Below, piece by piece: positions 1 through 64,000 of a DNA stretch of 64,000 nucleotides; within the stretch, counting starts at the first letter, position 1; every line of letters starts with the position of its first letter. The stretch is from contig NZ_JAAWWS010000142.1 in NCBI RefSeq assembly GCF_012272825.1, forward strand, positions 62,001-126,000. Reading direction: 5' to 3'. This DNA comes from Wenzhouxiangella sp. XN79A (GTDB lineage: Bacteria; Pseudomonadota; Gammaproteobacteria; Xanthomonadales; Wenzhouxiangellaceae). A program made the position numbers and the translations under genes. Under the pieces are notes generated by a model. The model saw only the letters and a list, made by a program, of their open reading frames with translations. It ran no database searches and was not told the origin of the DNA.

Positions 1-3000
1 CGTTGCCTTTCGGGTCCTCGAGGCGCGTGACGTTACCGCGCTCGTCGTACTGAATTTCAAAGATGTTTCCGCGCGCATCCGTCTGGAGGCCGATGAAGCC
101 CTGCGGGTCGTACAGCGATTCGCGTCGGTTGCCGTTCTCGTCGATGACGGCGACCAGGCGGCCGGTATCGGGGTCGTACTCGTAGCGCCGCGGCATCCGG
201 CCCTCGGGGTCGATGATCCTCTCGAGGTAGTGGGCCGGGTCGGTCCGATAGACATAGGTCGTTTCCTTGCCGTCCGGGTCGATGTAGGAAACCAGGTCGC
301 CGGCCGCGTCGTAACCGTAGATCCAGGCGTTGCCGTCCGGGTCGCGGACCTCGATGATCCGGCCCTGGCCGTCGCGGACGAACTGCAGGCCGGGCCCGTT
401 GGAGTGATCGATGCCGTTGTCGTTGACGCTGATCCGGTTGCCGTTGAGGTCTTCGGCCGCCAGCAGGCCCTGGTCCTCGTGGAGGAAGTAGCGCCGTCCG
501 TCGGGTGCGATCAACACGTACTGTTCCGGGTTCCAAGGGAAGCCGATCGAGAACAGCCGGACCGTGCCGTCGCCGTTCAGGCGGAGGAAGGCCTCATTGG
601 CCTGCGGCACCTCGAGCCGGTGGTAGTTTCCGGGATCGGCCTCGAATCTCGCGAAGTAGGGCTGGCCCAGAGGACTGGGCGGGCCGGGTTCGACGTCGAA
701 GGTGAAGGCCAGGCGCTCGCCGGTCGGCGCGTCGAGGTAGACCCGGGTGCCGACGCGGAACGGCGTCGATCCGAACAGGCCGAGGGTGCCCGTGTCCGGA
801 ACGGTTTCACCGATATCGGCGTCGACCAGGCCCAGCGACCAGCCGAAGCCGAGGTCGCCGTCGGTGTCGGCGCGCAGCGAGTCGTACACCCGGGTCATTC
901 GGAGGGGGAAGCCGGCCAGGTCGAGTTCGATATCGTCGAACTCCAGCCGGTTCCGCCCGAACTTGGCGTCGCCGACGACATCGAGCACCAGCGCTTCGAC
1001 GCGGCCGAGGCCGATGTCGTTGCGGGCGATGATGCGGACGACGTAGCGGCCGTTCCTGAGGACCGTGCCGTCGAAATTCGCGAGGACCTCGGGCGTTGGC
1101 ACCGCGGACGTGCCTTCGCCGATCCGTGTCCAGTCGGCCTCGTCGGACGCGACGTTGTTCAGGTCGACCTGGTCGATCGGCGCGAACTCGACGACCCAGT
1201 CGATCAGCGGCCGCTGCGATTCGATCGTGCCCTCGATATCGACGGTCACGGTGACCGAGTCCTCGACGGCCGGCGAAGTGATCGTCACGACGGGACGCAG
1301 CTGCTCTTCCGGAACGTTCTTCGCCAGCACCTGGCCGAACCAGGCGAACTGGCCCAGGCCGTTCTCGGCGGTCAGGCGCAGGAAATAGATGCCGTCGGGC
1401 AGCGACGACAGCGGTGCGATGCCGAGCAGGTCGGACGCGACCGGTCCCGTTCCGGTACCGATTTCGATGTAGTCCGGGTCGGCGGCGGCCAGGTCGTAGG
1501 GGTCGACGAGGTCGACCGGCGCGTATTCCAGCGTCCAGGCCGTCGGCGCCGGGTCGCCGAGCACCTGGCCGATGATGTCGACGTCGCCGTCGGCGCTGAC
1601 GCCGGGGGCGGGCGTAAGGATGCGCGCACGGGGCGAGGTGGCCGCGCTCTGATTCGACTGGCCGGCGGCGTTCGGATCGAAGGGCACGCTTCCGTCGGCG
1701 TTCATGACGTAGATCTGGAGCTGACGCGTCGCGGTCTGGCCGCCGGAATCGGTGGTTTCCGCTTCGATCAGCAGCTGGCCGGGCAGCAGCAGGTCGATGT
1801 CGGCCGCCGCGTCGTCATCGAGGGTCACCGCTGCACCGTTGGCGGTCACGGTCAGGCTGGCGATGCCGAGGTCGTCCTCGGCATGGGCCTGCAGGCGGAC
1901 CGATTCGCCGGCGCGCAGCTCCGGCGTGGCCGGCACGTTGTCCTCGATGCCCAGCGTCAGTGTCGGCGGCAGGTCGCGGGCGAAGCGGCCGAAATCCAGA
2001 TCCGTGAACTCGAATTCTTCCGGCGTCATCGTGACGATGTGGGCGTCCGGGTCGGCGGCCGCGAAGTTCAGCACCTCGGCGCCGACGAACTCGAAGCCGA
2101 ACCAGGTGCCCAGATTGTCCAGCGCGACCACCTTGACGAACCGGATCGCGCCGCGAACCTCGTAGTCGGCGAGGTCGATGTTCAGCGTGCCCTCGTTCTG
2201 TTCGAACACCCCGATGCTCTGGAGGTCGTCGATGGTCTCGCCGATGAATACCTCGGCCCGTTCGCCCGCGCCGCCCCCGGAGTAGCTGTAGAGCACCAGG
2301 TCGGTCCCGCCGCCGTCGACGATCGGCTCGTCGAATCGCAGCGTGATCCTGGATCCGAGCGGCAACGTAAGCAGCTCGGTGCCGTTCCGCGGAAAGGGCC
2401 CGCTGGCGAGGTTACGCACGCCGATCGGCTCCAGTACGAGATCGACCGAGTCGACGATCTGAGCCGATGCGTTCGAGGCAGTCGACCCCCAGTTCGGCGG
2501 ATAGTCCGAGGCCATCCGGCCGTAGGGCACGTCGAAGTTCCCGACCCCGGGCGGCGCATGCACGTATTCGACGACCTCGTCGGGCAGGCGATCGTAGGCC
2601 GGCGTCAGCCCGCCGGCGGGAAAGGTCTGCAGGTTCGGCGCCGGCAGCACCTGGCGTACGTGCCAGACCCCGGCACCGACCCCGGCGAAACGGTAGCGCC
2701 CCTCGGCGTCGGTCCGGTCCAGCGGTTCGCCGCCGTCGAAGCGGCCGTTGTAGTTCGCGTCCAGGTAGACCTCGACGCCGGCCAGCGGCTGGCCGTCGAC
2801 CAGGTCGCCGTCGCTGTCCGGGTCGAAGAAGGCCCGCCCCTCGATCGATCCGCCGAGCAGTTCGAAACCCTCGAAGCTGTTGGCGTAGATCAGGTCGTCG
2901 GCCGGGTCGCCCTGTGCGGCGGCCGGGATTGTTGCTGAGATCGTCGCAGAAACCAGGCCAGCGGCCGTCAGTGCGCGAACGGCTTTGCGGAAATCGGTCA

Positions 3001-3001
3001 T
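1..3001 (-). CDS. Secreted RHS/YD-repeat protein (C-terminus beyond window)
   Basis: The reading frame is open from an ATG at 3001 to the left edge, giving the first ~1000 residues. Residues 1-28 form a signal peptide, followed at ~34-45 by DDLIYANSFEGFE, which resembles the C-terminal tags on other proteins here. An SdrD B-like domain (LDANYNGRFDGGEP) follows at ~45-110. The middle (~200-670) is beta-rich and Ig-like, with two similar segments (WTLEYAPVDLVD and WVVEFAPIDQVD). From ~680 comes an RHS entry segment (MTRVYDSLRADTDGDLGFGW), then YD repeats from ~880 such as YDERGNVTRLEDP. RHS shells commonly enclose a variable C-terminal domain; that part is outside the window, so toxin or adhesin function cannot be judged. 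A long open frame on the opposite strand is a GC artefact. It is transcribed divergently from the gene at 3243. Confidence 0.88.
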   Translation of the reverse strand, partial: MTDFRKAVRALTAAGLVSATISATIPAAAQGDPADDLIYANSFEGFELLGGSIEGRAFFDPDSDGDLVDGQPLAGVEVYLDANYNGRFDGGEPLDRTDAEGRYRFAGVGAGVWHVRQVLPAPNLQTFPAGGLTPAYDRLPDEVVEYVHAPPGVGNFDVPYGRMASDYPPNWGSTASNASAQIVDSVDLVLEPIGVRNLASGPFPRNGTELLTLPLGSRITLRFDEPIVDGGGTDLVLYSYSGGGAGERAEVFIGETIDDLQSIGVFEQNEGTLNIDLADYEVRGAIRFVKVVALDNLGTWFGFEFVGAEVLNFAAADPDAHIVTMTPEEFEFTDLDFGRFARDLPPTLTLGIEDNVPATPELRAGESVRLQAHAEDDLGIASLTVTANGAAVTLDDDAAADIDLLLPGQLLIEAETTDSGGQTATRQLQIYVMNADGSVPFDPNAAGQSNQSAATSPRARILTPAPGVSADGDVDIIGQVLGDPAPTAWTLEYAPVDLVDPYDLAAADPDYIEIGTGTGPVASDLLGIAPLSSLPDGIYFLRLTAENGLGQFAWFGQVLAKNVPEEQLRPVVTITSPAVEDSVTVTVDIEGTIESQRPLIDWVVEFAPIDQVDLNNVASDEADWTRIGEGTSAVPTPEVLANFDGTVLRNGRYVVRIIARNDIGLGRVEALVLDVVGDAKFGRNRLEFDDIELDLAGFPLRMTRVYDSLRADTDGDLGFGWSLGLVDADIGETVPDTGTLGLFGSTPFRVGTRVYLDAPTGERLAFTFDVEPGPPSPLGQPYFARFEADPGNYHRLEVPQANEAFLRLNGDGTVRLFSIGFPWNPEQYVLIAPDGRRYFLHEDQGLLAAEDLNGNRISVNDNGIDHSNGPGLQFVRDGQGRIIEVRDPDGNAWIYGYDAAGDLVSYIDPDGKETTYVYRTDPAHYLERIIDPEGRMPRRYEYDPDTGRLVAVIDENGNRRESLYDPQGFIGLQTDARGNIFEIQYDERGNVTRLEDPKGN

Positions 3002-3068
3002 CGGTCTTGCCCTCGGTGCGTGCCGGAGGAACTCTAGGTCGGCCCGGGCTGCAAGTCCTTCAGATTCC

Positions 3069-3154
3069 GTGAAAGATCGTGAAATCGAATGATTCGAGGT
3101 GTTCTCGAGATTCCCTGAAAAACAGCCGATTCACGGGCTTTCACAATCTTTCAC
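3069..3154. promoter_or_regulatory. Candidate operator of GTGAAA/TTTCAC repeats in a divergent promoter region
   Basis: Two GTGAAA hexamers (3069-3074, 3079-3084) are spaced 10 bp start to start. Downstream, TTCAC-type hexamers recur at 3129, 3139 and 3149, again every 10 bp. The 16-bp left block is the inverted complement of the right block at 3139-3154 in 15 of 16 positions. One helical turn of spacing suggests cooperative binding of a regulator to one DNA face. It lies between the divergent starts at 3001 and 3243. The regulator is unknown. Confidence 0.5.
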
Positions 3155-3242
3155 CGCGTTCGAAGGATTCCCCCCGGGAAGTCGAATAGCTTGACGGCGC
3201 GCGTTCAGGCGCTGTGCCGAGCGAATACCGAGGGAATCGAAA

Positions 3243-6092
3243 ATGACGAACAAGGATCTACGCAGAACGGTTCTCGCGGCCTTGCTGCTGGCCGCGCCTT
3301 CCGCAGGCTTTTCCGAAACGATCGCTGTCGGACCGGAGATGACCGCCCGGACCGATGGGGTCTGTTCGTTGACCGAGGCGATCGACAACGCGAACAGGGA
3401 CGCCCGGACCTGGCCCGACTGCCCGGGCGGAAGCGGCGCGGATCGCCTCGAGCTGACGCCGGGGCACGCCTACACCGCAGTGCTGCCGTGGACGGGCTCG
3501 CAGTCTGCAGTGCCGCCGATCCGGGACGACCTGGAGATCATCGGCTTCGGCGCCACGCTCATGCGCGATTCGAGCGAACCGTTCCGCCTGATCGAGGTGT
3601 CGAACGCCAGCGTTCGAATCGTCGGAATGATGCTCGAAGGCGGGCTGTCCGACAGTCCATCCGGCGGCGCGGCGATGGACGGTGGCGGCGCAATTCTCGT
3701 TCAGCAGGCCGATCTGATCGTCGAGGGCTCAACGCTACGCGCGAACCGCGCTGCGGGCCTGTTCACTCTGGGCGGCGCGATCCGGATGGACGATTCCGAG
3801 GTCACGATCCTCGACTCGCTACTGGAAGGGAACAGTGCGACCAGCACCGCTTCGAACGCCGGCGGTGGCGCCATCGCCCAGTTCAACGGCAGCCTGACGA
3901 TTCGCCGCTCTGCGCTGATCGACAACTTCACCGATATCCCGTGCAACCCGGGCTCGCCGAGCAGCTTCCGCAGCAATGGTGGGGCGCTCCGGATCGAGGC
4001 CAGTGCCGATACCGGTGCCCAGGCCTATATCTACGATTCGACGATTGCGGGCAACCGGGCGGTTTCGGGCGGCGGGATTCACGTGGCGGCGATCGCGGAT
4101 ACCGGTGTCGCCGGCATCGAAGACGTGTTCGTGCAGGTGATTCGCTCGACGGTGGTGGCCAATGAAATCGGCTGCCCGGATCCGGCCGGCCAGGGCGACG
4201 GCATTCGCGTCCAGACCCTCGGCGGCGGCGAGGGCCTGGTGGCCTTCGGCAACACGATCCTCCATGGCAACGGACGATCGGTGGGCGCCACGGTCGACGG
4301 TGTGGACTGCAGCGCGGACGTTCCGAACGTCAGCTTCGTTTCACTGGAAGGAAACGTGCTGGACGATGACGATACCTGCCCCGGCGGCGGCTTCGACGCG
4401 TTCGCCGCCGACATCGACCCGGTCATCGACACGCAGCGCAACTTCACCCATTACCTGCCGCTGGCGAACGGACCGGCAGTCGACTTCTTCGAGACCGGGG
4501 TGAATTGTCCGAACGGGACCGAGGATCAGCTCGGCAACCTGCGGGCCGGCGGTGCCGGGCAGGGTGGGTCGCTGTGCGATGTCGGTGCCATCGAACTGCC
4601 GGAGAGCGGGCCCGGCGTTGCGCTTTCGGTTTCGCTTGCGGGGGCCGGTTCCGGCACGGTTCAGAGCCTGCCTGCGGGCATCGATTGCCCGGGGGTGTGC
4701 TCGACGGACTTTCCGAACGGCACCGAAGTGCAGTTGATCCAGATGCCGGACCCCGGATCGGGCTTCGACGGGTGGGGCGGGTCCTGCTCCGGCGACGGGG
4801 CCTGTGTCGTCACCATGGACCAGCCGCGTTCCGTCGTGGCCGACTTCGCCGCATTGAACACGCTGAACGTCAATGTCAGCGTGGGCGGAAGCGTGACCAG
4901 TACGCCGGCCGGCATCGATTGCCCGGACACGTCCTGCACGGCCGATTTCCTGCCTGCCGAAAAAGTCATCCTGCAGGCCGAACCGGAGCCCGGCGCCACG
5001 TTTGCCGGCTGGTCGGGCGATTGCTCCGGAACGGGCCCCTGCGTGGTGTCGATGGAGCAGGAGCGTTTCGTGGTGGCGACGTTCAGTGCCGTGCCGGGCG
5101 ATCCGACACTGGACGTGTCGATCCAGGGCAGCGGCAGTATCACCAGCCTGCCCAGCGGCATCGACTGCCCCGGAACGTGTTCTGCCGAATTCCCTTCCGG
5201 GACCGAGGTGACGCTGACGGCGACGCCGTCGGCCGGATTCGCGTTCGACAGCTGGAGCGGCGACTGCAGCGGCGACGGGCCCTGCACGATTTCGATGGAC
5301 GGCCCACGCGCGGTCACGGCCGACTTCATCGCGGTAAACCCGCTCGATGTCACGGTCAGCGGTCCGGGCTCGGTGACCAGCACGCCTCCGGGCATCGACT
5401 GCCCGGCCACGTCCTGCAGCGCCGCTTTCCTGCCGGCCGAGAAGGTTGTGCTCCAGGCGCAACCGGATCCGGGCGCCACCTTCGTCGGCTGGGCTGGTGA
5501 TTGTTCCGGAACCGGTCCCTGCGTCGTCAGCATGGAGTCTCCCCGTCAGGTCACGGCCACGTTCACCGCGCCGCCCAGTCTGTTCACGCTGGATGTCGCG
5601 ATTACCGGCAGCGGTTCGGTGACGAGCGTGAATCCGCCCATCGACTGTCCCGGCATTTGCTCGACCGATTACGTGTCCGGAACCGTGGTCGAACTCGTCG
5701 CCACGCCCGCGCCCGGCTGGGTATTCGACCGCTGGGAGGGCGACTGCTCGGGCAGCGGAGCCTGCGTGGTGACGATGAACGGGAATCGCAGCGTCACGGC
5801 CGTTTTCGAAGCCACCGGCTTCGAACTTCGCGTGGTTCTGGAGGGCGAGGGCGTCGGACAGGTGGTCGAACTGCCCGGCAGCGGCCTGATCGACTGCCCC
5901 GGCGTCTGCAGTGCCGTCTATCCGGTCGGAACCGAAATTTCATTGGGGGCATCCATCGAGCCCGGGACGCGCTTCATCGGCTATCGAGGGGATTGTCAGG
6001 GCGGTACCTGTACAGTGACGATGGATCAGGATCGAGAGGTCCGGGCCGTGTTTCTGTCTGCCGAACAGATTTTCATCGATTCCTTCGAATAG
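3243..6092 (+). CDS. Secreted beta-helix protein with six Cys-rich B-type repeats and a C-terminal FIDSFE tag
   Basis: 949 aa. ATG follows AGGGA at a suitable distance. Residues 1-24 are a signal peptide. Residues ~35-455 start with CSLTEAIDNAN (CSLREA-type motif), then degenerate parallel beta-helix turns (STLRANRAAG, SLLEGNSAT, STIAGNRAV, STVVANEIG). Residues ~458-940 hold six repeats of ~78 aa of the divergent InlB-B type: GIDCPG-x-CS, then FxGWxGDCSGxGxCVVxM and VxAxF, each with about four cysteines. Repeats 2 and 4 share TSCxAxFLPAEKV, so the array appears to have grown by duplication of a two-repeat unit. The last residues are EQIFIDSFE. Likely a cell-surface or released adhesin/structural protein; no catalytic site is visible. 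Confidence 0.85.
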   Translation: MTNKDLRRTVLAALLLAAPSAGFSETIAVGPEMTARTDGVCSLTEAIDNANRDARTWPDCPGGSGADRLELTPGHAYTAVLPWTGSQSAVPPIRDDLEIIGFGATLMRDSSEPFRLIEVSNASVRIVGMMLEGGLSDSPSGGAAMDGGGAILVQQADLIVEGSTLRANRAAGLFTLGGAIRMDDSEVTILDSLLEGNSATSTASNAGGGAIAQFNGSLTIRRSALIDNFTDIPCNPGSPSSFRSNGGALRIEASADTGAQAYIYDSTIAGNRAVSGGGIHVAAIADTGVAGIEDVFVQVIRSTVVANEIGCPDPAGQGDGIRVQTLGGGEGLVAFGNTILHGNGRSVGATVDGVDCSADVPNVSFVSLEGNVLDDDDTCPGGGFDAFAADIDPVIDTQRNFTHYLPLANGPAVDFFETGVNCPNGTEDQLGNLRAGGAGQGGSLCDVGAIELPESGPGVALSVSLAGAGSGTVQSLPAGIDCPGVCSTDFPNGTEVQLIQMPDPGSGFDGWGGSCSGDGACVVTMDQPRSVVADFAALNTLNVNVSVGGSVTSTPAGIDCPDTSCTADFLPAEKVILQAEPEPGATFAGWSGDCSGTGPCVVSMEQERFVVATFSAVPGDPTLDVSIQGSGSITSLPSGIDCPGTCSAEFPSGTEVTLTATPSAGFAFDSWSGDCSGDGPCTISMDGPRAVTADFIAVNPLDVTVSGPGSVTSTPPGIDCPATSCSAAFLPAEKVVLQAQPDPGATFVGWAGDCSGTGPCVVSMESPRQVTATFTAPPSLFTLDVAITGSGSVTSVNPPIDCPGICSTDYVSGTVVELVATPAPGWVFDRWEGDCSGSGACVVTMNGNRSVTAVFEATGFELRVVLEGEGVGQVVELPGSGLIDCPGVCSAVYPVGTEISLGASIEPGTRFIGYRGDCQGGTCTVTMDQDREVRAVFLSAEQIFIDSFE

Positions 6093-6179
6093 CGCGCCGG
6101 GCGCGGGATCGAAGGAGCGCTCGCGCGGTTGGGCCGAACCGGCCGCAACGGTCGAGCATCGACAGCGAGCGATTCGGAC

Positions 6180-8567
6180 TCAGCGCACGAGTGCTTCGGA
6201 CCAGGCGTCCAGCATGGCCTGGTCTTCCGGCGTCCACCAATCGCGGATCGTCGAGCGGGCCAGCCCGGCCGTTTCGACCGCGCCTGTGAGGTCGCCGCGT
6301 TCGGCCTGGAGCCGCGCCTTCAGCATCAGTATCGGATGCGGAGCGGAGTCGCTTCGTTCGAGTCGTTCGATCGCCGCTGCGGCGTCGTCGAGATCGCCGC
6401 GCTCCAGCCCGAGGCGCGCCCGTTCGGCATCGATCTCGCGCCGAAGCCGGACGTCGCCGGCTTCGAGGAGTTCGCCGGCCCGGTCCAGGGCCCGTCGAGC
6501 ATCGTCGAACTGTCGGGTTGCTTGAAAATCCCGGGCCATCAGAATTCGGGCACGGACCCGGACCACGGTGTCGTCGGCGGCATCGGCGTCGTCGATCAAT
6601 TGGCGGATCCGCGCGCCCAGGTCGGGGACCGCGGCGCTGTCGGCCGACTGCTCCGCGGCCAGAAGCCCCAGACGCACGGCACGCTGGTCGCCGTGCCGCC
6701 CGGTGAGTTCGGCCAGCCGCAGCGCCTCGCGGCCGTAGAGCGTCGCCTGCTCGAAGCGCCGATCGGCCAGTGCGACTGCGGCCAGGGCCCGGTAGCCGTC
6801 GATGGTCAGGTCGTCTTCTTCGAGCGCCCGGGCCTGTTCCAGTGCGGCCGTCGCCAGGGTCCGGGCTTCATCGAAGTTGCCGTGGATCCGCTCCAGATCG
6901 GCCAGTCGAATTCGAATATCGACGCTTCCTGCCCGGTCGTCGATCTGTTCCCGCACACCCAGCGCCAGGCGGAGCAGGGCCTCGGGTTCGTTCCGCTCGC
7001 CGAGGGCCCTTCGAACGGTTGCCATGCGTGACAGCACGGCCGCATAGCCGCGCAGGTCGCCGATCTCGTAGAACTGCTCTCGGGCGACGTCCAGGTACTC
7101 CAGGGCCTCACGGTCACGATCGAGGTCGACGAGGACCGAAGCGAGCGTATTCCGGCTGCTGGCCTGCGCTCGGCCGATCCCGGCAAGATCGGCCAGCCGG
7201 ATCGCTTCGCGCAGCGTGGCTTCCGCCTCGTCGAGACGGCCCAGATTCCGCTCCAGGAGTCCGACATTTCCGAGCACCAGGGCCTTCGAGGCAGGACTTT
7301 GACTCGCGGCATAGGCGCGCCGCAGCGCATCCAGCGCCTCGTCGTAGCGGCGCAGTCGCCAGTACCCGAGGCCCAACGCGTTCTGGATGCGCAGCTGCCA
7401 GAAGTCGCCGGACAGCCGCTCGGCCATCGGTTCGAGGATGGCGATGGCGCGTTCGGTTTCGCCGTCGCGGCGCAGCGCGATGGCCAGTTCGTAGCGGGCG
7501 AACTCGAAGCCCGGGTCCTCGGCCAGCGCGGCCTCGAACAGCGTGGCGGCGCGGCGGACGTCGCCGGCCAGCTGGGCCGTCATGCCCCGGAGCAGGGTTT
7601 CGATGGCAAAACTGCTCTGCGAGACCAGCCCGGCCTGAAGTCGAAGTTCTCCGTCGGCATCGCGCTCCAGCGTGTCCAGGATGGGGTCCAGGCCTCGCTG
7701 CACCAGGTCGGCCGCTTCATCCAGCCGCAGCCGGAACTCGGCGTCGTCCAGCGACGCGCCGCGGACCGAGATTTCCAGCTGCCGCCGGTCGTCGGGGCCG
7801 GCCGGGGACTCGTCGGGTTCGAGCGCGGCCAGGCTGACCTCGACCAGCCGCGACGCGGGGTCGATCTCGTCGTCTTCGTCGGCCACCTCTACGCGCTCGG
7901 CGCCGACGGTGTTGCCGATCACGAAGGCCAAGTAGTCGACGAAGGCCGCCGACAGCGGTTCGCCGCGTTCGGGGGCAACGGCTCGCAGGGTCAGCGTCTG
8001 GACCGCGTCGGCGGTCGGCAGCGCCGGCTGGCCGCGATACCACTGCACGGCGCTCAGCCCGGCGACGACCACCAGAGCGATCAACAGCAGCCGCAGCGTG
8101 GAGCGCGACTCGCGGCGTGCGGGCGGTTCGGACGGTTCGGGCGGTTCGGGCGGCGGCCGGTCGGGGCTCGATTCATTCTTCTGGAGATCGTCGGTGGTGA
8201 CGCGCTCCAGGTCGCCGATGAACTGGTAACCGCGACCGTAGCGCGTGGCCAGCATCGTCGGGTTGCGCGCCGGGTCGCCGAGCGCGGCGCGGATGTCCCG
8301 GATGACCTGGGCGATCGAGCTTTCCGACAGCGCCTGGTGCCCCCAGACCTCGTCGAGGATGTCGTCTCGGCTGACGACTTCGGGGGCGCGCTCCACGAGC
8401 AGCTTCAGCACCCGCAATGCGTGGTCGCGCAGCAGCACCGGACCGTCGTCGGCGCGCAGCGTTTCGCGCACGGGGTCGAGTTCGAAGCCGCCGAAGCGAT
8501 AGACCCAGTTCGCTGCGGCGCTGCTGTTCTCTCGCGTCTGTTCGGGATGGTCCCCCGGTCCGCTCAT
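6180..8567 (-). CDS. Membrane-anchored winged-helix regulator with TPR sensor region (CadC/ToxR-like)
   Basis: 795 aa. Residues ~23-118 match the OmpR/CadC-type winged helix (LRDHALRVLKLLVE, DDILDEVWG, RDIRAALGDPARNP, RYGRGYQFIG). A Pro/Glu-rich linker (~135-152) leads to one transmembrane segment at ~158-176 (LRLLLIALVVVAGLSAVQW). The remaining ~600 residues are helical, with TPR-like repeats from ~330 (FARYELAIALRRDGETERAI; ALNALGLGYWRLRRYDEALD-like units). The domain order fits one-component regulators that bind DNA from the inner membrane and sense through a periplasmic TPR region. It is transcribed after truC with a 58-bp gap. Its target is not evident. Confidence 0.85.
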   Translation of the reverse strand: MSGPGDHPEQTRENSSAAANWVYRFGGFELDPVRETLRADDGPVLLRDHALRVLKLLVERAPEVVSRDDILDEVWGHQALSESSIAQVIRDIRAALGDPARNPTMLATRYGRGYQFIGDLERVTTDDLQKNESSPDRPPPEPPEPSEPPARRESRSTLRLLLIALVVVAGLSAVQWYRGQPALPTADAVQTLTLRAVAPERGEPLSAAFVDYLAFVIGNTVGAERVEVADEDDEIDPASRLVEVSLAALEPDESPAGPDDRRQLEISVRGASLDDAEFRLRLDEAADLVQRGLDPILDTLERDADGELRLQAGLVSQSSFAIETLLRGMTAQLAGDVRRAATLFEAALAEDPGFEFARYELAIALRRDGETERAIAILEPMAERLSGDFWQLRIQNALGLGYWRLRRYDEALDALRRAYAASQSPASKALVLGNVGLLERNLGRLDEAEATLREAIRLADLAGIGRAQASSRNTLASVLVDLDRDREALEYLDVAREQFYEIGDLRGYAAVLSRMATVRRALGERNEPEALLRLALGVREQIDDRAGSVDIRIRLADLERIHGNFDEARTLATAALEQARALEEDDLTIDGYRALAAVALADRRFEQATLYGREALRLAELTGRHGDQRAVRLGLLAAEQSADSAAVPDLGARIRQLIDDADAADDTVVRVRARILMARDFQATRQFDDARRALDRAGELLEAGDVRLRREIDAERARLGLERGDLDDAAAAIERLERSDSAPHPILMLKARLQAERGDLTGAVETAGLARSTIRDWWTPEDQAMLDAWSEALVR

Positions 8568-8625
8568 GTCGGGTCTGCCGGTAACGAAGCCGTGCCCGGA
8601 AGTATATCCATGGCGCGCAACGGAC

Positions 8626-9366
8626 TCACGCGTTTCCGGTGTCGGTCGACGCCGGCCCGCGATCCGACATCGACGCGGCCCAACCGAGCGCTCCGATGAC
8701 CGCGAGGAACTCGGACGGCGGGGGCAAGCGCATGTCCATCCGCCGGCCCGAGTCGGGGTGATCGAAGGCCAGCCGTTCGGCGTGCAAGAGCAGGCGATGG
8801 CTGCCGAACTTCATCCGGAACAGTCGATTGTGGCGGCGGTCGCCGTGGTTGACGTCGCCGACGATCGGGTGGGCGATGCCGTTCAGGTGGCGGCGCAGTT
8901 GGTGCCGACGTCCGGTCTTCGGTTCGAGTTCGACCAGGCTGTAGCGTGCCGTGGGGTGGGGTGCGACGGGTTCGTCGAGCTCGGTCCGGGCCAGGCAGCG
9001 GAAGCGCGTGACGGCCGGCTGGTCCCCGCGCTGTTCGTGCTTCAACGGCCGGTCGATCGTGCCGTCGTCGTCGATCCAGCCGCGCACGACGGCGAGGTAG
9101 CGTTTCTCGACGGTGCCGGCCATGAACTGCTTGCCCAGTGCACCGGCCGTTTCGGCGTCGAGGGCGCAGAGCAGCACGCCGGAGGTCGCGCGGTCGAGCC
9201 GGTGGACGGTCCAGACGCGCTGGCCGAGTTGTTCGCGGAGGATCTCGGAAAGAAAGATCCGGTCGCGCGAGATGGTCGTGCGGTGGACCATCAGACCGGA
9301 CGGCTTGGCGACGACGATCAGGTGCGCGTCGCGATAGAGAACGGGGACGGCGTCCGAGGCACTCAT
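8626..9366 (-). CDS. truC: tRNA pseudouridine synthase C (RluA family)
   Basis: 246 aa. The RluA-family catalytic motif HRLDRATSG is at 55-63, with Asp58 as the predicted nucleophile. LEPKTGRRHQLRRHLNGIAHPIVGD is the second conserved block. There is no S4 domain at the N-terminus, and the length and start (LYRDAHLIVVAKPSGLMVHR) fit TruC, which modifies U65 of tRNA, rather than the rRNA enzymes RluC/D. Subfamily assignment is from motif and length only. Confidence 0.8.
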   Translation of the reverse strand: MSASDAVPVLYRDAHLIVVAKPSGLMVHRTTISRDRIFLSEILREQLGQRVWTVHRLDRATSGVLLCALDAETAGALGKQFMAGTVEKRYLAVVRGWIDDDGTIDRPLKHEQRGDQPAVTRFRCLARTELDEPVAPHPTARYSLVELEPKTGRRHQLRRHLNGIAHPIVGDVNHGDRRHNRLFRMKFGSHRLLLHAERLAFDHPDSGRRMDMRLPPPSEFLAVIGALGWAASMSDRGPASTDTGNA

Positions 9367-9396
9367 GCGGTGGATTGCGGCAGGAAAGCCAGGAGT

Positions 9397-9565
9397 CTAG
9401 CCCGCATTATTCATGAATGAGCTCGCGCCCTTGCCTGGTCCTTGTCCGCACAGCGAATCGTCCTCGCTCCGAAATACAGCATGGTAGTCCGCTCGGTCGG
9501 AAAATTCCCTGTGCGAACGATTCCCGGCGCAATCATCGCGGCGGTTCATGAGTAATGCGGGCTAG
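9397..9565. mobile_element. MITE-like element with 21-bp terminal inverted repeats
   Basis: A 169-bp segment in the truC/9656 intergenic space is bounded by CTAGCCCGCATTATTCATGA (9397 onward) and its inverted copy ending at 9565, matching in 20 of 21 positions. It has no gene. Internally it carries smaller complementary pairs (CGCACAG/CTGTGCG and GAATCGT/ACGATTC). No clear target duplication is visible. The core ATTAnnCATGAA is shared with the ends of the element at 41179-41518. Confidence 0.6.
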
Positions 9566-9655
9566 TCGAAGCGGGCAAGCGTACCTGCCGAAAAGAATTG
9601 TGATCTGCGTCACACCGGTGTACCGTGGCGGTTCATCTCACGAGGGAGTTCCACC

Positions 9656-10126
9656 ATGAAACTCGTTCCAAGTCTGTCTGTCCTGTTGCTGGCCACGTCG
9701 GTCGCCTTCATCCCTGCCACCTACGCCGCCGGCCCGATGGGCGAAGACGAAACCGCCGTCTGGTCGGTCATCGAGGCATCCTGGGAGGACGAAACCGGTG
9801 AAACCGGCGCCTGGCCGTCGGAATACATCCACGATGATGCCCACGGTTGGGGCGCCGAATGGCCGATGCCGCGCGATGCCGAGTCGCTCGCCAACTGGTC
9901 GCGCTTCGGCGCCGAGTCGGGTCAAAGCCTGATCTACGAACTGTTCCCGATGAACGTGACGGTCAGCGGTGACACCGCCGTGGTGTATTACGCGTCCGTG
10001 CAGGTCCGCGAAAACCACGAGGACGAGCGCGAGCGCACGTCGACCGGCCTGGTCGAGACGCTGGTTCGCACCGACGCCGGCTGGAAGTTCATCGGTCTGA
10101 CGAGCTTCGAACTCGGCGACGACTGA
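9656..10126 (+). CDS. Secreted NTF2/SnoaL-like protein
   Basis: 156 aa, ATG just after GGGAG. Residues 1-24 are a signal peptide ending TYAA. The mature part (DETAVWSVIEASWEDE near the start; VTVSGDTAVVYYASVQV; GWKFIGLTSFEL at the end) has the cone-like helix plus strands pattern of DUF4440/SnoaL proteins. No ligand or catalytic residues can be assigned. It stands alone between two palindromic elements. Confidence 0.7.
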   Translation: MKLVPSLSVLLLATSVAFIPATYAAGPMGEDETAVWSVIEASWEDETGETGAWPSEYIHDDAHGWGAEWPMPRDAESLANWSRFGAESGQSLIYELFPMNVTVSGDTAVVYYASVQVRENHEDERERTSTGLVETLVRTDAGWKFIGLTSFELGDD

Positions 10127-10136
10127 CGTTCTGCTC

Positions 10137-10163
10137 GCCGGGGGCCGGACGCCGACCCCCGGC
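10137..10163 (+). terminator. GC-rich hairpin after the NTF2-like gene
   Basis: An 8-bp perfect stem GCCGGGGG/CCCCCGGC (10137-10144 with 10156-10163) lies 10 bp after the stop codon. There is no T tract, so intrinsic termination is uncertain. The rest of the 319-bp gap to the expansin gene holds the palindrome at 10245-10340 and nothing else recognised. Confidence 0.4.
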
Positions 10164-10244
10164 CATTCCGGCGCGGCCGGGTCGCCGATTGCGCGGTGGG
10201 AAGATTCGGGTCGAGTGTGCCCCGCCACTCATTGTGTGACCTAT

Positions 10245-10340
10245 GGAGTGCGCCTGAATCGACAGTGCAAGGCGACCCGCAGCGAATGGCAAGCCCTTTG
10301 CAGGGGACGCAACGCCGTAATGTCGACTCAGACGCACTCC
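10245..10340. repeat. 96-bp element with 20-bp inverted ends
   Basis: GGAGTGCGCCTGAATCGACA at 10245-10264 and its inverted copy TGTCGACTCAGACGCACTCC at 10321-10340 match in 18 of 20 positions. The 56 bp between are unpaired and non-coding. It could be a small palindromic repeat or a MITE remnant; no second copy is visible in this window. Confidence 0.5.
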
Positions 10341-10445
10341 CGAAGGGCAAGCCCGCTTGTCATCACGATTCGCCTCGCTGAGAGTTGAAGGATCAACGAC
10401 GAGGTACACTCGCCTGCAGCCTCCTGCCTGCTGGAGATTCGGGCC

Positions 10446-11213
10446 ATGTACTTTCGTGTCGACGCTCCCGTTGTCCCCGAATGTCGCCTTCGACCTGCAA
10501 GCGCGGCGTGGCAGGCCCTACGGACCGCATCCCTGCTGGTGACGCTGATGGTGCTATCGCCGCTGGCCGGCGCGGGCACGAGCTGCCCGGCGCCGTTCAA
10601 CGATAGCGGTTCGGCGACCTTCTACGACGCCACCGGTGGATTCAATGCCTGCACGCTGGACATCGGCAACGGCCTGGTCGCGGCGATCAACGACGCGCAG
10701 TGGGACGGCTCGGCCCGGTGCGGCGAGTGTCTCCGAGTGACCGGCCCGGAGGGCACGGTGCTGGTCCGCGTCACCGATCGCTGCGTCGGCTGCGCCGAGG
10801 GTGACCTGGACCTGTCGGAGCCGGCCTTCGATGCCATCGCCGACCCGGTTCAGGGCATCGTGCCGATCAGCTGGGAGCGCGTCGAGTGTCCGGTCTCCGG
10901 GCCCGTGGCCTATCGATTCCAGGGCAGCAACTCGTTCTTCTACAAGATCCAGGTTCGCGACCATCGGTACGGTGTGGCTTCGATGGCGTATCGATCGGGC
11001 GGATCCTTCGTGCCGATGAACCGCGTGTCGGACAACCATTTCCAGGCCTCCGGCGTGCCCAATCTGTCGGTCGCCGTGGTCCGCATCACCGCCACGACCG
11101 GTGAGTCGCTGATCGACACGCTGGGCGATCCGAGCCAGACCGGCGTGATTGCCGGCGCGGCGCAGTTCGCGCCCTGTGATGGAGTGTTCGTCGATGGATT
11201 CGAGTCAAGCTGA
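10446..11213 (+). CDS. Bacterial expansin (DPBB + CBM63-like) with C-terminal VFVDGFE tag
   Basis: 255 aa. A hydrophobic signal sequence lies at ~26-44. Residues ~55-145 form a double-psi beta-barrel: GSATFYD, NACTLD, AAINDAQWDGSARCGECLRVTGPEGTVLVRVTDRC, then GDLDLSEPAFDAIAD, whose Asp corresponds to the essential Asp of bacterial expansins. Residues ~150-235 match the expansin C-terminal domain (YRFQGSNSFFYKIQVRDHRYGV, MNRVSDNHFQASG). Expansins loosen polysaccharide networks without hydrolysis; microbial ones bind cellulose and peptidoglycan. The protein ends CDGVFVDGFESS. The N-terminal stretch before the signal is long, so a start downstream of 10446 is possible, but GGAG precedes this ATG. 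Confidence 0.85.
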   Translation: MYFRVDAPVVPECRLRPASAAWQALRTASLLVTLMVLSPLAGAGTSCPAPFNDSGSATFYDATGGFNACTLDIGNGLVAAINDAQWDGSARCGECLRVTGPEGTVLVRVTDRCVGCAEGDLDLSEPAFDAIADPVQGIVPISWERVECPVSGPVAYRFQGSNSFFYKIQVRDHRYGVASMAYRSGGSFVPMNRVSDNHFQASGVPNLSVAVVRITATTGESLIDTLGDPSQTGVIAGAAQFAPCDGVFVDGFESS

Positions 11214-11268
11214 CGATCGTCCGTCGCGCGCGGTTCCCGTGGCCGGTCCCGCGTCGGGATTGCGACCG

Positions 11269-12112
11269 ATGTTCGTTCGAATCGTTGTGACGCTTCTGCT
11301 CGGCGCCTTGCTGGCGGGTTGTGCAGGGGTCGGCACCTCGACGCTCCGAAGCGAGCCCGATCCGATGTTCGGGCTCGGCGATCACGAGGCCTTCTCGTTC
11401 CGATCGTCTCGACCGCGGTTTCCACGTACTGGTCCGGCTGCCGCGCAGCTACGGCGAAGGGGACCGCGACTATCCGATGGTGTTCCTGCTCGACGGCGGC
11501 ATCCTGTTCCCGATGCTCAGCCCGTATCAGCTGATGATGGAGGTCGAGGGCAGTGCGGGCGAAGTCGTCGTGGTCGGCATCTCCTGCGGCGGCCTCGGTT
11601 TTGCCAACGGCAATCTTCGCGCGACCGATTCCACCGCGCCGTCGCCGGAGGTGGAGTACTTCAGCGGCGCGGCGGCCTACCAGGAGTTCCTGGCCGACGA
11701 ATGGCTGCCCCGGCTGCGGCGCGAGTTCCGGATCGATCCGGATCGCGCCCTCCTGTTCGGCCAGTCGCTGGGCGGCCAGTTCGCGATCCACGCGGCGCTG
11801 AACCGGCCCGAGCTGTTCTCGACCTGGGTGGCGATCAATCCGGCGATCCATGCCAACCTGCCGTACTTCCAAGCGCTGGACGCCGAACCGGCCGAGACGC
11901 CGACCGAACTGGTGCTCGCCATGGGCAGCGAGGACCCGTCCCGGTACCGCGATGCCGCGGCGGCGTGGCTGGCGGCGCGCCGGGCCGATCCCGATCCCGG
12001 GATGGCTCTGCAGGTGATCGAACGGGCCGGCGCGCATCACGCGACCAGTGCGCCGGCCGCCTATTTCGGGATCGTCCGCCGGATCGCGCCGGCGCTGTCC
12101 GAGCCGAACTGA
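11269..12112 (+). CDS. Lipoprotein alpha/beta-hydrolase esterase with an apparent frameshift near 11400
   Basis: Two overlapping frames together make one sensible protein. The frame from ATG 11269 gives MFVRIVVTLLLGALLAGC, a lipoprotein signal with Cys18 as the lipobox residue, then GDHEAFSFRS. Around 11395-11410 the homologous text jumps to the +1 frame (RLDRGFHVLVRLPRSYG) and runs to the stop at 12112. That part resembles the esterase D/IroE fold: DYPMVFLLDGG, the nucleophile elbow GQSLGG, an acid in MGSEDPSRY and HH near the end. A one-base indel in the sequence, or a real disruption, would explain this. Alternatively a GTG at 11321 starts a version without a signal peptide. Confidence 0.6.
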
Positions 12113-12166
12113 ACCCGGATCGCTACCCGCGGTAGGGTGGGGGCACACTCGAACGCTGGAGTCTTC

Positions 12167-12871
12167 ATGACCGAATCGCAGCAGAACGATCGCGTAGTGC
12201 TGATCACCGGCGCCTCGTCGGGCATCGGTGCAGCGACCGCCCGCGCGGCCGCCGAGGCCGGATACCGGCTTGCGCTGACCGCGCGCAGCACCGACAAGCT
12301 CGACCGACTCGTCGCCGAGCTGGGCCGGGAGCGCGCCTTCGCCGTGCCCTGCGACGTGAGCCGCTTCGAGGCCCAGCAGCGCATGGTCGACACGGTCGTC
12401 AAGCACTACGGCCGAATCGACGCGGTGTTCGCCAACGCCGGCGTCGGCGGCGGTCCGGGCGGGTTTTCCAGCGCACCGGTCGACGGCTGGCGGGCGATGG
12501 TCGAGGTCAACATCCTCGGCGTGGCCTACACGCTGCGGACCACGCTCGAACACGTCAAGAAGGCACGCGGGCACGTGGTGCTGACCGGATCGGTGGCCGG
12601 TCGACGCACGCTGACCGGATCGTTCTATTCGGCCACAAAGTGGGCGGTCTCGGCGATCGGCTACGGCCTGCGCGAAGAGCTGAAGGGCAGCGGCGTGCGG
12701 GTCACCCTGATCGAACCGGGCATGGTCGATACGCCGTTCTTCGACGACCCGAAGCCCGATGCGCTGCGGCCCGACGACGTCGCCCGCTCGGTCGTGTACG
12801 CACTGACCCAGCCGGACCACGTGGACGTCCACGAGCTGATGGTCCTGCCGACGCCGCCGCTCGCCGATTGA
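12167..12871 (+). CDS. Short-chain dehydrogenase/reductase
   Basis: 234 aa from ATG 12167, chosen because GGAG lies 5 bp upstream; a GTG 30 bp earlier lacks this. The Rossmann motif TGASSGIG is at 14-21, ANAGVGGG follows, and the catalytic Ser, Tyr and Lys are in LTGSVAGRRTLTGSFYSATKW. Classical SDR length. The substrate cannot be inferred. It lies 69 bp upstream of the HMG-CoA reductase in the same direction and may be co-transcribed. Confidence 0.85.
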   Translation: MTESQQNDRVVLITGASSGIGAATARAAAEAGYRLALTARSTDKLDRLVAELGRERAFAVPCDVSRFEAQQRMVDTVVKHYGRIDAVFANAGVGGGPGGFSSAPVDGWRAMVEVNILGVAYTLRTTLEHVKKARGHVVLTGSVAGRRTLTGSFYSATKWAVSAIGYGLREELKGSGVRVTLIEPGMVDTPFFDDPKPDALRPDDVARSVVYALTQPDHVDVHELMVLPTPPLAD

Positions 12872-12940
12872 TCCAGATCATGCAGCGCGCCCTCATCCCT
12901 GCCATGCTGCACGGCGGGTAGACAAACTCGGAGAACGATC

Positions 12941-14506
12941 ATGCGCTTCATTCCCAAGGCGCTGCTGAAGAAGACCTACAACCGCGGCAGCCTGCGCAAC
13001 GAATCCGGCGGCGTCCGGCTTTCGGTCAAGAACCGCCTGGCGCCGGCGACGCTGTGCCGGATCGATCGCATCGCCCTCGATGGGCAGGCGGTGGACCCGG
13101 CCGCCGTCCGGGTCTCGGTGGACGGGGGCGAGCCGTTCGCGCTCGATCGCCTGTGCGACAGGCCCGTCGACTTCGCGCTCGGGACCCTGCTGACCCTGAT
13201 GCTCGATCGCCCGCCCCTGGACGCCGGTGAGTACGAGATCGCGCTGGAATTCACCGCCGAGCCCTTCGGTACGCTGGCCTTCGAACTCAAGGATTCTCTG
13301 AACACCGGCGAGCAGGCGCCGGATGCCGTTCCCCGATCGGCCGAAGACGACTACGCGACCGACGTGATCCAGGCCCGCCGGCGCTTCGTGCGCGAGCAGA
13401 CCGGTGGCGCGCTCGAACACGTTTCGAAGGTCTCGTTCGACCCGCAGGTCTGCCGCGGCAACATCGAGCATTTCGTTGGTGCGGCACAGATTCCGCTGGG
13501 CGTGGCCGGGCCGCTGCACGTTCGGGGTCAGCACGCCGACGGCGCGTTCTACGTGCCGCTGGCCACGACCGAGGGCACGCTGGTGGCCTCCTACAACCGG
13601 GGCATGAAGGTGATCGCCGGCTCCGGTGGCGTCAAGTGCGCGGTGGTCGGCGACAACATGCAGCGCGCTCCGGTGTTCGAGTTCGAGGACGCCGCGACGG
13701 CCCGGCGTTTCGCCGACTGGCTGGTTGCGCACATGGACGACATCAAGGCCGTCTGCACCGAGTCGGATCGCTTCGTGACCCTGAAGCACATCGACTACTA
13801 CCTCGTGTCGCGATTCGTGTACACGCGATTCAATTTCACGACCGGCGATGCGGCCGGGATGAACATGGTGGGCAAGGCGACCTTCGCGGCCTGCAACTGG
13901 ATCCTCCAGCACGCCGCCGAGTTCGAGGTGTGCAACTTCTTCCTCGAATCGAACTTCGCGACCGACAAGAAGGCCTCGATGATCAATTCGATGCGGACCC
14001 GCGGCAAGCGGGTGGTCGCCGAGTGCACGGTGAAGCGGGATGTGCTGCGCGACGTGATGGATGCCGATACCGAGATGCTGGCGCATCATGCGCAGCTGGC
14101 CAACATCGGCGCCATGCTGTCGGGCGCGAACAACAACGGTGCGCACGCGGCCAATGCCATCACCGCCATCTTCATCGCCACGGGGCAGGACGTGGCCAAC
14201 GTGGCCGAATCATCGGCCGGTATCCTGTACACCGAACTGACGCGGGACAAGGACCTGTACATCTCGATCACGCTGCCGTCGCTGATCGTCGCGACGGTCG
14301 GCGGCGGCACGGGGCTGCCGACGCAGAACGAGTGCCTGCAAATGATGGACTGTGCCGGGCCGGGCAAGGTGATGAAGCTGGCCGAAATCATCGCCGGGAC
14401 GGTGCTGGCCGGCGAGATTTCGCTGGCCGCCGCCATTTCGTCGCTGGACTGGGTGTCCAGCCACGACCAGTACGGCCGCAACGATCCCACCCGCCCGGGC
14501 CACTGA
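12941..14506 (+). CDS. Class I-like HMG-CoA reductase with an N-terminal accessory domain
   Basis: 521 aa; ATG preceded by GGAG. Residues ~165-510 are an HMG-CoA reductase domain with the expected catalytic set: Glu211 in PLATTEGTLVASYNRG, Lys343 in TDKKASMIN, Asp417 in TGQDVANVAESS and His508 in SSHDQYG. GDAAGMNMVGKAT corresponds to the conserved GDAMGMNM segment. The enzyme makes mevalonate from HMG-CoA. Instead of the eukaryotic membrane anchor, residues ~10-130 form a soluble, probably beta-sandwich domain (VRVSVDGGEPFALDRLCDRP, LDAGEYEIALEFTAEPFG) that recalls the small DUF6379-like fold; that resemblance is tentative. No other mevalonate genes are in the window. Confidence 0.85.
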   Translation: MRFIPKALLKKTYNRGSLRNESGGVRLSVKNRLAPATLCRIDRIALDGQAVDPAAVRVSVDGGEPFALDRLCDRPVDFALGTLLTLMLDRPPLDAGEYEIALEFTAEPFGTLAFELKDSLNTGEQAPDAVPRSAEDDYATDVIQARRRFVREQTGGALEHVSKVSFDPQVCRGNIEHFVGAAQIPLGVAGPLHVRGQHADGAFYVPLATTEGTLVASYNRGMKVIAGSGGVKCAVVGDNMQRAPVFEFEDAATARRFADWLVAHMDDIKAVCTESDRFVTLKHIDYYLVSRFVYTRFNFTTGDAAGMNMVGKATFAACNWILQHAAEFEVCNFFLESNFATDKKASMINSMRTRGKRVVAECTVKRDVLRDVMDADTEMLAHHAQLANIGAMLSGANNNGAHAANAITAIFIATGQDVANVAESSAGILYTELTRDKDLYISITLPSLIVATVGGGTGLPTQNECLQMMDCAGPGKVMKLAEIIAGTVLAGEISLAAAISSLDWVSSHDQYGRNDPTRPGH

Positions 14507-14548
14507 GTCCCGTCGGGCCGCCGGGCCCGGGCGACCCGAGCAGCCTCG

Positions 14549-14941
14549 TCAGGCGCTGGCGGGCGCTTCTCGCTGGACGGCGACGTAGAAGATCTCGCCG
14601 CCGATCTCGGCGACGCGCTGTACGGTCCACTCCATCGTGAACCGGCTTCCGTCCTTGCGGTAGTTGACGGCCTTGCCGTGAAAGGGTCGGTCAGCGGCCA
14701 GATCCTGTTCGAGCCGCTCGAGCACCTCCGTGTCGGTGTCCTCGCCCTGCAGGAAGCCGGGCGTGCGGCCCAGTACCTCGTTCCGGCCGTAGCCGGTCAG
14801 CTCGCTGAATGCGTCGTTGACGAACACGATCGTCGAGGCGTCTTCGGGGTCGGAGGCGCGCGTGACCATGACCGAATCGAAACTGCGTTCGGCCAATGCG
14901 GTGAACAGCGGTGATGCAATGGTCAGGGAGTCGTTGCTCAT
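14549..14941 (-). CDS. Single-domain PAS protein, LOV-like but lacking the photoactive cysteine
   Basis: 130 aa, start ATG 14941. Nearly the whole protein is one PAS fold: VMVTRASDPEDASTIVFVNDAF, LTGYGRNEVLGRTPGFLQGEDTD, then YRKDGSRFTMEWTVQRV. The segment GRTPGFLQGEDTD aligns with the LOV signature GxNCRFLQG, but Thr-Pro stands where Asn-Cys would be, so flavin-cysteinyl photochemistry is not expected. No effector domain is attached. It is convergent with the HMG-CoA reductase gene. Confidence 0.75.
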   Translation of the reverse strand: MSNDSLTIASPLFTALAERSFDSVMVTRASDPEDASTIVFVNDAFSELTGYGRNEVLGRTPGFLQGEDTDTEVLERLEQDLAADRPFHGKAVNYRKDGSRFTMEWTVQRVAEIGGEIFYVAVQREAPASA

Positions 14942-15110
14942 GGTGCCTCGTTGCGATGACAGGCGCTCACCGTAACGCGTGCTCGTCAAGACCGCCGAAA
15001 CGGTCGGTCGATGATTCCACGCACGATGGTGCCCGGTTTGATGCCGGTCAAGCGGCCGGACGGGCGCGCTCGGTACGCTGGGGGTCCATTTCGCTTTCAA
15101 GGAGGCAGTC

Positions 15111-15881
15111 ATGAACCGGGTACAGGGAAAAGTGGCGGTGGTCACCGGCGGCGGGCTCGGCATCGGGCGCGCCTCGGCGATCCGTCTGGCCGAAGAGGGC
15201 GCGGCCGTGGCCGTGCTGGACATCGACGACGAGGCCGGGCGCGAGGCCGTTGCGACCATCGAGGCCGCCGGCGGCCGGGCCGGATTCTGGCACGTCGACA
15301 CCACCGACGAGGACGCGGTGAAGTCCTGCTTCGCCGAGGTCGCCGAGCGGTTCGGCGGGCTGCACGTGCTGGTCAACAATGCCGGAATCGCCGGGGTCAA
15401 CAAGCCCACCGACGAAGTCACCCGCGAGGAATGGGAGCACCTGTTCGACGTCAACGTGACCGGCGTGTTCCTGTGCACCAAGCACGCGATCCCGCACATG
15501 CGCAGGGCCGGCAGCGGCAGCATCATCAACCTGTCGTCGATCTACGGCCTGATCGGTGCGGCCGACCTGCCGCCGTACCACGCCTCCAAGGGTGCGGTCC
15601 GGCTGATGAGCAAGAACGACGCGTTGTTCTACGCCACCGAGAACATCCGCGTGAACTCCGTTCACCCGGCCTACATCTGGACGCCGCTGGTCGCGGACCT
15701 CGGCAAACAGCATCCCGACGGGGTCGAGGCGTTCCGCAAGCTGCTGGATTCCAAACATCCGATGCAGCACGTCGGCGAACCCGACGACATCGCCTGGGGC
15801 GTGGTCTACCTGGCGTCCGACGAATCGAAGTTCGTGACCGGCAGCGAACTGGTCATCGACGGCGGCTACACCGCGCAATAA
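15111..15881 (+). CDS. Classical SDR oxidoreductase (FabG/cyclic alcohol dehydrogenase-like)
   Basis: 256 aa, AAGGAGG just upstream of ATG. TGGGLGIG is at 12-19, VNNAGIAG and the catalytic Ser-Tyr-Lys (LSSIYG, YHASKGA) are present, and it ends with SELVIDGGYTAQ, the usual SDR tail. Asp in VLDIDD after beta-2 favours NAD over NADP. Similar sequences are named 3-oxoacyl-ACP reductase, glucose or cyclopentanol dehydrogenase; the substrate is unknown. Confidence 0.85.
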   Translation: MNRVQGKVAVVTGGGLGIGRASAIRLAEEGAAVAVLDIDDEAGREAVATIEAAGGRAGFWHVDTTDEDAVKSCFAEVAERFGGLHVLVNNAGIAGVNKPTDEVTREEWEHLFDVNVTGVFLCTKHAIPHMRRAGSGSIINLSSIYGLIGAADLPPYHASKGAVRLMSKNDALFYATENIRVNSVHPAYIWTPLVADLGKQHPDGVEAFRKLLDSKHPMQHVGEPDDIAWGVVYLASDESKFVTGSELVIDGGYTAQ

Positions 15882-15900
15882 GCGGTCGAGCAACCAGCGG

Positions 15901-15940
15901 TCCCGGCACGCGGGTCGACGATCAGTCGCGTGCGCCGGGA
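15901..15940. terminator. Hairpin between convergent genes
   Basis: TCCCGGCACGCG at 15901-15912 pairs with CGCGTGCGCCGGGA at 15927-15940, with a 2-nt bulge. It follows the SDR stop by 20 bp and overlaps the end of the converging membrane gene. No T tract is present, so it is a weak candidate. Confidence 0.35.
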
Positions 15941-16827
15941 TCCTTGTCGGAGGTCGCGGCGCGCGCCACGCGCGCCTTCTCGCGTCGCTTTTCGGGCGTT
16001 TCGGCCATCGTGACCAGTGTTTCCACGACGTCGACCTCACCGTCGCGCAGCAGCGCACCGAAGCTGCGCCGGCAGGCGGTCCAGGTGCCGCCGATGATCG
16101 CCAGGTAGATCGTGGTCATCAAGGCTGCGTAGGTGATCTGATCGGCAACGTCGCCGAACCAGTCCGGAACATCGATCCCCAGCAGGCCTTCGATCGCCCG
16201 CTCGAGGATCGGCCCGACGAAACCGATCTCGACGAACAGCAGCACCATCACCCAGACGATGATCTTGAACACGATCAGGCGGCGAACCAGGGTCTTGACC
16301 GCTTCGCCCCAGGCCCGGCTGTAGCACAGCGCAGCCACGGCAATGGTCAGGCCGGCGGCGACCGCCAGCGAATCGGCCATGGCGTCGAGCAGGGTGCCAA
16401 TGGACGTCCACTCCGGCGCGCCGGCCACCGCGTCCACGCCGCCGAGCGTGCGTTCGACGAAGGCGACCAGGACCAGGGCGATGCCGGGCGGAATCAGTGC
16501 TGCGGCCAGCCACGGAAAATCGGCTTCCGACGCGCTCGGATCGCCGAACAGGTAGCGGCGGTAGGCCAGCGCGTAGGCGACCGCGAACAGCACGGCGCCG
16601 AGGTGGATGAAGTCGAACAGTGCGAATCCGCCCAGGATCGACTGCAGCGCCCGGCCGCCGACCACACCGAGCACGGTACCGGCAAGCAGCGTGGTGCGCG
16701 GCCATGGGCCGAACACCCGGTCCAGCCGATCGTCGTCGCGCTGGTCGTTGAAGGCCTGGCGGAGCGCCGGCAGCATGTCGGCCAGGCCGCGTCGGGCGAC
16801 GCGGAACAGGTGAACGGGGCGGTACAC
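15922..16827 (-). CDS. Multi-spanning membrane protein of unknown function
   Basis: 301 aa. Hydrophobic segments lie at about 48-68, 75-90, 107-125, 150-170, 188-210 and 235-255 (for example LAGTVLGVVGGRAL, LIVFKIIVWVMVLLFVEIGFV). The C-terminal ~45 residues are charged and cytoplasmic by the positive-inside pattern (EKRREKARVARA). No transporter or enzyme signature is recognised. It is followed downstream by no same-strand partner. Confidence 0.65.
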   Translation of the reverse strand: MYRPVHLFRVARRGLADMLPALRQAFNDQRDDDRLDRVFGPWPRTTLLAGTVLGVVGGRALQSILGGFALFDFIHLGAVLFAVAYALAYRRYLFGDPSASEADFPWLAAALIPPGIALVLVAFVERTLGGVDAVAGAPEWTSIGTLLDAMADSLAVAAGLTIAVAALCYSRAWGEAVKTLVRRLIVFKIIVWVMVLLFVEIGFVGPILERAIEGLLGIDVPDWFGDVADQITYAALMTTIYLAIIGGTWTACRRSFGALLRDGEVDVVETLVTMAETPEKRREKARVARAATSDKDPGARD

Positions 16828-16904
16828 GGCAGCATCCGGTCGGGTCAGTCCGCAGCATCGCCGCCCCGGTGTTCCGGGTCAATGGGCCGGAAGTCGCGTC
16901 GGCT

Positions 16905-17837
16905 TCAGAAAATGGACAGTCCGAGCCGCTCGGCCAGTTCGTGCAGAGCGACCCGCCCGGCGACCGAATTTCCGGCCGCGTCCAGCGGCGGCGACCAGAC
17001 GCAGATGCCGGAATGATCGGGCGCGACGGCCAGAATGCCGCCGGCCACGCCGGACTTGCACGGCAGGCCGACGGAGAACGCGAAGTCGCCGGCCGCGTCG
17101 TAGGTGCCGCAGGTCAGCATCACCGCCATCACCCGGCGCGCCAGCGGCCCGGACAGGATTTCCCGCCCGCTGGCCGGGTCGATGCCGTCGTCGGCAAGAA
17201 AGCGCGAGGCGCGGGCCAGCTGGCGCGCGGTCATCGTGATCGCGCACTGGCGGTTGTAGACATCCAGCACCGCGTCGAGCGGGTGGTTCAGGTTGCCGAA
17301 CGCCGCCATCAGGTGGCCCATGGCCCGGTTGCGCTGCGACGTGGCCTCTTCGGCGGCGGCGACCGATTCGTCGATCGCGACCGCTTCGCCGGCCAGCTCG
17401 CCGAGCAGTTCGAGCAGCGACTCGATCGGGTCGCTGCAGTGTTCCAGCAGCAGGTCGGCGATGACCAGCGCGCCGGCGTTGATCATCGGGTTGCGCGGAA
17501 TCCCGCGCTCGTGCTCGAGCTGGACCAGGGAATTGAACGGGTCGCCGGACGGCTCACGCCCGACCCGCTGCCAGATTTCTTCGCTGACGCCGCGTTCGCT
17601 GCCCAGCCGCTGCATCGCCAGGACCAGGGCGAACAGCTTCGACAGGCTCTGGATCGGGAAGCCGACATCAGCATCGCCGGTCGCGTTCTCCTGGCCGTCG
17701 AGCCCGGCCATCGCGAGGCCGAAGCGGTCCGGGTCGGCGCCGGCCAGGGCCGGGATGTAGTCGGCCACCCGGCCGCGTTTCGCGTGCGGTCGCGCGGTCG
17801 CGGCGACGTCGTCGAAAAGGTCGTCGAGGCGCTGCAT
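16905..17837 (-). CDS. glsA: Glutaminase
   Basis: 310 aa, full family length. It hydrolyses glutamine to glutamate and ammonia. The serine-beta-lactamase-like catalytic motif S-x-x-K is in PIQSLSKLF (Ser64, Lys67). Family blocks PFNSLVQLEHERGIPRNPMINAGA, QRNRAM, VYNRQCAI, MLTCGTYDAAG and SVGLPCKSGVAGGILAV are all present. It is divergent from the DUF2959 lipoprotein gene with 110 bp between. Confidence 0.93.
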   Translation of the reverse strand: MQRLDDLFDDVAATARPHAKRGRVADYIPALAGADPDRFGLAMAGLDGQENATGDADVGFPIQSLSKLFALVLAMQRLGSERGVSEEIWQRVGREPSGDPFNSLVQLEHERGIPRNPMINAGALVIADLLLEHCSDPIESLLELLGELAGEAVAIDESVAAAEEATSQRNRAMGHLMAAFGNLNHPLDAVLDVYNRQCAITMTARQLARASRFLADDGIDPASGREILSGPLARRVMAVMLTCGTYDAAGDFAFSVGLPCKSGVAGGILAVAPDHSGICVWSPPLDAAGNSVAGRVALHELAERLGLSIF

Positions 17838-17947
17838 GTCGGTTGGTGGGCATCCCGTCGTCGAAGAGCAGGAAGGCAGGGTACCAGCGTGAATCCTTCA
17901 TCGCGCGGGTAGACTGTGGGTTCCGATGGCTGCAAGGAGTTCGTCCG

Positions 17948-18625
17948 ATGACCGGGAACGCTCGAATCCCCGCTGTGTCCGTGCGCCCGTTCCTGCGCTT
18001 GATCGCGCTCGTGTTCGTCGCGTTTCTCGCCGGTTGCCAGGCGGCCAAGTACCGCACGCTGGAAACCTTCGGCATCGAGAAGCGCGACATCCTGTCCGAC
18101 CGGGTCGAATCCGCGCGCGACGCCCAGGACGACGCACGCGAGCAGTTCGTCTCGGCGCTGGAGCAGTTCCGGGCCACCGTGGCCTTCGACGGCGGCGAAC
18201 TCGAGGATCTCTACGACCGCCTCGACCGAGAGTACCGGCGCAGCGTCGACGACGCCGACCGGGTCCGGGACCGGATCGATTCGATCCGGCAGGTCGCCGA
18301 GGACCTGTTCGAGGAGTGGGAGGACGAGCTGGCGGCCTACCGGAGCGCCGAACTGCGCGCGCGCTCGGCCGCACTGAAGCGGGATACCGAGTCGCGCTAC
18401 GCGCGCATGATCGGCGCGATGGAGCGGGCCGAGGCGACCATGGACCCGGTGCTGCAGGCCTTTCAGGACCAGGTGCTGTTTCTCAAGCACAACCTCAACG
18501 CCCGCGCCGTCGCTGCGCTTCGGGCCGAGCTCGACGGCATCGAGGACGACACCGAAGCGCTGATCTCGGCGATGAACGCCTCGATCGACGAGGCCGATGC
18601 CTTCATGCGGTCGCTGAAGGGCTGA
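17948..18625 (+). CDS. DUF2959 lipoprotein
   Basis: 225 aa from ATG 17948, chosen because AGGAG lies 8 bp upstream and because it places the lipobox FLAGC at Cys30. The mature protein is almost wholly helical and charged: IEKRDILSDRVESARDAQDDAREQF, VAEDLFEEWEDELAAY, MDPVLQAFQDQVLFLKHNLNARA. This pattern is typical of DUF2959, a family of gammaproteobacterial lipoproteins without a known function. Likely periplasmic and coiled-coil. Confidence 0.85.
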   Translation: MTGNARIPAVSVRPFLRLIALVFVAFLAGCQAAKYRTLETFGIEKRDILSDRVESARDAQDDAREQFVSALEQFRATVAFDGGELEDLYDRLDREYRRSVDDADRVRDRIDSIRQVAEDLFEEWEDELAAYRSAELRARSAALKRDTESRYARMIGAMERAEATMDPVLQAFQDQVLFLKHNLNARAVAALRAELDGIEDDTEALISAMNASIDEADAFMRSLKG

Positions 18626-18877
18626 GCGGATTCATCGTCGGGCCCGGGCCGTGGAGCGGTGTCCCGGCGTGCCGAGACGCTCGGCCGAACTCCACCGCTC
18701 ACGTTGCTCTGGGTGACCCCGACGAGGCGATTCGCGATCCGGGGGAACGCTGACGAGGCCTTGCATCTGCCCGTCGGAGTCTGGCACGGTGGTAGACGGC
18801 TGACGTCGCGCAGACCACCGACACCCGCTGGTCGAAGCCCGTCGGTCGAAGTCACCGCCAACCACCGTGGAGGGTCA

Positions 18878-20206
18878 ATGGAAACCGAAGCTCGTGATGC
18901 ATCGACCGCAGAACCTGCATCGGAGGTCGAGTCCGGGGCCGACTCCGAGTCCGAGTCCGTCATCCCCGAAGTCTTTCTTGCCCGGTCCGGATCCGATTAC
19001 GCAACCATCGACGAGGCGCTGCAGGAGGTCCTGCGGGCGATCCGTCAGCACATGGGAATGGAGGTCGCGTTCATTTCGGAGTTCGTCGCCGGCGAGCGCA
19101 CCTTCCGCTACGTCGATCGCGACGAAGACGCGCCGGCGATCGAGGTCGACAGCGGCGAGCCGATCGAAGGCAGTTATTGCATGCGGGTCGTCGATGGGCG
19201 TTTGCCCCAGATCATTCCCGACGCCTGGGAGCTGAGGGCGGCCGAGGAAATTCCGGCGACCCGGGCGGTACCGGTCCGGGCCCACCTGAGCGTTCCGATC
19301 CGCCTGTCCAACGGCCAGATCTACGGCACGTTCTGTTGTTTCAGTACCACCCCCGACCCCAGCCTGGATCGCCGCGACCTGGCCGTGATGCGAGTGTTCG
19401 CCGATTTCGCGGCCCGCCAGATCGAGCGCCGCAGCGTGATCGTGTCGGAGCGACACGCGGCGCGGGAACGCATTCAGGGGGTGCTGGACGAGCGAGGTCT
19501 GTACATGCTGGCCCAACCGGTGTTCGCGATCGGCGACTCGGCCCCGGTCGGGTTCGAAGCGCTGGCCCGTTTCTCATCCGGTCCGCTGCGTCCGCCCGAC
19601 CAGTGGTTCGAGGAGGCCAGGCGCGTGGACCTGCACGAGGACCTTACCGCGCTGGCCGTCGACGAAGCCGTCAACTCGCTGGAGCGCCTGCCGGGATCGG
19701 CGTCGCTGAGCATCAACATCGAGCCCGATGCGGTGATCTCCGGTGAAGCCGGGCGCCTGTTGGCACGCGCCGACGCCCGGCGCATCGTACTCGAACTGAC
19801 CGAATCCCGACGCGTCGAGGATTACGATCATCTCCGATCCGAACTCGCGCACCTGCGATCGCTCGGCATCCGGATCGCCATCGACGATTTCGGCGCCGGC
19901 TACGCCAGCATGCGCCATGTGCTCGAGCTTCGGCCCGATCTCGTCAAGCTGGATCGCAGCATAGTCAGTGACGTCGATCAGGACGGCGACCGGCGGGCGC
20001 TGGTGGCCGCCATCGTGGCCTTTGCCGAGGAAACCGGCACGCGGGTCGTCGCCGAAGGCGTCGAGAAGGTTTCCGAACTCGAGCAGTTGGTTGCAATGGG
20101 CGTCGATCGTTACCAGGGGTACCTGCTCGGGCGGCCGATGCCGATCGTCGACTGCGCGGACTACCGCCTTCCCGATGATCTCGCCCCGGTGCTGGCCGCG
20201 GCTTGA
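18878..20206 (+). CDS. GAF-EAL cyclic-di-GMP phosphodiesterase
   Basis: 442 aa from ATG 18878, which has GGAGGG immediately upstream. A GAF domain spans ~45-185 (VPVRAHLSVPIRLSNGQIYGTFCCF). The EAL domain spans ~200-430 and keeps the catalytic set: E in GFEALARF, N in LSINIEP, E in LELTES, DD in IDDFGAGYAS, K in VKLDRSIV, E in VAEGVE and Q in YQGYLLGRPMP. It should hydrolyse c-di-GMP under control of a GAF ligand. The protein is soluble. The 252-bp upstream gap shows no clear promoter. Confidence 0.88.
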   Translation: METEARDASTAEPASEVESGADSESESVIPEVFLARSGSDYATIDEALQEVLRAIRQHMGMEVAFISEFVAGERTFRYVDRDEDAPAIEVDSGEPIEGSYCMRVVDGRLPQIIPDAWELRAAEEIPATRAVPVRAHLSVPIRLSNGQIYGTFCCFSTTPDPSLDRRDLAVMRVFADFAARQIERRSVIVSERHAARERIQGVLDERGLYMLAQPVFAIGDSAPVGFEALARFSSGPLRPPDQWFEEARRVDLHEDLTALAVDEAVNSLERLPGSASLSINIEPDAVISGEAGRLLARADARRIVLELTESRRVEDYDHLRSELAHLRSLGIRIAIDDFGAGYASMRHVLELRPDLVKLDRSIVSDVDQDGDRRALVAAIVAFAEETGTRVVAEGVEKVSELEQLVAMGVDRYQGYLLGRPMPIVDCADYRLPDDLAPVLAAA

Positions 20207-20348
20207 CGGAACGGCGACGGATGCACGGCGTCGTGCCGAGATCGTACGCCGCCACTCGTTCGGGAACGTTCAGCGAATCGGAGCGTCAGAGACGGACGGG
20301 TCGGGTGCGCTGGAATCCAGGGGGTGGCGAGTGGTGCAGAACAGGTCG

Positions 20349-21578
20349 ATGAAAATGGCGCAGAGGTATTGGCGAATCGGCGGGCTGCTGCTTGCAACGC
20401 TGGTCCAGGCCTCGGTCGCGCTCGGTGACGAGGCCGCCTTCGAGGCCTGCCGCGCGCAGCTTGCCGACCAGGCCCGGGCGCACGGTGTTCCCGAGCGCAT
20501 CGTCGAGTCCGCCCTGCTGCCGGTTCGCTACCAGGCGCGGGTGATCGAACTCGACCGGGCCCAGCCGGAATTCCGGCAGTCGTTTTCCGCCTATTTCCGG
20601 GCCCGGGTCAGCGCGGCGCGGATCAACACCGGGCGCCTGATGCTGGCCAGCTACCCCGAACTGTGGTCGCGCCTGCTGGCCGAATACGGCGTGCCGGGCC
20701 GTTACCTGGTCGCGTTCTGGGGGCTGGAGACCAACTACGGCGGCTTCCTCGGCGGCATGCCGACGCTCGACGTGCTGGCCACGCTGGCCTGCGATGATCG
20801 TCGCTCGTCGTTCTTCACCGAGCAGTTGATGACCGCATTGGGACTGATCGAGCGCGAGCGACTGGAACCGGACCGAATGCGCGGATCCTGGGCCGGCGCC
20901 ATGGGCCATACCCAGTTCATGCCGTCGACCTGGCGCGACCACGCGGTCGACGGCGACGGCGATGGTCGCATCGACCTGTGGAACAGCATCCCCGACGCGA
21001 TGGCCTCGGCCGCGAGCTACCTGGCCGACCTGGGCTGGCGGGCCGGTGAGCGCTGGGGCAGGGAAGTGCGCCTGCCCGACGGATTCCCGTTTGCCCAGAG
21101 CGGGCTGGACCAGCGCCGGCCGTTGTCGCACTGGCGCGCGCTCGGCGTGCGGACCGCCCGCGGTGAGCTGGTGCCCGATCTCGACCTCGAGGCCGCGGTG
21201 CTGGTGCCGATGGGACACCGCGGGCCGGCCTTCCTGGTCTACCCGAACTTCGATGCGATCGTGGCCTGGAACCGTTCGCAGTCCTACGCCCTGGCCGTGG
21301 GCCACCTGGCCGACCGAATCGTCGGTGGCGGGCCGTTGGCGGCCGGGCTGCCGGACATCGACCGCGCCCCGGCCCGCGCCACGGTCGAGGCGCTGCAGCG
21401 ACGACTGGCCGAACTCGGGCACGATCCCGGCGAGCCCGACGGGCTGATCGGGCCGGCCACGCGCGCCGCGCTGCGCGACTGGCAGGCCCGCGAGGGCCGG
21501 ATCGCCGACGGCTATCCGGATCCCGACACGCTTCGCGCGCTGGGCCTGGAGCCGGCTGCGGAAGCGGACGAGACATGA
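20349..21578 (+). CDS. Lytic murein transglycosylase, MltB type, with C-terminal peptidoglycan-binding domain
   Basis: 409 aa from ATG 20349 (a second ATG follows two codons later; the frame stays open upstream but would overlap the EAL gene). Signal peptide at 1-26. The SLT_2 domain (~30-325) has the catalytic Glu127 in FWGLETNYGGFLG, and RGSWAGAMGHTQFMPSTW. A PG_binding_1 domain lies at ~340-400 (LQRRLAELGHDPGEPDGLIGPATRAAL). It cleaves glycan strands to 1,6-anhydro-MurNAc ends in the periplasm. Its stop overlaps the next start (ATGA), so the three wall genes form a coupled cluster. Confidence 0.9.
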   Translation: MKMAQRYWRIGGLLLATLVQASVALGDEAAFEACRAQLADQARAHGVPERIVESALLPVRYQARVIELDRAQPEFRQSFSAYFRARVSAARINTGRLMLASYPELWSRLLAEYGVPGRYLVAFWGLETNYGGFLGGMPTLDVLATLACDDRRSSFFTEQLMTALGLIERERLEPDRMRGSWAGAMGHTQFMPSTWRDHAVDGDGDGRIDLWNSIPDAMASAASYLADLGWRAGERWGREVRLPDGFPFAQSGLDQRRPLSHWRALGVRTARGELVPDLDLEAAVLVPMGHRGPAFLVYPNFDAIVAWNRSQSYALAVGHLADRIVGGGPLAAGLPDIDRAPARATVEALQRRLAELGHDPGEPDGLIGPATRAALRDWQAREGRIADGYPDPDTLRALGLEPAAEADET

Positions 21579-22402
21579 CCGGGACGAAGCCCCACGCGCC
21601 GGCGCCGGATCGCTTCGGTCCGCTGCACCTGGGCCACCTGCTGCTGCTGGTCGGCGGACTGGCCCTGCTGGCCGGCAGCGTCTGGATCGATTCGCGCGTC
21701 GAGTCGCTGCCGGACTTCGAGCGCGAGGGCCCGGCCGAGGCCCGCAAGCAGGCCTTCTTCGACTACCTGGCGCCGCGGGTGCGGCAGGCCAACGACGAAA
21801 TCCGGGCCGAGCGCCGCCGCTTGCTGGCGCTTCAGCGTCGGATCGAAACCGGCCAGGCGCCCGGCTGGTGGGAGCGGCGCTGGCTCAACGCCCTGGCGCG
21901 ATCCTACGAGCTGGACCCGGACCCGCAGCGCAGCCTGGCCGAGACGGTCGATGCGCTGACGCTGCGCGTGGATACCGTGCCACCGGCTCTGGCCCTGGTT
22001 CAGGCCGCAGTGGAGTCGGGCTGGGGACGCTCGCGCTTCGCCCGCCAGGCCAACAACCTGTTCGGTCACTGGTGCTACGAACCCGGATGCGGCCTGGTCC
22101 CGGCGCGCCGCGACGCCGGTGCCCGGCACGAGGTGGCCGCGTTCGAATCGCCCCGGCAATCGGTCGAGCGCTACCTGCACAACCTCAATACCCATCCGCC
22201 GTACGCGCCGTTCCGCCAACGCCGCGCGGCCCTGCGCGCGCAGGAGCGACCGCTGCGGGCCGGCGAACTGGTCGAGGGACTGCTGCAGTACTCGGAGCGG
22301 CGGGACGCCTACGTCGAGGAAATCGAGACCGTGCTGCGCGTCAATCGGCCCCTGCTCGAGGCCGCGCTGGCCTCGTCCGGACCCGCCGCGGAGCGACCGT
22401 GA
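21575..22402 (+). CDS. Bax/FlgJ-type N-acetylglucosaminidase-domain membrane protein
   Basis: 275 aa. A single transmembrane segment (~20-37) anchors it in the inner membrane. The glucosaminidase fold begins around 130, with predicted catalytic Glu147 in LVQAAVESGWGRSRFARQANNLFGHWC and the family block YLHNLNTHPPYAPFR. Closest in architecture to E. coli Bax, whose role is poorly defined. It overlaps the upstream transglycosylase by 4 bp and the downstream deacetylase start by GTGA. Confidence 0.82.
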   Translation: MTGTKPHAPAPDRFGPLHLGHLLLLVGGLALLAGSVWIDSRVESLPDFEREGPAEARKQAFFDYLAPRVRQANDEIRAERRRLLALQRRIETGQAPGWWERRWLNALARSYELDPDPQRSLAETVDALTLRVDTVPPALALVQAAVESGWGRSRFARQANNLFGHWCYEPGCGLVPARRDAGARHEVAAFESPRQSVERYLHNLNTHPPYAPFRQRRAALRAQERPLRAGELVEGLLQYSERRDAYVEEIETVLRVNRPLLEAALASSGPAAERP

Positions 22403-23511
22403 GCGGCATCGGACCTGCGCCGCGTCACTGTCGGGTGTTGCTTGTCCTGCTCGGACTGGCGCTGCTGCCGGGACCGGTCGGGTCGCTGTCGGGCCGTTCG
22501 CCGCCGGTGCCGGCCGCCGACCACGCCGTGATCCTGCTCTACCACCACGTGGCCGACGACACCCCGGCCGCGACCAGCGTCCGCCCGGATCGGTTCGCCG
22601 AGCACCTGGCCTGGCTGGCCGACAACGGCTATCGGGTGCTGGCCCTGGACGACCTGCTCGAGCGCCTTCAGGCCGGCAGTCCGGTGCCCGATCGATCGGT
22701 TGCGATCACCTTCGACGATGCCTGGGTGTCGGTCCACGACGTGGCGGCACCGATGCTGGCCGAGCGCGGCTGGCCGTTCACGGTCTTCGTCAACACCGGT
22801 GCGGTCGACGCCGGCCAGGGTCCGGTCATGACCTGGGACCAGCTTCGTGCGCTCGCGCCGCTGGGCGGCGCGATCGGCAGCCACTCGGCCTCGCACGATC
22901 ATCTGCCGGCGCGCCGCGCCGGCGAGTCCCCGGATGCGTGGCGCAGCCGGATCGACGCCGACCTGGCCCGCGCCCTGGCGCGGATCGAACAGGAGATCGG
23001 ACAGGCCTCGCGAGCGTTCGCGTATCCGTACGGCGAGGACAGTGCGGCCCTGGCCGAACGGGTTGCGCAGGTCCATGCCTTCGGGCTGGTCCAGCGCTCC
23101 GGGGCGGTCGGCCCGGGCAGCGATTTCCGGGCCCTGCCGCGGTTTCCGCTGGCGGTCGGCTTCGACGGCCTCGACCGGCTCGAGCGAGCCGTCCGGTCGC
23201 GGCCGCTGCCGGTCCGCGAGGCCCGCGCGACGCCGAGCGATGACGGCATTCGCGATCACGCGCTGGACCACCTGACGCTGGTCCTCGGCCCGGGCGATTA
23301 CCGCGCCGACGCGCTGGCCTGTTATTCGGCCGGGGGCGACTCGCTGGACCTGCAGCGTCCGATGGACGCCGAGGAGCGCATCGTCCGGATCACATTGCGC
23401 GGTCTCGATCGGCCGGGCCGAAACAAGATCAACTGCACCGCGCCGGCGGCCGACGGTAGCGGCGACTGGTACTGGTATTCCTACCAGTGGCTGCGCCCGC
23501 CGCTGGAGTAG
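22399..23511 (+). CDS. Polysaccharide deacetylase (NodB/CE4) family protein
   Basis: 370 aa from GTG 22399, whose GTGA overlaps the previous stop. Signal peptide at ~1-30. The NodB core keeps the metal site: Asp-Asp in AITFDDAW (104-107) and His162/His166 in GSHSASHDHL. The start ILLYHHVADDTPAATS matches the PgaB/IcaB-like branch. The last ~100 residues add a beta-rich region (DYRADALACYSAGGDSL). Likely removes acetyl groups from peptidoglycan or an exopolysaccharide in the envelope, with the two upstream wall enzymes. Confidence 0.85.
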   Translation: MSGIGPAPRHCRVLLVLLGLALLPGPVGSLSGRSPPVPAADHAVILLYHHVADDTPAATSVRPDRFAEHLAWLADNGYRVLALDDLLERLQAGSPVPDRSVAITFDDAWVSVHDVAAPMLAERGWPFTVFVNTGAVDAGQGPVMTWDQLRALAPLGGAIGSHSASHDHLPARRAGESPDAWRSRIDADLARALARIEQEIGQASRAFAYPYGEDSAALAERVAQVHAFGLVQRSGAVGPGSDFRALPRFPLAVGFDGLDRLERAVRSRPLPVREARATPSDDGIRDHALDHLTLVLGPGDYRADALACYSAGGDSLDLQRPMDAEERIVRITLRGLDRPGRNKINCTAPAADGSGDWYWYSYQWLRPPLE

Positions 23512-23563
23512 GCGGCCGACTCGGCCTGCACTGGCCGCCGGGATCCTCCACGGGACTGGGCCG

Positions 23564-24430
23564 TTGAAACGGGAGCGCGCGCGCAGGAGCCGGAACGTCG
23601 ATGATCGTCGCGGCCGCCGCGGCCGCCGCGTCGCGGCCGGCGGGGGAATCGGCCTGGTCGGGATCGGCATCGTGGTCGTCGTCGGTCTGTTGCTGGGCAA
23701 GAGCCCGATGGAGATGCTCGGTCTGGTCGCCGAGCTCGACGAGGGGGGCTCGCCGGCCTCCAGCGCACCGGCCGCACCGCCCGATCCGGAATCGGCTGCG
23801 TTCATCGAGGCGATTCCGGGTGAGACCGAGGACGTCTGGAGCGAGATCTTCGCCGCCCGCGGCGAGCGCTATCCGGCGCCGACGCTGGTCCTGTTCAGCG
23901 GGGTCGTCCAGTCGGCCTGCGGGCGGGCCAGCAGTGCGGTGGGCCCGTTCTACTGCCCGGCCGACCAGCCGGTCTGCATCGACACCTCGTTCTACGACCA
24001 GATGGAGCGCCGGCCGGGCGGCGGTGGCGACTTTGCCGAAGCCTATGTGATCGCCCACGAGGTCGGCCATCATGTCCAGACCGTGACCGGCACCACCGAG
24101 GTCGTCCATCGGGCGCGCCAGCGCGGCGAGAATCTCGAAGGCACCGATGGCCTGCTGGTCCGCCAGGAGCTGCAGGCCGACTGCTGTGCGGGCGTCTGGG
24201 GCCATCGCGCCCAGCAGCGTCACCAGTGGCTGGAGCCAGGGAACATCGAGGAGGCCCTGGACACCGCCAGCGCGATCGGTGACGATCATCTTCAGCGCCG
24301 GGCCCGCGGCACCGTGGTGCCGGATTCGTTCACCCACGGAAGCGCGGAACAGCGCGTGCGCTGGTTCCGGCGCGGCTTCGAAAGCGGTGATCCGGCACGC
24401 TGCGACACCTTCGGTGCCATGCGGCTGTGA
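23564..24430 (+). CDS. ypfJ: YpfJ/KPN_02809-family neutral zinc metallopeptidase
   Basis: 288 aa. The TTG start at 23564 gives MKRERARRSRNVDDRRGRR, which fits the conserved R-rich N-terminus ending NVxDRRG, so it is preferred to internal ATGs. One transmembrane segment lies at ~28-45. The zinc motif HEVGHH is at 165-170, and QELQADCCAGVWGH supplies the third ligand region typical of this family. Substrate unknown. Confidence 0.85.
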   Translation: MKRERARRSRNVDDRRGRRGRRVAAGGGIGLVGIGIVVVVGLLLGKSPMEMLGLVAELDEGGSPASSAPAAPPDPESAAFIEAIPGETEDVWSEIFAARGERYPAPTLVLFSGVVQSACGRASSAVGPFYCPADQPVCIDTSFYDQMERRPGGGGDFAEAYVIAHEVGHHVQTVTGTTEVVHRARQRGENLEGTDGLLVRQELQADCCAGVWGHRAQQRHQWLEPGNIEEALDTASAIGDDHLQRRARGTVVPDSFTHGSAEQRVRWFRRGFESGDPARCDTFGAMRL

Positions 24431-24433
24431 CCC

Positions 24434-25119
24434 TCAGGCCTCGAGTTTCGCCGCCGGTTCGCGTGTGCCGTGCCGGACCAGGCGCAGGAAGTCCGGCCGG
24501 TCGAGCAGGCGCAGGTTGAACTGTTCCAGGTGCGGGTTCCACAGCTGGCAGTCGCAGAACAGGAAGCCGGCCGTTTCGAGCCGGCGCATCAGCTCGATCA
24601 AGGCCACTTTCGACGCATCGCGGGCGTGATGGAACTTGCTCTCGGCAAAGAACACCCGGCCGACCGCGACGCCGTAGACCCCGCCGACCAGTCGGCCGTC
24701 GAGCCGGACCTCGAGGCTGTGCGCGTCGCCGTGCCGGTGCAGTTCGTTGTATGCCGCCTGCATCTCGGTGGTGATCCAGGTGCCCTCGGCGTGCTCGCGC
24801 GTTTCCGCGCAGGCCCGGATCACGGCGTCGAAATCGCGATCGACGGTGACCTCGAAGCGGCCCTGGCGCAGGGTCCGCTCCAGCCGCCGGGGTACGTGGA
24901 CGGCGTCCGGGATCAGCACCGCGCGCGGGTCGGGCGACCACCACAGGATCGGCCCACCGGGTTCGTACCACGGGAAGATGCCTTCGCGGTAACCGGCCAG
25001 GAGGCGCTCGCGCGACAGGTCGCCGCCGACCGCGATCAGGCCGTCGGGATGCCGCCCGGCACCGGGGTCGGGAAACACCGGTGCCTCGCCCAGCACCGGC
25101 ACGGCGAACGGCGCCCCGC

Positions 25120-25123
<4 letters not shown>
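24434..25123 (-). CDS. aat: Leucyl/phenylalanyl-tRNA-protein transferase
   Basis: 229 aa. It adds Leu or Phe to proteins with N-terminal Arg or Lys, feeding the N-degron pathway. Signature blocks: GLIAVGGDLSRERLLAGYREGIFPWYEPG, WWSPDPRAVL, TWITTEMQAAY, GGVYGVAVGRVFFAESKF, CQLWNPHLEQF. Start ATG 25123 overlaps the upstream gene stop by 4 bp. The neighbourhood with trxB and ftsK is conserved in gammaproteobacteria. Confidence 0.95.
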
Positions 25124-29739
<4,616 letters not shown>

Positions 29740-29793
29740 CGCTGGGGCTGCTGCGCGGCCCGTGACCGGCGCCCGGCGGTGCTCGGAACCCTC

Positions 29794-30866
29794 TTCGCGC
29801 GCAAGCGCCCTCCAACAGGCGCCGGATCGCCGGGCCCGGATCGAAGGTCTGTTGGAGGCCGCTTGCGGGCGAAGGGTGGCCCGGCCGGTTCGCGAGCAAG
29901 CTCCCTCCAACAGGCGAAGTGGGCGGCGCAGTCGATCGGAGGTCTGTTGGAGGCCGCTTGCGGGCGAAGGGGGGTCGGATCGGTTCGCGAGCAAGCTCCC
30001 TCCAACAGGCGACGGATCGCCGGGCCCGAATCGAAGGTCTGTTGGAGGCCGCTTGCGGGCGAAGGGTGGCCCGGCCGGTTCGCGCGCAAGCGCCCTCCAA
30101 CAGGCGAATCAGCACCGGCGCCGGATCGAAGGTCTGTTGGAGGCCGCTTGCGGGCGAAGGGAGGCCCGGCCGGTTCGCGCGCAAGCGCCCTCCAACAGGC
30201 GAATCAGCACCGGCGCCGGATCGAAGGTCTGTTGGAGGCCGCTTGCGGGCGAAGGGAGGCCCGGCCGGTTCGCGCGCAAGCGCCCTCCAACAGGCGAAGT
30301 GGGCGGCGCAGTCGATCGAAGGTCTGTTGGAGGCCGCTTGCGGGCGAAGGGTGGCCCGACCGGTTCGCGAGCAAGCTCCCTCCAACAGGCGAAGTGGGCG
30401 GCGCAATCGATCGAAGGTCTGTTGGAGGCCGCTTGCGGGCGAAGGGTGGCCCGGCCGGTTCGCGCGCAAGCGCCCTCCAACAGGCGAATCAGCGCCGGCG
30501 CCGGATCGAAGGTCTGTTGGAGGCCGCTTGCGGGCGAAAGGAGGCCCGGCCGGTTCGCGAGCAAGCTCCCTCCAACAGGCGAAGTGGGCGGCGCAGTTGA
30601 TCGAAGGTCTGTTGGAGGCCGCTTGCGGGCGAAGGGTGGTACGGCCGGTTCGCGAGCAAGCGCGCTCCAACAGGCGACGGATCGCCGGGCCCGGATCGAA
30701 GGTCTGTTGGAGGCCGCTTGCGGGCGAAGGGTGGCTCGGCCGGTTCGCGCGCAAGCGCCCTCCAACAGGCGACGGATCGCCGGCGCCGGATCGAAGGTCT
30801 GTTGGAGGCCGCTTGCGGGCGAAGGGTGGTACGGCCGGTTCGCGCGCAAGCGCCCTCCAACAGGCG
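29794..30866. repeat. REPIN array: 11 hairpin units at an exact 95-bp period
   Basis: Each unit has a left arm (CTGTTGGAGGCCGCTTGCGG, continuing GCGAA), a 15-bp loop, and a right arm beginning TTCGCG and ending CCCTCCAACAG. The arms are complementary in about 23 of 25 positions. A ~30-bp spacer then leads to the next unit. The CAACAGG of the right arm recurs at 95-bp steps from 29816 to 30861, giving 12 right arms and 11 left arms; the first right arm is an orphan. Each arm also folds alone: a GGAG foot plus CCGC-TT-GCGG. Three spacer types alternate (start cggatcgc, aagtgggc, aatcagc). The GGAG-plus-hairpin form matches REP sequences paired as REPINs. No RAYT transposase is in the window. 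Confidence 0.9.
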
Positions 30867-30965
30867 CCGGATCGCCGGCGCCGGATCGTAGATCGTCAGG
30901 TTTCAGCCACCGTTCAGGGCAGGGCGGTCATAATCGGGGCCACTTCGAACCGGTGGATTCCCGCT

Positions 30966-31583
30966 GTGAAACTCCATTTCCTGATCCCGGTGCTCTCCGT
31001 CCTGTTCGTCGCGCTGCCCGCGCCGGCGCAGCAGGCCGACGCACGGGCGCTGCTCGATGCCTTCGCCGATGACCTGACCAGCCTGACCGCCGAGTTCACC
31101 CAGATCACGGTCGACGGCCGCGACGAGGTGGTCGAGCAGAGCGCGGGGCGGATGGCCTTCGAGGCGCCGGAGAAGATCCGCTGGGACTACCTCGAACCGT
31201 TCCCGCAGGTGCTGATCGCCGACGGCGAGCAGCTCTGGCACTACGACGAGGCGCTGGAGCAGGTCACGGTCCGGCCGCAGCCGGCGCCGGAAGACTCGCC
31301 GATGCTGGTCCTGACCCGGCCCGACCTGCTCGAGACCTTCTACCGCGTGCTGCGGTCCGATCAGCCGAACGTACTGCGGTTCGAGCCGCTGTCCGACGAA
31401 GCCGGCATCGAGATGGCCCGGCTGACCTTCGTCGACGGCGTGCCGTATGCGCTGGACCTGTTCGACCCGTTCGGCCAGTCGACCCGACTGACGCTGGAGA
31501 ACATCGAGCGCAATCCGACGATTGCCGAAGGCGAGTTCGTGTTCGAAGTGCCCGAAGGCGTCGACGTGCTCGAAGGGCTGTGA
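30966..31583 (+). CDS. lolA: Outer-membrane lipoprotein carrier protein
   Basis: 205 aa from GTG 30966. Signal peptide at ~1-21 (LIPVLSVLFVALPAPAQQ). Mature features of LolA: LTSLTAEFTQITVDG, GRMAFEAPEKIRWDY, PFPQVLIADGEQLWHYD, YALDLFDPFGQSTRLTLENI. It carries lipoproteins across the periplasm from LolCDE to LolB. The position after ftsK is the conserved one, but here 1.2 kb of repeats intervenes. A CATAAT box at about 30930 could be a private promoter. The same frame stays open upstream through the repeats, which should not be read as protein. Confidence 0.93.
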   Translation: MKLHFLIPVLSVLFVALPAPAQQADARALLDAFADDLTSLTAEFTQITVDGRDEVVEQSAGRMAFEAPEKIRWDYLEPFPQVLIADGEQLWHYDEALEQVTVRPQPAPEDSPMLVLTRPDLLETFYRVLRSDQPNVLRFEPLSDEAGIEMARLTFVDGVPYALDLFDPFGQSTRLTLENIERNPTIAEGEFVFEVPEGVDVLEGL

Positions 31584-31606
31584 CCGGCCGACGCTGAGCC
31601 GCCCGC

Positions 31607-32512
31607 ATGGCCGCCTACGGCACCATCCTGCTGCTGATCGCGCTCGGCCGGCTGTTCGCGGCCGGCCGGGTGCTGCCCGACAACGCCGCCGACACCCTGA
31701 ACCGGGTGGTCATCGTGGTCTGCCTGCCGGCGCTGATCTTCCTCCACGTGCCGACGCTCGAGGCCTCGTGGTCGCTGCTGCCGCTGGTGCTGGTGCCGTG
31801 GCTGCTGCTGGGGCTGACGGTCGCACTGGTGCTCGGGGCCTCGAAGTGGTTCGGGCTGTCGCGGCCGGTCACCGCCGTACTGCTGGTGCTGATCCCGCTG
31901 GGCAACACCTCGTTCCTCGGCTTTCCGCTGATCGGCGCGCTGCTCGGTGAAGAGAACGTCCGCTTTGCGGTGGTCTACGACCAGTTCGGCTCGTTCCTGA
32001 TCGTCTGCACGCACGTGCTGTTCGTGCTGGCCTGGTACGGCGATGGCCCGGCGCCGAAGCCTGCTGACGTCGTCAGACGGATTCTCGCGTTCCCGCCGTT
32101 CCTGGCGCTGGTTGCCGCGCTGCTGCTCGGCAACGCCTGGTTTCCCGACTGGCTGATGACGCTGGCCGAGCGGCTGGCCGATATGCTTCTGCCGCTGGTC
32201 ACGCTGGCCGTGGGCCTGCAGTTGAAGCTCAAGCTGGTCCCCGAGTACCGGCTGCCGCTGGTGCTGGGCCTGGTCGGCAAGCTGCTGGTGCTGCCGGCCG
32301 CCGCGCTGGGCCTGGCGCAGCTGTTCGGGACCGACTCACCGATCCGCGAGGTGATCGTGCTGGAGTCGGCGATGCCGCCGATGATCACCGCCGCGGCGCT
32401 GGCCTCCAGTGCCCGGCTGGCACCGCCGCTGGCCTCGGCACTGGTGGCCTGGGGCGTGCTGTTCTCGGCCGCCACCGTGCCGCTGTGGCACTGGCTGGTG
32501 GTTGCGTCATGA
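31607..32512 (+). CDS. AEC (auxin efflux carrier) family permease
   Basis: 301 aa with about ten hydrophobic helices in two five-helix halves. Family features are an N-terminal LNRVVIVVCLPALIFLHVP, LGNTSFLGFPLIGALLG and ESAMPPMITAAALA near the C-terminus. Bacterial members export or import small organic acids; the substrate is unknown. Starts 23 bp after lolA. Its 3' end overlaps the convergent antiporter gene by 6 bp. Confidence 0.85.
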   Translation: MAAYGTILLLIALGRLFAAGRVLPDNAADTLNRVVIVVCLPALIFLHVPTLEASWSLLPLVLVPWLLLGLTVALVLGASKWFGLSRPVTAVLLVLIPLGNTSFLGFPLIGALLGEENVRFAVVYDQFGSFLIVCTHVLFVLAWYGDGPAPKPADVVRRILAFPPFLALVAALLLGNAWFPDWLMTLAERLADMLLPLVTLAVGLQLKLKLVPEYRLPLVLGLVGKLLVLPAAALGLAQLFGTDSPIREVIVLESAMPPMITAAALASSARLAPPLASALVAWGVLFSAATVPLWHWLVVAS

Positions 32513-33490
32513 AGATGCCGGCGGTGTCGAGCCGATGAGCAGCCAGCTGGTGTAGGCGACGAAGATCACGATCAGCGAAAGTCCTTCGATTCGATTGATC
32601 CGGCGCCGACCGCGCAGGTTGAAGCCGTAGAGCAGCACCAGCACCGTCAGACCGGTCATTACCGGGACATCGCGCTGCAGCAGGGTCTCGGACACCGGCA
32701 GTGGCCGGGCGAGGCCGGCCAGGCCGATGACGACCAGGGTGTTGAACAGGTTCGAACCGACCAGGTTGCCGAAGGCCAGGTCATGCTCGCCGCGACGCGC
32801 GGCGACCACCGACGAGGCCAGTTCCGGCAGCGACGTGCCGATGGCGATCACCGTCAGTCCGATCACCAGGTCGCTGACGCCGAAGGTCCGGGCGATGTCC
32901 ACCGCGCCCCAGACCAGCAGCCGAGAACTGATGATCAGCACCGCCAGCCCGACGACCAGGCCGACCACGCTGCGTCCGATCGGCGCATCGGGTCGCTGCC
33001 GGAGTTCGGCCGCCACATCGTCGCCGAGCGGGTCGGCCGGGCGGCGGTGCGCTTCGAGAAGGCTCCACAACAGCAGGCCGGCGAACAGGACGAGCAGGAC
33101 GACGGCATCCAGCCGCGAGACCTCGCCATCGAGCAACTGGTAGCCGGCCACCACGGTCAGTCCGAGCAGCAACGGCAGCTCCCGTTTGACCGCCTGGGAC
33201 TGGACCGCGACCGGCGCGATTACCGCGGTGATGCCGAGGATCAGCGCGAAGTTCGTGATGTTCGAGCCGTAGGCGTTGCCGAGCGCGATACCGGGGTTGC
33301 CGCCGAGCGATGCCAGCACCGAAACGGTCATTTCCGGCGCCGAGGTGCCGAAGCCGACGACGATCATGCCGATCAGCAGCGGCGGCATGCCCAGCCGCGC
33401 CGCCAGCGTCGAGGCCGAAACGACGAAACGCTCGGCGCTCCACAGCAGCAGCACCAGCCCGCACAGCACGGCGAGGATCGAAAGCGTCAT
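32507..33490 (-). CDS. Calcium/sodium antiporter, YrbG type
   Basis: 327 aa with two inverted sets of five helices. The two alpha repeats carry VGFGTSAPEMTVSVLASLGGNPGIALGNAYGSN and IGTSLPELASSVVAARRGEHDLAFGNLVGSN, the CaCA signature with ion-binding Glu and Asn. A cytosolic loop (~145-170) separates the halves. Likely exchanges Na+ or H+ for Ca2+ at the inner membrane. Confidence 0.9.
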   Translation of the reverse strand: MTLSILAVLCGLVLLLWSAERFVVSASTLAARLGMPPLLIGMIVVGFGTSAPEMTVSVLASLGGNPGIALGNAYGSNITNFALILGITAVIAPVAVQSQAVKRELPLLLGLTVVAGYQLLDGEVSRLDAVVLLVLFAGLLLWSLLEAHRRPADPLGDDVAAELRQRPDAPIGRSVVGLVVGLAVLIISSRLLVWGAVDIARTFGVSDLVIGLTVIAIGTSLPELASSVVAARRGEHDLAFGNLVGSNLFNTLVVIGLAGLARPLPVSETLLQRDVPVMTGLTVLVLLYGFNLRGRRRINRIEGLSLIVIFVAYTSWLLIGSTPPASS

Positions 33491-33673
33491 GGCTGCATGC
33501 TAACCGGAAATCCGGGCCCGCTTCGATCGAATGCCCGTGCTGCGCCGGGGGGTGCCCGGCTTCGCGGTGGCCGTCCGCGACGATTGCGGGCCGGCGGTGA
33601 TTCAAGCGGAGGCCGCCCGACCGCAGGCGCCGGTAGAATGACCGGATCGGCCTGACCACGAGCGGGAGCCCGC

Positions 33674-34714
33674 ATGACCACCGATCGACTCGTCCTGACC
33701 CGACCCGACGACTGGCACCTGCACGTGCGCGACGGCAACGCGCTGCGCGATGTGCTCGGCGCGACCGGGCGCTGCTTCGCCCGCGCCATCGTGATGCCGA
33801 ACCTCAAGCCCCCGGTGACCACCGTGGAGCGCGCCAGGCAGTATCGAGATCGCATCCTGGCCGCGATGCCGGCCGATGCCGCCTTCGAGCCGCTGATGAC
33901 GCTGTACCTGACCGACAACACCACCCCGGACGAGATCCGCCGGGCGGCCGAGAGCGGGTTCGTCCACGCGGTCAAGTACTACCCGGCCGGGGCGACGACG
34001 AATTCCGACAGTGGCGTGACCGACCTGAAGCATGCGATGCCGGCGCTCGAGGCGATGCAGGACGTCGACCTGCCGCTGCTGCTGCACGGCGAAGTGACCG
34101 ACGGCGAGATCGACGTGTTCGACCGCGAGGCCGTGTTCATCGAGCGCCACCTGGCTCGGCTGGTCCGCGACCTGCCCGAGCTGCGCACGGTGCTCGAGCA
34201 CGTGACCACGTCGGATGCCGTCGACTTCGTTCGCGAGGCCCACGACCGGGTGGCCGCGACCTTCACCGTCCACCACCTGCTGTTGAACCGCAACGCGATG
34301 TTCGACGGCGGCCTTCGGCCACACCACTACTGCCTGCCGCTGATCAAGCGCGAGCAGCACCGCCGTGCGCTGGTCGAGGCAGCCACGTCGGGCAATCCGA
34401 AGTTCTTCCTCGGCACCGATTCGGCACCGCACGCCAAGGGCGACAAGGAAAGCGACTGCGGCTGCGCCGGGGTGTTCAGCGCGCCGGTCGCGATCGAGCT
34501 CTACGCCGAGGTCTTCGAGGCCGCCGGCGCGCTGGACCGACTCGAAGCCTTCGCCAGTTTCCACGGTCCCGACTTCTACCGCCTGCCGCGCAATACCGAC
34601 ACCATCACGCTCGAGAAGTCGGCCTGGACGGTGGCCGACGAGCTGCCCTACCTCGACGCGACGATCGTGCCGCTGCGCGCCGGCGCGCAGATCGGCTGGC
34701 GGCTCGCGGACTGA
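33674..34714 (+). CDS. pyrC: Dihydroorotase, class II
   Basis: 346 aa. Converts carbamoyl aspartate to dihydroorotate in pyrimidine synthesis. Metal ligands appear in [10 protein letters not shown] (His15, His17), the carboxylated Lys in [20 protein letters not shown], later HGE and [14 protein letters not shown], and [16 protein letters not shown] with the catalytic Asp. GGGAG precedes the ATG. sbtA starts 7 bp after its stop, so it may head the sbtA-sbtB-sua5 transcript. Confidence 0.96.
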
Positions 34715-34721
34715 CGATCCG

Positions 34722-35657
34722 ATGGACCCGATCCTGCTGTTCTTCCTGTTCGGCCTGGCCGCCGGCCTGCTTCGGGCCGAGCTGCGACTGCCGTCGGCGA
34801 TCTATGACTTCGTCTCGATGCTGCTGCTGCTGTCGATCGGTCTGAAGGGCGGGGTCGAGCTGGCCGAACAGCCGTTCTTGTCGGTGCTGCCCGATGTGCT
34901 GGTCGCGATCGTGATGGGCATCGTGCTGCCGCTGCTGATCTACCCGGTGCTGCGCCACGTCGGGCGGTTCAAGCGGCCCGACGCGGCCTCGATCGCCGCG
35001 CACTACGGTTCGGTCAGCGTCGGCACCTTCGCCGTGGCCGTGGCCTGGCTGGCCACCCGCGAGATCGACTACGAAGCGCACCTGCCGCTGCTGCTGGTGG
35101 TGCTGGAGATGCCGGCGATCCTGGTCGGCATCGTGCTGGCGCGCGGCTTCAGCGCGAAGATGGACTGGACGAGCATCGGCCACGAAGTGTTTCTCGGCAA
35201 GGGCGTGGTGCTGCTGCTCGGCGGCCTGCTGATCGGCTGGATCGCCGGACCCGAAGGCGTCGAACCGATCGGCCCGCTGTTCTTCGACCTGTTCAAGGGC
35301 ATTCTGGCGGTGTTCCTGCTCGAGATGGGCCTGATTGCCGCCGCGCAGGCCTCGAGTCTGAAGCGCCATGGCCTGTTTCTGCTGCCGTTCGGGACCCTGG
35401 TCCCGATCTTGTTCGGCAGCATCGGCACCGGCCTCGGGATGCTGATGGGCATGAGCACCGGCGGAACGATGCTGTTCGCGGTGCTGGCCGCCAGCGCGTC
35501 GTACATTGCCGTGCCGGCCGCGATGCGCATCTCGGTGCCGCAGGCCAACCCGACCCTGTCGCTGACCGCCTCGCTGGGGATCACCTTCCCGTTCAACGTG
35601 CTGGTCGGGATCCCGCTGTACTGGAAATTCGCCGAATGGGCCCATGGGGCCGGGTGA
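34722..35657 (+). CDS. sbtA: SbtA-family sodium-dependent bicarbonate permease
   Basis: 311 aa from ATG 34722. Ten hydrophobic segments in two halves. SbtA family blocks: LPSAIYDFVSMLLLLSIGLKGGVELA, IAAHYGSVSVGTFAVA, LLLGGLLIGWIAG and FFDLFKGILAVFLLEMGLIAA, ASASYIAVPAAMRISVPQANP. Cyanobacterial SbtA imports HCO3- with Na+; the same activity here is inferred from family. The next gene is an SbtB-like PII protein, as in cyanobacteria. Confidence 0.85.
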   Translation: MDPILLFFLFGLAAGLLRAELRLPSAIYDFVSMLLLLSIGLKGGVELAEQPFLSVLPDVLVAIVMGIVLPLLIYPVLRHVGRFKRPDAASIAAHYGSVSVGTFAVAVAWLATREIDYEAHLPLLLVVLEMPAILVGIVLARGFSAKMDWTSIGHEVFLGKGVVLLLGGLLIGWIAGPEGVEPIGPLFFDLFKGILAVFLLEMGLIAAAQASSLKRHGLFLLPFGTLVPILFGSIGTGLGMLMGMSTGGTMLFAVLAASASYIAVPAAMRISVPQANPTLSLTASLGITFPFNVLVGIPLYWKFAEWAHGAG

Positions 35658-35662
35658 CGCCG

Positions 35663-35974
35663 ATGAACACGAATCCAGGCGCCACGCGCCGACTGCTGAC
35701 CATCATCACCGAGAGCGTGCTCGAGACCGCGCTGACCCGCGACCTGGAGAAGCTCGGCGCACAGGGCTACACCATCGTCGATGCGCGCGGCAAGGGTCAT
35801 CGCGGCGTGCGCGAGGGCGGTTGGGAAGCCAGCGGCAACATCCGCCTCGACGTGGTCTGCGCCGAAGAGACCGCGCGCAAGATCGCCGCGCACGTCCAGC
35901 AGCGCTACTACGACGACTACGCGATGATCGTGCTGCTCGGTGAGGTCGAAGTGCTCAGGCCCGAGAAATTCTGA
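35663..35974 (+). CDS. sbtB: SbtB-like PII signalling protein
   Basis: 103 aa from ATG 35663, five bases after the sbtA stop. A small ferredoxin-like PII fold: LTIITESVLETALTRDLEKLGAQGYTIVDARGKGHRG, with the T-loop region GKGHRGVREGGWEASGNIRLDVVC, and CAEETARKIAAHVQQRYYDDYAMIVLLGEVEV. SbtB binds adenine nucleotides and gates SbtA. The C-terminus stops at LRPEKF, so the redox-active C-terminal loop of many cyanobacterial SbtB proteins is absent. Its stop overlaps the next start as TGATG. Confidence 0.85.
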   Translation: MNTNPGATRRLLTIITESVLETALTRDLEKLGAQGYTIVDARGKGHRGVREGGWEASGNIRLDVVCAEETARKIAAHVQQRYYDDYAMIVLLGEVEVLRPEKF

Positions 35975-36942
35975 TGATCCGGCTGGGCGTGGGCGCCGTC
36001 GACCTGGAGCGCGCGGCCGGCTGGCTGCGCGAAGGCCGCCTGGTCGCGCTGCCGACGGAGACCGTCTACGGGCTCGGCGCGGATGCCTCGAACCCGGACG
36101 CGGTCCGCCGCATCTTCGCCGCCAAGGGGCGTCCGCCCGACCACCCGGTGATCGTCCACCTGCCCGACGCCGCAGCACTCGACGGCTGGGCCGGCGAGGT
36201 TCCCGAAGCCGCCCGGCGACTGGCCGCGGCGTTCTGGCCGGGTCCGCTGACGCTGGTGCTGAAGCGGGGTCCGCAGGTCGACGACGTGATCACCGGCGGC
36301 CAGCAGACCGTCGGTCTCCGGGTGCCGGCCCATCCGGTCGCGGCTGCGCTGCTGCAGCGCTTCGGCGGTGCACTGGCCGCCCCGTCGGCCAACCGCTTCG
36401 GCCACGTCAGCCCGACCACGGCCGATCACGTGCTCGACGAGTTCGGCGACGAGGTGAAGGCGGTCATCGACGGTGGACCGTGCACCGTCGGGCTGGAATC
36501 GACGATCGTGGACCTGAGCGGCGAGCGACCGCGCCTGCTTCGCCCGGGCATGATCCCGCTGGCCGATCTGGAGACCGTGCTGGGCCACCCGCTGGACCAG
36601 GCCGGCGAGGGCGAGGGACCGAAGGCCTCCGGTCGGCTGCCGTCGCACTACGCGCCGCGCGCTTCGCTGGCGGTGGTCGCGGTCGACGCGTTGGCGGGCG
36701 CGATTGCGCGGGCCATGGAGACGGGCAGCGTTGCCGTGCTCTCGCGGCGCCCGGCACCGGAGCGCGACGTCCGGGTGGCCTGGCAGCAGCTCCCCGACGC
36801 GCCGGCGGACTACGCCCGCGAACTGTATGCCGCGATGCGCCGTGCCGATGCCGCCGGGCCGGCCTGCATCCTGGTCGAGGCGGTGCCGGATGGGCCGGAC
36901 TGGCAGGCGATCCGCGACCGCCTGGCCCGCGCCGCGGCCTGA
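35974..36942 (+). CDS. L-threonylcarbamoyladenylate synthase, Sua5 type
   Basis: 322 aa. Makes threonylcarbamoyl-AMP from threonine, ATP and bicarbonate for t6A37 in tRNA. The YrdC domain (~1-200) shows GRLVALPTETVYGLGADA, FAAKGRPPDHPVIVHL, FWPGPLTLVLKR, RVPAHPVAAALL, APSANRFGHVSPTTADHV. A linker with GRLPSHYAPRA leads to the extra Sua5 domain (~220-322), so this is the long form rather than short TsaC. Its ATG overlaps the sbtB stop, indicating translational coupling to a bicarbonate regulator. Confidence 0.92.
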   Translation: MIRLGVGAVDLERAAGWLREGRLVALPTETVYGLGADASNPDAVRRIFAAKGRPPDHPVIVHLPDAAALDGWAGEVPEAARRLAAAFWPGPLTLVLKRGPQVDDVITGGQQTVGLRVPAHPVAAALLQRFGGALAAPSANRFGHVSPTTADHVLDEFGDEVKAVIDGGPCTVGLESTIVDLSGERPRLLRPGMIPLADLETVLGHPLDQAGEGEGPKASGRLPSHYAPRASLAVVAVDALAGAIARAMETGSVAVLSRRPAPERDVRVAWQQLPDAPADYARELYAAMRRADAAGPACILVEAVPDGPDWQAIRDRLARAAA

Positions 36943-36967
36943 CCGACCGACGGCGTCCCGGAGCCGC

Positions 36968-37951
36968 TCAGACCGGCTGGCCGCCCTTGACCATCCCCAT
37001 CACCTGGCCCATGTCCAGGGTCTGCGCCTTCTGCTCGATCTGAGGGATGTATTCGCCCTGCATCTGCCTGGCCGAGCCGAGGACCTCCGCGTAGGTCTGC
37101 TTCAGCAGCTCGGTACTCATCTGGCGGCCACCGGCGTAGTAGCGCCTGGCGACCTGGCCCAGCGCGTAGGTGGTGGCGAACGAGAACGCCATGCCGGTGG
37201 CCGTGCGACCCAGCCGGCCGGCGCCGCGTCCGGCGGCTTTCCGGAACAGCCCGCCGATCAACTTGCGGCCGAACTGCTCGACGTACTGCGAGGTCATGCC
37301 CACACCCAGCGTGGCCAGGAACTCCTTGATGTGGCCGCGGTCGAGCTCCACGCCGTATTCCCTGCCGATGCCGTAGACCATCTTGATCTGCAGCGGAATG
37401 ATCGCCATCGAGGCCCACGACTGCGGCAGGATTTCCAGCGCGCCGTTGAGGATCGAATAGTTCAGGATCGACTTGTCGAGCGCGGCCTCGTCGACGGTCC
37501 GGGCCGCCACGGTCGGCATGTCGTTCCTGGCCGCCGAGACGGGCAGGGTGGCCGGGACCGCCGCCTCGGTGGCCTCGACCATCTGCTCGGCCTCGTGCTC
37601 GATGTCGTCGGTCTCGGTGCCGGCCAGTTCGAGCAGGCCCTTGAGTTCGTCGAGGAAGGCGCGCTCCTCATTGGTCATCCGCCCGTCGGCGTCGCAGACC
37701 CCGACCGCCATTTCGTAGGCCAGGTGCTTCTCGCCCGGATCGGCGAGCTTCGCGACCGCATCGGCCAGGGTGGCGCGCTTCAGCAGCACGTCCTGGTACA
37801 GCGAACGCAGATCCGGCGCGTCCGGCCCGGCCAGCGTTTCGGCAATGGTCCGGATCTCCTCGCGTTCGTGCTCGTGCTTGGCGCCGTCGGCGAAGGCGGC
37901 GAACAGGGCAATGGTCAGCAGGGCGGTGTCGCGGTCGCGGGTGTCGGTCAT
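36968..37951 (-). CDS. TerB-like/DUF697 protein
   Basis: 327 aa from ATG 37951. Residues ~1-115 form a TerB-like helical domain (LLTIALFAAFADGAKHEHEREEIRTI; EMAVGVCDADGRMTNEERAFLDELKGLL). Residues ~165-300 match DUF697 (ALEILPQSWASMAIIPLQIKMVYGIG; LGVGMTSQYVEQFGRKLIGGL), a membrane-associated helical domain also found next to GTPases. The C-terminus (MSTELLKQTYAEVLGSARQM) is helical. No role can be assigned. Confidence 0.75.
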   Translation of the reverse strand: MTDTRDRDTALLTIALFAAFADGAKHEHEREEIRTIAETLAGPDAPDLRSLYQDVLLKRATLADAVAKLADPGEKHLAYEMAVGVCDADGRMTNEERAFLDELKGLLELAGTETDDIEHEAEQMVEATEAAVPATLPVSAARNDMPTVAARTVDEAALDKSILNYSILNGALEILPQSWASMAIIPLQIKMVYGIGREYGVELDRGHIKEFLATLGVGMTSQYVEQFGRKLIGGLFRKAAGRGAGRLGRTATGMAFSFATTYALGQVARRYYAGGRQMSTELLKQTYAEVLGSARQMQGEYIPQIEQKAQTLDMGQVMGMVKGGQPV

Positions 37952-38105
37952 GGGGGCAGTGCCTGGAAGGAAGACTGGTCCTTGGATCGGGGCGGGGGGG
38001 CGCAGGTTCAATACGGGCCGCGATCCATCGTCCGGTCGGCCGATCCGATCGAAGCCGTGGGGTCGTCACGCAGATTGCGCCGGAACGGGGCTTGACAATG
38101 CTGAT

Positions 38106-38139
38106 TACGCGTGTAAACCTAGAATCGCTTACAAATGTA
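38106..38139 (+). promoter_or_regulatory. Two BlaI/MecI-type operators
   Basis: TACAAATGTA at 38130-38139 fits the BlaI/MecI consensus TACAnnTGTA exactly. TACGCGTGTA at 38106-38115 fits with one mismatch. The centres are 24 bp apart. TTGACA at 38092-38097 is a good -35 box just upstream; the -10 box is not clear (TAGAAT at 38120 is too far). The site precedes the BlaI-like gene at 38169 and predicts autorepression. Confidence 0.6.
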
Positions 38140-38168
38140 ATCAACACGTGATCCGCGGGAACGAAGCC

Positions 38169-38540
38169 ATGAAATCGATCAGCGAAGCCGAAAGCATCCT
38201 GATGCAGGTGCTCTGGCAGAGGGGGGAGGCGACGGCCGAGGAACTCCGCGAGGCCGTCGCCGAGCGAACCGACTGGCAGCCGGGCACGGTCAAGGCACTG
38301 CTGAACCGCCTGCTGAACAAGGGTGCGATCCGCGCCGAGCGTGAAGGCAGACGGTTCCGCTACCGGCCGGTGCTCGAGCGCGAGGACTACGTGGCCGAAC
38401 AGAGCCGTTCGCTGATCGATCGCCTGTTCGATGGCCGCGTCGCGCCGCTGGTCGCGCATTTCAGTGAGCAGAAGGCGTTGTCGAAGTCGGATCTCGACGA
38501 GCTGCGCCGCCTGATCCGGGAGCTGGACGATGGCGAATGA
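38169..38540 (+). CDS. BlaI/MecI-family repressor
   Basis: 123 aa from ATG 38169. Winged helix with SEAESILMQVLWQRGEATAEELREAV, WQPGTVKALLNRLLNKGAIRAEREGRRFRYRPVLERE, then a dimerisation tail (LFDGRVAPLVAHF; LSKSDLDELRRLIREL) whose family cleavage site for BlaR1-type peptidases lies near the middle. It overlaps the M56 peptidase gene by 11 bp, the standard sensor-repressor pairing. No beta-lactamase gene is nearby, so the targets are probably other envelope genes. Confidence 0.9.
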   Translation: MKSISEAESILMQVLWQRGEATAEELREAVAERTDWQPGTVKALLNRLLNKGAIRAEREGRRFRYRPVLEREDYVAEQSRSLIDRLFDGRVAPLVAHFSEQKALSKSDLDELRRLIRELDDGE

Positions 38541-40215
38541 ACTGGTGGAGTTCCTGCTCGACGCCACGCTGTTCCTGTCGGCCACCTTGCTGACCGTGAT
38601 GATGCTCCGTCGCGTCTGGCTGCGATGGTTCGGCGCGGGCAACGCGCTGCTTCTGTGGACCCTGGTCCCGGTCGCGCTGGTCGCGGTGCTGCTGCCGGCG
38701 CCGGTGCAGACGATCGATCCGGCCGTTGCTCCGACGGTACCCGCAGCGGGTTCCGCCGCCGCACCGTTCCTGCCTGCCGTGCGAGATCGGATCGGGCGCG
38801 CCGTTCCGACCATCGACATGAACGACACAGCGCCCGCGGCGGCGAGGCCGGATCCGCTTGCCGGCCCGCTGCCGCAGGTGTCGATCGCGGTCACCTGGCT
38901 GCTGGGTGCGCTGCTGATGACCGCCGTGCTGGTCGTCCGGCAAATGCGCTTGCTGCGATCCCTGGGTCGATTGACTCGGCGGCAGGACGGCACGTTTCTC
39001 AGCGAGCAGCCCGACACCGGGCCGCTGCTGATCGGTGCGCTTCGGCCACGTATCGTGCTGCCCGCCGACTTCGAGCAGCGCTACACGCGGCGACAGCAGG
39101 ACCTGATCGTCGCCCATGAGCGTTGCCACCTGCGTCGCGGTGATGTGCAGTTCACGCTGCTCGCCTGCGTCCTGCGCTGCGTGTTCTGGTTCAACCCGCT
39201 GGTCCACCTGGGCTGGCCGCGCTTCCGGACCGACCAGGAGCTGGCCTGTGATGCCGCGGTGCTGCGTGCACACCCTTCGCACCGGCGCGCCTACGCCGAG
39301 GCGATGCTGGCCACCCGGTCGGGTTCTCTGGCGCTGCCCGTCGGGTGCACGTGGCGAACCGGCCACCCGCTGAAGACGCGAATCCGGATGATCTGCGCGC
39401 AGCCCGTGGGCCGTCTGCGGCTGATCGCCGGCACGGCCATGGTGCTGCTGGCCGGATCGGCCGTGGCCGTCGCGACCTGGAGCCAGCAGGAGCCGCAGCG
39501 GTACTACCGGATGGCGACGTTGCCCGAACTCCGGATGAACGTGGCAGCCGCCGAGCCGGCAATGCCGACGCCGGGCCGGGACCGGATCGTTGCGCCGCGA
39601 ACCGCGCCGATGCCGAGCTACGCCGTGTCCACGCGCCCGCCGCCGCTGCCCGAACCGGAGCCCTCGTCACCGGTCGCGCCGATGGCCGACATTCCGGAAC
39701 CGTCCGCGGACCGCGTCGCCGACCTTGGCGGGGCCGAATCGGGCGTGCCGGAGGCCGAGTCGGTAGCGGTCGAACACGCCCGGCTCATCCAGACGACCCC
39801 GCCGGAGTTTCCGCGGTCGATGTACCGGCCCCGCCTGCTGAGCTACCCGGGCATGCCGAACGACGAGCTGCCTGGCAAGGACGGGTCCCCGGTCGGTCGG
39901 CTCTGGGTCTTGCTGCTGCGGGTGACACTGGACGAGCGCGGGAGTCCGGTGGAGATCGCTGTCGATGACTCCAGCATCGACGATCCGGGACTGGTCGAGC
40001 GCTATCACGCGCTTGCGATGGAGGCGGTGCGCGACTGGCGCTTCGCCCCGGCGCGGATCGACGAAGAGCCCGTGGTCTCCGAAGTCCTGCTGCCGTTCTA
40101 TTTCGATACCAACCGCTACAACATCAGGCCGATTTCGTACGAGGCGATTGCGACGCCGCGGTTCCGACCGGGACCGCCGAGCATCGGTTCGGTCAGTCGA
40201 TACATCGATCGCTGA
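38530..40215 (+). CDS. M56 (BlaR1-like) membrane peptidase fused to a TonB-like C-terminal domain
   Basis: 561 aa. Transmembrane segments at ~5-27, 38-57, 118-137, ~205-222 and ~298-316. The zinc motif HERCH at 196-200 with DQELACDAAVL (Glu237) is the M56 gluzincin site. After a Pro-rich stretch (~345-400), residues ~425-535 form a TonB/energy-transducer C-terminal-like domain (PPEFPRSMYRPRLLSYPGMP; LLLRVTLDERGSPVEIAV; MEAVRDWRFAPAR) in place of the beta-lactam-binding domain of BlaR1. Sensing may therefore use a periplasmic protein contact instead of an acylating antibiotic (inference). The next gene encodes a secreted copy of this domain. Confidence 0.85.
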   Translation: MANELVEFLLDATLFLSATLLTVMMLRRVWLRWFGAGNALLLWTLVPVALVAVLLPAPVQTIDPAVAPTVPAAGSAAAPFLPAVRDRIGRAVPTIDMNDTAPAAARPDPLAGPLPQVSIAVTWLLGALLMTAVLVVRQMRLLRSLGRLTRRQDGTFLSEQPDTGPLLIGALRPRIVLPADFEQRYTRRQQDLIVAHERCHLRRGDVQFTLLACVLRCVFWFNPLVHLGWPRFRTDQELACDAAVLRAHPSHRRAYAEAMLATRSGSLALPVGCTWRTGHPLKTRIRMICAQPVGRLRLIAGTAMVLLAGSAVAVATWSQQEPQRYYRMATLPELRMNVAAAEPAMPTPGRDRIVAPRTAPMPSYAVSTRPPPLPEPEPSSPVAPMADIPEPSADRVADLGGAESGVPEAESVAVEHARLIQTTPPEFPRSMYRPRLLSYPGMPNDELPGKDGSPVGRLWVLLLRVTLDERGSPVEIAVDDSSIDDPGLVERYHALAMEAVRDWRFAPARIDEEPVVSEVLLPFYFDTNRYNIRPISYEAIATPRFRPGPPSIGSVSRYIDR

Positions 40216-40381
40216 GCTCCACCGTCCTGCGCGGCCGAGTCCGGCCGGCGGTGAAGACCTTCTTCGCAACGCGAACGACAGGCAGGGCAGCGATTGCGGG
40301 GCCGCAGGCGCGGGCCCGGATTCGCGCAGCGCCTACATGAGCGCCGGCACGCCGGCGATCATTCATACGAGGAGCATGACC

Positions 40382-40951
40382 ATGAAACCACATCTCACCA
40401 TCCGGCCCGTTGTCTTCGCCGCGTCCTTGCTTGCGACGCTGGCCGCATCGTCCACCTTCGCCCAGGACCGGGCGCCGGCGGCCGACGGACGTTCCGAAAA
40501 GGTCGACTTCACGCCGGCCGCAGTGATCGACCCGGCCCCGCCGTCGTTTCCAGGAACGTTCTCGAATCCCCGTCTCGTCGCGTATCCCGGCATGCCGGTC
40601 GAGCAACGACCCCGACCGGACTGGGCGCCGGAGTACGGTCTCTGGCGGTTGCCGGTTCGTGTGTCACTGGACGCCGGCGGCACGCCGGTCGACGTGAGCG
40701 TCGGCGATCATCCGCTGAGTTCGCAGGGGCTGGTCCGGCGCTACGAGCGCCTGGCCCTGCGAGCGGCCCGGGACTGGAGCTACACACCGGCCCGCGTCGA
40801 CGGCCGGGCCGTTGCGTCCGAACTGGTGCTGCCGTTCTACTTCGATACCGGCCTCGCGCGACCGACGGATCATGGGCGGATCGGACAGCGAAGCTCGCTG
40901 CCTGCGCTTTCCTGGAGCTCGATGGCCGTTCGCTACGCGGTCAATCGATAA
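40382..40951 (+). CDS. Secreted TonB-C-like protein, paralogue of the upstream peptidase C-terminus
   Basis: 189 aa from ATG 40382, which has GAGGAG 8 bp upstream (an ATG two codons earlier is too close to it). Signal peptide ends near STFAQ (~27). The rest parallels the last 135 residues of the M56 protein: PSFPGTFSNPRLVAYPGMP, RVSLDAGGTPVDVSV, LRAARDWSYTPARVDG, SELVLPFYFDT, and the end RYAVNR against RYIDR. The duplication is evident by eye. It may compete with or report to the sensor domain. Confidence 0.75.
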   Translation: MKPHLTIRPVVFAASLLATLAASSTFAQDRAPAADGRSEKVDFTPAAVIDPAPPSFPGTFSNPRLVAYPGMPVEQRPRPDWAPEYGLWRLPVRVSLDAGGTPVDVSVGDHPLSSQGLVRRYERLALRAARDWSYTPARVDGRAVASELVLPFYFDTGLARPTDHGRIGQRSSLPALSWSSMAVRYAVNR

Positions 40952-41134
40952 CGGCGCCACCGCGACGCTGTGGGACCTGCGGCCGACCACCCACCGGGTG
41001 CGTCGGCCGCATCCTCCAGCGCCTGACGCCGAACTCGGTGGCGTCCTGATCCCTGAATCGTTCGCCTCCGACCGGCCATGGCGTCCAGGTCGGTCCGATC
41101 CGAGCCTGCGCGCCATGGGCCCGGAATCGGAGAA

Positions 41135-41170
41135 AGCGGGTTCGACGCCCGCCGAGCATGGATTCGCCCA
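41135..41170. repeat. First copy of a 36-bp direct repeat from the tmRNA flank
   Basis: Identical to 41736-41771, which lies directly beyond the tmRNA terminator. It contains a T-arm-like palindrome GCGGGTTCGACGCCCGC. Weaker similarity extends ~25 bp upstream in both copies. The continuation of this copy is cut by the element at 41179-41518 and resumes at 41519. Confidence 0.8.
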
Positions 41171-41178
41171 GAAAGGAA

Positions 41179-41518
41179 CCTGATTACGCACGTTTCTCAG
41201 CCGGTAGTACAGCCCTCCGGAGGCTTGCAGGAGACTCGAGAACAGCAAGCAAGGATCCTTCGAAAGCACTTTTTGCCCAGCTTCTCCTGTTGGAGGGCGC
41301 TTGCGCGCGAAGGGTGGCCGCTTCCGAAGTCGTTCGCGCGCAAGCGCCCTCCAACAGGCGGTCTTTCTGCCAGTCCGGCGTCGGGCTGGAATCTCGCTCG
41401 GGATGGAAACCCGTCCTTCGAATCCGACCGGACGATCCAACGGCTCGCCTATCGCCTGCCGCGACGCTCCGACGCCGGGACGTTACCCGACCGTGGCCGA
41501 GATTCATGCGTAATCAGG
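41179..41518. mobile_element. 340-bp MITE-like insertion carrying one REPIN
   Basis: Ends are CCTGATTACGCA (41179-41190) and TGCGTAATCAGG (41507-41518), exact inverted repeats of 12 bp; extended to 24 bp, 20 positions match. There is no convincing gene. It separates two halves of a sequence that is continuous at 41736-41800, so the insertion is recognisable from the duplicate. Its end core ATTAnnCATGAA resembles that of the element at 9397. A REPIN lies near its centre. Confidence 0.7.
41287..41357. repeat. Isolated REPIN
   Basis: Two 25-bp arms (41287-41311 and 41333-41357) are perfect inverted complements, starting CTGTTGGAGGGCGCTTGCGC, with a 21-bp loop. The arms match the right arms of the array at 29794-30866, and the GGAG foot is present. 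This copy is more symmetrical than those in the array. Confidence 0.85.
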
Positions 41519-41547
41519 AAAACGAAAGGGCCGGCACGGAGGCCGAC
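41519..41547. repeat. Truncated copy of the tmRNA terminator region
   Basis: 29 bp identical to 41772-41800. It keeps the first terminator arm and loop but diverges before the second arm is complete. A further 14-bp match to the tmRNA 3' end, GTGGAGGCGGCGGG, sits at 41620-41633. The remaining sequence from 40952 to 41815 (864 bp) holds only these repeats and the MITE; no gene is supported. Confidence 0.7.
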
Positions 41548-41735
41548 TGTTTCTTCGGGGGCGTTGCGAGTCGGTGTACTCGCGAATGTGACGTCGCGCA
41601 GCGACTCGTGCAGGGTGTTGTGGAGGCGGCGGGGCCTTGCGTGTGGGTGTACACGCAATCGATCGTCGCGCAGCGACGCCCAGGTCGCAGCGCCGAAGGC
41701 GCAAGACTGCGGGCCGCAGGCCCGGCGTGAAAGAC

Positions 41736-41771
41736 AGCGGGTTCGACGCCCGCCGAGCATGGATTCGCCCA
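41736..41771. repeat. Second copy of the 36-bp direct repeat
   Basis: Lies directly beyond the tmRNA terminator and is identical to 41135-41170. Together with the terminator copies it shows that a ~260-bp tmRNA-flanking segment was duplicated in tandem. Confidence 0.8.
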
Positions 41772-41805
41772 AAAACGAAAGGGCCGGCACGGAGGCCGAC
41801 CCTTT
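41771..41805 (-). terminator. Intrinsic terminator of tmRNA
   Basis: Read on the minus strand, AAAGGGTCGGC (41805-41795) pairs with GCCGGCCCTTT (41788-41778) through one G-T wobble, with a 6-nt loop, followed by CG and five T residues. It begins 11 bp beyond the tmRNA CCA end. Confidence 0.8.
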
Positions 41806-41815
41806 CCCGGGGATC

Positions 41816-42172
41816 TGGTGGAGGCGGCGGGAGTCGAACCCGCGTCCGCAAACCATCTGATCCTGGTTCTACATGCTTAGCCCGCTCTATTCTTTCTCGT
41901 CATGCCACAGCCCGAGGGGCAGGGCGTGTGGCACGACCAGTTGCGGTTTGATTTGACCCCAGGCCCCGAAACTCGACCTGAAGCGATCCTGCTAAGTGAT
42001 CTCCCGTCGAAAGCGCAGGCTCAAACGGGGGAGAGCAGGCTGGTTTTTAGGCAGCCAGTGCGTAGTTGTCGTCGTTGGCAACTAACTTTTTGCAGCCGGG
42101 TTTAACGAGGATTGCTGCCTCCTCGGCATGCCCCAGGGTACGTCCGATCCACGTCGAAGCCAGTACGCCCCC
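41816..42172 (-). ncRNA. ssrA: tmRNA (ssrA), tag ANDDNYALAA
   Basis: 357 nt. The 5' end GGGGGCG (42172-42166) pairs with CGCCTCC before the encoded CCA at 41818-41816, and the T-arm GCGGG-TTCGACT-CCCGC is present. The 5' part CTGGCTTCGACGTGGATC fits the tmRNA consensus. The tag frame runs from the resume codon GCC at 42079-42077 to TAA at 42049-42047, encoding ANDDNYALAA, one residue different in type from E. coli ANDENYALAA. It rescues stalled ribosomes with SmpB, encoded just upstream. A TATAGT box at 42229-42224 is a possible -10. Confidence 0.95.
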
Positions 42173-42298
42173 GGTGGTACGGAAACTACGACCGGCAAAA
42201 GCCGGACAAGTTCCATGGCTGCAACTATACAGGCAAGCCCGGTCGAGCGAGTCCGGGATTGCATGGGCGGCGGCTGAAACACCGACGCGAAGGCCGGA

Positions 42299-42757
42299 TC
42301 AGCGCGCTTTCAGGATTCGGCCCTTTTCCCGCTCCCAGTCGCGTTCCTTCTGGGCCCGGCGCTTGTCGTGCTGCTTCTTGCCCTTGGCCAGCGCGATCTC
42401 GACCTTGACCTTGCCCTTCTTCCAGTACATGGCCGTCGGGATCAGCGTGAACCCCTTGCGTTCGACCTGGCCGATCAGCTGGTCGAGCTCGCGCTTGTGC
42501 AGCAGCAAGCGGCGGGTGCGCATCGGGTCGGTGTCGACGTGCGTCGAGGCCGAGGTCAGCGGCTGGATCAGGCAGCCGAACAGAAAGGCCTGGCCCTTGC
42601 GCAGCAGCACGTGGCTTTCGCCGAACTGGACGTTGCCGGCGCGCAGCGACTTGACCTCCCACCCGAGCAGCGAGATGCCGCATTCGATCCGCTCCTCGAG
42701 CTGGTACTCGAAGCGCGCGCGCTTGTTCAGCGCAATGGTGGAAGACGAGGAGCTCAT
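42299..42757 (-). CDS. smpB: SsrA-binding protein
   Basis: 152 aa. SmpB barrel and tail: [37 protein letters not shown], YVxE-like [69 protein letters not shown], and a basic C-terminal tail that enters the mRNA channel in the family. It sits upstream of its RNA partner on the same strand and is divergent from ratA. Confidence 0.97.
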
Positions 42758-42870
42758 GGTCGGGGTCTCGGGTTCGGGAAAATCCGCGGGTCGGGCCGGG
42801 CAGTCTATCGAATCGCGACGGCCGGCAGCGTGGTCCTTTGCATCGCGACAGTTTGGGTATGATGCCGGCC

Positions 42871-43302
42871 ATGCCTGAAGTCAACCGATCGGCCCTGGTC
42901 GCGCATTCGCCCGGACAGATGTTCGAGCTGGTCCGTGATGTCGAGCACTACCCGAGTTTCCTGAGCTGGGTCAAGGATGCCGAGGTCCACGAGCAGGACC
43001 CGGCCCACCAGCTGGCCTCGCTGGAAGTCAGTGTCGCGGGCGTGACCCGGCGCTTCCGCACCCGCAACGAACTGGTGCCGGCCGAGCGGTTGACCATGCA
43101 CCTCGACGAGGGACCGTTCCAGCGCTTCGGCGGCGAATGGCGGTTCGCCGATCTCGGGATCGGCTGCAAGGTCGAGCTGCTGCTGAGTTTCGATTTCGAC
43201 AGTCCCGTGCTGGCCGCCGCGTTCAACCGCGGTTTCGTGGTGGTGGCCAACCGCATGGTCGACGACTTCTGCCGGCGGGCCGACGCGCTGTATGGGGGCT
43301 GA
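42871..43302 (+). CDS. ratA: RatA/COQ10-like START-domain protein
   Basis: 143 aa from ATG 42871 ([10 protein letters not shown], the typical family start; ATGs 9 and 12 bp upstream are possible). Blocks: [84 protein letters not shown]. coli RatA was described as inhibiting ribosome subunit joining; the wider family binds ubiquinone-like lipids, so toxin status is uncertain. It overlaps ratB by 11 bp. Confidence 0.9.
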
Positions 43303-43588
43303 CCGCATCCGGGTCGAGGTGGTAGCCGCCTGGCCGCAGCGGCAGTGGATGGTCGAACTGGACCTGCCGGCCGGCAGCACGGTGGCCGATGCGGTCGAAC
43401 GGTCGGGCCTGGTCGAGCGCATTCCGGGGCTGGAACCGCGCGATGATCATCTGGGTGTCTTCGGCCGACTGTGCCGGCCCGACCGCGAGCTGGCCGACGG
43501 CGACCGGGTGGAGATCTATCGTCCGCTGAAGCTCGACCCGAAGACCATCCGGCGGATCAACGCCGAGCGCCAGAGGCGCGGCGAGTAA
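43292..43588 (+). CDS. ratB: RatB/RnfH-family ubiquitin-like-fold protein
   Basis: 98 aa. UPF0125 family: RVEVVAAWPQRQWMVELDLPAGSTVADAVERSGL, LGVFGRLCRPDRELADGDRVEIYRPLKLDPKTIRR. The beta-grasp ending RPLxxDPKxxRR is characteristic. Overlaps ratA, the conserved pair next to smpB in gammaproteobacteria. Molecular role is not settled. Confidence 0.92.
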   Translation: MGADRIRVEVVAAWPQRQWMVELDLPAGSTVADAVERSGLVERIPGLEPRDDHLGVFGRLCRPDRELADGDRVEIYRPLKLDPKTIRRINAERQRRGE

Positions 43589-43605
43589 GACCCCGGCCGC
43601 ACCGC

Positions 43606-44043
43606 TCAGCGCGGCGGGTCGGGCGTCGGTACCGGCTCGTCGTCTTCGATCTCCCGCGGGCGACGCGGAAGGACCGGCTGGTTGTCGTCGGGATCGATGA
43701 TCTCGAGATCTTCGGGGTCGGTCCCGGCGATTCCGGAGGCGTCGAGGTAACTGCCGAAGAAGTCCACCACGCGATCGTCCTCGAACACCACCGTCAGCGT
43801 GCGGCGCTCCGGGTCGCGGCCGCCGCGGGCAAACGAGTTGATGTAATCCCAGCGGTCCTCGTGGAAGGGGCTGCGCACGGCCGGGGTGCCGAGCAGCACT
43901 TCGACCTGGCGCTTGGTCAGGCCGACCTCGAGCTGTTCCATGTCGTCTTCGTCCAGCACGTTTCCCTGCGGGATGTTCTGCTTGTAGATCAGGTTGCAGC
44001 CGGCCACGAGAAGGGCGAGCGCGAGCAGGGTGAGTCGGAGCAT
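43606..44043 (-). CDS. bamE: Outer-membrane assembly lipoprotein BamE
   Basis: 145 aa. Lipobox LLVAGC with Cys16. The SmpA/OmlA domain: YKQNIPQGNVLDEDDMEQLEVGLTKRQVEVLLGTPAVRSPFHEDRWDY, RTLTVVFEDDRVVDFFG. A ~45-residue acidic, Pro-rich tail follows. It is a subunit of the BAM complex. Divergent from fur, the common arrangement in this class. Confidence 0.95.
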   Translation of the reverse strand: MLRLTLLALALLVAGCNLIYKQNIPQGNVLDEDDMEQLEVGLTKRQVEVLLGTPAVRSPFHEDRWDYINSFARGGRDPERRTLTVVFEDDRVVDFFGSYLDASGIAGTDPEDLEIIDPDDNQPVLPRRPREIEDDEPVPTPDPPR

Positions 44044-44117
44044 GGGAGCGAGGATTACCGCGTCGGGAAGACCCCGAATGATACAATGGAATTCCGTTCC
44101 ACCGGCGACTGCTTCCC

Positions 44118-44543
44118 ATGACCCAAGAAACCCGTGAACTCCGCAAGGCCGGCCTCAAGGTGACGCTGCCGAGGCTGCGTATCCTGCAGTTGCTGGACGG
44201 TGCGGCGCAGAAGCACATGACCGCAGACGACGTGCATCGACAGCTGATCGACCAGGGCGAGGACATCGGCCTGGCCACGGTGTATCGCGTGCTGAACCAG
44301 TTCGAGACCGCCGGGCTGGTCCGCAAGCACATGTTCGACGACGGCACCGGGCGCGCGCCGCAGGCCAGCTACGAGCTCGACGAGGGCGAGCACCACGACC
44401 ACATGGTCGATCTGGATACCGGGGACGTGATCGAGTTCTTCGACGAAGAGATCGAGCGGCGCCAGGAAGAGATCGCCAGCGCCCACGGCTACGAGATCAT
44501 CGACCATGCGCTGGTGCTGTACGTCCAGAAAAAGGACGGCTGA
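44118..44543 (+). CDS. fur: Ferric uptake regulator
   Basis: 141 aa. Winged helix LRKAGLKVTLPRLRILQLL, HMTADDVHRQLIDQGEDIGLATVYRVLNQFETAGLV; metal-binding GEHHDHMVDLDTGDVIEFFDEEIE. The CxxC zinc site of E. coli Fur is absent (Asp and Thr occupy the positions of LICLDCG), as in Pseudomonas-type Fur. Acts as an Fe2+-dependent repressor. TACAAT at 44082-44087 is a possible -10 box; no clear Fur box is visible in the 74-bp divergent region. Confidence 0.96.
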   Translation: MTQETRELRKAGLKVTLPRLRILQLLDGAAQKHMTADDVHRQLIDQGEDIGLATVYRVLNQFETAGLVRKHMFDDGTGRAPQASYELDEGEHHDHMVDLDTGDVIEFFDEEIERRQEEIASAHGYEIIDHALVLYVQKKDG

Positions 44544-44599
44544 TCCGTCGCTGCCGGCGGCAGGCCCTGCGATTCCGGGTCGTGTCCCCGCTTGAATGG

Positions 44600-44626
44600 C
44601 CGGCGACCGGGCTCACCGGCCGCCGG
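44600..44626. terminator. Hairpin between convergent fur and recN
   Basis: CCGGCGACCGG (44600-44610) and CCGGCCGCCGG (44616-44626) pair over 11 positions with one mismatch and a 5-nt loop. It is placed 57 bp after fur and 11 bp beyond the recN stop. No T tract on either strand. Confidence 0.4.
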
Positions 44627-44636
44627 ACCGACCCGC

Positions 44637-46295
44637 TCAGTCGGCGTTGCCGGCCAGTAGCGCTTCGGCATGCCGCCGACTGGTCCGGCCGGTGGTCGAT
44701 CCGAGCATCCGCGCCAGTTCGGCGATCCGCGCGTCGCGATCCAGCGATTCCACCGTGACCCGGGTCCGGCCGTCTTCGGCCCGCTTCAGCACCCGGAACT
44801 GACGGTCGGCGCGAGCAGCCACCTGGGCCAGGTGCGTCACGCAGAACGCCTGGCCCCCTTCGCCGGCGCGGTGCAGGAACTCGCCGACCTTGTGCGCGGT
44901 TTCGCCGCCGACGCCGGCGTCGATCTCGTCGAAGATCCGCACCAGCCCGGCCGCCGGCTCGGCCGCGGCGATGATCATGGCCAGGCTCAGGCGCGACAGC
45001 TCGCCGCCGGAGGCGACCCGTTTCAGCGAGCGGGGCGGCTGCCCCGGGTTGGCCGAGAACAGGATCTCGACGGCGTCGGCGCCGTGTCGCGAGACCTCGG
45101 CGTCCTCATCGAACGCGAGCTCGAATTCGAGCCGGGCGGTGTCCATGCCCAGTGCGGCCAGTGCCTCGCCGACCGCCTCGATGAGGGTCGCGGCGACCTT
45201 GCGCCGGTCGTCGTGGAGCGCGCGCGCTGCAGCCAGCCACGCCGAACGCGCCTGGGCAAGCGCGCGCTCGGCCGCTTCGCGCGCTTCGGCCGCGCCGTCG
45301 ATGCGCTCGAGGCGGGCGCGCAGCTGGCGACGCAGCTCCGGCAGGGCTTCGGGCTCGGTCCGGTGCTTGCGGGCCAGTTCCATCGCGCGGCCCAGCCGGC
45401 GATCCACCGCATCGAGACGTTCCGGATCGGCTTCCAGGTCGTCGTGCATCCGGGACAGCGCGCGGACCGACTCCTCGAGATTGACCCGCGCGGTGCCGAG
45501 CATCTCCAGCACTTCGCCGAACCCGGGTTCGCGGTCGGCCAGCGGTTCCAGCGACCGGATCGCCCGCACCGCGCCGGTCAGCGCGCCGTCCTCGCCGTCA
45601 CCCTCCAAGGCATCCCGGGCCTGACCGCAGGCCCGCTGAAGATCGTCGACCGAGGCCAGCCGCCGTTGCTCGGCTTCCAGGGCCGGCAGTTCGTCGTCGC
45701 CGAGGTCGAGCGCGTCGAGTTCCTCGAGCTGGAAGCGCAGCAACTCGGCATCGGTGCCGGCCTCGGCGTCGAGGTCGGCCAGTGCGGTACGGGCCTTGCG
45801 GTGGTGCGCGGCTGCGTCGGCCACGGCTCCTCGGACCGCCGCATCGACGCCGCGATCCAGCCAGGCGCGCTGGTGATGCGGGTCGGCCAGCCGCTGGTGC
45901 TCGTGCTGGCCGTGGATCTCGACCAGTCGCTGGCCCAGCTCGCGCAGCTGCCCGACGGTCGCCGACTGGCCGTTGATCCAGGCGCGCGATGCGCCGTCGG
46001 CCGGCACCATGCGCCGGATCAATACTTCGCCGTCCTCGTCCAGGGCCTGTTCGACCAACCAGTCGAGCGCCGGGTGGCCGTCGGGCAACTCGAAGCGTGC
46101 CGACAGGTCGGCGCGGCGCGCGCCGGCGGCGACGACGGCGGCATCGGCCCGGTCGCCGAGCAGCAGCCCCAGGGCGTCGATCAGGATCGACTTGCCCGCA
46201 CCGGTCTCGCCGGTAATGGCGCCGAAGCCCGGGCCGAAGTCCAGTTCCAGTCGATCGATGATCGTGAAGTCGGTGATGGCGAGCGAGCGCAGCAT
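44637..46295 (-). CDS. recN: DNA repair ATPase RecN
   Basis: 552 aa. SMC-like: Walker A ITGETGAGKSILIDAL near the N-terminus (LRSLAITDFTIIDRLELDFGPGF), long charged coiled-coil arms (~155-370), the ABC signature RVASGGELSRLSLAM and Walker B VRIFDEIDAGVGG, with CVTHLAQVAARAD. Acts in recombinational repair of double-strand breaks. Divergent from grpE; in many gammaproteobacteria it sits beside the same heat-shock genes. Confidence 0.96.
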   Translation of the reverse strand: MLRSLAITDFTIIDRLELDFGPGFGAITGETGAGKSILIDALGLLLGDRADAAVVAAGARRADLSARFELPDGHPALDWLVEQALDEDGEVLIRRMVPADGASRAWINGQSATVGQLRELGQRLVEIHGQHEHQRLADPHHQRAWLDRGVDAAVRGAVADAAAHHRKARTALADLDAEAGTDAELLRFQLEELDALDLGDDELPALEAEQRRLASVDDLQRACGQARDALEGDGEDGALTGAVRAIRSLEPLADREPGFGEVLEMLGTARVNLEESVRALSRMHDDLEADPERLDAVDRRLGRAMELARKHRTEPEALPELRRQLRARLERIDGAAEAREAAERALAQARSAWLAAARALHDDRRKVAATLIEAVGEALAALGMDTARLEFELAFDEDAEVSRHGADAVEILFSANPGQPPRSLKRVASGGELSRLSLAMIIAAAEPAAGLVRIFDEIDAGVGGETAHKVGEFLHRAGEGGQAFCVTHLAQVAARADRQFRVLKRAEDGRTRVTVESLDRDARIAELARMLGSTTGRTSRRHAEALLAGNAD

Positions 46296-46353
46296 CGGTG
46301 TCGGTCCGGTTCCTGGGAGCGAGGGTCCCTGACGAGTCGCCCTATTGTATCGG

Positions 46354-46379
46354 TTGGATTCGCCGCGGCCGGGCCCCAT
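46354..46379 (+). promoter_or_regulatory. Candidate sigma-32 promoter for grpE
   Basis: TTGGAT at 46354-46359, a 14-bp spacer, then CCCCAT at 46374-46379 followed by GTT. This resembles the sigma-32 consensus CTTGAA-N13/14-CCCCATnT. It lies 52 bp upstream of the grpE start. Confidence 0.55.
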
Positions 46380-46430
46380 GTTGCGTCGAATCAGACGATG
46401 CCCACCGAGCTGACAATGGAGTCCACGCCG

Positions 46431-47015
46431 ATGAGCGAACACGATCGACCGAGCCGGGAACCGACCGACGAACCCCGCAAGGCCAGCGAGGCCAGCGAAG
46501 CCGAGGCGACCGAGCAGGGCCACGCAGAGCCCGTTCGGCACGAAGCGGCCGGCGCCGAAGCCGACGCCCGGCCCGAAGGGCTGGAGACCGAAGTCCAGCG
46601 CCTGACCGACGCGCTGGCCCGGACCCAGGCCGAGATGGTCAACCACGAACGTCGTCTCGAGCGCGAGATGGAAAAGACGCGGAAGTTCGCGCTGGAGCGG
46701 CTGATGCGCGATTTCATCCAGGTGCTCGATTCCCTCGACCAGGCGCTGGCGGCCTCCGGCGGCGAGGACGGAGAGATCGCTCAGGAAGGGCTGGTGCTGA
46801 CCCGCAGGCTGGCGCTGAAAGTGCTCGAATCGCACGGGCTGGAAACGCTCCACCCGGAGGGTCGCCCGTTCGACGCCAACTGGCACGAAGCGATGACCGC
46901 GGCAGCGACCGACGAGGTCGAGCCCGACACCGTGCTGCAGGTGCTGCAGACCGGGTATGCACTGCACGGACGCCTGCTTCGTCCGGCACGCGTGGTGGTG
47001 GCCAGAGCGCCCTGA
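46431..47015 (+). CDS. grpE: Nucleotide exchange factor GrpE
   Basis: 194 aa from ATG 46431, with GGAG 9 bp upstream; in-frame ATGs at 46398 and 46416 are alternatives. An acidic disordered leader (~1-55) precedes the long helix ([53 protein letters not shown]) and the beta-wing domain with [16 protein letters not shown] and [21 protein letters not shown]. It releases ADP from DnaK. Confidence 0.95.
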
Positions 47016-47044
47016 CCGGATCGTCGGAAAGGGATCCGAACGGT

Positions 47045-47070
47045 TTGAAATCGACCGCATCGGGCCCCAT
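47045..47070 (+). promoter_or_regulatory. Sigma-32 promoter for dnaK
   Basis: TTGAAA at 47045-47050, exactly 14 bp, then CCCCATTCA from 47065. Both boxes fit the heat-shock consensus nearly perfectly. It lies 69 bp upstream of the dnaK ATG, so dnaK has its own heat-shock promoter in addition to read-through from grpE. Confidence 0.75.
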
Positions 47071-47139
47071 TCACCAAAGCAGCACGCGGGGGAGTCGCCT
47101 CGCATCGAACCGAACTCGAATCAACGGGATACACACGAA

Positions 47140-49068
<1,929 letters not shown>

Positions 49069-49110
49069 TCCCTGCCCCGGGCCAGTGCCCGGGCGCAGGA
49101 CCGCCGCCTG

Positions 49111-49136
49111 ACGCCGCCGGCCCGTACCGGCGGCGT
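49111..49136 (+). terminator. Hairpin between dnaK and dnaJ
   Basis: ACGCCGCCGG (49111-49120) and CCGGCGGCGT (49127-49136) form a perfect 10-bp stem with a 6-nt loop, followed by TCGT. The short T stretch suggests partial termination or an mRNA-stability element that would lower dnaJ relative to dnaK. Confidence 0.5.
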
Positions 49137-49186
49137 TCGTCCGAGCGGAATGCCGAATCAACGACGGGCAGGGAACGGAGCAATCG

Positions 49187-50338
49187 ATGAGCCAACGCGA
49201 TCTCTACGAAGTGCTGGGCGTGCAGCGCGGCGCCAGCGACGACGAACTGAAGAAGGCCTATCGCCGGCTCGCGATGAAGTACCACCCGGATCGCAATCCG
49301 GATGACGACAGCGCGCAGGACAAGTTCAAGGAAGCCAAGCTCGCCTACGAGGTCCTGAAGGACCCGAAGAAGCGCGCCGCCTACGACCAGTTCGGCCACG
49401 ATGCCATCAACGGGCAGGGGCCGGGCGGATTCGGCGGCGGTCCGGGCGCGGCCGGATTCGGCGATCTCAACGACATTTTCGGCGATATCTTCGGCGACAT
49501 CTTCGGCGGCGGTCGCCGGCGCGGCGGCGCGCAGAGCCGGTCGCGACGCGGCCACGACCTGCGCTACACCCTGGAGCTCGATCTCGAGGAAGCCGTCCAG
49601 GGCGTGACCCGCGAGATCCGGGTGCCGGGCATCGGCAAGTGTTCCGAGTGCAGCGGATCGGGCTCCCGGAGCGGTCAGATGAAGGTCTGTACCACCTGCG
49701 GCGGGGCCGGCCAGGTGCGCATGCAGCAGGGCATCTTCTCGGTCCAGCAGACCTGTCCGAACTGCGGCGGCAGCGGCCGCGAAGTCAGCGATCCGTGCAC
49801 CGGTTGCGACGGCACCGGCCAGGTGCGTGAAACCCGCACGCTGCAGGTCAAGGTACCGCCGGGCGTCGACGAGGGCGACCGGATCCGGCTGTCCGGCGAA
49901 GGCGGTGCCGGGCTGCAGGGCGGCGCGGCCGGCGACCTGTACGTCGACATCCACGTTCGCGAACATCCACTGTTCGAGCGCGACGGCGATCGCCTGCAGG
50001 CGGAAATCCCGATTCCGGTGACCACCGCGATGCTCGGCGGCCAGATCAAGGTGCCGACGCTCGACGGCTCGGTCATGCTCAAGATCCCGGCCGAGACCCA
50101 GACCGGGCGGACCTTCCGGCTGAAGGGCAAGGGCGTGAAGTCCGTGCGCAGTTCGCGCACCGGCGACCTGCTGGTCCGGGTGCTGGTCGAAACGCCGGTC
50201 AACCTGACCCGCGAACAGAAGGACCTGCTCAAGCGCTTCGACGAGACCCTGACCGGCGCGCAGAGCGCCGACCACAGCCCGAAGTCGCGCAACTGGACCG
50301 ACTCGGTCAAGACCTTCTTCGACCGGATGGGCTTCTGA
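49187..50338 (+). CDS. dnaJ: Chaperone DnaJ (Hsp40)
   Basis: 383 aa. J domain with HPD in [10 protein letters not shown], a Gly/Phe-rich linker (~75-125), four zinc-finger repeats ([32 protein letters not shown]) and the C-terminal substrate domain ([19 protein letters not shown]). Stimulates DnaK ATPase. Confidence 0.97.
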
Positions 50339-50423
50339 GACCGGTCATCGGAGCGGCCGCACGGGCCGGACGAGCGTCGTCCGGCCGCTATACTGCCGGG
50401 ACGCTGATCGGAGCCCGGATCCC

Positions 50424-51149
50424 GTGAAGATTCTTCTCAATGGCGCCACCGGCAAGGTCGGGCGCCTGATCGAGGCGCTGGCCGAAACCGATGCCGCGCT
50501 CGAGCTCGTCGGGCGCGGTTCGCGCGACCACCCGCTGGCCGAACCGGCCGGCGCCGATGTGCTGATCGATTTCTCCAGGCCCGCCGCGCTCGTCGACGCG
50601 CTGGCGCTGGCCTGTCGCCATCGCATTCCGGTCGTCACCGGCACCACCGGACTCGACGACGCGGCCTCCGCCGCGCTCGGCCGGGCCGCCGAGACCGTGC
50701 CGGTGTGCCGGGCGGCGAACTTCGCGATCGGCGTCCACCTGCTTCGGCAGCTGGTCCGCGACGCCGCCCACCGGCTCGGGCCGGCGTTCGACATCGAGCT
50801 GGTCGAGACCCACCATCGCGAAAAGATCGACGCGCCCTCGGGCACCGCGCTGAGCCTGGCCCGTGCCGCGGCCGAAGGGCGCGGCCTCGACCCGGCCCAC
50901 GCGCTGCACAGCGACGGCCATGCCGGGGGCGCGCGCGACCGCGACCGGATCGGCGTGCAGTCGCTGCGCGGCGGCGACGTGGTCGGCGAGCACGAGGTGC
51001 ATTTCCTCGGCGACGGTGAGCGGCTGGTGCTGGTCCACCGCGCGACCGACCGCAGCCTGTTCGCACGCGGCGCGCTGCGCGCAGCGGCCTGGCTGGTCGG
51101 TCGTCCGGCCGGGCTGTACGGGCTCGACGACGTGCTGGCCGACCGCTGA
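50424..51149 (+). CDS. dapB: 4-hydroxy-tetrahydrodipicolinate reductase
   Basis: 241 aa, somewhat shorter than E. coli DapB (273). NAD(P)-binding [11 protein letters not shown] at the N-terminus, [32 protein letters not shown], and the catalytic [13 protein letters not shown] with [31 protein letters not shown]. Step in diaminopimelate/lysine synthesis. Followed by carA as in related genomes. Confidence 0.95.
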
Positions 51150-51310
51150 GTGGTCGGCGACCGAGGGGCGCAGCTTGCGGCCCTCGACCCGCGCGACTGG
51201 CGTACAATGCCCGCTCGAACCGGTCGCACGACGACCCTTCGACGAGCGGCGTTTCCGGACCCGGTCCCCCGGACCCTCCGAGCGCCGCTTCGCAAATCCG
51301 GAGGCACGAT

Positions 51311-52453
51311 TTGTCCAATCTCAAGGCAGTACTGGCGCTGGAAGACGGCACGCTGTTTTCCGGCATGGGCTTCGGCGCGCCCGGCAAGGCGGTCGGCGAA
51401 GTGGTCTTCAACACCGCCATGTCCGGCTACCAGGAAATCCTGACCGACCCCAGCTACGCCGGTCAGCTGGTCACGCTGACCATGCCGCACATCGGCAACA
51501 CCGGCTGCAATCCCGAGGACAACGAGTCCGATCGCGGCCGGGCGGCCGGACTGATCGTGCGCGACTGCCCGCGCCGGGCCAGCTCCTGGCGGGCCACGCA
51601 GACGCTGCCGGACTGGCTGGTCGAGCAGAACGTGGTCGCGATCGCCGGCATCGACACCCGCGCGTTGACCGCGCTGCTGCGCGAGAAGGGCGCCCAGAAC
51701 GGCTGCATCCTGACCGGTGAGACGGTCGATCCGGCCGAAGCCCTGGAGGCCGCGCGGGCCTGTCCGCCGATGACCGGCCAGGACCTGGCGCGCGAGAACA
51801 GCTGTGCCGAGCCGCATGCCTGGACCGAGGGCTCGCCGGCCATCGAGTCGCGAACGCCGGTGGAGCACGGGGCCCGGCCGCACGTGGTCTGCTACGACTT
51901 CGGCGCCAAGTACAACATCCTTCGGCTGCTGGTCGACGCCGGCTGCCGCGTGACCGTGGTGCCGGCCACGACCCCGGCCGAGAAGGTGCTGGCGCTGGCG
52001 CCCGACGGCATCATGCTGTCCAACGGACCCGGCGACCCCGAGCCGTGCAGCTATGCCATCGAGGCCATCGGAACGCTGGTCGAGAAGCGGATCCCGACCT
52101 TCGGCATCTGCCTCGGCCACCAGTTGCTGGCGCTGGCCGCCGGCGCACGGACCCTGAAGATGAAGTTCGGCCACCACGGTGCCAACCACCCGGTCCAGGA
52201 CCTGGCCACCGGGCAGGTGATGATCACCTCCCAGAACCACGGCTTCGCCGTCGACGAGGCCAGCCTGCCGGCCCACGTCGAGGCCACCCATCGCTCGCTG
52301 TTCGACGGCAGCCTCCAGGGCATCCGCCTGACCGACGCCCCCGCCATGGGCTTCCAGGGCCACCCCGAAGCCAGCCCCGGCCCCCATGACCTGAGGCCGC
52401 TGTTCGACGCGTTCGTCGCGATGATGGGCGACGAACGAGGGGCGAGGGGTTAG
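51311..52453 (+). CDS. carA: Carbamoyl-phosphate synthase small subunit
   Basis: 380 aa; TTG start at 51311 with GGAGG 7 bp upstream gives [22 protein letters not shown]. Glutaminase triad: Cys in [11 protein letters not shown], and His/Glu in [15 protein letters not shown]-terminal [24 protein letters not shown] is diagnostic. It feeds ammonia to CarB. The final residues DERGARG are encoded by the left heptamer repeat of the downstream cassette. TACAAT at 51203-51208 is a possible -10 box. Confidence 0.97.
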
Positions 52454-52905
52454 GGGAGAGGGACGAGTGATGCAGCTTCGGAGCTATCGCGAACTCACTG
52501 TCTGGCAGCGCGCCATGGGCGTGGTCGAAGAACTGTATGCGTTGTCAAGCACATTTCCGGACAGTGAACGGTTTTCGCTGACGCAGCAAATGAGAAGAAC
52601 CGCGGTGTCCATTCCGTCGAACATTGCCGAAGGAAACGCGCGTCGTTCCACCAAGGACTACGCACGGTTCGTATCGATCGCCATCGGCTCGCTGGCGGAA
52701 CTCGAGACCCAGGTCGAGATCGCGGCCAGAATTGGATATCTGAACAACGCACACGCCTCGAACCTGCTGTCCGAGCTCGATGAAATCGGCCGGATGCTGC
52801 GAGCGATCGAAACCAAATTGCGAGGCTACGTACGAGATGTGTCGGCCGCCGATGCGCCGCTTGTCACTCGCCCCTCGTCCCTCGCCCCTCGCCCCTGAAC
52901 CCTGA
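52434..52905. mobile_element. Four-helix-bundle gene cassette bounded by inverted GGGCGAG heptamer repeats
   Basis: Left of the gene, heptamers of the form GGGCGAG (with GGGTTAG, GGGAGAG, GGACGAG variants) fill 52434-52467. Right of it, 52866-52905 holds the complementary series (ACTCGCCCCTCGTCCCTCGC and on). Aligned as inverted repeats the two sides share GAGGGACGAG and GAGTGA next to the gene. The gene start touches the left repeat and its last ~10 codons are written by the right repeat. The block interrupts carA-carB. Confidence 0.6.
52470..52898 (+). CDS. S23/four-helix-bundle protein (TIGR02436-like)
   Basis: 142 aa from ATG 52470 (a GTG codon directly precedes it). Family blocks: YRELTVWQRAMGVVEELYALSSTFPDSERFSLTQQMRRTAVSIPSNIAEGNARRSTKDYARFVSIAIGSLAELETQVEIAARIGYL and LLSELDEIGRMLRAIETKL. 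The fold is that of proteins encoded in 23S rRNA intervening sequences and of Avd factors of diversity-generating retroelements; no reverse transcriptase is present here. Codon use is less GC-biased than in the flanking carA and carB, suggesting acquisition. Function unknown. Confidence 0.88.
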   Translation: MQLRSYRELTVWQRAMGVVEELYALSSTFPDSERFSLTQQMRRTAVSIPSNIAEGNARRSTKDYARFVSIAIGSLAELETQVEIAARIGYLNNAHASNLLSELDEIGRMLRAIETKLRGYVRDVSAADAPLVTRPSSLAPRP

Positions 52906-52916
52906 GCTGCAAAGCC

Positions 52917-56146
<3,230 letters not shown>

Positions 56147-56150
<4 letters not shown>

Positions 56151-56638
56151 CGCAGCAGACACCGCTGACCAAGCAGGGCGCCGAGCGCCTGCGTGAAGAA
56201 CTGGCCCGACTGAAGAAGGTCGAGCGCCCGAAGATCATCGAGGCGATCGCCGAGGCGCGCGCGCACGGCGACCTGAAGGAAAACGCCGAATACCACGCCG
56301 CCCGCGAGCAGCAGGGCTTCATCGAGGGCCGGATCCAGGAGCTGGAAAGCTCGCTGTCGCACGCCCGGGTCATCGACGTGGCCGAGCTGAACGTCGAGGG
56401 CAAGGTGGTGTTCGGCGCCCACGTGACGCTGCTGGAGGACGTCGACGACGCCGAGGAAATCACCTGGCAGATCGTCGGCGACCTCGAGTCGAGCATCGAG
56501 CACCGCCGCCTGGCCGTGTCCGCGCCGCTGGCCCGGGCGCTGATCGGCCGCGAGGAAGGCGAGACCGTCGAGGTCAAGACGCCGAACGGCCTGCGGGTCT
56601 ACGAAATCGTCGAAGTCCGCTACGAACGCGGACGCTGA
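56147..56638 (+). CDS. greA: Transcription elongation factor GreA
   Basis: 163 aa. N-terminal coiled coil with [58 protein letters not shown], whose acidic tip (DLKENAEY) enters the RNA polymerase channel, and the FKBP-like C-terminal domain ending [14 protein letters not shown]. Stimulates cleavage of backtracked RNA. Confidence 0.97.
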
Positions 56639-56645
56639 GGCGACG

Positions 56646-57605
56646 ATGTCCGACCACCGGACGGCGCTGGTCATCGTGCTGCCGGTGCTCGACGCCGTGC
56701 TCGATGGCGAGCTGGCCTGTCCGCCGATCCTGCGATCGATCCTGACCCGCGGCCGCATCCGCGCGGGCGGCGGTGATGCCGCGCTGGCCGAGTCGCTCGG
56801 TTTCGACACGTTGCCGGCAGCAGGTCCGCGTGCGGCGCTGGCGGCCGGCGATGAACCGCCGCCCGGCTCGCGCTGGCTACGCGCCGATCCTGTTTCGCTG
56901 ATGCCGGATCTCACCGCCGTGTGGTTGCGTGGCCCGGCCCCGCTGGACTGGGACGCACCCTCGATGGCGCCGCTGAACGAGGCACTGGCCGAGACCTTCG
57001 CGCATGCCGGGCTGGACTGGCGAGCGCCAGCGACCGGACAGCCGGGCCGTCTCCGGCTCGATGAGCACAGCGCCGTCCAGTTCACCGACCTGATCGAGGC
57101 CCGAGGTCGCCGACTCGATGAAATCCTGCCTCGTGGCGACGGCGCGGGCCGCTGGCATGGCCTGATCAACGAAATCCAGATGGTCTTCCACCAGTTCCGC
57201 GCGCTCGACGACCCCAGCCCCGGCGGCTACGGCCTGTGGTTCTGGGGTGCCGGACTCGCGCCCCAGGCCGGGCCGCCGGACGCGGCGGTCGCGCGCCTGC
57301 TGCGGGCGCCGGGCTCGGCCGGCGACGACGGCCTGGCCGGCTGGCTGGGCCGGTCGGTGGCGGACCTGCAGGCCGATTGGCGGCCCGAGCCCGGCCTGAC
57401 GCTGGTCGAGGCCGAATTCGGCGATGACGCCGCCGGCTACCTGACCGCGCTCGACGACCAGCTGCTGGCGCCGGCCTGGGCCGCGCTGAAGGCCGGCCGA
57501 CTCGATGTGATGACCCTGGTCGGCAGCCGCTCGACCGCACAGGCCGGCCGCTGGGCGCCGCTGGCGCTGTGGCGGCGCTCGCCGCCGGAGGGTCTCGGGT
57601 CGTGA
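56646..57605 (+). CDS. RpfE-like protein
   Basis: 319 aa, between greA and recJ, the place occupied by rpfE in Xanthomonas. N-terminal ALVIVLPVLDAVLDG is followed by a long region with LNEALAETFAHAGLDWRAP, HGLINEIQMVFHQF and GYGLWFWGAG, which matches the phosphoglycerate-mutase-like cytosolic family to which RpfE belongs. No catalytic His is visible. It overlaps the recJ GTG start. Assignment relies mainly on position. Confidence 0.65.
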   Translation: MSDHRTALVIVLPVLDAVLDGELACPPILRSILTRGRIRAGGGDAALAESLGFDTLPAAGPRAALAAGDEPPPGSRWLRADPVSLMPDLTAVWLRGPAPLDWDAPSMAPLNEALAETFAHAGLDWRAPATGQPGRLRLDEHSAVQFTDLIEARGRRLDEILPRGDGAGRWHGLINEIQMVFHQFRALDDPSPGGYGLWFWGAGLAPQAGPPDAAVARLLRAPGSAGDDGLAGWLGRSVADLQADWRPEPGLTLVEAEFGDDAAGYLTALDDQLLAPAWAALKAGRLDVMTLVGSRSTAQAGRWAPLALWRRSPPEGLGS

Positions 57606-59302
57606 TCCGCCGCGTGCGCGTTCGCCGTCGGCCGGCCGCCGCACCGTTGCCCGGTCTCGATCCGGTCGCCGCGCGGGTGCTGGCCGCGCGCGGCTGCAGC
57701 GCTCCACCGGACTACGCGCTGGCCTCGATGCTGCCGCCGACGCTGGCCGATCTCGGGTCCGCCGCGGCGCTGCTGGCCGACGCGATCGAGCAGGGTCGCC
57801 GAATCCTGGTGGTCGGCGACTTCGACGCCGACGGGGCGACCGGCACGGCGGTCGCGGTGCGCGGGCTGCAGGGGCTGGGCGCGGCCGACGTCTGCTGGCG
57901 CATGCCCGATCGTATCCGCCACGGCTACGGCCTGAGCGTGAAGCTGGCCGAGGAGTGCCTCGCACTGGAGCCGCACGTGCTGGTCACCGTCGATCACGGC
58001 ATCAGCTCGATCGAAGGGGTGGCGAAGGTCCGCGAGGCCGGCGTGCGCGTGGTCGTCACCGATCACCACCTGCCGGGCCCGACGCTGCCGGCCGCCGATG
58101 TGATCGTCAACCCCAACCGGCCCGACGACGACTTTCCGTCGCCGCACCTGGCCGGCTGCGGCGTGCTGTTCTACGTGCTGATCGGCCTGCGCGCCGAGCT
58201 GCGTCGGCGCGGTCGCGCGGCCGACTTCCGCCTCGATTCCCTGCTCGACCTGGTCGCGCTGGGCACCGTGGCCGACCTGGTCCGGCTCGACGAAAACAAC
58301 CGCCGGCTGGTCCGCCAGGGCCTGGAACGGATCCGCCGCCGCCAGTGCTGCGCGGGCGTGGCCGCGCTGCTCGAAGTGGCCGGGCGCAACCTGGCCCATG
58401 TCGCGGCCAGCGACCTGGGCTTCATCGCCGGGCCGCGCCTGAACGCGGCCGGCCGGCTCGATGACATCTCGATCGGCATCCGCTGCCTGCTGACCGACGA
58501 CCCGGACGAGGCCATGGCCCTGGCCGGTGAACTGGACCGCTTCAATCGAGACCGCCAGCAGCTGCAGAGCGACATGGTCGAGACCGCGCAGCAGCTCGCG
58601 ACGGAGCTGGCCGCCGGCATCGACGGCGAGCCCGGCGGACTGTGCCTGTACGACCCGGACTGGCACCCCGGCGTGGTCGGACTCGTCGCCTCCAGGATCT
58701 GCGAACAGCTGCAGCGCCCGGTGATCGCGTTCGCCCCGGCCGAGCCGGGGGCGAGCGAGCTGAAGGGGTCGTGCCGGTCGCCGGCCGGCGTGCACATGCG
58801 CGACCTGCTGGCCGAACTCGACGCCCGCCAGCCTGGCCTGGTCGACCGCTTCGGCGGCCATGCGCGAGCCGCCGGGCTGAGCCTGGAGAGCGATCGCTTC
58901 GCCGACTTCCGCCAGGCCTTCGACGCCCACGTCGCGCGGTTGACGTTTCCGCCCGATGCCGTGCTGTCCGACGGTCCGCTTGCGGCCAGCGAGCTGACCA
59001 TCGAGACCGCCGAGGCCCTGTCCGACGCCGGGCCCTGGGGCCAGGGTTGGGACGAGCCGCTGTTCGACGGCCATTTCCGCGTGCTCGAGCGCCGTGTGGT
59101 CGGCCAGGACCACCTCAAGATGCTGCTCGAACCCTTCGACGGCGGCCCGGCGCTGGACGCCATCGCCTTCCGCGCCGGCGACTGGTGCCACCGCGACCTG
59201 CCCGAACCGCTGCACGTGACCTACCGCCTGGAAATCAACCGCTGGCGCGGCCGCGTCACCCCGCAGCTGAACATCCAGCACTGGGTCGAAGGCGAGGGCT
59301 GA
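57602..59302 (+). CDS. recJ: Single-stranded-DNA exonuclease RecJ
   Basis: 566 aa from GTG 57602, overlapping the previous stop (GTGA). DHH phosphoesterase motifs: GDFDADGATGTA (I), VDHGIS (II), VVTDHHLPG (III) and LVALGTVADLVRL; the DHHA1 part ends with DRFGGHARAAGLSLE. The OB-like C-terminus is LHVTYRLEINRWRGRVTPQLNIQ. Acts 5'-3' in RecF repair and mismatch repair. Confidence 0.96.
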   Translation: MIRRVRVRRRPAAAPLPGLDPVAARVLAARGCSAPPDYALASMLPPTLADLGSAAALLADAIEQGRRILVVGDFDADGATGTAVAVRGLQGLGAADVCWRMPDRIRHGYGLSVKLAEECLALEPHVLVTVDHGISSIEGVAKVREAGVRVVVTDHHLPGPTLPAADVIVNPNRPDDDFPSPHLAGCGVLFYVLIGLRAELRRRGRAADFRLDSLLDLVALGTVADLVRLDENNRRLVRQGLERIRRRQCCAGVAALLEVAGRNLAHVAASDLGFIAGPRLNAAGRLDDISIGIRCLLTDDPDEAMALAGELDRFNRDRQQLQSDMVETAQQLATELAAGIDGEPGGLCLYDPDWHPGVVGLVASRICEQLQRPVIAFAPAEPGASELKGSCRSPAGVHMRDLLAELDARQPGLVDRFGGHARAAGLSLESDRFADFRQAFDAHVARLTFPPDAVLSDGPLAASELTIETAEALSDAGPWGQGWDEPLFDGHFRVLERRVVGQDHLKMLLEPFDGGPALDAIAFRAGDWCHRDLPEPLHVTYRLEINRWRGRVTPQLNIQHWVEGEG

Positions 59303-59432
59303 CGCGCACTGCGGCGGCGATGCCCGGCAACGCGCGCCGACATCGCAAGTGATCGACAGCGCTCGACGACGATTCCCGCCGCATGCCAGGCGGTACAATG
59401 AGCGGTTTGCACCCGACGAGACCCAACGCGCC

Positions 59433-60531
59433 ATGGAACAGACCGCGCTGAAGAGCCTGCTGGACGATCTCTCCCGACGAGCCGAGTCGCTCAGGGGGTA
59501 TCTTTGACTACGATGGCAAGGTAGAAAAGCTCGAGGAGGTCAACCGCGAGCTCGAGGATCCCGGCGTCTGGAACGACGCCGAGCGCGCCCAGGACCTGAA
59601 CAAGGAACGTGCCGCGCTGGACAAGTCGGTGACCCTGCAACGTTCGGTGTTCGAGGGCGTACGCGACACCGGCGAGCTGCTGGAGATGGCCGTCGAGGAA
59701 GACGACGCCGACACCCTGGCCAGCGTCGAGAGCGACCTGAAATCGCTGGAGAAGCGCATCGAGGAACTCGAGTTCCAGCGGATGTTCTCCGGCGAAATGG
59801 ACGAGCGCCCGTGCTTCATCGACATCCAGGCCGGCTCCGGTGGCACCGAGGCCCAGGACTGGGCCGAGATGCTGCTCCGGATGTACCTGCGCTGGGCCGA
59901 GTCACGCGGCTGGAGCGCCGAACTGCTGGAAGTCTCGGCCGGTGAAGTGGCCGGCATCAAGAGCGCGACGATCCGCGTCGAAGGCGACTTTGCCTATGGC
60001 TGGTGCCGCACCGAGACCGGCGTGCATCGACTCGTGCGCAAGTCGCCGTTCGACTCCGGCAACCGCCGCCATACCTCGTTCGCTTCGGTATTCGTGTCGC
60101 CGGAAATCGACGAGTCGATCGAGATCGACATCGACCCGTCGGACCTGAGAATCGACGTCTATCGCGCCTCCGGCGCCGGCGGCCAGCACGTCAACCGGAC
60201 CGAATCGGCCGTGCGCATCACCCACGAGCCCAGCGGCATCGTCGTGCAGTGCCAGACCGACCGCTCGCAGCACAAGAACAAGGACCGCGCGATGGGCCAG
60301 CTGCGCGCCAGGCTCTACGAGCTGGAGCTGCAGAAACAGCGCGAGAAGGCCCAGGCCGCCGAGGAAGAAAAGGCCGACATCGGCTGGGGCAGCCAGATCC
60401 GCAACTACGTCCTCGACCAGTCGCGCATCAAGGACCTCCGCACCGGCGTCGAACGCGCCGACACCCAGAAAGTGCTCGACGGCGACCTCGACGACTTCGT
60501 CGCCGCCTCGCTGAAAGCGGGGTTGGAGTAG
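59433..60531 (+). CDS. prfB: Peptide chain release factor 2 (programmed +1 frameshift)
   Basis: 365 aa after recoding. Frame 0 runs from ATG 59433 through 24 codons to CTT TGA (TGA at 59505-59507); the ribosome then skips one T and continues from GAC at 59506 to the stop at 60531. The classical site is complete: the SD-like AGGGGGT, then ATCTTTGAC. RF2 features include the peptidyl-hydrolysis loop GAGGQHVN and [22 protein letters not shown]. In-frame TGA read by RF2 itself gives autoregulation. Confidence 0.97.
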
Positions 60532-60545
60532 AAACAAACCGACAA

Positions 60546-60696
60546 ACGGCAGATTACGCAGATAACGCAGACAAGAGCGCGTCGAGAACCGAACGGTCTT
60601 CGCGGATCGTTCCGCTCACCGAAATCGTTGGCGCTCACGTGCCTTGTTGCAGGGTTTTGACTTTTTCAATCCGTGGAGTCTGCGTAATCTGCGGTT
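60546..60696. repeat. Inverted GCAGATTACGCAGA element without ORF
   Basis: GCAGATTACGCAGA at 60549-60562 (followed by TAACGCAGAC) and its exact inverted copy TCTGCGTAATCTGC at 60679-60692 bound ~115 bp of non-coding DNA between prfB and lysS. The left arm shows a 12-bp tandem periodicity (AGATTACGC, AGATAACGC). Composition is lower in GC than the neighbours. It looks like an empty or decayed version of a repeat-bounded cassette. Confidence 0.6.
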
Positions 60697-60718
60697 CCGA
60701 AGAGAGAGCTTCCGCGTC

Positions 60719-62242
<1,524 letters not shown>

Positions 62243-62310
62243 CATCGTCTCGTCATTGCCGGCTTGATCGACGAGGTGTATGTTCGGGGCTGGTCAACCC
62301 GGTGCCGAAC

Positions 62311-62811
62311 ATGAAGCTGCAACCATGGCTGCCGGCAGGAGCGCTGCTCCTGCTCTCATCGGGCCTTGCGGCCCAGACGCTGGTCTACGAGCGCGAATAC
62401 ACGCTGATTGCCGAGGCGGACAACACGCTGCGGGTGGAACTTCACCCCGACGGCAGGCTTGTGGTCGAACGTCCCGAGTTCATGACCTGGTCGGGTCGCC
62501 ACGAATTCCGGGTGGCACCGTCTCGCTACCAGGCGCTGCGCGATGCATTCGACGCCGCTCACACCGACACAGGCCGCCTGTATGAAGACGTCCAGCGGCG
62601 CGCGGCGAACGAGGAGTGGATCGTGACCGATCCCGAGTTCTCGCGCTTCGCGCTCGTCGATGAAGCGCGCGGCCCGCTCGAGCAGGTCACCGCGGTGTCG
62701 CTGGAGGCCTGGGCGGCGCGATTCGACGACCCGAGGCTCGAGCGCCTGCATGACCTGGAGCTGGACCTGTTCGAACTGATGAACGCGCAGGCGCCGGGAG
62801 CTGAGCAATGA
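62311..62811 (+). CDS. Secreted protein of unknown function
   Basis: 166 aa from ATG 62311 (a GTG 9 bp upstream is possible). Signal peptide ~1-21 ending GLAAQ. The mature part is soluble: YEREYTLIAEADNTLRVELHPDGRLVVERPEFM, VAPSRYQALRDAF, a helical end (RLERLHDLELDLFELMNA). No family recognised. Its stop overlaps the next start by ATGA, so it may be a partner or inhibitor-like companion of the metzincin (inference only). Confidence 0.7.
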   Translation: MKLQPWLPAGALLLLSSGLAAQTLVYEREYTLIAEADNTLRVELHPDGRLVVERPEFMTWSGRHEFRVAPSRYQALRDAFDAAHTDTGRLYEDVQRRAANEEWIVTDPEFSRFALVDEARGPLEQVTAVSLEAWAARFDDPRLERLHDLELDLFELMNAQAPGAEQ

Positions 62812-63833
62812 GCCGCCGTGGTCCGACCGCGCCGCTGGTCCAGGCCCTGTCCGCAGCCGGCCTGATCGGCGCCAGCAGCCTGGCGCTGGCCGGGGCGTAC
62901 ATCTCTTCCAGCGGGACCTTTCCCGACCGGATCACCCACCCCAGCGGCTATACCGGAACCGGGGGAACCTTGAATGTCTCGGTCTGCATCGCACCGACCA
63001 GCGAATCCATTGCCGACATGGAAGTCTCGGTCCGGAACGCGATCTTCAACTGGAACCAGCTCACGCCGGTCAGCCCGAACCTGTTCCTGGGCGGAGCCAA
63101 CGACATCCCGTCGGGGCAGATCGATTTCGAGTCGACCGTGGTCCACGAAATCGGCCACTGCATCGGCCTGGCGCACCCGAACGCGGCCACCGAGTCGGGC
63201 TTGCCCAACGAAGACCGCAACTACACCAAGGCCGGTCAGGGCAGCAACGGCGTCTTCGACCTGGATCCCGGCGCCGACGGCATCAAGGGCTCGGCCGACG
63301 ACCTGCGCGGCGACGACATCAGCCTGCACTGGTTCAACCCCGACAACAATCCCTTCGTGCTGTTCGAGCCGGTCGATGTGTCGAACTACTTCATCGACCT
63401 GGCCGACCTGCCGGCCGGCGACACCTTCCCGGCCAACGCGGACCGGACCGTCGGAGCGGCGCTCGGCTTTCCCGACAGCGAGGCCGTGATGCAGCAGGGC
63501 GCCTTCTTCGACGAGGACCAGCGCCAGCTCGGCGTCAGCGACGTGGCGATGATCCGGCTGGCGGCCTCAGGCCTCGATGAAACCCAGGGCACCGGCGACG
63601 ACTACACGCTGCAGCTGGTCTACGGCGGCGTGCAGAGCGGCTGCGACATCACCGTCCAGGTCACCGGGGGGAGCTTCGCGTTCTGTTCGGTGGGCACCAC
63701 GACCGTCTCCGGCCGCCACCGCCGCGTCACTGCAGCAACGGTGCAGATGGGCTCGGCCACCAACTTCGACTGGTTCTTCAACCAGACCCTGCTGGGCCCC
63801 GAAGGGATCTTCGCCGACGGGTTCGAAATCTGA
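62808..63833 (+). CDS. Secreted metzincin-like metalloprotease with C-terminal IFADGFE tag
   Basis: 341 aa. Signal peptide ~1-29 (LIGASSLALAGA). Zinc motif HEIGHCIGLAH at ~112-122 matches HExxHxxGxxH of metzincins; the preceding QIDFESTVV is typical of the strand before the active helix. Residues ~185-320 add a beta-rich C-terminal part with two cysteines. The protein ends GPEGIFADGFEI. A conventional Met-turn is not obvious. Likely exported; substrate unknown. Confidence 0.78.
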   Translation: MSRRGPTAPLVQALSAAGLIGASSLALAGAYISSSGTFPDRITHPSGYTGTGGTLNVSVCIAPTSESIADMEVSVRNAIFNWNQLTPVSPNLFLGGANDIPSGQIDFESTVVHEIGHCIGLAHPNAATESGLPNEDRNYTKAGQGSNGVFDLDPGADGIKGSADDLRGDDISLHWFNPDNNPFVLFEPVDVSNYFIDLADLPAGDTFPANADRTVGAALGFPDSEAVMQQGAFFDEDQRQLGVSDVAMIRLAASGLDETQGTGDDYTLQLVYGGVQSGCDITVQVTGGSFAFCSVGTTTVSGRHRRVTAATVQMGSATNFDWFFNQTLLGPEGIFADGFEI

Positions 63834-63838
63834 GCAAC

Positions 63839-63870
63839 AAAAAAACGCCCCGCAGCGGACTGCGGGGCGT
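63839..63870 (-). terminator. Intrinsic terminator of tRNA-Asn, bidirectional stem
   Basis: ACGCCCCGCAG (63845-63855) and CTGCGGGGCGT (63860-63870) form a perfect 11-bp stem with a CGGA loop. On the minus strand seven T residues follow (63845-63839). It also lies 5 bp after the metzincin stop and can end that transcript on the plus strand less efficiently. Confidence 0.85.
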
Positions 63871-63879
63871 TCTCGGATT

Positions 63880-63956
63880 TGGCTCCCCGGGTCGGATTCG
63901 AACCAACGACCTAGTGATTAACAGTCACCCGCTCTAACCAGCTGAGCTACCGGGGA
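63880..63956 (-). tRNA. tRNA-Asn (GTT)
   Basis: 77 nt with encoded CCA. Acceptor TCCCCGG/CCGGGGA, D-arm GCTCAGCTGGTTAGAGC, anticodon loop CTGTTAA with anticodon GTT, T-arm GTTGG-TTCGAAT-CCGAC. Confidence 0.95.
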
Positions 63957-64000
63957 ATGGAAGCCCGCTATTTTCCTACGGGAATCCGGTTTCGTCAAGG

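Follow-up and report, generated by a model that had tools for sequence, protein, structure and literature searches.

A 95-bp-period REPIN array between ftsK and lolA in a Wenzhouxiangella-like genome, probably a BIME mobilised by a single RAYT

DNA gyrase is known to bind the BIME-2 elements of Escherichia coli. These elements, composed of Y and Z2 units, resemble the arrays described here in the tandem alternation of two REP types and in their position beside a RAYT gene (PMC2817692, PMC8266576), although their REP sequence differs from that of the present arms. The BIMEs of Xanthomonas campestris and Stenotrophomonas (Nunvar et al. 2010, PMC2817692) likewise form large clusters of regularly spaced, alternating REPs; X. 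campestris has an arm (GTAGGAGCGCGCTCGCGCGCGA) only slightly different from our g-type arm, and the RAYT genes of those genera are also flanked by cognate REPs and BIMEs. Their tag, however, is GTAG where ours is GTTG, and the inter-REP segments of Stenotrophomonas are described as mutually unrelated, whereas one spacer family is present in 40 arrays of the genome studied here.

In Pseudomonas fluorescens SBW25 (Bertels and Rainey 2011, PMC3116915) near-identical REPINs also stand in tandem together with their flanks, and clusters lie beside RAYT genes. The REPINs of SBW25 are mostly solitary and its 16 clusters reach at most four REPINs plus one REP, unlike the present genome, where arrays of up to 25 arms predominate in the loci read. 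Finally, the GTAG-tagged REP dimers of Di Nocera et al. (2013, PMC3733652) comprise HH dimers with conserved spacers and TT dimers with variable ones, include heterodimers and lie mostly downstream of genes, as do ours; the differences are the GTTG tag and the fact that heterodimers are almost obligatory here.

Against this background, we read the repeat tract between ftsK and lolA as a BIME, i.e. a tandem array of REPINs whose REP family is probably mobilised by the single RAYT of the genome, and which has grown by exchange with no selection on its spacing (probability roughly 85%). At the level of sequence this reading is carried by covariation within the hairpin arms, by two arm types that alternate strictly, by arrays on either side of the RAYT gene, by copies throughout the genome and by spacer subtypes common to several loci.

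Architecture and setting of the array

The window (the whole stretch of 64,000 nucleotides that was analysed) belongs to a 3.75-Mb genome in 171 contigs, and the array's own contig measures 137 kb. FtsK has its closest match in the named collection in Wenzhouxiangella (77%). The tract is by far the top-scoring tandem array of the window in Tandem Repeats Finder, which places it at 29794-30888 with a period of 95, 11.5 copies and a score of 1614. Over these coordinates (29794..30888, strand unassigned) it resolves into 11 REPINs, each of an R arm and an L arm, and one leading L arm, at a period of exactly 95 bp. The 12 L arms (minus strand, TTCGCG..CTCCAACAG) start at 29794 + 95n with n from 0 to 11, and the 11 R arms (plus strand, CTGTTGGAGGCCGCTTGCGGGCGAA) have an invariant core and show zero drift. 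With a 23-nt arm core counted, one unit consists of L arm, 32-nt outer spacer, R arm and 17-nt inner spacer. The first of each can be seen in the orphan L arm core, a g-type REP (29795..29817, minus strand; recurring at +95 in 12 copies), the first outer or TT spacer (29818..29849, plus strand, 32 nt; one of 11 such between arms), the first R arm core, a C-type REP (TGTTGGAGGCCGCTTGCGGGCGA; 29850..29872, plus strand; recurring at +95 in 11 copies, core invariant) and the inner, head-out (HH) spacer of the first REPIN (29873..29889, plus strand, 17 nt).

The exact 95-bp period claimed in the original prediction is confirmed both by Tandem Repeats Finder and by the arms laid out at 95-base steps, and its three spacer sequences correspond to three classes of 32-nt outer spacer in the order KFKBBFFBFKK. 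The predicted start at 29794 stands, while the right end moves from 30866 to 30888, since a partial outer spacer still follows the last arm. Most of the variation between units falls in the outer spacer, with 18 variable positions; the inner spacer has 7, the L arm 3 and the R arm none. The L-arm stems read GCGC or GAGC, two covarying types, plus one recombinant. Folded as DNA, the 72-nt stretch from R to L arm is better than 200 of 200 shuffles (z = -4.2). A chance origin of the array is excluded. Matches of the array region to known RNA families all lie far under gathering scores. A protein-coding array was rejected, since the open frames are explained by composition and 35% of shuffled units are likewise open in six frames. 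An open frame of 554 aa (29919-31583) does run across the array into lolA and is likely to cause mis-annotation.

The array begins 54 bp after the stop codon of ftsK, which encodes the DNA translocase (27403..29739, plus strand), and is followed by lolA (30966..31583, plus strand, GTG start). The gap between the two genes measures 1,226 bp, compared with at most 130 bp in 54 of 81 other loci with both genes, some of the remaining gaps being far longer. To the right of the array, a conserved block (TTCAGCCACCGTTCAGGGCAGGGCGGTCATAAT; 30902..30934, plus strand) is probably the lolA promoter, as judged from its conservation among relatives (1 mismatch in G004, 5 in G005, partial in G001). A scan of the ftsK-lolA gap for a consensus sigma-70 promoter or an intrinsic terminator returned neither.

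The closest relative compared (G004), whose FtsK is 96% identical over its C-terminal half, has an ftsK-lolA gap of about 650 bp that contains one degenerate REP and no array, and at two further loci its flanking genes match while the long arrays do not. About three copies of a different repeat (GGTGCTCG..ATCC.CACGCACATGC) occupy that gap (L188 500-1500), and a possible remnant of it (GGCGGTGCTCGGAACCCTC) directly adjoins the window array on the left. Elsewhere in the same relative, ten GTGG-tagged arms stand head-to-tail in one orientation at steps of about 33 bp (L201 1143-1717), unlike the alternating arrays.

The FtsK context had been said to add interest, and one reading would have the array serve FtsK or chromosome segregation. 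Its position beside ftsK is all that speaks for such a role, which we regard as next to negligible: dozens of similar arrays stand at other genes of the same genome, and the relative with the 96% identical FtsK segment has no array at this place. The FtsK context is therefore incidental. Within 60 bp of arrays there are 24 gene 3' ends but just 3 gene 5' ends (crude gene caller; window neighbours hand-corrected), in agreement with published REP locations (PMC3733652).

Arms, genome-wide copies and the RAYT gene

Each arm consists of a 5' tag, CT-GTTG, followed by GAG and a short hairpin with a TT or TC loop. The R arm matches the genome 526 times when as many as 3 mismatches are allowed, while the reversed control gives 0 matches. 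Array-bearing stretches amounting to 206 kb, which cover 457 of these 526 matches, were read with a wider pattern and yielded 575 arms, most of them grouped in clusters that alternate strictly and hold as many as 25 arms. Stem pair 9-18 is GC in 288 and CG in 283 of the 575 arms, and pair 10-17 is CG in 430, AT in 99 and TA in 10. The letters of the stem thus change while the pairs stay complementary, so that pairing is maintained; scored for covariation, the 24 distinct arm sequences reach 0.364, compared with 0.095 in shuffles and at most 0.108 with slid partners.

The arms are accordingly REP elements in the general sense of a palindrome behind a conserved 5' tetranucleotide, with GTTG in most of the 575 arms and a covarying stem, and they share the high copy number and mainly intergenic location of REPs, as the arrays read sit between called genes (crude gene caller). 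The strict GT(A/G)G definition of Nunvar and the GTAG superfamily of Di Nocera do not include them, the third base of the tag being T in 553 of 575 arms, C in 14 and G in 8. GTTG arms are here treated as a one-base variant and not as literal GTAG members; the arms of relatives bear GTGG and GTAG tags.

Two inverted REPs with outward tags and a short spacer make up a REPIN, and the arms of this genome are so arranged, both in arrays and as solitary pairs. The inner spacer is 17 nt long in 238 of the 257 R-to-L neighbours in the stretches read, and the REPIN is nearly always a heterodimer of one CCGC-type arm and one GCGC- or GAGC-type arm. The tandem, regularly spaced succession of REPs in alternating orientation is that of a BIME. 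Same-orientation arms at 62-bp steps occur inside one otherwise alternating array on contig C39 (L167 11110-12092). The window also holds a solitary head-out REPIN of the same REP family with two g-type arms (41286..41358, strand unassigned). Its flanks (CCTTCGAAAGC..TTTTTGCCC on one side, CTTTCTG..GGGCTGGAATCTCGCT on the other) are similar to the flanks of solitary copies on contigs C22 and C30, which suggests that this REPIN forms the core of a longer dispersed element.

A single RAYT gene scores above the curated cut-off. It lies on the minus strand of a 3.8-kb contig (C31; L127 1339-1809) and its match to profile NF047646 (C31:1354-1761) reaches 124 bits against a cut-off of 80. Its start codon is not obvious; it carries the HUH-type motif MPDHVHW and matches the TnpA-REP structure 4er8 in sequence. 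Arrays of the same arms border the gene on both sides, so that the gene and its REPs form a putative REPtron. Among same-genus genomes arms and RAYT tend to co-occur: the present genome with 526 arms and G004 with 47 each have a RAYT, G001, G003 and G005 have neither, and G002 has a RAYT-like match and one arm. The REPIN identity foreseen in the original prediction, the related arms across the genome and the RAYT gene that it proposed to search for have thus all been found.

Counting against mobilisation by this RAYT is the GTTG tag, one base off GTAG and GTGG. An experimental GTTG mutant was left uncut by the Stenotrophomonas TnpA-REP (PMC8266576), and since this change abolished cleavage by that enzyme, activity of the present RAYT on GTTG arms stands as a prediction.

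Shared spacers, exchange and the 95-bp step

The outer spacers fall into about 25 subtypes, some of them common to up to 18 loci. The window order KFKBBFFBFKK can be set beside AKAFAKBAAEBF on contig C8 and F.BAAEFFBAF on contig C48, and the window spacers reappear in these two arrays at 29-32 identical bases of 32. For 32-nt spacers, the nearest relative in another array agrees at 13.48 of the 14 middle bases and the nearest in the same array at 12.83. Relatives in other arrays are therefore at least as near, for which reason an origin solely by local amplification of a founder unit was rejected, and units or parts of units move between arrays. Since subtypes are common to many loci, the arrays are mosaics of a genome-wide pool, which points to exchange between arrays and supports the exchange among units that had been proposed. 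This shared pool is the least usual feature here, because Stenotrophomonas BIMEs have been described with unrelated inter-REP segments (PMC2817692).

The mosaics could also be a product of RAYT chemistry, in which circles of one module would be cut at CT beside GTTG and inserted at the same site elsewhere in register, following the circle and rolling-circle model of Nunvar 2010 (PMC2817692). Besides having been proposed in the literature, this would suit steps that stay in register, module subtypes common to several loci and a CT-GTTG kept at nearly every arm. Comparison of spacer linkage nevertheless reveals no preferred breakpoint at the RAYT cut site or tag, linkage of the outer spacer to its left and right inner spacers being equal (0.055 and 0.052; interval of the difference -0.028 to 0.040), and arms recombinant inside the stem exist (GGCGC/GCTCG), as expected from homologous exchange. 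With symmetric linkage and recombination within stems, the data lean to ordinary homologous exchange over tag cutting, and we consider the circle route possible though rather unlikely. Slightly more doubtful still is its extended form, in which all arrays would be one module pool copied in register from locus to locus by a RAYT whose tag changed from GTAG to GTTG, the genome being a natural record of BIME growth.

The constancy of the 95-bp step had been attributed in part to selection on spacing, close to nine helical turns; such selection could act, for instance, through a DNA-binding protein. All 11 outer spacers of the window array are indeed 32 nt long, and the two main length classes of the genome correspond to periods of 84 and about 95 bp, which come close to eight and nine turns. 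Outer spacers measure 29-33 nt (mode 32) or 20-21 nt and inner spacers almost always 17 nt, and lengths within an array are more uniform than expected (within-array sum of squares 953, compared with 2,396 when permuted). The outer-spacer lengths, however, follow spacer families, so that the two classes represent few independent events. Sister arrays of the genome have periods of 84 or 92-96 bp, among which 92, 93 and 96 are common. In a related genome of another family (G059), with GTAG-tagged arms and the same two stem types, array steps of 98, 100, 102, 112 and 114-115 bp are mostly constant inside each array and as a set are not whole helical turns. Steps that are mostly constant within and varied between arrays fit descent from a founder unit and not selection for whole turns; given these other periods helical-phase selection was rejected, and we hold it to be very improbable.

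The count of units and their order might be an artefact of assembly, with near-identical 95-bp units collapsed or mis-joined from short reads. The draft is divided into 171 contigs and often breaks at arrays: on 17 contigs, a total of 21 array clusters come to within 150 bp of the contig end, and N runs interrupt some of the arrays. The number of units and the order in which they stand are therefore provisional. Yet unique sequence closes the ftsK-lolA array on both sides within its 137-kb contig, the window units bear distinct variants and arrays of the same build occur in G059, which makes an artefact unlikely.

Proposed origin and meaning

Under the preferred reading of a BIME grown by exchange, the RAYT would have seeded REPINs behind gene 3' ends, and homologous exchange by unequal crossing-over and gene conversion, both inside an array and from one array to another, would then have lengthened and mixed them. 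The exact 95-bp step would reflect descent from a 95-bp module that has gathered only substitutions here. The array would be transcribed as a structured region after ftsK with the lolA promoter left intact, so that any effect would fall on ftsK 3'-end processing or on read-through into lolA.

Overall, the ftsK-lolA array is a large but ordinary, well-formed and unusually abundant case of the known RAYT-associated REPIN/BIME arrays, with two less usual details, namely outer-spacer subtypes common to many loci and a GTTG tag instead of GTAG or GTGG. It also serves as a warning that draft genomes are not to be relied on for array counts, or for gene calls through arrays such as the 554-aa frame fused with lolA. 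BIME arrays are hereby extended to a Wenzhouxiangella-like lineage in an unusually rich case: arms number in the hundreds and long arrays in the dozens, there is one RAYT, and single modules are marked by their spacer subtypes. With modules so marked, one could ask whether transposase action or ordinary recombination makes BIMEs grow, a question of the REP literature.
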